IMG/VR virus record: IMGVR_UViG_3300042197_004833
Span: 1 to 45,677 of that record
DNA: 45,677 bases
Direction: 5' to 3' (one strand)
From: a virus
In this document: piece by piece, positions 1 to 45,677 of the stretch
How the letters are laid out: every line of letters begins with the position of its first letter
How positions within the stretch are numbered: position 1 is the first letter of the stretch
Notes under the pieces: model-generated
What the model was told of the DNA's origin: nothing
Databases searched by the model: none
Seen by the model: only the letters and a program-made list of their open reading frames with translations
Program-made: the position numbers and the translations under genes

Positions 1-460
1 GAGTAGTGACCTCTGTCACTTTTTTGCCGTGCCAGTACCACTCTTCCTCCTTAACAGAGCCGTCTGGGCGATACCCGATCATGGCAGGCCCGTCTAGGCG
101 ATGCAGATCGCCGTGCCAGTACCACTCTTCCTCCTTAACAGAGCCGTCTGGGCGATACACGATCATGGCAGGCCCGTCTAGGCGATGCAGCTTACCGTTT
201 TGGTACCACCATTCCCACGCGACGGAGCCGTCTGGGTGATACGCGATCTGGGCAGGCCCGTCTGGGCGATGCAGCTCGTCGTTTTGGTACCACCGTTCCC
301 ACGCGACGGAGCCGTCTGGGTGATACTCGATCCAGGCAGGCCCGTCTGGGCGATGCAGCTTATCGTTTTGGTACCACCGTTCCCGCTCGACGGAGCCGTC
401 TGGGAGATACTTGATCCGCTTTTCAGGCTCAGCTTGTTCGTATAGCTTGATGTGCTTCAT
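1..460 (-). CDS. MORN-like repeat protein (C-terminal end outside window)
   Basis: This minus-strand reading frame starts at ATG 460 (MKHIKLYEQAEPEKR) and stays open to the left edge, so the gene is incomplete. After a short lead it consists of five 28-residue units of the type PDGSV-x-WY-x-LHR-x-DGPA, each rich in Trp/Tyr, Gly and Asp. The pattern resembles the MORN-like repeats of YwqK-type antitoxin and phage proteins, which form extended beta-hairpin arrays; that similarity is recalled and was not searched. Function is unknown. The gene lies downstream of nrdA, separated by a terminator. An AT-rich GATAAATAATC element ends only a few bases before the ATG. The opposite strand is also open here only because of the repeat structure. 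Confidence 0.8.
   Translation of the reverse strand, partial: MKHIKLYEQAEPEKRIKYLPDGSVERERWYQNDKLHRPDGPAWIEYHPDGSVAWERWYQNDELHRPDGPAQIAYHPDGSVAWEWWYQNGKLHRLDGPAMIVYRPDGSVKEEEWYWHGDLHRLDGPAMIGYRPDGSVKEEEWYWHGKKVTEVTT
57..404. repeat. Five in-phase 84-bp coding repeats
   Basis: The string gagccgtctggg or a one-base variant recurs at 57, 141, 225, 309 and 393, giving an exact 84-bp period (28 codons). The two leftmost units are almost identical to each other, and the next two are also closely alike. That pattern suggests recent unit duplication or gene conversion within the MORN-like gene. Confidence 0.9.
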
Positions 461-462
461 AA

Positions 463-473
463 GATTATTTATC
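463..473 (-). promoter_or_regulatory. Late-promoter-like element next to the MORN-like gene
   Basis: GATAAATAATC on the minus strand matches the motif found before many genes here. Transcription from it would start at or next to the ATG at 460, so any transcript would be nearly leaderless. The same 14-bp sequence recurs at 5270-5283. Confidence 0.4.
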
Positions 474-478
474 TAAAC

Positions 479-505
479 AAAAAAGCAGCAAATGGATTGC
501 TGCTT
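479..505 (-). terminator. Rho-independent terminator after nrdA
   Basis: A perfect 9-bp stem (483-491 with 497-505, arms AAGCAGCAA/TTGCTGCTT) encloses a 5-nt loop. On the minus strand it is followed by six T residues. It lies about 25 nt after the nrdA stop codon and before the MORN-like gene. A T-run on the other side could also let it act in the plus direction. Confidence 0.8.
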
Positions 506-529
506 GACTTTTTTAGGAGAAGAAGGAGC

Positions 530-2347
530 CTAGCCATCGCAGCTCAGGCAGTCTTGAGTTGCACGAGCCGCAATATCTCCACGCAGCACCGATTCGGTTC
601 GCATATAATAAAGGGTCTTAATACCTGCTTCATAGGCTTCAAGGTGCACCTGATTGATAAATTTAGGCTCAGCTTCGGTTGGAAAGGCCAGATTAAGCGA
701 TACTGCCTGATCGATATACTGCTGTCTGATTCCAGCCTGTCTAACTAATTCTAGCTGGTTTATCTCTTTAAAGGTAAGAAACACGTCCTTTAGGGGAACA
801 TACAGGGAGCGTTCTGTCTCAGGCAGCTTTGCCAATTTACTGGCGGTAATTGGATTTATTTTTTCGCCGAGCTTGGCTACCCAATTATCCATAAAGACTA
901 GCCCCTGTACCGAACCGCCGTCCGCTAGGATCTGGTCCCACGCCTCTTTGGTATTGTGTCCGATTTTTTCTAAGACCCGATCTAGGGTTGGATTTTTTCG
1001 GATAAAGGTGCCTTTTGCAGTCTGTTCAGTAAAGACGTTTGCTGCCCAGGGCTCAATGCCAGCAGAAACATTGCCAGCAAGCTTTGAGTTAGAAACAGTG
1101 GGTGCAATAGCGCGAAGGTGAGTGTTTCGCATGCCAGTACCCACACACCATAACGGTTCGCCGTATTCTCTAGCCATATCACGACTCGCACGTTCGCTCT
1201 CGATCTTTATCTGAGAAAATATCTTTCTGGTTTCAAATTGCGCAACCATTGAGTCGAATGGAATATTTCTCTCCTGCAGATAAGTGTGCCAGCCTAATAC
1301 TCCAAGGCCAAGAGCTCTGCCCTTTTCGGCAGAGCGCACTGAGTTTTCAAAACCGCGCATGTATTTTGCGCGCTGGATAAACTCTTCTAATACTCCATCT
1401 AGGAACCAGGTAGCGGTATAGACAAGATCAGTGTCTTTCCACTCGTCATACTTTGCCAAGTTTAGCGAAGAAAGACAGCACACAAAGGAGTGATTTTCAT
1501 CAGTGTGGAGTGAGATTTCACTGCAGATATTTGTCATGTATACCTTTAAACCGTTCTTTTTATAGGCTTCTGGGCTCTGACGATTGACGTTGCCTTTATA
1601 CATGATATAGGGCTCGCCAGTTGCCTTACGTTTGCGAATCACTGCAGTCCAACGACGGCGTGCCTCTTTGTCTCCTTGTTCGATTTTTTGCATAAAATCG
1701 TCGGAGATAACAACACACTGGTGTAAGTTAAGGCACTGTCGATTAACGTCGCCTTTGGGTTCCCTGATCTCCAGCCATTCCCAAAAGTCTCCATGTTCAA
1801 TATCTAGGTTGACCGAAGCTGCGCCTCGGCGAACGGATCCTTGATTGGTGGCCAATACTGACGAGTCGTAGATCTTACAGAAAGGCACAATTCCATCGGA
1901 AGTACCGTTTTGTGAGATCTTTGAGCCAGCCGGCCGTATTTGATTGACCCCGATTCCGACTCCTCCGCCGTGTTTAGCTAAGAGCATCATCTCTAGGTTT
2001 TTATTGCCTATTTCATATACTGAATCACCAACGTCGATTCCAAAACAAGAGATCGGAAGGCCGCGTTCAGTACCAGTATTTGAAAAGACTGGTGTCGCAA
2101 GGTTCAACCAGCCTTTAAAAATATAATCAAAAAATTTAGAGGCCATTTCAGGCTTGCCTAAACGTTTAGCGACAGTTGTTGAAACTCGCCAATATGCGTC
2201 TTTCGGTTTTTCACCGATTAATAAATATCCCCTAGATACAGTTTTTAAATAGGTTTCAGTATGTCCCCAAATAGGATAATCTACACCAGGCTCCCAGCCG
2301 AGTGAGTTTGCTAGTAAATCTACTTCGCTTGTGTTTGATGTTTGCAT
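530..2347 (-). CDS. nrdA: Class Ia ribonucleoside-diphosphate reductase, large subunit
   Basis: The product reduces ribonucleoside diphosphates to deoxy forms together with NrdB, supplying dNTPs for phage DNA synthesis. It has 605 residues. Visible active-site features are PISC101 (first redox cysteine), N273-I-C275-S-E277 (radical cysteine with its Asn and Glu), C290/C291 (second redox cysteine), the radical-transfer pair Y580-Y581, and the C-terminal shuttle pair C600-x-x-C603 in DCLSCDG. The N-terminus goes almost directly into the substrate barrel, leaving no room for the roughly 90-residue ATP cone of E. coli NrdA. Overall activity inhibition by dATP is therefore probably absent. The start ATG 2347 lies inside the 3' end of the upstream homing endonuclease gene (28-nt overlap). 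A hairpin terminator follows. Confidence 0.97.
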   Translation of the reverse strand: MQTSNTSEVDLLANSLGWEPGVDYPIWGHTETYLKTVSRGYLLIGEKPKDAYWRVSTTVAKRLGKPEMASKFFDYIFKGWLNLATPVFSNTGTERGLPISCFGIDVGDSVYEIGNKNLEMMLLAKHGGGVGIGVNQIRPAGSKISQNGTSDGIVPFCKIYDSSVLATNQGSVRRGAASVNLDIEHGDFWEWLEIREPKGDVNRQCLNLHQCVVISDDFMQKIEQGDKEARRRWTAVIRKRKATGEPYIMYKGNVNRQSPEAYKKNGLKVYMTNICSEISLHTDENHSFVCCLSSLNLAKYDEWKDTDLVYTATWFLDGVLEEFIQRAKYMRGFENSVRSAEKGRALGLGVLGWHTYLQERNIPFDSMVAQFETRKIFSQIKIESERASRDMAREYGEPLWCVGTGMRNTHLRAIAPTVSNSKLAGNVSAGIEPWAANVFTEQTAKGTFIRKNPTLDRVLEKIGHNTKEAWDQILADGGSVQGLVFMDNWVAKLGEKINPITASKLAKLPETERSLYVPLKDVFLTFKEINQLELVRQAGIRQQYIDQAVSLNLAFPTEAEPKFINQVHLEAYEAGIKTLYYMRTESVLRGDIAARATQDCLSCDG

Positions 2348-2976
2348 ATTTTATTGTGTCTTTTTAATCCCTGTTTACTAAAATGTTTATTACAAATTAT
2401 ACATAATTGATTTTTGTCCAATATTTTACCTTTATTCCATGCAGAAATTCCGCGGTCTTTTCGAGTATTTGCTATTTTCTGTTTAGATTCAATAGTATGT
2501 TTTTTGCCTTTCATATAAGGGCCATTTTCAGATTTCCATTTTTCTAGAGCAGAAATTGCCTTTTCTCGACTATGTGGATTTAGCATCGGATTATTTTTTA
2601 GTAATCGTTCCCGGTTGATTTGCCTAGAGCGCTGCGACATGTTCCACACAGTAATTACAGATTTAGATCGAGTACGATGAGTTAATCCATTTTCTCCAGT
2701 ATAATCTATTTGATTTCCTCCATTTCCACGATTTGTTAGATTATATGATTGAGGATTATCTTTAATTTTAAAAATATTTAGAAAATGCTCTTCAAAAGAA
2801 TATGCCTCTTTTCTCGTTTTAAAAAAACGTAGTCTTTCGTGTTTAAAATTGGATATTCCATATTTTTTAATTGCTTGCATAAGATCTCGACCTGAACCAA
2901 TATATTTTTCCTTTTGTCCTGAACCATAATAGAATTTTCCGTTTATTAAATTGGTTGTTTTATAAAAATAAAACAT
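2320..2976 (-). CDS. GIY-YIG homing endonuclease between nrdB and nrdA
   Basis: This 218-residue protein has an N-terminal GIY-YIG nuclease domain, with FYFYKTTNLINGKFYYG at residues 2-18, then KYIGSG and a Glu in SFEEHFL near residue 80. The middle is a basic NUMOD3-like region (HSREKAISALEKW and GKKHTIESKQKIANTRK). The C-terminal end is a small zinc-finger-like module (CIIC, then HNKIC and KH). Such enzymes cut intronless or endonuclease-less alleles and spread by repair; phage ribonucleotide reductase genes are frequent hosts. The gene is free-standing, sits in the nrdB-nrdA junction, and runs 28 nt into nrdA in another frame. A late-promoter-like element lies just upstream. Confidence 0.9.
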   Translation of the reverse strand: MFYFYKTTNLINGKFYYGSGQKEKYIGSGRDLMQAIKKYGISNFKHERLRFFKTRKEAYSFEEHFLNIFKIKDNPQSYNLTNRGNGGNQIDYTGENGLTHRTRSKSVITVWNMSQRSRQINRERLLKNNPMLNPHSREKAISALEKWKSENGPYMKGKKHTIESKQKIANTRKDRGISAWNKGKILDKNQLCIICNKHFSKQGLKRHNKICKHQTQAK

Positions 2977-2990
2977 TTATAATTTAGATT

Positions 2991-3005
2991 TTTTATTATT
3001 TATTT
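2991..3005 (-). promoter_or_regulatory. Late-promoter-like element upstream of the first homing endonuclease
   Basis: AAATAAATAATAAAA on the minus strand lies about 15 nt before ATG 2976, just after the nrdB stop codon. It matches the window-wide AATAAATAAT motif and probably allows late transcription of the endonuclease gene. Confidence 0.5.
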
Positions 3006-3029
3006 GCGATGGCTGAATCTAGCTATTCG

Positions 3030-4292
3030 CTAACTAAATAATTCATCCTCGTCCCAATTCTCGTTTTCGCCAGCCTTTGAGTAATCGGTTGGTCGAATGG
3101 CAAAAAAATCCGTGTGGGTAGTTCCACCGGTAAGGTGGTAAAACCAATTTAGCTTGGAGGCAAAGTCATTGTCGTGGTCAAAGATTGCTTCGTAACCTAA
3201 TTCATTGAGCTTTTCGTTTGCGCGCTTTTTAATAAATTCCTTTAGGTCTAGGGCCTTTAAGTTTTCTAGGTCGCCCATCTCAAACATTTTATCGATGAAC
3301 TTAAGTTCCATTTCAACTATTAGGCAAGCAGCTGCCTCGACTTGGGGTTGTACCGAATCGCGTAACTCTGAATATTCTTCGCACATGTGGCGAAATAACT
3401 GACAGCCCATCTTTGAGTGCAAAGATTCGTCACGAACAGACCATTTCATCTGTTGACCTATTCCTTTAAGCAGGTTTCGCATTTGAAAAGAATAGAGAAC
3501 GGCAAAGGATGAGTAAAGAGAAACTCCCTCAGCAAAAGCAGAAAACACGGCCAGTGAACGAGCAACTTCTTTTCTAGCATCGGCTGATTCGGCAAGGTCC
3601 TCGTACGTATAATCTGCCCTAGTGTCTACCAAGAACTCAAACTTTTCAGCAATTGCAGGTTCATGTAAAAAGGCCTTGAAATCTTCAAGGCCCAAAGTTT
3701 CGTTTAGGTAAGAGTAGGCGGTTGCATGGATAGTTTCCTGTGAGCCAAACATCATTGCCATTTGTTTGATCTCGTGTTTGGGAAACCACTTGGTGACCAT
3801 GCCAGTCCAATAATCTGATACTGCGCATTCGGTTTGAGCAAAGCCCAGTAAAATGTTACCGACTAGGTTCTTTTCAGAAGAGGTCAGGCGTTCGTTCCAA
3901 TCTTTAATGTCTCCCTGCATCGATATTTCAGTGTGAAGCCAAACATTTTTGTTCTATTCTATCGCTACTTAGAATATTGTTTTTTTAAAAACAACTGTAT
4001 ATTTCTATACAGATCAGACTATATCATAACCAGTTAAGGTTGCCTGCATTTCCACTATCTATAGCTTATAGTGTACTCCCGTTAGGGATAGTCGTTAGGC
4101 ATTTATGAACGTGTGTTCAATTTAGCACGGGATTGTCCTTATGGAGTTTCCCCGTTTAACAGGCTTTTTCAATATTAGTTTCCTAATAAAGGCGCTTATT
4201 ACTTACGCTTGTGCTTGCTTCAACCACCCTTCTAAATAATATACTGGGTGTTCAAAGGGCTTGTATTCTATTCTTTCATCAAATAGTCCCAT
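3030..4292 (-). CDS. nrdB: Ribonucleoside-diphosphate reductase, small subunit, interrupted by a group I intron (exons 4292-4205 and 3943-3030)
   Basis: This subunit generates the tyrosyl radical used by NrdA. The long downstream exon alone lacks the normal N-terminus. An 88-nt exon (MGLFDERIEYKPFEHPV...) ends at T4205, and joining it to T3943 restores QAQA|FWLHTEISMQGD in frame, giving 1002 nt and 333 residues, normal for NrdB. Predicted metal ligands in the spliced protein are E68, E99, H102 (QETIHATAY), E168 (EGVSLYS), E202 and H205 (RDESLH), with radical Y106. The acidic C-terminal tail (NENWDEDELFS) is the expected docking peptide for NrdA. The first exon overlaps the 3' end of the upstream homing endonuclease gene by 14 nt, so nrdB now starts inside that cassette. 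A second, orphan copy of the first exon lies at 5071-5164. Confidence 0.9.
3944..4204 (-). ncRNA. Group I (IA-type) self-splicing intron in nrdB
   Basis: This 261-nt intron contains no reading frame. On the minus strand the expected elements appear in order. The P1 guide gcgcc-ttt can pair with the exon end aagcgT. P2 is TATTAG-GAAA-CTAATA. P3 is GCCTG pairing with CAGGC. P6 is TGAAC-acac-GTTCA. The R element cgactatccc pairs through P7 with the S element gatatagtc. An extra P7.1-like stem is CACTAT/ATAGTG. P8 is AACC/GGTT, and P9 is CTGTATA-GAAA-TATACAG. The last intron base is G3944. The 5' exon ends in T, as group I splicing requires, and the predicted splice restores the conserved NrdB sequence. 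Exact boundaries are inferred. Confidence 0.9.
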
Positions 4293-5046
4293 TGGTTTTT
4301 ATTTTTTTTAATGTGTTACTTATTTTCTTTTTTCTTTCTTCTGAAAGTTTGCTATTTAGCAATGCCTCTCTAATTTTTTGTTTTGTTTGTTCAGACAATT
4401 TTCGTCCTTTTCTTGATTCTGATAGTTTTTTAGATCTAATTTTTCTTTCTTCGCTGGTCAAATGTGACCACTTATCCCCACCAAAACCTCTTTCTTTTGC
4501 AATTTTAGAAATAAGTTCCTTTGTTTCAGTTGATAATTTTTTCCCTTTACTGGGATGGTCAGTATACTTATACTTATTTTTTAGAGTATTTGAAATTTTA
4601 TTTTTATATTCGTTTTGTTTTTCTTGACTTAATTTTTTAAGCCACCCTTTGTGTTTGATAGATTGTTTTTTTCGGGTTTCACTAGATACAGAATGGCCTA
4701 TAAGAGATTGTGAAACTTTTTTGTTTCTCTTTTTTATTATAGATTCTTTTTTAGGATTATTTTTAAGAGTATCGCCACCTAATGCAGCATCTTTCAAATT
4801 ATAACTTTTTGAATTATTTGAAATTTTATACAATTTTAAAAATCTGTCCTCAAACATAAACGCTTTCTCTCTAGTTTCAAAATATTTCAAGGGTGTGTGC
4901 TCAAAATTTTCTTTTCCATATTTTTTTATAGCTTTTTCTAATAAAGGACTTGATCCAAAATATTTTTTTTCATTTCCTACAGTACTAGTGCCATAATAAA
5001 ATCTTCCATTAATTAAATTTTTTGTTATGTAAAAATAGCCTTTCAT
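4279..5046 (-). CDS. GIY-YIG homing endonuclease between two copies of the nrdB first exon
   Basis: This 255-residue basic protein starts at ATG 5046 (MKGYFYITKNLINGRFYYG), which fits the GIY-YIG domain exactly. A longer in-frame start at 5121 exists but reads out-of-frame nrdB exon and is not used here. The nuclease core includes YFYIT...FYYG, a KKYFGSS loop and the catalytic-type Glu in FMFEDRFLK. The C-terminal half carries repeated NUMOD3-type DNA-binding motifs (SKGKKLSTETKELISKIAK, SRKGRKLSEQTKQKIREAL, KLSEERKKKISNTLK). The gene lies 24 nt after orphan exon A and overlaps the functional nrdB exon B by 14 nt. It is probably the mobility factor for the adjacent exon plus intron block. Confidence 0.9.
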   Translation of the reverse strand: MKGYFYITKNLINGRFYYGTSTVGNEKKYFGSSPLLEKAIKKYGKENFEHTPLKYFETREKAFMFEDRFLKLYKISNNSKSYNLKDAALGGDTLKNNPKKESIIKKRNKKVSQSLIGHSVSSETRKKQSIKHKGWLKKLSQEKQNEYKNKISNTLKNKYKYTDHPSKGKKLSTETKELISKIAKERGFGGDKWSHLTSEERKIRSKKLSESRKGRKLSEQTKQKIREALLNSKLSEERKKKISNTLKKIKTNGTI

Positions 5047-5058
5047 TTTTTCTTTATT

Positions 5059-5070
5059 CTTATTTATTTG
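5059..5070 (-). promoter_or_regulatory. Late-promoter-like element of the homing endonuclease/nrdB cassette
   Basis: CAAATAAATAAG on the minus strand begins immediately after the conserved end of orphan exon A and ends 12 nt before the endonuclease ATG. It may let the endonuclease gene and the nrdB copy behind it be transcribed independently of the original nrdB promoter. Confidence 0.45.
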
Positions 5071-5164
5071 AAGCTTGGGCCTGTTTGAGCCAGCCCTCGG
5101 TGTAATAAATCGGATATTCAAAAGGTTTGTATTCGATTCTTTCTGTAAATAAGTTACTTTTCAT
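5060..5164 (-). pseudogene. nrdB: Orphan first exon of nrdB (copy A)
   Basis: A 34-codon frame starts at ATG 5164 (MKSNLFTERIEYKPFEYP...) and is homologous to the functional first exon at 4292-4205. Over the aligned 27 residues from LF to QAQA, 23 are identical, while many codons differ at third positions. Similarity stops at T5071, the same codon position at which the group I intron interrupts copy B. Three unrelated codons (SNK) and a stop follow. No intron core or P1 partner lies next to it, so it probably cannot be spliced to the body of nrdB. It looks like the displaced original start of the gene. A translated 34-residue peptide is possible. Confidence 0.85.
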
Positions 5165-5317
5165 GTTCTTTTTTCTACTTATTTTAGACAATGGGTGCTG
5201 ATCACTAGGCTGTACTAATAATTAACGTGGTTTAAATAAAACTTATTTAGGAGTTGTAATCGGCCATCCAAGATTATTTATCTGATGGGTCCGATGATGA
5301 GCTTCCACGGAGAAAAA
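5165..5317 (-). promoter_or_regulatory. Intergenic region before the nrdB locus with a late-promoter-like element at 5270-5283
   Basis: The minus strand carries AGATAAATAATCTT at 5270-5283, identical to the sequence before the MORN-like gene. A TAAATAA/TTATTTA inverted repeat with a 3-nt spacer lies at 5233-5249. These could drive the nrdB/nrdA unit with a leader of about 100 nt. I see no convincing terminator for the S1-domain gene and no reading frame of useful length. Confidence 0.4.
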
Positions 5318-6499
5318 TTAATCTGCATTCTCCTCAACGAATTCAAAACGAAGTCGCTTGTTTATGGGATCCACCTTAAATACTTTCACCATTGGATAAC
5401 GATTTAGGTTTCTTTCAAGGTCTTTACGACGCAATGAGACTTCGAAATTTTCTCCATCAATGTCGATTGAGATGGAATTTTTTGCCTCGTCGATGCTATA
5501 TCTAAAGCTCTGGTTTTCGGTCCTGTTTCGAAGAGACTGCCACTGCATCTTTTCGCTGTTTACCTGTTCTTTGTTTAGGGTAAGTACAACACGATACTGG
5601 TTGTTTTTAGTAGTGACGTCTTTCACGTATACGTTTATCTTATCTCCAGATTTTAATCTCTTGCTTACCTCGTCGTAGTTTTCAAACTCTGATTTGTGGA
5701 TCAAGCCGGTGTAGTAACCTTCAATTTCTACAAAGACTCCAAAATCATATGGACGGTTGGTCAAAACTCCAACGTATTCTTTATCGAACTGTAATTCACT
5801 AATCATGAGAGGCATAGAGTGCGTCACGTACTTCTTGTAGGAGAGGATGAATAAGTTATTAGCAGAATCGTAGTTATCCACCATAACTGTCAGGGTCTTT
5901 CCTAGGAGGTCGCCAAAATTGTGTACGACATTTGCCGCCGCGTGTGAACCAGGTATAAAACACTCCACCTCTTTTTTGTAGAGGGCAAGGTATCCGCCTT
6001 TGATAAGACGGGTGATTTTTACCTCAAACCAGGTTTCGTTACTTAAGTGATCAAATAGCTCCTGCTTGTAAGAAATTGAGAGTGCCTTCTTCTCTGAGGC
6101 AAAATATTCACCAAACTCGTTGGCCTTGTATATCATGACTAAAAATTCGCGACTGGCCTCGTCTTGAGTCAATGTCTCCAATGGTTTTGAAAATTCTCTA
6201 AATGGAATGGCAACGGTCGAGCCTGAGCCTATCTCTTCTGCATAGATCATGCGTTCATTATAGGCAATAGTTTTTGCACGAACCTTATGGAAAGAACCCT
6301 CTTGTAGATCCTTACGAAAGTCCTTCTTAGAACTTCCTTGATTGTGTGCAATCAGAGTATCGTACATTTCTTGAGCGTACGATTCCTTGCAGTAAATTTT
6401 TACTTTTTTGCTCTTGAGGTCAGCCTCTGTTAATTTTACCGAGGTGTTGTACTTTCCAGATAACTGAAAAATTGATTCGTCAAAGTTGGATATTTCCAT
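5318..6499 (-). CDS. S1-domain RNA-binding protein, ribosomal protein S1-like
   Basis: This 393-residue protein has two recognisable S1 (OB-fold) domains. The first spans about 155-225 (WFEVKITRLIKGGYLALYK...FIPGSHA). The second spans about 240-310 (YVGVLTNRPYDFGVFVEIEG...GLIHKSEF), with the typical GVFVEI...GLIH core. The N-terminal 150 and C-terminal 80 residues are unassigned; the N-terminal part may hold a degenerate third OB-fold. S1 domains bind single-stranded RNA, so a role in translation, mRNA stability or a phage RNA-protein complex is likely, but the precise function is not visible. The gene is transcribed alone between the 1482-codon gene and the nrd locus, with its own -10-like box and a palindrome upstream. 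Confidence 0.75.
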   Translation of the reverse strand: MEISNFDESIFQLSGKYNTSVKLTEADLKSKKVKIYCKESYAQEMYDTLIAHNQGSSKKDFRKDLQEGSFHKVRAKTIAYNERMIYAEEIGSGSTVAIPFREFSKPLETLTQDEASREFLVMIYKANEFGEYFASEKKALSISYKQELFDHLSNETWFEVKITRLIKGGYLALYKKEVECFIPGSHAAANVVHNFGDLLGKTLTVMVDNYDSANNLFILSYKKYVTHSMPLMISELQFDKEYVGVLTNRPYDFGVFVEIEGYYTGLIHKSEFENYDEVSKRLKSGDKINVYVKDVTTKNNQYRVVLTLNKEQVNSEKMQWQSLRNRTENQSFRYSIDEAKNSISIDIDGENFEVSLRRKDLERNLNRYPMVKVFKVDPINKRLRFEFVEENAD

Positions 6500-6509
6500 A
6501 TGTGATGTG

Positions 6510-6527
6510 TCTAATATTAGAATTATA
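6510..6527 (-). promoter_or_regulatory. TATAAT box and 12-bp palindrome before the S1-domain gene
   Basis: On the minus strand TATAAT (6527-6522) is followed directly by the perfect palindrome TCTAATATTAGA (6521-6510), which ends 10 nt before ATG 6499. The palindrome would cover the transcription start, which suggests an operator. No clear -35 element is visible. Confidence 0.35.
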
Positions 6528-6546
6528 CAATATTTTTTAAATCGGT

Positions 6547-9500
6547 TTAGATATATGCTCTAAAAAATCCTAATTTATCTGCGCCATTGGCAATAAATTC
6601 ATCTAAAAATAGCAAAAACAACAAGTTTTTACCAGTTAGCCTTTCCCAAGGTGGCAGGTCTTCTTGTGTAAGAAGAGGATGCAAGGACCGCAGAGCAAAA
6701 GACGCAACCTTCACGTCTTTTGTTGAAATACCACCGGTTGTGGCGTCAACACTTGGAACTTTAGCTGCAGGCAACAAAGAATCAGTAGCTCCAGCTCCTG
6801 CAACAATTGCTGCGGGTAGAGGAGAATTAGCAATAGGCGAGAGCACAGTCTTTAAAAGTTTTGCCCCGGCCTCTACTGCTTGAAGATCAATTTTATTTAC
6901 TGTTGCTGATCTAGGTATCTGTTGCTTTATCTTAGTGATAGAGTTGAAGATTTGTTTAGCCGCTGGGCCATACGGCGGCAGTTTATATTGTGCCTCTTCT
7001 AACAAGTTTAGGTTGACTCCTTTTGCTCCCTTTAGGGTTATAAGAACCTTATAAAAAGGATCTAGTAGTTTTTCAACTTGCCCAAACCTAAGATCAATAA
7101 AATTTTTAAGGATCGCGGTTAGATCAGAAGGATTAACTGATGAAAAATCCGTCTCTAATGTTGAAAAATTAGGCAGCACGTCTTTGCTTGAATTAACGAT
7201 TACATTACTTGAACTAAACGCAGAAGGGGCAAAGGTGGAAGATCCTCCAGACAAGACAGAATCGCCAGATGTGTCTGGTTCGCAGTCCACAATCTGAATA
7301 TTGCGATCCAGCTTGGATTTTCCACCAGGCTCGGCGGTCTTTCCGGTTACGCCAGCTATCTCGTTTTTAGAAACATTGGTGGCTGCATTTGTACTAGGTC
7401 CAGTATTAACTGGAGTAGCTGGAGTTGGGTCTGGCAGAGAATCAATAAGATATTCAATTAATAGAGAAGCAAGAGGTCTTTTTAAGAGGTTTAAGTCGAT
7501 TGTGATGCTTGCAGGCAACGCAGGTTGAGCCGCAAGATTTGGCACTTTTACCTCAAAGAGAGAGGTCAAGAGCCCAGCAAAAGAGCTAGCAAAAGTTGCC
7601 AGATTTAGATTAGGCAGCGGAATCTCGAGACTTTCAGGTATTGCCTTTTTAATTATGGACAAGAAAGAGGCGGCTATCTCCTGTGCAGTAACTTTACTCT
7701 TACCTCCAAATAGTGCCTTAAGATCTGCGGCAGTAAGTGAATCTATATAGGAATTTAGGAGCAGGCCAGCCGATGCAAATACTGCTAGCGCCGGGCTAAC
7801 ACTTAAGTCTGGAGAAAAACTTTTTTTGTTGCAACATGGAGCAAATGGATTGAAATCTATGCTCAATTGAGAAAGAGAAGCCAATACCGCTGGAGTTATA
7901 GCAAGAGACTGTTTGATTTTTTCCTGCTCAAGAATCTCAGAGAGAAGCGCCTGCTGTTTTTCCAGGTCACGCCTAATTTTTGTGCGTTTAGCGGTATCGT
8001 TTTCCTTATCTAGAGCGGCTTTTGCTGAATCTATTTTTGTCTGCTGTTCTGCGACCGACCCGGTAGTGCCTTTCCCGCTAACTGAATCAACCACGGTTTT
8101 GCCAGCATCCTTTAATGCTTTTTTAATCTTGTCTTGATCCTTTTCAATGTCTAATGTGCCATCCGACGATGTCCGTTTGCTGACCTTCGCTTTGATCTTC
8201 TGTTTGCTCTTTGCTAATTGAATCGAGAGTATTTTTCGTACCTTTGAGTCATCTTTTGCATAAAATTGAGTTCGATAGATGCTGGAAAATTCTGAGATGC
8301 GGCTCAAAAACTCAGTAAGAGGATTTATCTTGGGTTCTAGAGTCGAAGCATCCTTGGGAATTACTATTTTTGGAAACTCAATGCGATCAAAATAGTCCAT
8401 CATGTCTTTTTTGATTGCCTCTATCTTGTCAACCAATTGTGCGCCATCGCTCTGCATTTCAGAACGAAGCTGCTTGGCCCTGTCTAAATCGTTTTCCGCT
8501 AGTGCCTTTTTTAACTGTGATAGGAGCTCAGCTTGGCGTGCACTTATCTTTTCCTTTATGCGATTGCAGGACGCGAGTACAGGTTTACCTAATTCATCAA
8601 TTCGATTTAATAGTGCGTGCTTTGCATCGTCAACTGTGTCTTTCACAGAATCAACAGCATCAAGTATTTTTCTTAATTTTTCATTTTCAGTGAAGTTGGT
8701 GGTTGCCCTTTCAAAGTTTTTCTTTTCCCTAGCAATCTTATCCTTTTTAATAGAATTATTGTTTTGATTTGCTGCCTGTTCAGACGCGGCTAAGAGATTT
8801 TGTTGCTTTATGATTTGCTTGCGTTGCTCTTCTGAAAAAGAATAGTACTTTCCATCTGATGCTTCTTTTGTTAAGCGGGTTGCGGTGTCCTTTGCAGCAA
8901 GCAAAAATACTGAAGATTGGATTCCAGTCTTGATTGAAGCATCCTCGGCAGAATAGCCAAACTTTTTAGATGGCCCTTTCAGGGTCAATATGTGTTGCTT
9001 AAAGCCACTGCTTGAGATAAAAAATACCACCGGCGAGATAAAGATGCCATTTGCTGTCAGGAAAATAACTACATTTCCTAGTGGACTAGATATAGTTACC
9101 AATGGAATCCAAATGATTGGCAAAGGTATCTTAATAAGGCCGACCGGTGAAGGAATAAGTAAGCCAACTGGCCAGTAGCGCAGTTTAGTGACATTTGGCA
9201 AATTAGGCAAAGGCAGGAGACCCATTAAACTGGCAACCTTTGCAAACTCTATCCAGTAACATATTTGGTTTTGGGTCGGCAAGGTCGGGTCACAGCCACC
9301 TAGAGTCTCAGTAAAAAAAGGATCTATTCCTAACTTTGACTTGGCACCAGAACAGTCTGGATTAGAGTCGTCTGCTGGCTCGGGCTCCTTACTAAAACAT
9401 TCTGGGCTCTTTTCTTTAAGCAGTTGTTTTATCTTTTGTGGGGTCGGCTTGAGCTCTTCTAGTAGAGCCTGAATGCGATTTATCTCGCTGTCTAGTTCTT

Positions 9501-10995
9501 GTAGTCTTTGTGCAAAGCCATTTGCCTCTGGTCCTAGCTTGCCAGCAATAGTACCCAAAGCCTGACTGTCTTTGGGTAATTTATTTGCAACTCCAGCCAC
9601 TGCCAATAACACCTGTACCTCTCTTTTTGCAATGGTTTGCATGGCAAGGCGAATTCCTGCACGGGCAGGCTCTATTACTTCATCACGTCTTTGTTCTTTT
9701 CTGGCCTCAAACCTCTCATCAAAGTTTTTATAGAAAGCAGACATTATATCAAAGTCCTTAATGTAATAGTCGCTATTTTTTTCCTTTTTGATCGAGGTAT
9801 CGCTGTCCTTTAACTTAGGGTCAACGTCGCCGCCACTTGAGCTTAGTCCTCTCTCAGCAAGGGTAAAAAAGTTATTTTCTGGGTCTTCAAATAGGTTGTA
9901 GTACTTAGTATATAGCGTGCCAGTAGGAGGAGAAGAATTTTGTGAAAAATAATCCCGAACAGTCACGGCTGAATAGTTTGAAAAAAATGAATTTTTCTGT
10001 AAAAGCGGATTGGTTTTTACCAAGAAAAAAGTGTCCTCTGTATAGTCTTCTCCGGTATTTGGGTCAACCTTTTCTTTTTGGGTTTGGATAAATTCCAGTT
10101 GAGGAAAGTCTAGGGTAAAAGAAAAATAATTGCTCTCAACGGCCTGTTGAATACTTTCCGGAGTGCCGTTAAACTCGACTTTGGCTTTTATACAACTTGA
10201 ATAATCCTCTAATTGCGTCTTAATAGAATCGAGCTGACTATTAGACAAATAACCATTGTATATGTCAGCTAAGTATGAGGAGACACTAGTATCTGAGTAA
10301 TCGGCTTCCGATAGGGTCTCATAGGCATTTTGAAAATTAACATCGCTAAAAATAGGAAGGTTGCTCTTTTTAATCTCAAGTATCAGCTGCTGATCTCGTA
10401 AAAGATCTTCGGTTTTTTGAATTTCTTGATTAAGAATTATTAATTGCGCTTGGGAGTCATTTTGAAAATTAAGAACAGAATTCGACTGTCCATCTAGTTC
10501 TCTAACTTTTGCTCGTAAAAAAAATAAGTTTTCGGTAAGTCGATTGACCTCTGTGACAATTGGCCCAAACTCTCCAATTATTCTAGCTGCCTCCTTGCTA
10601 CGCTCATCAAAGTAATAGAGCATAGTTTGATAATTATCGCGGTATTCAATAAGTTTTGCTAAAAGAAGACGGTGATTACTGTAATTTTCATTTTGAGCGG
10701 CAATTTGAGAATTTACCTCGGCAACATTTTCTATGCACCGCTCTACGTTTGAGGTAGGGATATTTGGAGTGATAGCAACCTCAACTGGAGGTAAAAGGTT
10801 GGCTGCTGGAGAAGGCTCCTCACATGGAGGTTGAGCAGTATCGAATGGCACTCCTCCAGTGCTATCAGGTTCGCACAGAGACAGGCTTAATAATTCCTCT
10901 AATTGTTCAGTTGTAAATTTGCTCTTGACCTCAGCTGCTGAAATTCCAAGAACGCTTGCTACCTCATTGATTAGAATATCTAAAACAGATGTCAC
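6547..10995 (-). CDS. Very large probable virion protein with coiled coils and a hydrophobic proline-rich core
   Basis: This is a 1482-residue protein of unrecognised family. The start is GTG 10995: the frame has a stop 27 nt upstream and no in-frame ATG nearby, and a late-promoter-like element sits just ahead. Residues about 85-210 are helical and coiled-coil-like. About 580-675 is strikingly hydrophobic and proline-rich (KLRYWPVGLLIPSPVG, IKIPLPIIWIPLVTI), which could be membrane-active or buried. About 745-1030 is a long Lys/Glu-rich coiled-coil region. The C-terminal 450 residues are low-complexity Ala/Leu/Ser-rich. Cysteines cluster near 540-580 and at about 1054. Length, composition and late-type promoter suggest a structural or injected virion protein; this is inference. 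Confidence 0.6.
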   Translation of the reverse strand: MTSVLDILINEVASVLGISAAEVKSKFTTEQLEELLSLSLCEPDSTGGVPFDTAQPPCEEPSPAANLLPPVEVAITPNIPTSNVERCIENVAEVNSQIAAQNENYSNHRLLLAKLIEYRDNYQTMLYYFDERSKEAARIIGEFGPIVTEVNRLTENLFFLRAKVRELDGQSNSVLNFQNDSQAQLIILNQEIQKTEDLLRDQQLILEIKKSNLPIFSDVNFQNAYETLSEADYSDTSVSSYLADIYNGYLSNSQLDSIKTQLEDYSSCIKAKVEFNGTPESIQQAVESNYFSFTLDFPQLEFIQTQKEKVDPNTGEDYTEDTFFLVKTNPLLQKNSFFSNYSAVTVRDYFSQNSSPPTGTLYTKYYNLFEDPENNFFTLAERGLSSSGGDVDPKLKDSDTSIKKEKNSDYYIKDFDIMSAFYKNFDERFEARKEQRRDEVIEPARAGIRLAMQTIAKREVQVLLAVAGVANKLPKDSQALGTIAGKLGPEANGFAQRLQELDSEINRIQALLEELKPTPQKIKQLLKEKSPECFSKEPEPADDSNPDCSGAKSKLGIDPFFTETLGGCDPTLPTQNQICYWIEFAKVASLMGLLPLPNLPNVTKLRYWPVGLLIPSPVGLIKIPLPIIWIPLVTISSPLGNVVIFLTANGIFISPVVFFISSSGFKQHILTLKGPSKKFGYSAEDASIKTGIQSSVFLLAAKDTATRLTKEASDGKYYSFSEEQRKQIIKQQNLLAASEQAANQNNNSIKKDKIAREKKNFERATTNFTENEKLRKILDAVDSVKDTVDDAKHALLNRIDELGKPVLASCNRIKEKISARQAELLSQLKKALAENDLDRAKQLRSEMQSDGAQLVDKIEAIKKDMMDYFDRIEFPKIVIPKDASTLEPKINPLTEFLSRISEFSSIYRTQFYAKDDSKVRKILSIQLAKSKQKIKAKVSKRTSSDGTLDIEKDQDKIKKALKDAGKTVVDSVSGKGTTGSVAEQQTKIDSAKAALDKENDTAKRTKIRRDLEKQQALLSEILEQEKIKQSLAITPAVLASLSQLSIDFNPFAPCCNKKSFSPDLSVSPALAVFASAGLLLNSYIDSLTAADLKALFGGKSKVTAQEIAASFLSIIKKAIPESLEIPLPNLNLATFASSFAGLLTSLFEVKVPNLAAQPALPASITIDLNLLKRPLASLLIEYLIDSLPDPTPATPVNTGPSTNAATNVSKNEIAGVTGKTAEPGGKSKLDRNIQIVDCEPDTSGDSVLSGGSSTFAPSAFSSSNVIVNSSKDVLPNFSTLETDFSSVNPSDLTAILKNFIDLRFGQVEKLLDPFYKVLITLKGAKGVNLNLLEEAQYKLPPYGPAAKQIFNSITKIKQQIPRSATVNKIDLQAVEAGAKLLKTVLSPIANSPLPAAIVAGAGATDSLLPAAKVPSVDATTGGISTKDVKVASFALRSLHPLLTQEDLPPWERLTGKNLLFLLFLDEFIANGADKLGFFRAYI

Positions 10996-11017
10996 CCAGA
11001 TTACGTTATTTCTATAC

Positions 11018-11030
11018 CATTATTTATTAA
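11018..11030 (-). promoter_or_regulatory. Late-promoter-like element of the 1482-codon gene
   Basis: TAATAAATAATGG on the minus strand lies 22 nt before the GTG start and directly after the groEL terminator hairpin. It is a close match to the recurring motif. Confidence 0.55.
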
Positions 11031-11061
11031 AAAAGAAAGAGACAGCACTGGGCTGTCTCTT
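11031..11061 (-). terminator. Rho-independent terminator after groEL
   Basis: A perfect 10-bp stem (11037-11046 with 11052-11061, arms AAGAGACAGC/GCTGTCTCTT) has a 5-nt loop and is followed on the minus strand by TCTTTTTT. It lies about 30 nt after the groEL stop codon and separates groEL from the next unit. Confidence 0.85.
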
Positions 11062-11090
11062 AGTATTAAAGCTAGCATAAAAATGACCGA

Positions 11091-13492
<2,402 letters not shown>

Positions 13493-13493
13493 T

Positions 13494-14246
13494 TTAACTG
13501 CTCTGTAGCTGATAATCTTCTACTACTGGCAGGTTAGAAAGTTTCAAAATGATTTGAGCTGTGGCTAATACGTCTTTTTCGCAATATTGAGCAATACGAT
13601 AGAGATCCTTTTCTTGCCAAAATACCTCTCCGACTTGATCTCCACGAAGATCGTCCTTCGGTGTCTCTAGGCCGAGAGAAGTAGCCAGGAGCTCTAGGGA
13701 AGAAAAGCTCTCCTGCCAAGCACCAAAGCTCCACAGCTCTGAAGTATCAATAAACGGCATCTCCCAAGGTTTTAGGCTTTGCACCTGTAAACCCTTAGGC
13801 AACGGTTCACCAGCCATAAGGATACGCTTACACATCATCGGCACATCAAAGCGCTTGATATTGTGACCGACAAACTTGTAGGCGGCAAAGGAGGTAAAGA
13901 CTTTTTGTAAGCCCGATAAGATCTCTCCTTCTTTGAAAGACGAGTAACTTTTCATCACTAGGCTAGGTACGGTTCCTAACACTTCGTCATGCTGAAAGGA
14001 CACGCGACCAAACGAGGCACAGATGATACGGCTAAATTCTGGAGTAAGTCCAGCCTTTGCTGTATATAATTGTTCATCGCTCATCTCCCGATTTTCCTCA
14101 AAGCGAGACCTTAAGTATTCGCAACGCTTGACCCAAAGGTCAGCCATTCTGGGATTGTTATCATTTAGCTCGTCCAACGAAGAGTAGGTCGAGGCTGTCT
14201 CAAGGTCAAAAAAGACCATTTTTTGTATTTCAGAAGAAGTATACAT
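13494..14246 (-). CDS. DEDDy-type 3'-5' exonuclease related to the PolB exonuclease domain
   Basis: In this 250-residue protein the three exonuclease motifs are visible. Exo I is VFFDLET (D14, E16). Exo II is KFVGHNIKRFDVPMM (D134). Exo III is YCEKDVLAT (Y221, D225), which makes it the DEDDy subtype. The arrangement matches the predicted exonuclease family related to the PolB proofreading domain (Pfam PF10108, recalled). No polymerase domain follows, so it is a stand-alone exonuclease, probably for DNA repair or end trimming. It is closely spaced with the nuclease downstream and an unknown gene upstream. Confidence 0.8.
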   Translation of the reverse strand: MYTSSEIQKMVFFDLETASTYSSLDELNDNNPRMADLWVKRCEYLRSRFEENREMSDEQLYTAKAGLTPEFSRIICASFGRVSFQHDEVLGTVPSLVMKSYSSFKEGEILSGLQKVFTSFAAYKFVGHNIKRFDVPMMCKRILMAGEPLPKGLQVQSLKPWEMPFIDTSELWSFGAWQESFSSLELLATSLGLETPKDDLRGDQVGEVFWQEKDLYRIAQYCEKDVLATAQIILKLSNLPVVEDYQLQSS

Positions 14247-14249
14247 GAG

Positions 14250-14756
14250 TTATTTAGAAGTTTTAAGTTTTGTCTCAATATAATTTGCAATAAGGATTAC
14301 TGCCTGATCGCTAATCCACCAGTATGGAGAGTCGTTGACTGTGATGGAAAAATCGCCATCGGTTGGGTCAAGCACAACATCTCTGACTTTAAGGATTGGA
14401 TTGTGTCGCTTTCTATCTTCTAGGTCAACTGACTGCATGATTTCAGAAAAGACTTTACTGTTTGACATGATGTGGGCATTGGGAACATACTTGCAGTAGG
14501 AGGCAGAGTCGCCAGTAAGTCCATGGCTAAGTGTTATCTCAAGGTCGCTCCAATCCTCTACTTTTTGCCAGTTATTGAGAATATAGCTCTTTGCCACGTT
14601 AGCCACATGTGACATGGCTATCATGTGTTCACGATAGGCTTTTAGATAGTCTCCTTCAACATAAAATTTTGAAGAACGATAGCCTGCCTCAAATTCCTCT
14701 TCAGTCATGAAGCAGGGTGTCATTAGTTCACCGTGTATTTGGTCTTCTTCTTTCAT
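14250..14756 (-). CDS. Hypothetical phage protein, 168 residues
   Basis: I do not recognise this protein. The start at ATG 14756 (MKEEDQIHGEL) is preferred over an upstream ATG at 14831. It overlaps the preceding stop codon as ATGA and has AGAGGAG in front, whereas the longer form would overlap the preceding gene by about 80 nt. The protein is mixed alpha/beta with acidic stretches, an internal YREHMIAMSHVANVAKSYI helix, and a C-terminal region with WWISDQAVILIANYI. It has no signal peptide or cysteine motif. It is a member of the tightly packed exonuclease-nuclease-groEL unit. Confidence 0.75.
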   Translation of the reverse strand: MKEEDQIHGELMTPCFMTEEEFEAGYRSSKFYVEGDYLKAYREHMIAMSHVANVAKSYILNNWQKVEDWSDLEITLSHGLTGDSASYCKYVPNAHIMSNSKVFSEIMQSVDLEDRKRHNPILKVRDVVLDPTDGDFSITVNDSPYWWISDQAVILIANYIETKLKTSK

Positions 14757-15070
14757 ATTAACTCTCCTCTTTTTATTTGTTCTTCTCGATCGACTAGCGA
14801 AAGCTTTTGCATAATTTTTTCTCTCCACCATTCTTTATTTAAGCTAGTGTCTTGTGAGTTGGCAGCAATGGTAAAAAGCACCTTGGGCTTTGCGACTTGT
14901 CTCTTTTCACCAAAAATAAGCCACTTACGTTTAGTAACAGCTTCTACCTCTTTGAAAAAATCAGTCCAATAAAAAGTACCTACTTCTGAGTCGTCACAAT
15001 GGGTCTCATAGTATAGGAGCTGGTCATCAATTACGACTGACCGATATTTACTCATCAACTCTGATTCCAT
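14753..15070 (-). CDS. Hypothetical phage protein, 105 residues or fewer
   Basis: This is a small unrecognised protein with an aromatic and basic centre (TFYWTDFFKEVEAVTKRKWLI) and a charged C-terminus. Two starts are possible. ATG 15070 (MESELMSKY) overlaps the upstream gene by 23 nt, and ATG 15055 (MSKYRSVV) gives a shorter overlap and a 100-residue product. Its stop overlaps the next start codon (ATGA). It is part of the compact minus-strand accessory unit. Confidence 0.65.
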   Translation of the reverse strand: MESELMSKYRSVVIDDQLLYYETHCDDSEVGTFYWTDFFKEVEAVTKRKWLIFGEKRQVAKPKVLFTIAANSQDTSLNKEWWREKIMQKLSLVDREEQIKRGELI

Positions 15071-15467
15071 TTTTCTTGCGGTATTTTTGTTCTTTTTTAT
15101 AGAGTTTGCTTGAAAAACTTTCGCTAAGCCCTAATCCATCATTGTAGGTGATGGCTGCAGCTAACCACGCATCGCTCATCTTGCTAATCGGCACCCAAGT
15201 AAGAGGCTGCTTACCGTCTTTGCCACGACCGCCTCTGCAAAAATTCTCGCGGATTAGCTCAAAGGGCGCATCGGAATAAATTGTTAGCTCTTCATATGGT
15301 GCACCTTCATGCACGTTACGACGTAGGTAGTCAGTGCCGCCGTCCACCATGTAGGTCAAGCCATTCTTGTCAGTGTATTCAACATAATCGTGACGATGCA
15401 TCGATCGTAAAATGGTGCCGTCTGGTGTGCGTATCTGGTTTACAATTATTGTGGGTTCGTTTTCCAT
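15048..15467 (-). CDS. Conserved-type phage hypothetical protein, 139 residues
   Basis: The product begins MENEPTIIVNQIRTPDGT and contains ILRSMHRHDYVEYTDKNG, YMVDGGTDYLRR and GRGKDGKQPLTWVPISKM. Sequences of this pattern occur in many tailed phages as uncharacterised proteins (recalled, not searched). The function is unknown. The C-terminus is strongly basic (KLYKKEQKYRKKNG). It starts a unit: a TATAAT-like box lies only a few bases before its ATG. Confidence 0.75.
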   Translation of the reverse strand: MENEPTIIVNQIRTPDGTILRSMHRHDYVEYTDKNGLTYMVDGGTDYLRRNVHEGAPYEELTIYSDAPFELIRENFCRGGRGKDGKQPLTWVPISKMSDAWLAAAITYNDGLGLSESFSSKLYKKEQKYRKKNGIRVDE

Positions 15468-15473
15468 GTTAAA

Positions 15474-15479
15474 ATTATA
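15474..15479 (-). promoter_or_regulatory. TATAAT-like -10 box, possible near-leaderless promoter
   Basis: On the minus strand TATAGTATAATTTTAAC precedes ATG 15467. With normal -10 spacing the transcript would begin at or next to the start codon. No good -35 box is visible. Confidence 0.3.
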
Positions 15480-15503
15480 CTATAGGGATTGAAAATGGTT
15501 AAA

Positions 15504-16088
15504 TTAATTTTCAGCAATGGGATCGATCTCTGCCTTTACTCCATTAGTATTTCTTTTAGAAGTACGATGGATATGCGAGTCGACAGTACTGGTACTTCGA
15601 TTGGGATCTGCCTTCCAAAACTCGTGTCGAATTATCTGGATAATATCGAAGGCCTCACGACAGGACTCATCGACCTGTGGATTGTGAATGCCAAGGCTAC
15701 CGCTGCCGCCTAAACAAACATCTTCATTTGAGACAATATAACCGATCTGTCCGCCGAGTAGGCGAATTGAATCTCGACAAGAGTGCACTCGAGACCAATC
15801 TGGAGAACGTTTTACCTGGTCAACATCATGCCAGGTACGAATCTCTTCACCATTACCCCAGCGGCCTTTGGTCTTGATGTAATCCTTACCTATCTCGACC
15901 ACCTCTCCTCGAACAGAGCTGTCTCCTACTTTAAGTGGAGCAGGGTTGGTAAACCTTTCCTGTATCTGTGAGTCGATTGAAGGATGGTCTAGGATAGGCC
16001 AAAACTGGAGGATCCCAATTCTTGAATAGAGATCTAGCGCTCTCTGTACGAGTCGCAATTGTTCATTAGTTAACGTTAGTGTTGCCAT
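15504..16088 (-). CDS. Conserved-type phage hypothetical protein, 194 residues
   Basis: The start is ATG 16088 (MATLTLTNEQLRLVQRALDL). A farther upstream ATG at 16145 would lie fully inside uvdE and gives an unrelated N-terminus. The N-terminal helix LTNEQLRLVQRALDLYSRIGI is typical of a small protein common in tailed phages (recalled). The middle contains VRGEVVEIGKDYIKT and a Gly/Ser-rich GGSGSLGIHN. The C-terminus DSHIHRTSKRNTNG is basic. The role is unknown. It overlaps the uvdE stop by 23 nt, so the two are probably co-expressed. Confidence 0.7.
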   Translation of the reverse strand: MATLTLTNEQLRLVQRALDLYSRIGILQFWPILDHPSIDSQIQERFTNPAPLKVGDSSVRGEVVEIGKDYIKTKGRWGNGEEIRTWHDVDQVKRSPDWSRVHSCRDSIRLLGGQIGYIVSNEDVCLGGSGSLGIHNPQVDESCREAFDIIQIIRHEFWKADPNRSTSTVDSHIHRTSKRNTNGVKAEIDPIAEN

Positions 16089-17028
16089 GGTTTTCGAATT
16101 CAAATAGTTTTTGTAAAAATGGTGCAGTAGCTTTAGTGTCTTCACGATACTTTAGGATGGCCAGGTCCTTGGCCTTAGCCTCGACCTCGACATCACAGTC
16201 TAGGCCGTAATCGGGAATGTAATCCCAAACATAGTCGGCATGCGAACGATTGATGACAGAGGAGTCTTCATAAAGAGACTTGGGACTGGAGAAGTGCTGC
16301 ATAGGGCGGTGGCCGTGCCAAGTAGTAGAGGCCAGCTTTGCAGCGACCTCGGCAGTAAGATCGTTAGTACATAGACGATGGTGTAGGTGGTCGAAGGTGA
16401 TGGGGCAACCGATCTTCATATTGATGCCCTGATAGAGATCCGCAACACCGAACTGAGAAGCCTTATCATCGTTTTCGACCACAAGCCGAGCACGGGTGCT
16501 GGTGGCAAGGCGGGTAAAGTTTTCACAGAACCTGGCCAAGGCAGATTCCTTGTCGCCGTAGGTGCCACCGACATGGATATTGATGGGGGCACTGTAATCC
16601 TGCGGCAGACCCATTAGATCCATGATACGAGCATGCTGGTCTAGGTCATAGATCGTCTTGCGCACCACCTCTGGATTGGGGGAGGCCAGCACATCAAACT
16701 GGCCGGGGTGAAAGGAGATACGAAGGCCATGTTGGCGTGCATACACGCCGATCTGCTGCATAAGCTGCTGCAGAGTAGCAAAGTTAGGCAGCTCCTCGAA
16801 CCGGTACTCGCTCATCCAAGGAAAGATATCACTGGACATACGATAGACTTGAATATCGTGAGCAACATTCCACTCGAGAATAACAGCAAGATCACGCAGG
16901 TTCTGCTCGGCAAGCTGGCCGGCTCGGGCCTTGCCCTGTTCGAGCCAAGTCTTTTTGATCATGCCGCGATTGATTGTGATGCCCTGATCGCGAAGGCTTA
17001 GGTTGATACAGCAATATCCTAGTCTCAT
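16066..17028 (-). CDS. uvdE: UV damage endonuclease (UvdE/UvsE family)
   Basis: This 320-residue TIM-barrel enzyme nicks DNA 5' to UV photoproducts, starting alternative excision repair. The family landmarks are present. MRLGYCCINLSL is at the N-terminus, followed by YRMSSDIFPW, then RISFHPGQFDVLASP, INIHVGGTYGDK, VVENDD, ITFDHLHHR and HADYVWDYI. His, Asp and Glu residues in these segments form the expected metal cluster. Length is normal for the family and no domain is missing. The coding sequence is visibly more GC-rich, with more G/C-ending codons, than the surrounding genes, which hints at separate acquisition. It heads the leftward accessory unit at the divergent intergenic region. Confidence 0.92.
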   Translation of the reverse strand: MRLGYCCINLSLRDQGITINRGMIKKTWLEQGKARAGQLAEQNLRDLAVILEWNVAHDIQVYRMSSDIFPWMSEYRFEELPNFATLQQLMQQIGVYARQHGLRISFHPGQFDVLASPNPEVVRKTIYDLDQHARIMDLMGLPQDYSAPINIHVGGTYGDKESALARFCENFTRLATSTRARLVVENDDKASQFGVADLYQGINMKIGCPITFDHLHHRLCTNDLTAEVAAKLASTTWHGHRPMQHFSSPKSLYEDSSVINRSHADYVWDYIPDYGLDCDVEVEAKAKDLAILKYREDTKATAPFLQKLFEFENHGNTNVN

Positions 17029-17292
17029 GTGACTACTGTACTACAAAAATCAAAAAAATAAAATTTTCCCCGTGCGCGGGTATTACTTGAGTACTATCTA
17101 ATAACACTATAGTAAGGATTAAAGTAAGAATAAAGAATCTATAATACTAGCTAGTACTCCCACCCACCACCCATTGTTGTACTTTACACGCGGAAAAGGT
17201 TTTAAGAAAAGATAAATATTATTTAGCTGTGAAACTTTTTAGCTCTTTGCTAATATAACAACTACTAGGATTAGTAAAATAATCAACCATGA
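17029..17292. promoter_or_regulatory. Divergent intergenic region between uvdE and the resolvase/sigma genes
   Basis: This 264-bp stretch has no reading frame and lies where transcription diverges. The plus strand has AGATAAATATTATTT at 17210-17224, resembling the late motif, about 70 nt before the resolvase start. A short GC-rich CCCGTGCGCGGG (4-bp arms) lies near 17072, and several tact/agta-rich elements lie around 17085-17160. It probably carries promoters for both directions; exact boxes are not certain. Confidence 0.5.
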
Positions 17293-17952
17293 GTGACAAT
17301 AGTTAGCATAGATTTTTCAATTCTTTATCCAGGAGTCTGTATCTGTAGAGATTTCACAGATTTTAAGTGGATTGCTGTAGTAAATTCAAACGTAAGAAAA
17401 AAGGATTGTGATAGGTTTGACTGGATAAATCACAATTACCCAGCAATAAAGATCCTAAAGACCAGTTCTAAAAGAAAAAAAGACGAACAGTATCACGTCA
17501 CAGAAAGGATCAAGCTTATCAATTATCTTGAACTGATGGAGGTACTGATTGGTGCTATCCATGAAGAGGTAAAAGAGGACCCAGAAATACTTATTTGCCT
17601 AGAAGGAATCTCTTTTGGTTCCAGCGGTAACTCTCTAGTAGATATCTCACAAGCGACTGGCATGCTAAAACAGCAATTAGCCAATCGTTTACTCAATAAC
17701 AATCTCGATAGATTTTTCATCTTTAGTCCCAGCGAACTTAAAAATGCACTAGGCTGTAAAGGCAACGCAAACAAACACGAAATCTTAGCTAAATTCAAGA
17801 GCGACCCAATCATCGAACCTGTAAAAAATTCCGACCTTTTCAAGCTTATTGCTCAGGAAGATTGGGTAGTCGAGGGGGACAAGATCCTCTCGCCGATAAT
17901 AGACATGGTCGACTCTTTTTTAGGAGTGGCAAAGGTCTATTCCTTAAAATAA
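17293..17952 (+). CDS. RuvC-like RNase H-fold nuclease (probable Holliday junction resolvase)
   Basis: This 219-residue protein has the acidic layout of the RuvC/RNase H-fold resolvases. IVSIDFSIL near the N-terminus supplies D7. ILICLEGISFG supplies E104. DISQATGMLKQQLANRL forms the following helix. SELKNALGCKGNANKHEIL resembles the RuvC loop, and IIDMVDSFLGVAKVY supplies D204/D207. The likely role is resolving branched phage DNA before packaging, as T4 gp49 does with a different fold. The start is GTG 17293; an ATG four bases upstream is in another frame and ends after five codons. It lies 10 nt before the late sigma gene and is probably co-transcribed with it. Confidence 0.7.
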   Translation: MTIVSIDFSILYPGVCICRDFTDFKWIAVVNSNVRKKDCDRFDWINHNYPAIKILKTSSKRKKDEQYHVTERIKLINYLELMEVLIGAIHEEVKEDPEILICLEGISFGSSGNSLVDISQATGMLKQQLANRLLNNNLDRFFIFSPSELKNALGCKGNANKHEILAKFKSDPIIEPVKNSDLFKLIAQEDWVVEGDKILSPIIDMVDSFLGVAKVYSLK

Positions 17953-17962
17953 TCAAACTAAG

Positions 17963-18361
17963 ATGGCACGTAAAAAACGTGGCGATGTCCATTATATCAA
18001 TAACAAGGACTTTACTGACGCAATTATCCGCTGCAAAGCAGCTGGAGAACTAGACCCCTTTGTCGTAGACTGTTTTATCTCTTTAGCAAATAGAGCGGTA
18101 GACCGACTCTACTTTAGGGACCCTAGAGACAGGGAAGACTGTATTCAATCTGCAATACTAGACTGCCTAAAATACTGGAAAAGCTTTGACGAGACCAAGT
18201 CTGAGACCCCAAATGCCTTTGCCTATTTTACCCAAATGTGTAAAAATGGCTATGCAAAAGAGTGGAAAAAGATTCACAAAAAGACTGGACTGGAAAAAGA
18301 TGACAAGCTAGAATTCATCTCGTTGGGCTATACTGGGGAAAGTTCAATTTACAGCATTTAG
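17963..18361 (+). CDS. 55: Late transcription sigma factor, T4 gp55-like
   Basis: This 132-residue protein resembles T4 gp55, the minimal sigma factor that directs host RNA polymerase to late promoters. The shared pattern includes YINNKDFTDAIIRCK near the N-terminus (T4: YVNNKELLQAI). It also includes an Asp/Glu-led helix DCIQSAILDCLKYWKSFDE, followed by TPNAFAYFTQMCKNGYAKEW, matching the FDETK...NPHAYITQACFNAFVQ region of gp55. This corresponds to the sigma region 2 core that contacts the -10 element. It is shorter than T4 gp55 (185 residues) and ends ISLGYTGESSIYSI. Its expected target is the AATAAATAAT-type motif found before many genes here, including the very next gene. Confidence 0.8.
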   Translation: MARKKRGDVHYINNKDFTDAIIRCKAAGELDPFVVDCFISLANRAVDRLYFRDPRDREDCIQSAILDCLKYWKSFDETKSETPNAFAYFTQMCKNGYAKEWKKIHKKTGLEKDDKLEFISLGYTGESSIYSI

Positions 18362-18371
18362 TCTGGCCTGC

Positions 18372-18383
18372 TAATAAATAATC
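18372..18383 (+). promoter_or_regulatory. Late-promoter-like element of the tail gene cluster
   Basis: TAATAAATAATC lies 18 nt before ATG 18402 and begins 10 nt after the sigma gene stop. It is one of the best matches to the motif and leads the long virion operon. Confidence 0.6.
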
Positions 18384-18401
18384 TAAATTCGCCTACTCTT
18401 A

Positions 18402-21400
18402 ATGAATGTTCAAAACTTAAGTTTCTTTGATAAGCTGGGTAGAAACTTAAACCTAATACAAAATGCTGAAACTTCCGTTTGGGAGGGCAAGATCTTTTTT
18501 GAAGGCATATCTGCTTATCTTTTTGATAACGAGAACCTTTTTATCCTAGAAAAGGTAGGTGCAAACTACAGGTTTCCTGCCCTAGCAATCGGTCAGAGCC
18601 TAGTCTTTGAATGGGACTCTAACAAGAATCCAGATAGCTTTTTTATCTATGACGTAGTTAAAGACATTACGCTAAACGAGCAGTTTCTCAATAGAGTAGA
18701 GAGTAAAGAGATATCCCATTCTGACCTGGATCCTACCGGTTCAAGTTCTACTCTAGACCTAAAATTTCCTCTACAGTTAAATATTGCATTCAACCCGACT
18801 GACGAGATCAAATACGAAAGAACTTTAAATATTTTTTCAAAAACTGGGTCCACTAAAACCAAGATTGCACAGCTGTATTTTTATGGAGAAGGGGTTGAAG
18901 AGGAGGAAAGATTTAGGGTATGGGCACAGAATTTTGGCATAAAGTTCCTAAAAGAGGACGCAAATATCTTAAAGGATTACGATATTAAAGAGGCCTTTCC
19001 AGATTATAAGCAGCTAAATGCTGCGCGCAAGGAGCTACTAGTAAACAAGGATCAAATTTATCCATACATAGGTACCTATAAAGGCCTTTCAAATTTTATT
19101 AATATCCTAGGCTATCGTGATGTTTTACAGATAAAGGAATACTGGAAAAACGTAAATACCAAGTCTTCTTATTACAATAAGATGCTTATGGTAGATCTTT
19201 CTGACTACTTAGATGATGGAACCATCGATACCTTTGATCTAGTCGATCGTAATCGTAACCTTAAGGAGGGCAAACAGTTTAAAAAGACGGAATTTTTAGC
19301 GTTGGTCTATCAATTTACTCGGGCTACCGATAATTATGACGACGATGGAATTCCTCTTATTGAGCAAACTACTGAGTTTACCGTAAACGAGATATTTTAC
19401 AAGTTAAATCGACTAAACGAAAAGTTAAAGGAGGAATTTTTACCAATAAACGTAAAAATCAAGGACGTAATTGGTGAATTTATCTACTTTCAAAAGCTAA
19501 CCATTAGCTATTGGCCAGACGACACCCGCATCCTAGACTATCAAATAAACGAAAACGTAGCCATTTCTCTATATCCTGGAGAAAATGTAAACCTTACTCT
19601 ACGTGCACTAGATCCATTGTTTAGACAATCGTACCTAAATGGTATAGATTTTGGAGTAGAGCGGATCAACGACTCTGCAAAAAATCCATTTGAGTATGGA
19701 CAGCAATACCTAAGCCGTGCCGAAAATGAGGCAATCTCGCAGTACATTACTACCTATTACGACGAGATACGGAATCAAAGATTTCCTAATCTAAGAAACA
19801 GACTTAGCTGGGAATACGGCGATGATCCACAAAAAGTGATCGGAGCGCCAATTATTCTTACTGCGGCATTTGATAAGTTTACTATATTAGACCTAAAGGG
19901 AGTAAAGCTAGAGGATCTTCTCTCTATTTCTCCCAGCATTGATCCATATTGGACTTTAGAAAACATAGATTTTAAAAATTACTATGAAATTCGCTGGGTA
20001 ATCACAAAGCCTTCGCCAAATCCTTACTTTTTTGAGATACGTGGAAAAACAAAAGACCTTTATCAACTAGCTCATTTTTTGCCCTATGCTGGAAATTATC
20101 GAGTTACTGCCGAGCTCTATGATTTTTACGGTAATGTGAGCGTGTTTAGTCGCTTTGTAACAGTACAGAGCGATATGAAACCGGAAATACTTGCTTACTC
20201 TAGATTAGAGGACAAGTTTGACTACTCGATTCAAAACCTAAATAACGTTCAGTTACAGGATTTTGGTGCATCGCCAATGTATTATCCAAAGGTAAACGTG
20301 CTCAATAATGAGGATGCTGCAGTAAAAATCAATCCCTACAAAAACCTACTAGAATGGATCTCGTTCTACAAAAACAAGTATGGAATGGGGCAAAACCTGT
20401 ATGATGCTGAGCTATACGATGCCGGCTCAAATAGCTATGTAAATTACCTAGACCCAGCACAATCTCACCCTAAGAAACTTTATTGGGGACTGGGAGAAGA
20501 CGATACTCCAGTAAAACTAAAGGACTTTCGAGATATTTCAATAGGCGCACTCTACTGGTTAAGAATAACCGACCTTGTGTATCTTGATGATTTTAATGCC
20601 GGTTTCTATCTTAATAACCCTCAGCCTGGAGCCAGCGTACAAATTTCACTATTTTCTGAGTATGTCATACCTGATTTTACAAGTCTTGCGGAATTAGTGG
20701 AAATACTCAATTCTAGCGACCATCCTGGTGTACGCCTGTTTAATTACGAAATAATAAACGGTAAAAAAGCCGATGCTCAGTACATAATCCATGCGCAAGC
20801 AAAATATTTAAGCAAAGAAATGTACCATATCTTGACCTATCTAGGCGGAGGAAGCCCCAGCCCAATAGGCAGTCCTGGCGGATATGGTGGTACACTAAAA
20901 GGGGACAAGTACACCTTCTTCTTACCAAAAAAGGTTTTTTCTCATGAGCTCATAAATTATCTACAGGCAATCTTTCCAGCGTTTGATGTGGAAACCATGT
21001 TTCTTTTTGCAAAGACCAGCGATGTGATAAGTGGTGCAGTACAGGATCCAAATTTTTGGCAAGACACCAAATATTGGAAATTTACAAACGACGACCAAAC
21101 CGGATATCTGCCAACTACTATTGATCAAAATGCCTTTAATATCAATGACATAAAGCTATTTGAAGAAACTTTCACTGTTCCAGAAAATGGCATTGTATTT
21201 TTTGTGGTAAATAATCTGGACGGTAAGCAAGAATTTGTCTGGAAGCTAACTAACTCCGTTACAGGCGAAGAGGTCATTCGGGTAAGATCTGTTCCGTTCT
21301 TTGTATGGAAATTTAAAGACCTGGGGACCTTTACCTTAACTGTCGATGTTATTGATAACCGTAATACAACCTATACTGCTTCAATCGAAAACTTTATTCG

Positions 21401-21485
21401 AGTTCTTGATAAAAAAGAATATGTTCGAGAAGTAGAACATAGGCTAAACAACAGAAAACTGGCTTTATTAAAGAGCCGAGCTTAA
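18402..21485 (+). CDS. Probable baseplate wedge protein (gpI/gp7-like)
   Basis: This 1027-residue virion protein is about the length of T4 gp7. Around residues 200-250, ARKELLVNKDQIYPYIG...FINILGYRDV resembles the helix-turn segment of P2 gpI-type wedge proteins, where a start helix leads into a Gly-Tyr and an acidic strand. Two immunoglobulin/PKD-like segments follow. One spans about 525-600 (FEIRGKTKDLYQLAHF..., AGNYRVTAELYDFYGNVS) and one about 920-1005 (FVWKLTNSVTGEEVI..., GTFTLTVDVIDNRNTTY). The C-terminus is a charged helix. The position first in a late virion operon supports a baseplate role. Assignment to a specific T4 gene is tentative. Confidence 0.55.
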   Translation: MNVQNLSFFDKLGRNLNLIQNAETSVWEGKIFFEGISAYLFDNENLFILEKVGANYRFPALAIGQSLVFEWDSNKNPDSFFIYDVVKDITLNEQFLNRVESKEISHSDLDPTGSSSTLDLKFPLQLNIAFNPTDEIKYERTLNIFSKTGSTKTKIAQLYFYGEGVEEEERFRVWAQNFGIKFLKEDANILKDYDIKEAFPDYKQLNAARKELLVNKDQIYPYIGTYKGLSNFINILGYRDVLQIKEYWKNVNTKSSYYNKMLMVDLSDYLDDGTIDTFDLVDRNRNLKEGKQFKKTEFLALVYQFTRATDNYDDDGIPLIEQTTEFTVNEIFYKLNRLNEKLKEEFLPINVKIKDVIGEFIYFQKLTISYWPDDTRILDYQINENVAISLYPGENVNLTLRALDPLFRQSYLNGIDFGVERINDSAKNPFEYGQQYLSRAENEAISQYITTYYDEIRNQRFPNLRNRLSWEYGDDPQKVIGAPIILTAAFDKFTILDLKGVKLEDLLSISPSIDPYWTLENIDFKNYYEIRWVITKPSPNPYFFEIRGKTKDLYQLAHFLPYAGNYRVTAELYDFYGNVSVFSRFVTVQSDMKPEILAYSRLEDKFDYSIQNLNNVQLQDFGASPMYYPKVNVLNNEDAAVKINPYKNLLEWISFYKNKYGMGQNLYDAELYDAGSNSYVNYLDPAQSHPKKLYWGLGEDDTPVKLKDFRDISIGALYWLRITDLVYLDDFNAGFYLNNPQPGASVQISLFSEYVIPDFTSLAELVEILNSSDHPGVRLFNYEIINGKKADAQYIIHAQAKYLSKEMYHILTYLGGGSPSPIGSPGGYGGTLKGDKYTFFLPKKVFSHELINYLQAIFPAFDVETMFLFAKTSDVISGAVQDPNFWQDTKYWKFTNDDQTGYLPTTIDQNAFNINDIKLFEETFTVPENGIVFFVVNNLDGKQEFVWKLTNSVTGEEVIRVRSVPFFVWKFKDLGTFTLTVDVIDNRNTTYTASIENFIRVLDKKEYVREVEHRLNNRKLALLKSRA

Positions 21486-21488
21486 AAG

Positions 21489-21500
21489 TAATAAATAAAA
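21489..21500 (+). promoter_or_regulatory. Late-promoter-like element
   Basis: TAATAAATAAAA follows the preceding stop codon and lies 19 nt before ATG 21520. It may add an internal late start within the tail cluster. Confidence 0.45.
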
Positions 21501-21519
21501 TAAAATAATTCAAAAGAAA

Positions 21520-22506
21520 ATGGCATTCCTACCCATTGACCTACCGATTCAAGAAATACTCCTAACTAATTTTGTTACGGATATCGCTACCATTAGCAAT
21601 GCAAATAGTCTTATCCTAAAGGATAAAATAGAAGATATCGTCAACCAGTTAGAAATTGATACAGTTTCCCTATCAATCGGCACTGACAATCCAATAAATT
21701 ATGTTCGAGCCAGCTCTTTCATTATTCAAGACACAGGAATCACTTTCCAGACTGGAACTCCAGTTCAGGTGATTGCCAAGCTCGAAAAAAACGTAAATAC
21801 TGAGTCAGTATTCACGGTAGACAATATCAATGTTAACCTTTTGGCTGACTTAGAAACCGTCTCAGTTAATAGTTTGACCATCAACAATGATGTGACAATC
21901 GACGGACCTGCCGTAGTTACCTCTTCTCTTGAATGTACAGGAGCAATGATTGATTCTAAAGAAACGGTTACTTTGCCTCTTACTCTAGCGATTAGCGGCA
22001 CCGAGGCTGAGGCAACTCTTACCTTAACATCCGCATCAAAAAGGCACATCTTTGTAAGATTTGATGCAGTTACTGCTCCTGCTCTAAACTACGTATATGA
22101 TGGTTCTGGAGGATTTGGTTCAGTTACAGATTTCATCATCTATATTGATTTTGATGCAAATAACCCTCCTGCGCAAAACACGACCTTTACCATTCACCTA
22201 GTGGATATTAGAGAGGACGTTACCTTTACCAGTATTTTGACTGAGATAAACAATAATGCGATTAACACTAAGATCCAGGCTGGACTAAATCAGAGCGTAA
22301 CTCCCACGCCAACCGCAATCATATTGCATAATGGCGGAACCTCTAATTTAGGAATCAATCTAAACAGTATAAATGCTGCAAGCCAGGTGTTGCTAAGTAA
22401 TGCTCACTCCTACTATGGACACAGTCTTACTGTCACCTATATCTTAGATGAAAATACCGATGACCGTCTTATCGTGAACAACACGGTAGGATTAGAGTTC
22501 TTTTAA
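21520..22506 (+). CDS. Beta-rich virion protein, 328 residues
   Basis: I cannot assign a family. The first 100 residues are mixed helical (LPIQEILLTNFVTDIATI). From about 100 there are repeating short strands (LETVSVNSLTINNDVTIDGP) of the type seen in fibre shafts. Then comes a Thr/Ala-rich region and a C-terminal beta domain ending NNTVGLEFF. There is no signal peptide and no cysteine pattern. It lies between the wedge-like protein and further tail proteins, so a structural or short-fibre role is likely. Gene order loosely resembles the T4 7-8-9 region, but I see no real sequence similarity. Confidence 0.6.
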   Translation: MAFLPIDLPIQEILLTNFVTDIATISNANSLILKDKIEDIVNQLEIDTVSLSIGTDNPINYVRASSFIIQDTGITFQTGTPVQVIAKLEKNVNTESVFTVDNINVNLLADLETVSVNSLTINNDVTIDGPAVVTSSLECTGAMIDSKETVTLPLTLAISGTEAEATLTLTSASKRHIFVRFDAVTAPALNYVYDGSGGFGSVTDFIIYIDFDANNPPAQNTTFTIHLVDIREDVTFTSILTEINNNAINTKIQAGLNQSVTPTPTAIILHNGGTSNLGINLNSINAASQVLLSNAHSYYGHSLTVTYILDENTDDRLIVNNTVGLEFF

Positions 22507-22530
22507 TCCCAAAAAATAAAAATTGGATAG

Positions 22531-24633
22531 ATGGCAGTTACTCCACTAATAAAACCAGTACAAGACAAGAAGGGCATTTTTTACAACTTTCAAAGTGCGC
22601 TAGAGGACATTAATATTACCTTAAGCAACAGCGAAAACGCGGTAAGATTTTCAAAGTTTGCCCTCTTAAGAATTCCAGAAGTCGGCACACCAAATACCCT
22701 TGCAACCGACAATAAAATCCAATTTTTAGCCCAAGGCGAGACCCCACTAATTGATGGACTAAACCCCAACAATAACATAAATCTGGCACAAAGTTTTCAA
22801 AATTACGCTCTTAACTTTGAGTCTCTGCTCTTGAGCAGATCTCAATACAAGAGAGAAGAAAAGCTAACCGTTTCTGAAAGGGTATTTTGGAAATGGTTAA
22901 AGGAGCTTGGCGCCATTCGCTTTCAGGATGCAAATGCTCTTGAGAAAAATACCACTGTTCTTGGAAATGAGGCCAGGTTCGTAGAAAAACCCGAAACCAA
23001 TTCCACTTACAAAAAAGTGGTAAAGTATATTGCAGACATTGATGTAGTAAATTCTATTAAATCAAAGGATAATTCCTATACTGAGATCTATATTCACGTA
23101 CCTACAAATGTCGGTACCACACCTCACGTGCTCTTTAAATCAGTAACAGATGCCAACTACTATCCTAATATGGTCGTTGCGAATACTGCGGCTGATCCAC
23201 TAAATATCGAGTATCTAGCCGGTAGAAAATACAATGAGACTCATCCATTTGGTCTTTCAATGAAGGCTTTCTATGACCTGGATGACAATAGCGTACTTGC
23301 TCAAATAAAAAATAGTATCAGTGGCACCTACGCTTCAGGAAATTGGTTTACCCAAACTATTCGTAATTCTTACTACACTGATAATTACAATAGTACCGGC
23401 GTCTATAATGTTGCCGCAGATCAAGTAATCAATAAGCAGCAGGGACTATACAATGTTGAATATTTAAGAACACAATTAGATGGAATTTCGTTAGACTTTG
23501 ATTTAGCAAATTACAAGCTGGCTAGCGAAAATCCTGAAATTAAAGTATTTTCACAGTTCAATGACTATGTCGCAAACCGTGATTTTGAATTCAATGTGAT
23601 CCTAGTATACTATGATACATATGATCCAAATAATGTTGATGCAAATGGAGCGCCATTGGATTTTAGAACAAACCTCTATGGAGTCCTGTTTTTAGATAGC
23701 ATTCAACAGAGCGGTCTAGAGTTTCAGATACCAACCATACAAAAATACAAGCCAGATCCTCTACAAAAGGTAAATGGAAACGCGTTTTCCTTTAAGATGA
23801 ATCTAAAGCTAGATACGTCAATCGAAAACGTTCTAGTAGAAAAATCGATCAATGACTACTCTACTTTTTCGTTAGAGCTCTTTACTGATGTTCTTACTCA
23901 ATTTAAGCAGTTACAGACAAAATACAATGATAAATTACTTGAGTTAGAGCAATTGAGACAAGATGTAGAAGGATTAAAGGATTTGCTCTTGAATAATGAA
24001 GATCAATCTGAACTAAAAATACGAGTTTCAAACCTAGAGACCTCATTGGCTGCTAATTCTGCAATCTTTGACAATACTAATTCTCTAGTAAACATGATAA
24101 CCAATGTTAACGAAAAAGTAGACTCAATCATTAGCGGAGACACAAATGTCGTGGTTTCGTATGATACTAATGCTATTCGACCTGGTCCAGGAATAGGACT
24201 CGACCGTCGAACCCCAAATAGAGTTAGAGTACTAAACCTTAACCAAAACTACAACGTATCCGACAATACGCTAACCAATGTTTTTTCAAACAACGTAATC
24301 ACTCTTTTTCCTTTTACCAATTATGTTGTTCACCAAAACAGTGGAAACCAAATAGTGTTAGTTAGAGACCTGCAGATTTTCATTGATGATACTACAACTC
24401 GTTGGACAAAAGGTCAAACGTTAAGATTAGTGTTTGATGATGAGCTTGTTCCTGACGTGTATGACGTAAAAATCTACACAGATGCTGCAAATCGAGCAAA
24501 TACTGGAGTGTATGGAGTAAACATTGGAATTTTGAATGACCTGGATTTTACACCTTCGACTAACACGCCTATTCTTGATATAGTGTGCCTAGACGAAAAC
24601 CTCTTTACTTTTAGAATCGATAAAATAAGATAA
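22531..24633 (+). CDS. Tail/baseplate-associated virion protein with coiled coil, 700 residues
   Basis: This is an unrecognised structural protein. Residues 100-150 contain SERVFWKWLKELGAIRFQDA, an amphipathic aromatic helix typical of proteins embedded in a wedge. The middle is Asn/Tyr-rich beta structure. About 450-495 is a heptad coiled coil (QLQTKYNDKLLELEQLRQDV), suggesting trimerisation, followed by a beta-rich C-terminal domain. It starts 24 nt after the previous gene with an A-rich leader and ends 7 nt before the next. Its neighbours suggest a baseplate or fibre-attachment role. Confidence 0.6.
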   Translation: MAVTPLIKPVQDKKGIFYNFQSALEDINITLSNSENAVRFSKFALLRIPEVGTPNTLATDNKIQFLAQGETPLIDGLNPNNNINLAQSFQNYALNFESLLLSRSQYKREEKLTVSERVFWKWLKELGAIRFQDANALEKNTTVLGNEARFVEKPETNSTYKKVVKYIADIDVVNSIKSKDNSYTEIYIHVPTNVGTTPHVLFKSVTDANYYPNMVVANTAADPLNIEYLAGRKYNETHPFGLSMKAFYDLDDNSVLAQIKNSISGTYASGNWFTQTIRNSYYTDNYNSTGVYNVAADQVINKQQGLYNVEYLRTQLDGISLDFDLANYKLASENPEIKVFSQFNDYVANRDFEFNVILVYYDTYDPNNVDANGAPLDFRTNLYGVLFLDSIQQSGLEFQIPTIQKYKPDPLQKVNGNAFSFKMNLKLDTSIENVLVEKSINDYSTFSLELFTDVLTQFKQLQTKYNDKLLELEQLRQDVEGLKDLLLNNEDQSELKIRVSNLETSLAANSAIFDNTNSLVNMITNVNEKVDSIISGDTNVVVSYDTNAIRPGPGIGLDRRTPNRVRVLNLNQNYNVSDNTLTNVFSNNVITLFPFTNYVVHQNSGNQIVLVRDLQIFIDDTTTRWTKGQTLRLVFDDELVPDVYDVKIYTDAANRANTGVYGVNIGILNDLDFTPSTNTPILDIVCLDENLFTFRIDKIR

Positions 24634-24640
24634 GAAATAG

Positions 24641-27600
24641 ATGGAAGTTAAACACACACTATCCGACGTATTAAAGAGACTAGTTGTCGATATCGATAAC
24701 ATGAATTCTTTCTTATACAGTCTTGAAAATATTCTTGAATCTAAATCCGAGAATGTTAGCGTTAACCAAACAAAAGCAGACGGTAGCGCCGTTTCAATAA
24801 ACGTACCATCGTTTGGCTATCTAAAAGGAAAGATCGAGGACATTAACAATCGATTTGATACTCTACTCTCTACCAATGCCGACGTGATTGGAATCAAATC
24901 GTCAAATGGAGAAGTAAGAAAATTTGAGTTAAAAAAGACATCTCAACTCTTAACCGATCTTGAAAATATACAAAATTCCAGTATTACTCTACCTACCGAG
25001 TTTGGAGTGAAAAACAACTGGTTTTTTGAGTCTTTCTTAAATCCTCTGTTATATGTTAACCTAGACATTGCAAATATCTTAACCGACGATATTGATTCAT
25101 TTGTAGTAAAAAGAATCATCGTTAATTCAGTTAACAATGACGATACTGCTGCATTTTTTGATGCCAATTATAAAGGCAGAAACGATATCTCGCTAGATTC
25201 TCTAAAGCTTGACCTAGACGATAATGCAATCAGCTACTTTGAGGACGATAACGTGGTTGATGTAGAAACTGCAGTAAACCGTTTCAGGGGATCATTTGAT
25301 GTGCTTCGAATACTGGAGGAAGAAACTACCCAAACCTTAAATAATCAAACCACTACACAAGTTCGTAGAAGATATAAGCTAAGCACGTTGACATATACCG
25401 ACGCCTTGTCTGGCGTAAAAAACAGCAAGATTTTAGCTGAGGGAGATATTTTAATCACACTTAACGATTCTGAGTACAGAGTCCTATCTGTAAACAAAAC
25501 TGATACTGAAGTTGTGCTTGAAAGAATATTTGGATTGGATCCGATTACGATTGGTGCCAATATATTGAGAATCAAGCCGCTACCGTATCGCTTTCCTCAA
25601 TTGCAAGTAAACGTAGGATTCAATGAACGCCAAGTACTCTTTATTAGACCGATCAGTAAAGCTAAAAACTTAACCATTGATGATTTTTCAAATGGAGTAG
25701 CAGTCTATACTAACGAGTTAACGATTCCCTTAACCGATAATACTACGGCAACTCTTGCCTCCTACTATACTGATTTTGTTTCGGACTTTGGACTAATCTT
25801 TTTAAACATGGCCAAGGAAAAGAAGGTACCTTCAATTCTAGGTCAAGTTCCATTAGCGCCAACGTTATCTGCTGCAAATTTCAATGTAGTTCAGGTAGAC
25901 CAACACATCCAGGACGATGAAAACACAGTAAAGGTTTCAAATTCGGCAAAAGAAAAGGCTTCGCTAGAAAAAGAGATTCAGGAGCTAAATAAACAGATCG
26001 ATGATATAAAAGCAAACATCACAACTGTTTCAAAAACTCAGCAAGAATCAAAAAGATTAGAGAAAAAACTTTCAGAGGTCCAGAAAACTAGGGACGAAAA
26101 AACGGTGACGCTATCCACAGTGGTCACCAATTTAACCCTTCAGTTATCTACTACTCCTCAATTCATAAACTCTAGAAAATATGCAGTTCGAGGATTTTGG
26201 CAAATTCCTGAGCCAGTTTCTACTGAATATGGTGCACAAAAAATAGTGCAGTTCAAATATCGATATCGCTACTTAAATCCCAATGGAAACCAGGCAAAGG
26301 CCAACCAGCTTGATTTTGTTGAGGCAGACGGCACAAAAAGATCTGCCACCTTTTCTCCATGGACAGAGGAATACACCAAGCCTAGGATTAAATCCCTAAA
26401 CCCTACCACTGGATTATACGAGTGGGACGATGAAAACGTCAGCGATGCAGATTCAGTAAATTCAAATCAGCTCAGCATTGCTATTCGTAAGGGAGAAATA
26501 GTTGAAATCCAGATAAAATCTCTGTCTGAGGCAGGCTGGCCAGAAAATCCAGTCGAGTCAGAGTGGTCTACCTCAGTACAAGTCCCTTTTCCAGAAAATA
26601 TTAGTTCGCAGGAAGAGTCGATAATTGTTTCGCAAAAAGCCTTTGCTGACAAGACAAAAATAGATTTTGAAAGAAGCCTGATTGCCAGAGGATTAGACAC
26701 TCACTTGGCAAATCAATTTACTACTGGTGACAAGTTTTTTGCGCATAAGGCTGACGATATTTCAAGCGGATTTTTTACTAATGAAGGAAACGTTATCAAT
26801 TTGTATGAACAGCTAAAGACTCTTAAGACCGCGCTAGATGGAATTCAACAGTCATTATCTAACGAGGCTGGAGTAATAAAAGTGTCAGTAATTGATCCTG
26901 CTGGAACATCAATCGATGTTGCAAATGGCGACACCGTTAGCCTTTTTGCTGGATATTACAAGGATCAGATAAAAGACACTACTGGTGGAACTACTGTATA
27001 CCGCGAAGGAAAAATAATAACTAAGCAGTATATAGTTTCGATTCAAAATACCGCTACTACCCAGCTTGAACTCATTTCGCTGCTCTTTGGTGGAATGTCT
27101 GAGCTAGCAAACACCTCCGATCCAGTTGCGTATCCGTCCGACGATTACCACGTAAACCGCAGATATGATCAGGTGCCTATTTCTGTAACTCAAAATGTTG
27201 TTCCAGTGATTGGATCCTTTAATCAAGCGCCAAGCTCACAGTCTGGCCAAGTAAAAAGCCAATATATTAATTCTAGGATAAGAAACTATGGACTTTCAGA
27301 GGAAATGTATTTTCAACAAAACTTGGATTTAGCAACTGTTACTGAAACTGGAGAGCCATATACATTAAATACTAATTATGCAACTGGTTCTGCTTCAGCG
27401 TATTTCGGTCAAACCATAAGCGGCACTAATGCGCCTTTTAATTGGGGACACTATTTACCGTATGCACCACAGTATGCTGTTCCAGGATCATCCACTGATT
27501 CTAGAGTATGGAATGGTACAACCAGTGCAGCCAGCACCGGTCAAGGAGGAGGCCGACTTACTGAATTTTGCATAAGTAGACAACACCCACACATAAGTAC

Positions 27601-28249
27601 GTTAGGCGCAAGTTATGCATACAGCGTCGCAAACATGGTGGCATTTTTTAGACCTGTATTTAATTCAGCGTCGCCGGCGGTAGCTGCAACTACTCAAAAA
27701 TTGTTACCTTTTGCACATGCACTACATTTTGAAACTTCTGTTTCAGATGATGAAAATATTTTTGGAGTAAAATATTATGCACAGGCGGCTAGAGTTACTC
27801 CAGTATCTTCTGAAGGAGTAGCAGTTAGCTCGAGAAACGATTCGCACTATCCTATTAAATTAGGTTTTACTGCAAATGACGAATATCTAATTGGTAAGTA
27901 TACGTGTGGCGCATATCTTTACATGTCCCCACAGAATTATCAAGCGGCTTCCGTTGAGGGTAATTTCCCAGCTAGATCGACAAAAAGTGTTAAATTTGGT
28001 GCGGAAAACGCAATTAATATTCCAGTTATTTTTCAATACAGATGCTCAGATCAGATCGGAAAAATCGGCGGACATCGCCTGACTGGCGACATCAATAATG
28101 TCAAATACACCAAAAAAATAGGAATTGATATTATACTTAAAGACGATTCGCCTTTTTCATTTGACATAGAGGTAAGTGCGCAATATAACAAAGAAACTTC
28201 ACTTGATGCTCCACTAGTTCAGGCAAGAGGAAATACTACTACTTTTTAA
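24641..28249 (+). CDS. Large tail protein with coiled coil and fibronectin-like region, 1202 residues
   Basis: The N-terminus is helical (LSDVLKRLVVDIDNMNSFLY). About 437-490 is a strong coiled coil (LEKEIQELNKQIDDIKANI). About 505-650 has fibronectin type III-like features (VRGFWQIPEPVSTEYG, FKYRYRYLN, EWSTSVQVPFP). From about 880 to the end is a Ser/Thr/Asn-rich beta domain with GQGGGRLTEF and HYPIKLGFTANDEYLIG, probably a surface-exposed tip. I recognise no catalytic motif. Located among the baseplate genes, it could be a fibre or connector. The nucleotide text of the C-terminal third looks more AT-rich than the rest, consistent with swapping of the exposed domain. Confidence 0.6.
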   Translation: MEVKHTLSDVLKRLVVDIDNMNSFLYSLENILESKSENVSVNQTKADGSAVSINVPSFGYLKGKIEDINNRFDTLLSTNADVIGIKSSNGEVRKFELKKTSQLLTDLENIQNSSITLPTEFGVKNNWFFESFLNPLLYVNLDIANILTDDIDSFVVKRIIVNSVNNDDTAAFFDANYKGRNDISLDSLKLDLDDNAISYFEDDNVVDVETAVNRFRGSFDVLRILEEETTQTLNNQTTTQVRRRYKLSTLTYTDALSGVKNSKILAEGDILITLNDSEYRVLSVNKTDTEVVLERIFGLDPITIGANILRIKPLPYRFPQLQVNVGFNERQVLFIRPISKAKNLTIDDFSNGVAVYTNELTIPLTDNTTATLASYYTDFVSDFGLIFLNMAKEKKVPSILGQVPLAPTLSAANFNVVQVDQHIQDDENTVKVSNSAKEKASLEKEIQELNKQIDDIKANITTVSKTQQESKRLEKKLSEVQKTRDEKTVTLSTVVTNLTLQLSTTPQFINSRKYAVRGFWQIPEPVSTEYGAQKIVQFKYRYRYLNPNGNQAKANQLDFVEADGTKRSATFSPWTEEYTKPRIKSLNPTTGLYEWDDENVSDADSVNSNQLSIAIRKGEIVEIQIKSLSEAGWPENPVESEWSTSVQVPFPENISSQEESIIVSQKAFADKTKIDFERSLIARGLDTHLANQFTTGDKFFAHKADDISSGFFTNEGNVINLYEQLKTLKTALDGIQQSLSNEAGVIKVSVIDPAGTSIDVANGDTVSLFAGYYKDQIKDTTGGTTVYREGKIITKQYIVSIQNTATTQLELISLLFGGMSELANTSDPVAYPSDDYHVNRRYDQVPISVTQNVVPVIGSFNQAPSSQSGQVKSQYINSRIRNYGLSEEMYFQQNLDLATVTETGEPYTLNTNYATGSASAYFGQTISGTNAPFNWGHYLPYAPQYAVPGSSTDSRVWNGTTSAASTGQGGGRLTEFCISRQHPHISTLGASYAYSVANMVAFFRPVFNSASPAVAATTQKLLPFAHALHFETSVSDDENIFGVKYYAQAARVTPVSSEGVAVSSRNDSHYPIKLGFTANDEYLIGKYTCGAYLYMSPQNYQAASVEGNFPARSTKSVKFGAENAINIPVIFQYRCSDQIGKIGGHRLTGDINNVKYTKKIGIDIILKDDSPFSFDIEVSAQYNKETSLDAPLVQARGNTTTF

Positions 28250-28252
28250 TAG

Positions 28253-31200
28253 ATGACAAAAATCATACCACACAATCAGATATTAATTTCTGATGCCAGT
28301 TTTCAGCTGATTCGAACTAATCCTAAATTGACTGGAAATCTCAAGGTAACAGTCAACGAAAATGACGAAGCCTGGTTAGATGCAATTCCAGCAAACTTAG
28401 AACTTGCAAAGGATGACTATGCTAGGTTTCCAATAGACTATTCAACTCCTTTTGCTGAAATGGTGTATCGATTTTTTAAAAATGGTGAAACTCCAAACGA
28501 GGTAATTTTTGGCCTTAAAGAAACTGTTGATTTGACCAAGACATCAAAGGACTTTAAGGATCAGTATGATTTTTCCAGCTATTTTAGCGGAATTAAATAC
28601 TTTCCTTCTCCTAAATACGATGAGCGTCTTTCATATTTTGCTCCGTTATATCTAAAAAAAGAAATACCAAACTATTTTATCGTCTTTAAGATTAAGGATC
28701 CTCTTAATGCACCGATCGACTTTTCAAAACTAAACTATGAAGCCGGTCAGTCACGTACCGATTTTTTAATAGAACTTTTTAGCAAAGCCACCTTAATCAA
28801 GACCTTTGATCTACGCCCAACCACAAAAATAGGAAAATACATTAGGGATTATCTAAATAGCCCCAATTTTCCAATTAGTCCGCTTACTGTTTCTTTTGAA
28901 GAGGATGCCTTTACCACTTGGAACGGAATCGTAATAGATTCTAGTACGCTAGGCAGTAAAGGAGAATTGCTATACGACCAGTATAAACAGTCGACTCCTC
29001 TAAAGTTTTTTGAAGAAAATATCACCAAGGGCTACGAGAGAAACGGGGTAATTTTTCCAAATATCCTGAACTTAGAATTCATATTTAATGATGAGTCTTC
29101 AGAAAACTATGAGTTGAATCGGTATATTGGTTTTTACGTTAATGCTATTGAGCTTTCAGAGCTAGACATTGATCTAGAAAGAATGTATGCTGAGAGAAAA
29201 ACCTGGCCAAATTTGCCTAGACTGCGCCAACGCTATCTAGAATCAGATGAAACAAGTCTTATCCAAAATAATAGCACAGGAGTGGTTCTGCCGTACAAGA
29301 ATCTTGATCTTAATATGGCAGAATTTGAAAACATATTTTCTGACTCAGAAAACTTATTTTTTAATTACTTAAGCGATCGAGAAGGAAAATTTTATCTACC
29401 CAAGCTAGATCAGCCATACGAGATAAACACAACAAGCATTGGAAAAATCACCCTTAGCAACACTCAAATCGACGCGGCAAAATTTTTCGGTCCAACCGAT
29501 CAACTTTTCTTACAAGATAAGGGCACCGCTAGCAATTCTAGCGGCTATACTTATTCAGTAATTAAAATAAACGCTAATCTTTCGCATCTTGATGAATTTA
29601 AAATCTACTATCCAACTGGAACCAGAGTAGATACAAATGGCAAATATGATCTTATTACTGGGGTCGTTAACTATGCACAAGTTTCATCTCCTGGAGATTT
29701 CTATGCATTCAACGATTTTGCTGGAGTCATAGGATTTGACGTCTTTTATTTTAATGCAGTTGGGTTAGCAAAAGAAATTGCCTCAGCAATTGCAAGTTGT
29801 ATTAATAACTTTAAAAATAGAACATTTACTGCATATGCGTATAACGAATATGTCTTTATAAAATGTAACTCTCCTGGAGATTTTGATGCTGCGCATAAGA
29901 TTTCATTCTTTTCTCCAACTCTGCAGTACGATTCGATCGAGCTAGATGGAGCGGCTGACAGCACACTAACTGGCGCTATTTTTGATTTCAAAGGCGGTTC
30001 TAGGTTTGCTGGAAATCGACTCGTTATCGATAAAGAACACTATCAAAAAGTAGAGCAGGAAATTAGTAATCTATTGGTTAGAACTACAAAGGACTGGTCA
30101 AAAATCAGTAAAATTTCTGGATACGTTGACCTGGTTACAGAGAAAAATCTAACGACGCCGACCTTACTTGCCAAAGCCATTTCTGAATATGAAAATAAAA
30201 TGGTTATCACACTGGTCGATGAGGAATCGCCATCCATCAAATATGGAGATTTTATAATGCGTAAAAAGTTTAGGCCAGAATTTGGAATATTTTCTCTTTT
30301 TCCAATAAAAGACCTGGATTTTGATTTTTACAGCAGTACCTACTTAAATTATCCGCAGATCGATCTTTATCAGAACTATTATATTCCAGAAGAAATTACT
30401 CTTTTGCAAGAAAATCAAAGTTACCGAGTAGTAACTGAGTCCACTATAAAGATAAATGACCCAGATCTTACAGGTCAAGTTGTTTCCTCAGTAGATCTGT
30501 CAACCGTGGTTCCAACTGTGACCGCCTGTGTCATAGAGTTTCCAAATGCTGCTCTACTTACTAATTTCCTAGCATATAGCGGAGCTTGGCTGATGGTTGC
30601 AGACACAGTTAACTATTTTATTGGGGTCAATCCGCTTTTAATTTCAAGCACAACTGCTCAAGTAACAATCTATTCTTCGTCTGGCAGTGCCTCTTATTCT
30701 GCTTGGACAATATACGCCGGCTCCTTAGGAGCAAATACCGGATACGATACCTTTGTGCCAATTAATAACTGTTCTTTTTCTAATTTTCAAGGAAATTCAG
30801 TGGTAGTGTATGCCGCTCCAACTTATTCGATTGCACTAGGCGCGGCCTATTCTAGGATAGAGCCAATTGCCGATGAAAATCAAGAACTCAAAGATTTTCC
30901 AGGATTTGCAATATTGAAGGATCCAACGAAAGTTGTGCCTGAAAACACGACAGACGAATACCTATTTAAAACAAAATACCTAAACGGTCTTACCCAAACA
31001 GAGTATGATTTTTACAAAGAAAACGAAAGCTCTGATTTTGCATTAAGATCAAAAATCATACCGTATATCACTAAATGGGGCATAAAGGATGGATTTGACT
31101 CTAGAGATAATCCATATCGTCTCAATACAGAGCTAGTTTTTGGTAGAAATAATTTTTCGCCAGACCATAACGATGTTTCGCAAAATCCAGGTAATTTTAC

Positions 31201-33619
31201 CCATGAGTGGTTTTATATTGAAAGCCAATTTAATTATCTAAATTCATTGGAAACAGTGGTGCAAAATAACTATTACTTTGATACACCATTAGATATTACT
31301 AAGCTCATCTCAGAGGAAAAATATTTTCTAGAGTATTTTACCTATATTCCAGCCTTTGGTACTGAGGCAAATGGCGATCCAAATGAAGTTGCCCAAGCTC
31401 AATTTAGATATTCTAACCTCTTTAGAAACGCGGCAGGCCAGTATGAAACTTTCTTCAAAGGTTTCAAGCTCCTTTTTAAGGACGTGCAGGATGAAGGTGT
31501 TATTGGAGAGGACGGAAAGCCTGTGGCAAAGGTAAACAGCACTCGGTTCGATGGCTACAAATTTAGCTGTGTTTTGCAACCAGTCAAGGAAGGCTTTTTT
31601 AATATTGAACAGCCGCCGATCCGATATAGGGTAATTGAAAACACCAATGCAAAACACATAACAATTGTCATCCAGATTGCACTTGCAACAATTGATCAAA
31701 TTTCAGATTACTGGTTTGTCCCAGATGCCGTATACCTTCCTAGATATGAAAAGCTAACGCTAGGCGCGTCGGATCCGACACCGACTACTGGTTCTAGCGA
31801 TCGACTTTTTTATTCTGAGCCGACTCCTGCAATTAGCAGTACAACCTATCCATTTGATACAATATATGGAGATTATCGATTTGCATTCGATGCAACTAGT
31901 GGAATTTCTAATCTAAATCATAATCTGATCTATTCAATAAAGAATAAAAAATTCAATACTCTATTGGATAACTTTTCAAATGTCAAGCTCTCTTCCCAGC
32001 TAAATATCACTATTGCTGGAGAAAACGGAGTAAGCTTTCCAGTAGATCCAATTAGCAGCATTCCAGACCTTACTACAGGTACCATAGGAAAATACACAGT
32101 GCCTGCCATTTCGAACTATCCATCAAAATTAAGCGATGAGGTAAATCTACTTGGTGATCTTAGCATAGTTGCGGCAAAGGACAGACTTTTTGATCAGTTT
32201 TTCATGATTGATCAAGTTCCAGTTATTACTCCAGAAAATATAAATCCAATCCAGTCAGCGGCCGACAGCTTTCTTAACTTTAAGATGTCGGCCCCCTACA
32301 TTTCTTTGGTACAACCATCGACTTCTGTTCCCTATACCTCATATGCAGGTCAACTGCCAATTTCTTCCTCTCTTACCTCATACGTTAGGGCTCACTACTC
32401 ATTCTTTGTGATCGGCGGAGGCAAGCAATATTACGAAAGACTATTTCAAAAGATTTCCTTTGCTAGTTTCAAAAACTATGTAAATCGACTAGATCCATTT
32501 ATCGAATACGAGTCGTATACGGATGGTGTCGCGGCTGCTGCTCCAAAATTTTATCTTGAAATACCTGATGTCTCTCAAGTATTAAATCGTTCGCAGGTAA
32601 TCAGCCAAGAAATAACAGAGGTGCCGACCCAATTTACATTCAAGAAAAATGTAGCATACGAATATGAACAGGCTCCTCTTTTCAATGAACTGGAGTTAAA
32701 CCGTTATAAGGGAGAGTATGAACCGATTGCAAAGGATCTACTCATTTGTCGTTCTGGCTTCAACTTTAAATCAAACGATATTGCTGACCTATCATTAAGT
32801 AATATTCGACTTAATCCGGACGTGGCTCAATTCATGAATGTTCTAAACTTTAACCACATCAAGGTTTCAGAAACCAAGATATTGGACCTAGAATCAGATG
32901 AGTCGTACTTGCCTGTTTATCCAGCAATTGGCGAAGTTGCAATAGGCCAAGCCGATTACTTTTTGCTTAGGAGTAACTGGGATTGGGGATTCCACCATTT
33001 TTACACAAACAAGACAGACTCTAGCCCAGTTGCAGGTTCTCGCCGAGTGGAAGAGGACGAAAACTTTCTTAGTAAAATACTTACGGTTCCGGCAAATATT
33101 GAGTTGGAGCAGTTTGCGCTAAGACAACTCGCCTCTACCGAAAAATTAGAAGAGGTAGACCTTACCCAAGTCGAACTAGTTTACAAAGAAGGAGAATTTT
33201 TAGTTGAAGGCTACATCAACATAAACAATGTGCTGACCTCTTATTTTATTACAGATGGAATAGAACAAAAATTTAATGAGTATCTTGTTAACTCTAGCGA
33301 ATACATTGGAAACTTTGACTCGATTCAAGAGTATGTTAAAGAGTACATTAAACTCAATCTATTGAAACTATATGACCTAGATACCGCACAGTTTTTCTCC
33401 AAGAGAAATGCGGCTCTTTTTTCAACTACTAAATTAAAAAATCAAAATAGGATAGATTTTGAGTTTCTTAACGATGCTCAGCGCCTAGACAAGGGTTATT
33501 CAGAATTAAAAGGAGTTCAAATAAATAAAACAGGCCGACTAATTGTCAGATTTAGCATCCAAAAAGAATTGGCTGCAGGTCTTTTAGTTAGTCCCAAGTT
33601 AAAAATTAAATTCATCTAA
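28253..33619 (+). CDS. Giant virion structural protein, 1788 residues
   Basis: This is the largest gene in the window. I do not recognise the family. It is Asn/Tyr/Phe-rich with alternating strands throughout, few helices, no transmembrane segment and no evident enzymatic motif. Segments such as LSYFAPLYLKKEIPNYFIVF and IEYESYTDG suggest packed beta domains. A Ser/Thr/Ala-rich region near 740-860 may be a surface insertion. The start at ATG 28253 follows the previous stop by 3 nt and the stop precedes the next gene by 2 nt, so it belongs to one continuous virion operon. It is probably part of an enlarged baseplate or tail-fibre network. Confidence 0.6.
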   Translation: MTKIIPHNQILISDASFQLIRTNPKLTGNLKVTVNENDEAWLDAIPANLELAKDDYARFPIDYSTPFAEMVYRFFKNGETPNEVIFGLKETVDLTKTSKDFKDQYDFSSYFSGIKYFPSPKYDERLSYFAPLYLKKEIPNYFIVFKIKDPLNAPIDFSKLNYEAGQSRTDFLIELFSKATLIKTFDLRPTTKIGKYIRDYLNSPNFPISPLTVSFEEDAFTTWNGIVIDSSTLGSKGELLYDQYKQSTPLKFFEENITKGYERNGVIFPNILNLEFIFNDESSENYELNRYIGFYVNAIELSELDIDLERMYAERKTWPNLPRLRQRYLESDETSLIQNNSTGVVLPYKNLDLNMAEFENIFSDSENLFFNYLSDREGKFYLPKLDQPYEINTTSIGKITLSNTQIDAAKFFGPTDQLFLQDKGTASNSSGYTYSVIKINANLSHLDEFKIYYPTGTRVDTNGKYDLITGVVNYAQVSSPGDFYAFNDFAGVIGFDVFYFNAVGLAKEIASAIASCINNFKNRTFTAYAYNEYVFIKCNSPGDFDAAHKISFFSPTLQYDSIELDGAADSTLTGAIFDFKGGSRFAGNRLVIDKEHYQKVEQEISNLLVRTTKDWSKISKISGYVDLVTEKNLTTPTLLAKAISEYENKMVITLVDEESPSIKYGDFIMRKKFRPEFGIFSLFPIKDLDFDFYSSTYLNYPQIDLYQNYYIPEEITLLQENQSYRVVTESTIKINDPDLTGQVVSSVDLSTVVPTVTACVIEFPNAALLTNFLAYSGAWLMVADTVNYFIGVNPLLISSTTAQVTIYSSSGSASYSAWTIYAGSLGANTGYDTFVPINNCSFSNFQGNSVVVYAAPTYSIALGAAYSRIEPIADENQELKDFPGFAILKDPTKVVPENTTDEYLFKTKYLNGLTQTEYDFYKENESSDFALRSKIIPYITKWGIKDGFDSRDNPYRLNTELVFGRNNFSPDHNDVSQNPGNFTHEWFYIESQFNYLNSLETVVQNNYYFDTPLDITKLISEEKYFLEYFTYIPAFGTEANGDPNEVAQAQFRYSNLFRNAAGQYETFFKGFKLLFKDVQDEGVIGEDGKPVAKVNSTRFDGYKFSCVLQPVKEGFFNIEQPPIRYRVIENTNAKHITIVIQIALATIDQISDYWFVPDAVYLPRYEKLTLGASDPTPTTGSSDRLFYSEPTPAISSTTYPFDTIYGDYRFAFDATSGISNLNHNLIYSIKNKKFNTLLDNFSNVKLSSQLNITIAGENGVSFPVDPISSIPDLTTGTIGKYTVPAISNYPSKLSDEVNLLGDLSIVAAKDRLFDQFFMIDQVPVITPENINPIQSAADSFLNFKMSAPYISLVQPSTSVPYTSYAGQLPISSSLTSYVRAHYSFFVIGGGKQYYERLFQKISFASFKNYVNRLDPFIEYESYTDGVAAAAPKFYLEIPDVSQVLNRSQVISQEITEVPTQFTFKKNVAYEYEQAPLFNELELNRYKGEYEPIAKDLLICRSGFNFKSNDIADLSLSNIRLNPDVAQFMNVLNFNHIKVSETKILDLESDESYLPVYPAIGEVAIGQADYFLLRSNWDWGFHHFYTNKTDSSPVAGSRRVEEDENFLSKILTVPANIELEQFALRQLASTEKLEEVDLTQVELVYKEGEFLVEGYININNVLTSYFITDGIEQKFNEYLVNSSEYIGNFDSIQEYVKEYIKLNLLKLYDLDTAQFFSKRNAALFSTTKLKNQNRIDFEFLNDAQRLDKGYSELKGVQINKTGRLIVRFSIQKELAAGLLVSPKLKIKFI

Positions 33620-33621
33620 AG

Positions 33622-36600
33622 ATGCCAATCAGAATCAATCTAAAGGAGTTATTTGCCTCGGACTCACAGGACATAACGATCGATAAAGTAAATTTCAACT
33701 TTAATAAGCTATTAGAGCTTGGTATCGGTGAGCAGGGACTTAGAGGTTTCTCTGGTATTCAGGGAGCGGCCGGGCCGTATGGTCTTACTGGTCCTTCTGG
33801 AGTTAGAGGTGCTTCTTGGTTTGTAGATTCAGTCAGCGATCCAAATACCCTGACCTTTCAGGATCTATTAGATGGAGATTTTTATCTTGATTCAGTAAAC
33901 TTTGGAGTATGGCAATGGAATGGCAGTTCTTGGGATTTTATTTTTAACCTAGCCAACATCATAAACAATTATCTAGCGGCAAGCCCCTCTCCTTTTACTA
34001 GAGGCTTGGGATATACTGGAACACATGCCTCACAGGACGATAGATTCATTATGTTCAATAGTCGCAGTGAGGCTGGAGACTCTCTATTGGGCTGGAGTGG
34101 CAACAATGCCAGCAATGACATATTATTTTTAAATAATTTTAATGAAACCGATATCAAGACGGCAGTCGCTGCCTTTCAGTCCCCAGAGTCAACTCCAGTA
34201 GATCCGTCAAATATCAGTACGGCCAAGTGGTACAACTCTCTACTATCGGTATACGTCGACCACCGCGAAGAGACAATAGGCAGATACCATCTTGAACTTG
34301 GTTCTCTCTATAATTCTCCAACTTCTCCAAGTACGCCGGCACTGACTACGGTCATTGAAAATCTTAAGTTACGTTTTTTAAGAAATGATTTTAGTCTCTA
34401 TTCAACGCACTATAACAAAGCGCTATTTTCGTTAGACATACCTGAAGTGGTTAGTTCGACTCTGCGTAATACCAATGCAGTATTTGAGTTTGCCACACCA
34501 GCCTATGAAACCAGTTCACCATCATACCAGACCTCTACCCTTTTGGGTTCTAGGTTTGGACTCGATGAAATTACTGGAACAGTTGGCGATAACCTAGCAG
34601 ATGGCGCCCTATTTTATTCAACCTTTGGCGCAGAACGCGCCTCAAATATCGGGATTGCAATGGGGTATGAAATCCCTAATTTTCCAGCCGATACTGGTTA
34701 TGTGCAGAACTCCACATCTGCTCATTATTTCATGTTACACAATGCTGCAGGTGTCGGAGCAGTATATCTTAACGACACGGTATTGCAGGATGGAGGAAAT
34801 ATTGTACAGTTAGGCACAACTCAACCTCGAGAGATCCATGTTGAAAACGCAGCATTTACCGCAAGGAGCGCATTTTATGGCGGAATGGGTATAGCAGTAG
34901 ACGGCGATTCGATCTATACTGTTGCTGGAAAAGTAGCAACCACGGCAAGCGGCTTCCTTACTGGAGCAGATACCAAATACGGCTATCTAAATAAATTTAG
35001 CATAGAGAACCCAAACCATCCGGTTTCTGAATATTCAAGTCGAGTAGAATCTGCAACAGATGACGGAGGCTATGCGGTTTCCGCAGGCGCTGATTCAATG
35101 GCTACTGAGCTCACAATAGGTTCAGCTATTGCAGATATAGATGTCGTGGGCGAATACGCATACGTTGTCAATAATCAAATGGCAGTGTATGATAATAATG
35201 ATACTGGTGGACTTAATAATGTTGTTTCACAGCGAACATATTTTCAAACAATTGAACTTACTGGAGAAAATAGTAAAGGTATGAGACGTCGTTCTCGATT
35301 GGGCCATGATTCTAGAGCAGGTTCTACTGCAAATTATTCATCTGGCGACCCTATAACTCTCACAGACTTAGCAGATCCGTTAGAATTAAATTGTGCATGG
35401 AGAGTCAAGGTAAAAGGCAAACACGCAATAGTTGCTACAAATGGAATCCATACTCGTGCCAAAAATAGATTTGGAGGAATATTTCCATTGGGCGTAATTT
35501 CAGCTGGAACTGAATACACTGGTGGAATTTCAGCAATTGATATTTCAGATCCAGATGCGCCGGTCGTGGTCGGTTTTGAAGAAACCGGCGATCTTTCTGC
35601 CGGCTGGCTCAGCGCAGTGTTAGACATGAAAATAATTGATGATAAGGCGTATACCTTGGCATGGGAACAGGACTTCGACAATGGAACGCCTGGTTCAATC
35701 GATTATAAAATACACATGCATTCTTTTGATTTATCAGGATTGGATCAATCGACATATGGCTCTGCCGCAAAAATATCATGGTATGGAAGATCAAGTTCGC
35801 CAATTGTTTCAGATACCGGTGTGCCTTCCCCAGACTTGCCTAATTATGGAGCAATCGAAGTAAATCAAACCTTTATTTTTGCAGGATATGAAGATACCAT
35901 TTACTTATTCAAAAGAGCCCCTAGTTCAACTGCAAGTGGTCCAAAGAAATTATATGCACAAATAGATAACTTTGCATTAGACTTTACCGGATTAACCTCC
36001 GGTGTGCATACGATCTATGACATGCACCAAGTCGGTAACAGTCTGTATGTGTTAGCTAGCGCATCTACTGCCTTTAACACTCTAGACCTCAATACAGATT
36101 CTTATTACATTTTTAAATTAGATATTTCTGGACTGTCCCAGTCTAGTGGAGATCCTCTTGTTACTCCAACTCAGGTTTGGGTGAAAGAACTGCCTGGTGC
36201 CAGTACCCGATTTAAAGTAGTCGGTAAGCATATCTATGCTTCAGTGATTACCTCCAGTTCAGATGATACTGATCAGCCTTCACTCGTTGCAATTGACTTT
36301 GATGGTATCTATGCAAGCGGCGCGCATATCGAATCTCTTAGAGCAGATCAAGTGCATACTACTCGAGACCTTACAGTAGGCGGCAGACTAGTAGTAAACG
36401 ACCGTGCTGAACTTGGCGGAGGAGCACATATCGAGGGAAACCTTGGTGTGGCTGGAGACATTACTGCTAAAATGACCCATGTCGTAACTACAAAATCGGC
36501 TGATCAGACCATTTTGTCAAACGTAACAACTACACTAAGCTTTCCAACTGTTTCTTCAGCTTTACTTGACAATTTTCCAAATAATAATATGTCATATCTC

Positions 36601-36993
36601 TATGCTGATGTTTTGAATGAGTGGTCCGGCAGCACCAATAAATTTACTGCAAGAAATTCAGGTTTTTATCAATTTGTGCTTAAACTAACAATAGATTTTG
36701 TTTCGGTTCCTAATAATGCTGACGATCTTGAAGTAACATTTATTGCTACTCCAGCAAATGGGTATGTGACCGCCAGCGGCGATGTTACTGATAAAGGTCA
36801 CTATTTAAGCGGAGCAATAGATGAAGTTTCAAATACGATTACTAGCTGGACAATAGTTGAACATTATCAATTAGAGGCAGGAGATACTGTTGAAATAGAA
36901 TTTACACCAAATACCACTTCTTCAAATGTAACAATAGTCGGTGATGCCGCCTCTGCACATAAATCTTGTCTCTACGTAAATAAACTAATATAA
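33622..36993 (+). CDS. Receptor-binding-type tail protein: collagen-like stretch, LVIVD-like propeller, C1q-like tip
   Basis: This 1123-residue protein has a modular fibre architecture. The N-terminal 35 residues resemble baseplate-attachment segments. Residues 39-65 form a collagen-like Gly-x-y run (GLRGFSGIQGAAGPYG). A beta-rich region follows. About 430-880 has six or so units resembling LVIVD propeller blades, such as GDSIYTVAG, GEYAYVVNNQ, KGKHAIVATNG, SDPDAPVVVG, DDKAYTLAW, GNSLYVLA and GKHIYASVI. A short shaft (LTVGGRLVVNDRAELGG) leads to a C-terminal C1q/TNF-like jelly roll (FTARNSGFYQFVLKL, GDTVEIEF). These modules are typical of host-recognition proteins. It precedes an XkdW-like gene, as fibre genes often do. 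Confidence 0.75.
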   Translation: MPIRINLKELFASDSQDITIDKVNFNFNKLLELGIGEQGLRGFSGIQGAAGPYGLTGPSGVRGASWFVDSVSDPNTLTFQDLLDGDFYLDSVNFGVWQWNGSSWDFIFNLANIINNYLAASPSPFTRGLGYTGTHASQDDRFIMFNSRSEAGDSLLGWSGNNASNDILFLNNFNETDIKTAVAAFQSPESTPVDPSNISTAKWYNSLLSVYVDHREETIGRYHLELGSLYNSPTSPSTPALTTVIENLKLRFLRNDFSLYSTHYNKALFSLDIPEVVSSTLRNTNAVFEFATPAYETSSPSYQTSTLLGSRFGLDEITGTVGDNLADGALFYSTFGAERASNIGIAMGYEIPNFPADTGYVQNSTSAHYFMLHNAAGVGAVYLNDTVLQDGGNIVQLGTTQPREIHVENAAFTARSAFYGGMGIAVDGDSIYTVAGKVATTASGFLTGADTKYGYLNKFSIENPNHPVSEYSSRVESATDDGGYAVSAGADSMATELTIGSAIADIDVVGEYAYVVNNQMAVYDNNDTGGLNNVVSQRTYFQTIELTGENSKGMRRRSRLGHDSRAGSTANYSSGDPITLTDLADPLELNCAWRVKVKGKHAIVATNGIHTRAKNRFGGIFPLGVISAGTEYTGGISAIDISDPDAPVVVGFEETGDLSAGWLSAVLDMKIIDDKAYTLAWEQDFDNGTPGSIDYKIHMHSFDLSGLDQSTYGSAAKISWYGRSSSPIVSDTGVPSPDLPNYGAIEVNQTFIFAGYEDTIYLFKRAPSSTASGPKKLYAQIDNFALDFTGLTSGVHTIYDMHQVGNSLYVLASASTAFNTLDLNTDSYYIFKLDISGLSQSSGDPLVTPTQVWVKELPGASTRFKVVGKHIYASVITSSSDDTDQPSLVAIDFDGIYASGAHIESLRADQVHTTRDLTVGGRLVVNDRAELGGGAHIEGNLGVAGDITAKMTHVVTTKSADQTILSNVTTTLSFPTVSSALLDNFPNNNMSYLYADVLNEWSGSTNKFTARNSGFYQFVLKLTIDFVSVPNNADDLEVTFIATPANGYVTASGDVTDKGHYLSGAIDEVSNTITSWTIVEHYQLEAGDTVEIEFTPNTTSSNVTIVGDAASAHKSCLYVNKLI

Positions 36994-36996
36994 ATC

Positions 36997-37326
36997 ATGG
37001 ACTCATTAGTAACCTGTATAAAGTATCTCTATCCAAATGCATTAAAATCAAGAGATATTCGTCTTTTTGATTCGGGAAATGGAGTAATCCAAATACGCTA
37101 TTGGAATGAATCTGTTCTAGGCCCACAGCCTTCCATTGAATCTATTCTTTCTAATGAGGAAGAAGCAGAGGCCGCTAGACAGCTGGCAATTTGTCACGCT
37201 CAGCGCCGTGCGGAATATCCTCCAATGGCTGAATATCTAGACGGTATCGTTAAGGGCGATCAGGCACAGATCCAAAAGTACATTGCCGATTGTTTGGCAG
37301 TAAAGGCCAAATACCCCAAGCCTTAA
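36997..37326 (+). CDS. XkdW-like small tail protein / fibre assembly candidate
   Basis: In this 109-residue protein the C-terminal half (RRAEYPPMAEYLDGIVKG ... CLAVKAKYPKP) matches the pattern of the XkdW-type phage family, with its YP-P-x-x-(E/D)-x-LD and VKAKYPKP signatures (recalled). Such genes commonly follow tail-fibre genes, as here, 3 nt after the receptor-binding protein, and may assist fibre assembly. The N-terminal half is beta-like. Its stop codon overlaps that of the convergent minus-strand gene. Confidence 0.7.
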   Translation: MDSLVTCIKYLYPNALKSRDIRLFDSGNGVIQIRYWNESVLGPQPSIESILSNEEEAEAARQLAICHAQRRAEYPPMAEYLDGIVKGDQAQIQKYIADCLAVKAKYPKP

Positions 37327-38297
37327 ATTAGCTTACCAGTACCCTGTTGAGTGACCTTGGCTGCCATTTTTCTCCAAAGCTTTTTGCCTTGCGAGTGCAA
37401 ATACTCTTCAAAGAAATAGAGCACATCCTTTAGCGTTGCGTCTTTTCCAAGTCGTAGGATCTTGGGATCAATATTGAACTGTTTGTGGTGCGCAGCTTTT
37501 TTGTAGATGTTAAGAAAGATCTCTCCAAAATTATTTAGCGTATACTCCTCATATTTAGTGCCGGCTAACTGTGCCTCGATCGACTCTAAGAACTCGTCAG
37601 GATTGTATTCAAGCGCACGGATAGCCCACTCATATCCGCTAGATCGCATCATCTCCTCCATGTTGCTAAATTCTCTCTGCTCGCCAGACAGTGCCGCAAT
37701 CTCCTCGTCTGTCATGGCATAGAGCAACGAAAAGAAGGTCATTAGCGTGTTTGATTTTTGAATGTGGGGATACGCCTTCTTTGAATAGCTGTCCACTATA
37801 CCCAGCCTATAATTCTTTAAAAAATTAGGATCTCGATAGTCGTTATATGCATGAAGCATTTCATGGTTAAAAATTTCTCTTAGTTGATGGGTCAATGCTT
37901 CACGAAGCAGGTTTCCTCCCTTCCTGGGCACAACCAGCTTGCACTGGATCTCGATATTTAGTTTTTCTCCACGTTTTGACTTTAATTTTACCTTGTTATA
38001 GTTACGACGATAGTATGCAGAATATGGCTGGTATGCCTCTCGAGTAACAGACGCTATTCGAAACATTATCTTAATCTGATCTACTGGAAATTTACTGGCC
38101 ACCTCCTGAGATACCTTCGTGTAGGCATTATCAATGATGATGTCATCTGAATAGTTAAAATGGCCCTTGCTTAAATTGTAGCTCAAGTATCGATCGATCG
38201 ATTGGTTGACCTCGGCAATACATACTTCTGCATAGGCGCCGGCCTCTTCGGAAAAACCGCGGGCCTCATTGATAAAATCTTCAAAATTATTTAGCAT
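37323..38297 (-). CDS. Predicted HExxH zinc metallopeptidase with capsid-targeting-like N-terminus
   Basis: This 324-residue protein has the zincin signature FNHEMLHAYNDY (H145, E146, H149) on a helix preceded by EALTHQLREI. A third ligand is not certain; TDEEIAAL further on is a candidate. The first 12 residues, MLNNFEDFINE-A, match the form of T4 capsid-targeting sequences (MKTYQEFIAE-A in internal proteins). They include an I-x-E cleavage site of the type used by the prohead protease gp21, so E11/A12 would be the cut. It could therefore be packaged in the head and injected. The rest is helical and charged with a basic C-terminus. It overlaps the upstream minus-strand gene by 7 nt. Its substrate is unknown. 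Confidence 0.65.
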   Translation of the reverse strand: MLNNFEDFINEARGFSEEAGAYAEVCIAEVNQSIDRYLSYNLSKGHFNYSDDIIIDNAYTKVSQEVASKFPVDQIKIMFRIASVTREAYQPYSAYYRRNYNKVKLKSKRGEKLNIEIQCKLVVPRKGGNLLREALTHQLREIFNHEMLHAYNDYRDPNFLKNYRLGIVDSYSKKAYPHIQKSNTLMTFFSLLYAMTDEEIAALSGEQREFSNMEEMMRSSGYEWAIRALEYNPDEFLESIEAQLAGTKYEEYTLNNFGEIFLNIYKKAAHHKQFNIDPKILRLGKDATLKDVLYFFEEYLHSQGKKLWRKMAAKVTQQGTGKLI

Positions 38298-39103
38298 TGT
38301 TCAAACTTCCACTGGTCTAGGGTGAAAGGCATCATTTTTTCAAACCAGACGTGTTGATACAGCTCGGCAATAATCAGAGGCTCAAAGTCAACCTTCTTGG
38401 CAATTCCCTTATTTAGGAGAATTGTGTCCTTTACTGTTTTTGCAACCAGTTCATCATCGGATTGATTTTCACAGATTGCATAGCATACGTTCTTTGCGCT
38501 GTCTAGTCCCTTTAGTTTTGGATGATCCGCCAGCTCAACCGCCTCGGCAAAGGCATTTTGTCGTACGGCATCGATCTTTATATTCTTGATCTTGCTGAAC
38601 GAGTAACCAAAATTCTTTTTGCTATCTTGCGTAAGCTTCCATACCCGATATTCTAGGCTGCCGAGCTTATTGGTTACCACAAAGATCTCCTTTTCCATGT
38701 GCAGGGTGGGATTTACGTGAAACATTTGGGTCTGCTCCAATATTTCTAAATGAATATCCATGTATTCAATCAAAAAGTTTAAAAACACATAATTGGCATT
38801 CTTAAAGATCTCAGCAGTTTCTGCAGGCACATCATAGAGCTGCTTTAGGTTGTTCTGTATCTCCTGTACCCTAGGGTCTTTCCAAATCTCCTTGAATTTA
38901 GCAGTAAACAGGTTTCCCTTGACTGCCAAGTTATTTAGGTTAAGGAGATGAAATACCACCTCGTAAAAATGGTCGACACTTCCCTCTTCTATCTCTTTTC
39001 TGTATTTGGTGCCAGCATCTAACAGCACATAGTTAAAGTATTCCGCGTCTAGGTACCTGCCTTGCGTGATCCACAGCGGGTCTAATAAAAAATCTTTCTT
39101 CAT
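38291..39103 (-). CDS. Hypothetical protein, 270 residues, partner of the HExxH gene
   Basis: I do not recognise this protein. It is mostly helical and acidic at the N-terminus (MKKDFLLDPLWITQGRYLD). The middle has VFLNFLIEYMDIHLEILEQ, and the C-terminal part has IAELYQHVWFEKMMPFTLDQW. There is no signal peptide or known motif. It is the first gene of a two-gene minus-strand unit inserted between plus-strand virion genes. It has a late-promoter-like element just upstream and overlaps the metallopeptidase gene by 7 nt, so the two are co-translated and may act together. Confidence 0.7.
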   Translation of the reverse strand: MKKDFLLDPLWITQGRYLDAEYFNYVLLDAGTKYRKEIEEGSVDHFYEVVFHLLNLNNLAVKGNLFTAKFKEIWKDPRVQEIQNNLKQLYDVPAETAEIFKNANYVFLNFLIEYMDIHLEILEQTQMFHVNPTLHMEKEIFVVTNKLGSLEYRVWKLTQDSKKNFGYSFSKIKNIKIDAVRQNAFAEAVELADHPKLKGLDSAKNVCYAICENQSDDELVAKTVKDTILLNKGIAKKVDFEPLIIAELYQHVWFEKMMPFTLDQWKFEQC

Positions 39104-39113
39104 TTAGCTGGGT

Positions 39114-39130
39114 CTTTTTATTATTTATTC
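39114..39130 (-). promoter_or_regulatory. Late-promoter-like element of the HExxH unit
   Basis: GAATAAATAATAAAAAG on the minus strand lies just before ATG 39103. It forms a divergent pair with the plus-strand element at 39167-39178. Confidence 0.6.
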
Positions 39131-39166
39131 TACTACTCAACCTATACCGGTTTAGTTGTTCTCCCA

Positions 39167-39178
39167 AAATAAATAAAA
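39167..39178 (+). promoter_or_regulatory. Late-promoter-like element of the second virion cluster
   Basis: AAATAAATAAAA lies 21 nt before ATG 39200 and faces away from the element at 39114-39130. Confidence 0.55.
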
Positions 39179-39199
39179 CAAAGAATATCGCCCCCTCTA

Positions 39200-41347
39200 A
39201 TGGCAAAAACCACCGTAAAGATATTAATCGATCCCCAGAAAAACTCGCTGACCTTTAGCAAGAATTTCAGGATATTTTCCACCCTTGAACCCGTAAGCGG
39301 TATCGTTGAATTCACCGATTTTGTCGAGGACCTCATCACTACCAGTTCACCGGCCGCAATCGACTTGGCCTATCTAAAAAGATACTTTCGTTACTCAAGA
39401 AACCGATTAGACTGGTCCCTCTGGTACGAGGTGTCTCCAACTAATCTAGGAGACGCTGCCGGTATTTTTCTTGACAAGGACGAAGGTTACTATTTTGAGG
39501 TAAAATACGAGTACGATGACGGCACGCTAAGCGAGCTGCCGGGTGCAATCCAGATAAACGAGATCAAGTTGAGATTTGCAGTGGGCGTCACCATCCCCAC
39601 GACCTATTCTCCAAGCGTGGGCTGTTCTGACGAAAAGTGTACCTCAATTATCCTTAACCGGGATCCCAGCTTTAGGCCATATGAAGTCGGCAGCGCTGTC
39701 GGCATGTATCAGGAGCTCTCCTACTACACGATGCAGATCTATGGACACCAGGTAGTGTACTTTAGGACCTTGCCGGAGGCAGAGAGTGCCGACTACATAT
39801 TTAAGGAGTGGACCCTCTACAAAAACGTGGACCGCAAGTGCATCAAGGTGGCCGTGCCTAAGAATGCATTCCCCAGTTCAGTGCCTAAGTACACTGAATT
39901 TGGCATGGATTTTCAGGTACCATTCGAGGTTCACATGGATCACAAGTATTTTCAATCCATTTTTGGCCAAGGCTCTGAGCCTAGAAAGAGGGACTTTCTC
40001 TACTTTCCGCTGCTAAACCGTATGTTTGAAATACAGGGCTCATACTTACACAAAGGATTTATGATGAGCCCCACTTTTTGGAAGATCCAACTCAAAAAAT
40101 TCAATCCAAATATCGATATGCTGTTGCAGGACACGACTCGTACCTTTTTGGATAACGTTATCCTTAATGCGGAGCAGCTGTTTAGCGATGAGGTAAAGAA
40201 CGATATTAAAGACGGTACCATGCCCGAACAGTACAAAACTATCAGCACTACCTTTGACTCTTCACGTCGTGCAATTCACCCAGACGTGTCTCTACGACCG
40301 CTGAAATACACCTTTAACTTTGCCAGTCTTATCGATAATTATTACGACCTTAGCCAAGTGCCGCTAGAGCAGCTAGATTACGAGATCACCTCACCATCAC
40401 CATTACTATCCACCAGCATGGTGTTAGAAAACCTAATTAACCTGGACCCAAAAATCATAAAGCACAATGACGTGATCTTGGCATATCAGTCCAGCGGGAT
40501 ATATCAGGCCTGGAAAAATGGTGCACTGATGACCAACGATAAAAACATAAAGGGCACCGGTACGCTCTTCTGCAGGGTACGTGGACCATTTGATACTATT
40601 CCAAATAATGTCGGCCAGTCTGAAACAGGTCGTTATGTTCGAATAGAGGGCTATCGAGACCTTACTTTTAAAGACCAACGCGATGTGTTAATCGATACCG
40701 TAGGCGGCAAAGATTATGCCCGATTCAAGGTAAGACAGACTGCCGTCGTTTATTCGGCACAGCCAAAATTCAATCACACAGACACGAAAAACCTGTCGTA
40801 CACGAGCCTATTTAATGTACCCAACTCTGCAACTGCAGTTAGCTTCATAAATGGATACGATAATGAAACTTCAACTGGTTTGCTGATCGAGGCACAGTTT
40901 GTAAAATACTTTGGGGATCAACCAGAAGGGGATCTTAACCTTACGGTAAAGATCAATTCACAGGTCAAAAACTACACGATCGTGAATTTCAAAAGCGGGG
41001 CATGGCATGCAATCGTCGTTTCGCTCTCTAACGAATTTAAGCAGTGCGGCATCTATGTTTACTCTATCGAGGAGGATCCTGCCGATATTATCAACCATAA
41101 TGATTTTAAGCGGGTATTTTCAAGCGTCTCTTCACTTACTCCAGTAGAATTTAACCTTGAGCAATATTATACTCTGCCCACCTCAAGCCTGTGGATCGCA
41201 AACTTAAGACTCTTTAACACGATGTTGAAAGAGGAGCAGCATGACTTTATCTTGAGCCAACAGTTTATCAAGGACGAGTCTATGTTACTGCTTATCGATA
41301 ACTGCAGACCGCAGATCAACATACCTTATATTGCAAAAAATAGATAA
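39200..41347 (+). CDS. Virion protein with C-terminal LamG-like domain, 715 residues
   Basis: The N-terminal 130 residues contain beta segments (GYYFEVKYEYDDGTLSELPG). A Cys pair follows in VGCSDEKCTSI. The middle holds dense packing motifs (FLYFPLLNRMFEIQGSYL, GFMMSPTFWKIQLKKF). About 535-700 resembles a LamG/concanavalin-type beta sandwich (LLIEAQFVKYFG, GAWHAIVVSLSNEFKQ, SLWIANLRLFNTML), a fold used in tail proteins for glycan or partner binding. There is no catalytic motif. The gene leads the second plus-strand virion cluster and precedes the gp15-like gene by 5 nt, so a neck or tail location is plausible. Confidence 0.6.
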   Translation: MAKTTVKILIDPQKNSLTFSKNFRIFSTLEPVSGIVEFTDFVEDLITTSSPAAIDLAYLKRYFRYSRNRLDWSLWYEVSPTNLGDAAGIFLDKDEGYYFEVKYEYDDGTLSELPGAIQINEIKLRFAVGVTIPTTYSPSVGCSDEKCTSIILNRDPSFRPYEVGSAVGMYQELSYYTMQIYGHQVVYFRTLPEAESADYIFKEWTLYKNVDRKCIKVAVPKNAFPSSVPKYTEFGMDFQVPFEVHMDHKYFQSIFGQGSEPRKRDFLYFPLLNRMFEIQGSYLHKGFMMSPTFWKIQLKKFNPNIDMLLQDTTRTFLDNVILNAEQLFSDEVKNDIKDGTMPEQYKTISTTFDSSRRAIHPDVSLRPLKYTFNFASLIDNYYDLSQVPLEQLDYEITSPSPLLSTSMVLENLINLDPKIIKHNDVILAYQSSGIYQAWKNGALMTNDKNIKGTGTLFCRVRGPFDTIPNNVGQSETGRYVRIEGYRDLTFKDQRDVLIDTVGGKDYARFKVRQTAVVYSAQPKFNHTDTKNLSYTSLFNVPNSATAVSFINGYDNETSTGLLIEAQFVKYFGDQPEGDLNLTVKINSQVKNYTIVNFKSGAWHAIVVSLSNEFKQCGIYVYSIEEDPADIINHNDFKRVFSSVSSLTPVEFNLEQYYTLPTSSLWIANLRLFNTMLKEEQHDFILSQQFIKDESMLLLIDNCRPQINIPYIAKNR

Positions 41348-41352
41348 TCTAA

Positions 41353-42138
41353 ATGAAGAGTTCTACTCACGAAAATATCAGAAACGAGAATGTGCAGGAC
41401 ATTTTTATGCGAAATGCTACCCTAGCCCTACTTGATCTCCTAAACCGCAATGTGGTCATTGATCTAAAGCGAGACGATGTGATAGAAAAGCACGAAATAC
41501 CTTTTTTCTATAACTTTGGAGGAGACGAGGGATTTATGAAGGACTTTTTTCTTGAGCTGCCGACTGACTGTAAATTTCCAAACCATGCAGAAGGCAATTA
41601 TGAAAGGATGCCTCGAGGAGTAGTGACCCTAAGCTCATTTTCCATCAAAACCTCGGATATCACCAATAAGTTTGTGCGAGGTACCTATACTCAAGAGGTA
41701 CGGGACATAAACGACCAAAAACAGATGAAGGCTTTTTCTTCCAGGCTTTTTACCCTACCTCTTTCCTTGAAATACTCAGTAAAGATCGAGAGCGATAACA
41801 TCAATAAGACATTTAAGATAATCGAAAAGATCTTTGATTTTTATTATAAGAATCAGGTACGTTACTTTCAGTTTAGAGGAATCAGGATTCCGGCTCAAAT
41901 TGTTTTTCCAGAAACCGCTGACTTCCAAAAGACCTACTCGTTTGATTACACGCAAAATAATATTGTGACTACTAGCTTAAACCTAGACATGGAAACATAC
42001 TTTCCAAGCTTTGACGATCACTCGACCTTTTACAAGGGCAATACCATCCACCAAATCAATCTTAGACAGAACGATGCAGACTCTGGAGCAAATATCTCTA
42101 GTACCTGGACGGATCAAGACTGGCCGCCGACTGAATAA
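41353..42138 (+). CDS. Tail sheath stabiliser/completion protein, T4 gp15-like
   Basis: This 261-residue protein matches T4 gp15 (272 residues) in layout rather than identity. It has an N-terminal helix, then EIPFFYNFGGDEGFMKDFF against the IPITYAS...FMMKL region. MPRGVVTLSSFSIK corresponds to ILPRINLHLVDFSY. LPLSLKYSVKIESDNINKTF with IIEKIFDFYY corresponds to IYELSIFTRYEDDMFQIVEQILPYF. SLNLDMETYFP corresponds to SLTFEVNGWMYP. Gp15 caps the tail and links it to the head. The comparison is from memory and the family call is tentative. Confidence 0.5.
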   Translation: MKSSTHENIRNENVQDIFMRNATLALLDLLNRNVVIDLKRDDVIEKHEIPFFYNFGGDEGFMKDFFLELPTDCKFPNHAEGNYERMPRGVVTLSSFSIKTSDITNKFVRGTYTQEVRDINDQKQMKAFSSRLFTLPLSLKYSVKIESDNINKTFKIIEKIFDFYYKNQVRYFQFRGIRIPAQIVFPETADFQKTYSFDYTQNNIVTTSLNLDMETYFPSFDDHSTFYKGNTIHQINLRQNDADSGANISSTWTDQDWPPTE

Positions 42139-42143
42139 ATAAT
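42134..42143 (+). promoter_or_regulatory. Late-promoter-like element almost abutting ATG 42150
   Basis: AATAAATAAT overlaps the stop codon of the preceding gene and ends 6 nt before the start codon, so a transcript from it would be nearly leaderless. Confidence 0.45.
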
Positions 42144-42149
42144 TAAGAT

Positions 42150-42740
42150 ATGGAAACAAGAATAAAAAGTTTTAATCAATTTGTCCACGAGAGTGTGGGA
42201 GCCTCGGCCGAGCTTAAGTATCATACTGATCGCCACTTTTCGTTGGCCGAATCAGTATTTAGACCTGGCAGCGCGGCTCACCTACAACTACTAAATGAGA
42301 CCAGAGAGTTATTTGACTCTGGCAGAATAGTATTAGAGGGAGTCGATCTACAGCTCTTTTCAGAGACTGACCTGGGAAAATTTGGTACATTTGAAGGGGT
42401 CAGAGTTCCGCTCGATCTTGTATTAGAAGCCGACGAACTTAATGAAGCTACAAAAAAGGGCAAGCAGCCCAAGTTGAACTATCCAACTCGAGGAGGAGGC
42501 AAGAAAAAATATAAGGTCTATGTTAGAGATCCTAAAACAGGCAACATTAGGCAAATTTCATTTGGCGATGTAAAAGGAGGTCTTACTGCAAAGGTAAGTA
42601 ATCCCAAAGCAAGAAAGTCATTTGCGGCTAGGCATAACTGTAAAGAAAAAACAGATCGTACTAGTGCAGGTTACTGGGCATGTCGAATCAATCGCTATGC
42701 GCACCTTTGGGGAGGCAAAACATATCCTGGTTTTTGGTAA
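42150..42740 (+). CDS. Putative processed head protein with capsid-targeting-like N-terminus and basic C-terminal domain
   Basis: In this 196-residue protein the N-terminus METRIKSFNQFVHE-S resembles T4 capsid-targeting peptides. Prohead-protease-like (L/I/V)-x-E sites follow at VHE14-S, LAE34-S, VLE93-A and LNE99-A. The last would release a strongly basic C-terminal domain of about 97 residues with TRGGGKKKYKVYVRDPKTGN, FGDVKGGLTAKVSNPKARK and SFAARHNCKEKTDRTSAGYW. This domain pattern occurs in T4-like marine phages, possibly the DUF5872 group (from memory). It may bind packaged DNA. The next gene starts in its stop codon (TAATG). Confidence 0.6.
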   Translation: METRIKSFNQFVHESVGASAELKYHTDRHFSLAESVFRPGSAAHLQLLNETRELFDSGRIVLEGVDLQLFSETDLGKFGTFEGVRVPLDLVLEADELNEATKKGKQPKLNYPTRGGGKKKYKVYVRDPKTGNIRQISFGDVKGGLTAKVSNPKARKSFAARHNCKEKTDRTSAGYWACRINRYAHLWGGKTYPGFW

Positions 42741-42994
42741 TGTTACCTTACAAAGATATCTCCCCAGGGTTACGAGAGTTTACCGAAGAGGTATCTGAAC
42801 TTGAACTAAAATGGCACCGCGACCAGGAGGACAGGACAGTAAGCTCAGCCGAGCCGACAGATTGGCAGTTGCAGTTAGAGAATGAATTACCGAGGAGCTT
42901 GAACTCCCCAATCAAGATAACGGCCGGCACCTGGCACCGAGTAATAAAAGGAACAGGCAACTTAGTTGTAAAAATAATTAGAGAAGATGAGTAA
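42740..42994 (+). CDS. Small cupin-like phage protein, 84 residues
   Basis: The start is ATG 42740, overlapping the previous stop as TAATG; a longer upstream start would run into that gene. The protein contains ELELKWHRDQEDRTVSSAE, WQLQLENELP, ITAGTWHRVIKGTGNLVVKI. The paired WHRD...WHRV histidine strands and short beta pattern resemble the small cupin-like proteins found in T4-like marine phages (recalled). Metal or sugar binding is possible but unproven. It overlaps the next gene by 8 nt, so the three genes from 42150 to 43472 are translationally coupled. Confidence 0.65.
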   Translation: MLPYKDISPGLREFTEEVSELELKWHRDQEDRTVSSAEPTDWQLQLENELPRSLNSPIKITAGTWHRVIKGTGNLVVKIIREDE

Positions 42995-43472
42995 AGATTT
43001 AGTTTTTTCGTTTGACCAGTGGCTTGGTGAAAGCAAAAAGGCGGCAGCCAATCCAAAAAACTACAAAGCACCAGAAGGCAGTGCTCGAGACAAAAAATTG
43101 GACAAGGCAAAGTCCCTATTGAGGGCAGGTAGAGAGCAGGAAGCCTATCGGCTTAGAGATGAAATGGAGAAGAAGGTGCGTAATAAACCCAATTGGAAAA
43201 ATACTCCTAGAGAAGACTCTAAGGTAAACGAGGCAAAAAAGACGAAAAAGGGGCAGACGCTTAGCAAAGAAACCTTGGCAAAGATCAGAAAAGTTGCCCA
43301 GAAAAAAGGTTATTCCTATTCTGACCTGGTTAGCGAGTATAAAAAAGGTTTAGGTGCCTATTACTCTTCTGGGTCAAGGCCTGGAATGACCTCGCACCAG
43401 TGGGCAATGGCTCGAGTAAATGCGGCCAGCCCTAGCAAGTCTTGGGCAAAGGTAAGATCTACTAAAAAATAA
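42987..43472 (+). CDS. Putative processed head protein, second capsid-targeting-like paralogous design
   Basis: This 161-residue, very basic protein begins MSKDLVFSFDQWLGE-S, fitting the capsid-targeting pattern with an L-G-E15 cleavage site. A second site V-N-E82-A lies before the C-terminal domain AKKTKKGQTLSKETLAKIRK. That domain continues with KKGYSYSDLVSEYKKGLGAY and SGSRPGMTSHQWAMARVNA, a phage domain that may be the DUF5824 type (from memory). The layout of targeting peptide, spacer, cut site and Lys-rich domain mirrors the protein at 42150-42740. A head-interior or DNA-associated role is inferred. Confidence 0.6.
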   Translation: MSKDLVFSFDQWLGESKKAAANPKNYKAPEGSARDKKLDKAKSLLRAGREQEAYRLRDEMEKKVRNKPNWKNTPREDSKVNEAKKTKKGQTLSKETLAKIRKVAQKKGYSYSDLVSEYKKGLGAYYSSGSRPGMTSHQWAMARVNAASPSKSWAKVRSTKK

Positions 43473-43480
43473 TAAGTTAG

Positions 43481-44035
43481 ATGTTATTAAACTCTAGACA
43501 AAACGGATTCATCTTTTCCTTTCCGCCGGATTTTTTCAGCGAGCGGGTAAAAGAAAAATACAAGAAATATTATCAGAGTCTGATCCTGCCGTATGATAGC
43601 ATTGATGATTTTATGTCGTCTACTGTACAGACCATAGATTTTCCAGGCTGGACTATGTCAACTGCTGAGCAAATCAGACTGCTGGGCAAGAAACAAGATT
43701 TTAAAAACGCGGTACAAATTCCAGACCTTTTTAGCCGAGAGTTTACGGTTACTTTTAAGATGACGGATGCATATCTCAATTACTTTATCTTTCTTGAAAA
43801 CAGCTTAGACTTTTTAGATTTTGAGAAGAACAAAACCTTGCCCACTTTTCCACCGATGCGACTGTCGTTATTGGATAATCAGGGATATCTGGTGGCCTCG
43901 ATCATCTTTAATCGACCGATCTTGAAGAGCCAAGAAGGATTTAAGTTATCATACAGCGGAGGTACTCCAGACTTCAAGACCTTTCAGGCAAAGTTTGCCT
44001 ACTTTAATTTCGATATTGAATTAGATTTTGATTAA
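43481..44035 (+). CDS. Tail-tube-like protein
   Basis: This 184-residue beta-rich protein has the sequence rhythm of the gp19/Hcp-type tube fold. NGFIFSFPPDFF is an N-terminal strand. TVQTIDFPGWTM resembles the loop with the conserved Pro-Gly. SREFTVTFKMTDAYLNYFIFLE is the central strand-helix, SLLDNQGYLVASIIFNRPIL a hairpin, and FQAKFAYFNFDIELDFD the last strand. Tube-fold proteins also form baseplate hub and neck parts, so the exact place is open. The gene is 8 nt downstream of the previous one with no Shine-Dalgarno sequence, and the next gene converges from the right. Confidence 0.5.
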   Translation: MLLNSRQNGFIFSFPPDFFSERVKEKYKKYYQSLILPYDSIDDFMSSTVQTIDFPGWTMSTAEQIRLLGKKQDFKNAVQIPDLFSREFTVTFKMTDAYLNYFIFLENSLDFLDFEKNKTLPTFPPMRLSLLDNQGYLVASIIFNRPILKSQEGFKLSYSGGTPDFKTFQAKFAYFNFDIELDFD

Positions 44036-44079
44036 GGCAAAATCGCGAAAAGATTCGTTGAACTTCATTCTGGAGATAA

Positions 44080-45677
44080 TTAATAGATTTTATGTAAAAT
44101 AAACTGATCCGTATGAATAGTGTTAGTCGCGTTGGTTGATCCCCATTGTAGAGTTATGTCTAGCGTATTTGAACTAGTCGTGTCAAATGTTGTTGAATTT
44201 ATAGTATTTACCCTATTTACCTCAACAGTATTACCTCCACCGTGAGTAAAGGAGAAGGCTCCATTTGCAGCAAATGAGGCAACTCCAGCTGCTCCAATCG
44301 CTCTGATCGTAAAGACGACGCTCAGCTCCCAGACCTTATTACTAGTAGTCGGCATTGTATAGGCTCCAAAATCAGCCAGTATCACTGAGTCGGACTTTAC
44401 CCTAATCTGTAGGGTCTCAGCATTAGCCGCAGTCACCTCGCCAAACAGTTTGGCATGGAAAGAATCTCCTACTACAAAACCGTTTGCCGGCACGCTTAGG
44501 GAACCTACTCCAGTACCAATCAAGCTGCTTTCGGTCACAGTTGCCGCGATTGCTGAGCTCTGGGCAGTTTGCGAGTAGAGTCCTCCATAGGTACGGTATT
44601 CTACGTTACCGGTAGAGGTATTTCTAACTAATACCTGGGTGCCAGATGGATTTGCAGTAGGCGTATTACGTATAGTTGCAGCAGTTGCAGAGATTGAACT
44701 GTTCACCCATAGCGCTCCTCCGCTGGTCAAGTACATTTTTAAATTTGGTGCACCTAATGAGTTTGAAGTATTATAGTGCCACTCGAATTGCGAACCAGAA
44801 TTGGCGGAGGCAATAAAATAGATCTGTTTGGCAACATTTGTATTTGCCAAGTCAGATGCCACGGTTGAAATTAGCGTAGAGCTTCGCAGATAAGTATTGA
44901 TTGTCTGTGCCTGACCAAATGTGAAAATTCCTTTTTGAATACCGCTAGTGCTGGCTCCTCCTTGTAAAAAAAGTTGAGAATAGGCACTAGCGCCGTTACT
45001 TAGATTTTTACTAGCAATGTACACTCCAGTGTTCAGGGTATTTTCCAAGTCAATATAGGTACCGGTAATATCAATGCTACCTGTTAGCGACAGCAGGTTA
45101 GTTGCAGAATCAAATGTAAAATTGGAGCTGCCTCCAAATACTCCGCTATTGTTGAACTGTACGCTCTTATTTGGAGACGCAGGCGCACCTATATAGCTCG
45201 TTGTCAGAGTAGAGAGGTTTGTCAGTACAATCTGATCTTTGGTAGTATGGTAGTACGAATGATAGTTATCCTTGCCATCAAAAAATATCTTTGAGGAGTA
45301 ATTGTTGTTGTAGAGAAAATCATAAGTCGGTGATGCCGAATAGTCAGCACCAACTGTGCCCGATTCAATGGTGACATTCTGTAAATTGTCACCAAAAATT
45401 AAGTTACTTGCAGTCGGCTCGAATATGTTACCGCGTGCCGCAATACCCAAGGTATTACTCGATGCGCCATTTTCAAAAATGTTGTATTCTGAGCCGTCTC
45501 CCAAGGTATTGCCGACTGCCGACTCCTTGAAAGTATTGTAGTTGGCGGATTCTCCGAGAGTATTATTGTCAGCTCCTGAGTCAAAAGTATTGTTCGCAGA
45601 AGCTGCACCTAGTGTTCCTCCAGAAGCATTAGTAAAAGTATTAGAGTTTGCGCCGGCGCCAAGAGTCAAGTCAGTTG
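44080..45677 (-). CDS. Tail-fibre-like protein with nonapeptide repeats and jelly-roll tip (N-terminus outside window)
   Basis: The frame is open to the right edge, so the N-terminus is missing; at least 532 residues are present. The first 110 visible residues are tandem nine-residue units of the type N-T-(L/F)-x-x-x-A-x-x, alternating NTLG and NTF (for example NTLGESANYNTFKESAVG), suggesting a stacked beta-helix shaft. The middle has fibre-like strands (SVQFNNSGVFGGSSNFTFDS). The C-terminal about 160 residues (SLIGTGVGSLSVPANGF, GDSFHAKLFGEVTAANAETLQ, WELSVVFTIRA) look like the jelly-roll tip of marine-phage fibres (recalled). A short 44-nt convergent gap separates it from the tube-like gene, with no terminator seen. 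Confidence 0.75.
   Translation of the reverse strand, partial: TDLTLGAGANSNTFTNASGGTLGAASANNTFDSGADNNTLGESANYNTFKESAVGNTLGDGSEYNIFENGASSNTLGIAARGNIFEPTASNLIFGDNLQNVTIESGTVGADYSASPTYDFLYNNNYSSKIFFDGKDNYHSYYHTTKDQIVLTNLSTLTTSYIGAPASPNKSVQFNNSGVFGGSSNFTFDSATNLLSLTGSIDITGTYIDLENTLNTGVYIASKNLSNGASAYSQLFLQGGASTSGIQKGIFTFGQAQTINTYLRSSTLISTVASDLANTNVAKQIYFIASANSGSQFEWHYNTSNSLGAPNLKMYLTSGGALWVNSSISATAATIRNTPTANPSGTQVLVRNTSTGNVEYRTYGGLYSQTAQSSAIAATVTESSLIGTGVGSLSVPANGFVVGDSFHAKLFGEVTAANAETLQIRVKSDSVILADFGAYTMPTTSNKVWELSVVFTIRAIGAAGVASFAANGAFSFTHGGGNTVEVNRVNTINSTTFDTTSSNTLDITLQWGSTNATNTIHTDQFILHKIY

Follow-up and report, generated by a model that had tools for sequence, protein, structure and literature searches.

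A stranded native start beside a foreign exon, intron and endonuclease gene suggests one-sided homing into phage nrdB

In a 45,677-base phage fragment—the whole stretch of DNA analysed here, referred to as the window—the nrdB gene is native up to T5071 and native again from T3943, and between these two bases, i.e. at a single point of the gene, lies a foreign block of 1,127 nt (5070-3944) consisting of a short leader, a GIY-YIG endonuclease gene (HEG1), a replacement first exon of nrdB (exon B) and a 261-nt group I intron. We consider it likely that this state arose when a homing event put a composite mobile unit, made up of the endonuclease gene, an overlapping foreign nrdB first exon and an intron without an open reading frame (ORF), into the intron insertion site of an nrdB that had been intronless, with the phage's own gene start (copy A) being left behind upstream. 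Selfish endonucleases usually reside in introns, inteins or intergenic gaps, i.e. outside of coding sequence, because an insertion into a gene would be expected to kill. In the present case, a replacement for the broken part seems to come with the invader, and the guide of its intron is matched to this replacement. The full arrangement is known from one metagenomic contig, i.e. the window itself.

Organization of the nrdB locus

Read directly on the minus strand, the locus comprises, in this order, an S1-domain gene, the native nrdB leader, copy A, HEG1, exon B, the group I intron, nrdB exon 2, a second endonuclease gene (HEG2) and nrdA. The coordinates of the original prediction, which had been made from the sequence before any comparison, turned out to be exact to the base, and so did the 14-nt overlap of endonuclease gene and exon B that it had pointed out, with the GIY-YIG gene extending from 5046 to 4279 and the ATG of exon B at 4292. 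The features are, in window coordinates:

6499-5318, minus strand: S1-domain gene
5163..5317, minus strand: native nrdB intergenic leader, now preceding copy A; over 118 nt, it shares 74.6% identity with its counterpart at the uninterrupted nrdB of L002/L003/L090
5060..5164, minus strand: copy A, the stranded native nrdB start, now an ORF of 34 codons, native through 5071
5047..5070, minus strand: left end of the foreign block, a short AT-rich leader of HEG1, at which the native GCN|TTY is lost; a similar CAAATAAATAA leader precedes HEG2
4279..5046, minus strand: HEG1, a GIY-YIG endonuclease of 255 aa with NUMOD3 motifs (Pfam NUMOD3, invariant residues, fold match to I-TevI)
4279..4292, minus strand: overlap of HEG1 and exon B, 14 nt by their reading frames (8 nt in the L099 counterpart)
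4205..4292, minus strand: exon B, foreign replacement for the first exon of nrdB
3944..4204, minus strand: group I intron of 261 nt without ORF
4192..4208, minus strand: predicted P1 helix, formed by exon and guide; exon end and guide are identical in L099
3030..3943, minus strand: nrdB exon 2, the native body of the gene (Ribonuc_red_sm)
2320..2976, minus strand: HEG2, a second GIY-YIG-like endonuclease gene, overlapping the nrdA start by 28 nt; an 86% identical relative occurs in L002/L090
2347-530, minus strand: nrdA
2150..2347, minus strand: nrdA start of the type that travels with HEG2, right limit approximate (L002/L003 comparison)

Elsewhere in the window, a tandem array with a period of 84 and 4.3 copies (57-416) lies past the 3' end of nrdA and close to the end of the contig, and positions 11091-12731 and 16066-17028 encode a Cpn60/GroEL-family chaperonin and a UvdE-type UV endonuclease.

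Copy A as the native start of nrdB

Copy A begins with an ATG at 5164 (MKSNLFTERIEYKPFEYPIYYTEGWLKQAQA), consists of nrdB sequence through T5071 and ends as an ORF with a stop codon at 5062-5060, and exon B begins with the ATG at 4292 and reads MGLFDERIEYKPFEHPVYYLEGWLKQAQA down to 4205. The original prediction had taken the two for diverged copies that differ at many silent sites, and they indeed agree at 23 of 27 residues but at no more than 57 of 81 nt; 13 of the codon differences are synonymous and four are non-synonymous. As flanks of one and the same endonuclease they score 94, i.e. above chance (the 99th percentile of 1,716 cross-paired flanks is 46).

It had also been proposed to align nrdB from relatives free of the cassette and to place both copies in a phylogeny. 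Among the 80 closest nrdB loci in viral contigs, which form our comparison set, the first exon is continuous with the nrdB body and devoid of an intron in every case, and the insertion point reads GCN|TTY, i.e. an Ala codon followed by a Phe codon, in 79 of them; none of the 80 carries both exons in the absence of the endonuclease, a constellation that had been named as counter-evidence. In copy A this motif is broken: its sequence reads GCT T|CAAATAAATAA and leaves the native course exactly where exon B meets the intron, in agreement with the claim that its similarity stops at the intron position.

Over its 27 codons, copy A differs from the nearest relative, L001, by four synonymous changes and no amino-acid change (77/81 nt identical), whereas exon B matches L001 and copy A equally poorly (57/81 nt each) and other phages better (up to 69/81). 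Consistent with this pattern, copy A groups with L001 (100/96) in the exon-1 tree, which has 81 columns only and resolves little besides this pair, with exon B being placed elsewhere, i.e. not with the lineage of the window; the tree of the nrdB body also joins the window to L001 (100/100). Moreover, copy A is preceded by a leader with homology to that of the uninterrupted nrdB in L002/L003, and the beginning of exon 2 is as close to L001 as the remainder, with 28 of its initial 30 bases being shared. Since copy A is grouped with L001 just as the nrdB body is, and since it lies behind the native leader, these comparisons show copy A to be the phage's own nrdB start and exon B to be foreign, in line with the displaced native start that had been suggested.

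The similarity of the two encoded peptides (23/27) could also come from a duplication within the phage that was followed by divergence. This origin was rejected, and it is hardly conceivable, because copy A stands with the phage's own lineage and exon B does not, the latter being as far from copy A as from L001 and closer to other phages.

The intron and its fit to exon B

The intron (4204-3944) matches Rfam RF00028 with 72.2 bits (cut-off 50, E 2e-18), and its fold is 3.4 standard deviations better than that of shuffled sequences. A scan of the whole window at the gathering threshold had missed it owing to a filter effect, and null results from whole-window scans of this type are therefore not to be trusted here. 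The terminal base of the intron is G3944, and in the predicted fold the P1 helix consists of the exon bases GCGU (4208-4205) and the guide GCGC (4195-4192), with a U-G pair at the splice site (U4205-G4195). As claimed originally, only exon B adjoins an intron core, and the predicted joining of 4205 to 3943 restores the frame and yields an uninterrupted NrdB of 333 residues.

At the Ala codon of the site, GCG is found in 13 of the 80 relatives, and both intron-bearing alleles, i.e. those of the window and of L099 (see below), have GCG. Copy A ends with GCU-U and exon B with GCG-U, copy A thus being devoid of the guide-pairing base at position -2; with copy A, the pair adjoining the splice site would be missing, and the fit to the guide would be poorer than with exon B. 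By the same logic, an intron arriving without its own exon would be expected to splice less well, because its guide is matched to GCG-U. The use of exon B, and not of copy A, as the first exon of nrdB is supported by this pairing logic and by the reading frame, i.e. by two features of the sequence.

Alternatively, copy A might be a working first exon, or a regulatory leader peptide, that selection maintains and that is joined by long-distance or trans splicing, and its frame is in fact intact, with all 27 amino acids as in L001. Such intactness, however, is equally expected after a recent insertion, and copy A encounters a stop codon 9 nt on and is devoid of the guide-pairing base at -2, whereas exon B has this base and lies 9 nt away from the guide; a working role of copy A thus seems highly improbable. 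The preferred reading of copy A remains that of a stranded native start.

A search with the intron core sequence for related introns also brought up L158/L159, where a related group I intron within thymidylate synthase has a GIY-YIG gene inside, unlike the ORF-less intron in nrdB.

The endonuclease HEG1

Residues Y6, Y17, G19 and E66 of HEG1, which occupy the positions of the catalytic Tyr, the Tyr-x-Gly and the Glu, are invariant in 22 relatives. With Pfam, HEG1 passes the cut-off for NUMOD3 (26.4 bits versus 20.4), and its 14.9 bits for GIY-YIG stay below the curated cut-off of 22.6, which reflects a detection limit and not a biological feature. The AlphaFold model has a confident N-terminal domain, and its top PDB match is the catalytic domain of I-TevI (probability 1.00, E 3.3e-3), whereas a sequence search of the PDB with HEG1 gave no match.

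Between HEG1 and the L099 enzyme, identity amounts to 50% in the DNA-binding half versus 33% in the catalytic half, and the catalytic half of HEG1 is closest to HEG2 and to the L091 relative (51-52%). This is consistent with a common target of HEG1 and the L099 enzyme, one catalytic domain having been swapped. From the clean junctions in the window, we infer that HEG1 cuts intronless nrdB at or directly next to the intron site.

L099 as a donor-like unit

Group I introns end in G, and viral contigs were scanned for nrdB alleles with a G directly before the second exon. A stricter pattern for intron-bearing viral nrdB alleles gave no match, and a looser pattern matched ten viral contigs, one of which, L099, is nrdB; among bacterial genomes, there were 56 pattern matches for an intron-bearing nrdB at the identical site, none of them reading as nrdB. 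In L099, a gene for a 250-aa GIY-YIG endonuclease overlaps the nrdB start by 8 nt and is followed by the first exon and a group I intron (95.3 bits) at a position identical to that in the window. The two introns are 77% identical, and the guide is the same in both, as are the final 13 bases of exon 1; a hairpin near the 3' end of the intron keeps its pairing despite changes on both sides (CUGUAUA/UAUACAG in the window versus CUGCAUG/CAUGCAG in L099). Linkage of an endonuclease and an intron at nrdB was seen in the window and in L099 only. Upstream of the nrdB start, L099 has no stranded copy, as expected of a donor, and its exon 1 shows no close similarity to exon B; we take L099 as a likely representative of the donor type only.

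Upstream of the unit, a DNA polymerase gene is found in L099 versus the S1-domain gene in the lineage of the window. It is unlikely that the cassette broke this polymerase gene, as the ORF of the relative LR756500 ends at almost the same place and is then followed by endonuclease-like sequence; an old split appears more likely. Polymerase ORFs of 467-472 aa with near-identical ends occur in L099 (2654-4057, minus strand) and in L241 (from 4001), each directly followed by an endonuclease-like gene, and probably represent a split polymerase.

One-sided homing and competing histories

In donors such as L099, the endonuclease gene would abut and overlap the nrdB start, with the intron just behind the first exon. 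After a cut by HEG1 in an intronless nrdB, at the intron site or adjacent to it, the broken exon-2 end of the recipient would invade the donor by homology, and copying would proceed leftwards through the intron, the exon and the endonuclease gene. Because donor and recipient have nothing in common upstream of the endonuclease, the far end would then be ligated, with no homology involved, to native exon 1 at the cut, and the native start would thereby remain upstream as a stranded short ORF. Ordinary repair on both sides, by way of the first exons with their 70% similarity, could have moved the intron, not the endonuclease. The gene should nevertheless keep working, since the unit supplies an in-frame start and a first exon whose GCG-U pairs with the guide.

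Thus, of the invading cassette envisaged originally—a promoter, the endonuclease, its own replacement exon and the intron, landing at the intron insertion site—the latter three components are borne out, with the block lying exactly at the site and L099 having the same kind of unit; a promoter within the cassette stays conjectural, and the native leader still lies upstream of copy A.

Both borders of the foreign block coincide with the intron site, and exon 2 contains no foreign stretch. This bears on a stepwise history with at least two recombination events, in which either a foreign intron-bearing allele first replaced the nrdB start or the endonuclease landed first. HEG1 itself does look recombined, with its HEG2-like catalytic half and its L099-like DNA-binding half, which suggests that the locus has recombined more than once. 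Two successive events, however, do not readily account for both borders lying at one point and for exon 2 being native from its very beginning; in addition, endonuclease, exon and intron are already linked in L099, and an endonuclease on its own in the coding region would break the gene. We therefore consider a stepwise origin unlikely.

Less probable still is a chimeric assembly of two phage strains, according to which no molecule would carry both copy A and exon B. There is but the single contig, and the left junction was absent from the other viral contigs searched. Yet the longest exact matches able to bridge the junctions are 8-11 nt, which makes ordinary misassembly unlikely, and both breaks fall exactly on the intron site; moreover, L099 has the right part as a unit, too, and independent contigs repeat the pattern of stranded gene ends next to related endonucleases (see below).

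Relation to known mobile systems

The closest analogues come from fungal mitochondria: in Allomyces and Glomus, inserts have been described in which a foreign gene end arrives together with an endonuclease and the native end stays behind (atp6, atp9, cox2, nad3; PMC3630166). In these inserts it is a C-terminal end that is foreign, and the displaced copy matches close relatives, which the inserted copy does not (PMC3630166). The window shares with them the displaced native end, the foreign end in frame and the endonuclease beside it, and Glomus cox2, where a foreign end and an endonuclease occur with a group I intron and the native end is displaced (PMC3630166), has the same components in mirror order; N-terminal duplications accompany six introns in Tremella (PMC7315562). 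In contrast to the fungal inserts, the window belongs to a phage, it is the 5' exon that is replaced and the product requires that the ORF-less intron, which immediately follows the new exon, be removed by the predicted splicing.

In collaborative homing, an ORF-less intron is found with a nearby free-standing endonuclease, as in cyanophage psbA/F-CphI and ICP1 terL, and according to a recent survey the way in which endonuclease and intron become neighbours is not clear (PMC10448857). The window resembles these cases in its ORF-less intron, in the endonuclease gene beside the first exon and in the expected target, i.e. the intron site. In the portions of the survey considered here, however, collaborative homing is described without a displaced native exon (PMC10448857), whereas the window seems to preserve an acquisition event. 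By analogy, the unit in the window may work like the fungal inserts and collaborative homing combined, which would be a likeness in working rather than membership by descent. The locus thus looks like a collaborative-homing acquisition preserved together with its debris, which makes the question of origin testable on named sequences.

In phage T4, mobE lies beside nrdB, nrdB contains a group I intron and homing occurs in trans (PMC2988022). The window likewise has an endonuclease gene adjoining nrdB and a group I intron in nrdB; however, mobE is of the HNH type and HEG1 of the GIY-YIG type, the T4 intron is located after about codon 220 and that of the window at codon 30, immediately ahead of the conserved FW motif (exon 1 has 29 codons), and the T4 system is without a duplicated exon. 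In Aeromonas phage Aeh1, mobE is inserted in nrdA, and the two protein pieces assemble (PMC2988022). The window would similarly have an endonuclease gene inside a ribonucleotide reductase gene without loss of function, but with the start being replaced, its protein should be whole instead of consisting of two pieces. A precedent for such a unit in phages was not found in the open-access literature.

Stranded gene ends beside related endonucleases

Seventy loci with relatives of HEG1 or of the L099 enzyme, picked on enzyme similarity and not on their flanks, were screened for similar peptides on both sides of the endonuclease, using the same 99th percentile of cross-paired flanks (46); the highest-scoring cross-pairs appear to join loci with a common gene. 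Four loci score 81-101, i.e. the window, L229, L224 and L210. In L229 (3576-4849), a thymidylate synthase start of 26 codons is putatively stranded and the new start overlaps the endonuclease by 4 nt, and in L224 (3880-4936), the putative stranded start of a gene for 93 aa precedes a GIY-YIG endonuclease. L210 (3998-4697) is the mirror image of the window, with the last 24 codons of nrdB being repeated behind a GIY-YIG endonuclease, i.e. a putative stranded 3' end. One group of four loci (L175, L187 and L199, near 3900-4640, and L236, 3959-4740) has scores of 45-49, which are borderline when taken alone; here, the first 12-14 codons of a gene for 173 aa are putatively stranded before the endonuclease, in L236 even fused to it in frame. 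In total, the endonuclease overlaps the start of the next gene by 4-20 nt in 16 of the 70 loci, six of which have a stranded start. No introns were found beside the other stranded gene ends; of the scans made there, the one at the gathering threshold is uninformative, as the same type of scan missed the intron in the window.

Similar stranded ends beside related endonucleases suggest a repeated mode of invading essential genes without killing them. More generally, free-standing GIY-YIG endonucleases of these phages might repeatedly invade coding sequence by one-sided homing, in that they overlap a substitute gene end, cut near that end and are repaired in, with the native end being stranded. 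In the course of the endonuclease life cycle, phages would thus exchange starts and ends of essential genes with one another, and the origin of collaborative homing arrangements would be accounted for by the linkage of endonuclease, exon and intron in one unit; to this proposition as a whole we give even chances. If the ends of essential phage genes are exchangeable in this way, as the wider screen suggests, this would mislead both gene calling and gene trees.

HEG2 and the start of nrdA

For HEG2, the contigs L002 and L003 provide a pair of states before and after its arrival. They are near-identical in nrdB (94-100% in 90-nt blocks) and, from about base 270, in nrdA (96-100%), and HEG2 is found in L002 and not in L003. 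The first ~200 nt of nrdA in L002 are of the window type (88% identical to the window versus 64-78% to L003) and are followed by a switch to the L003 type. Since the nrdA start in L002 is first of the window type and then of the L003 type, and since of the two only L002 has HEG2, we conclude that HEG2 came in along with an nrdA start of its own. This was a replacement without debris, i.e. the ordinary outcome of co-conversion, in contrast to the one-sided outcome at nrdB; in the window, too, no stranded gene end was detected beside HEG2 (score 34). In L091 (672-1745), NrdA starts with a stretch that resembles an intein end (Pfam Intein_splicing, with a score below the cut-off).
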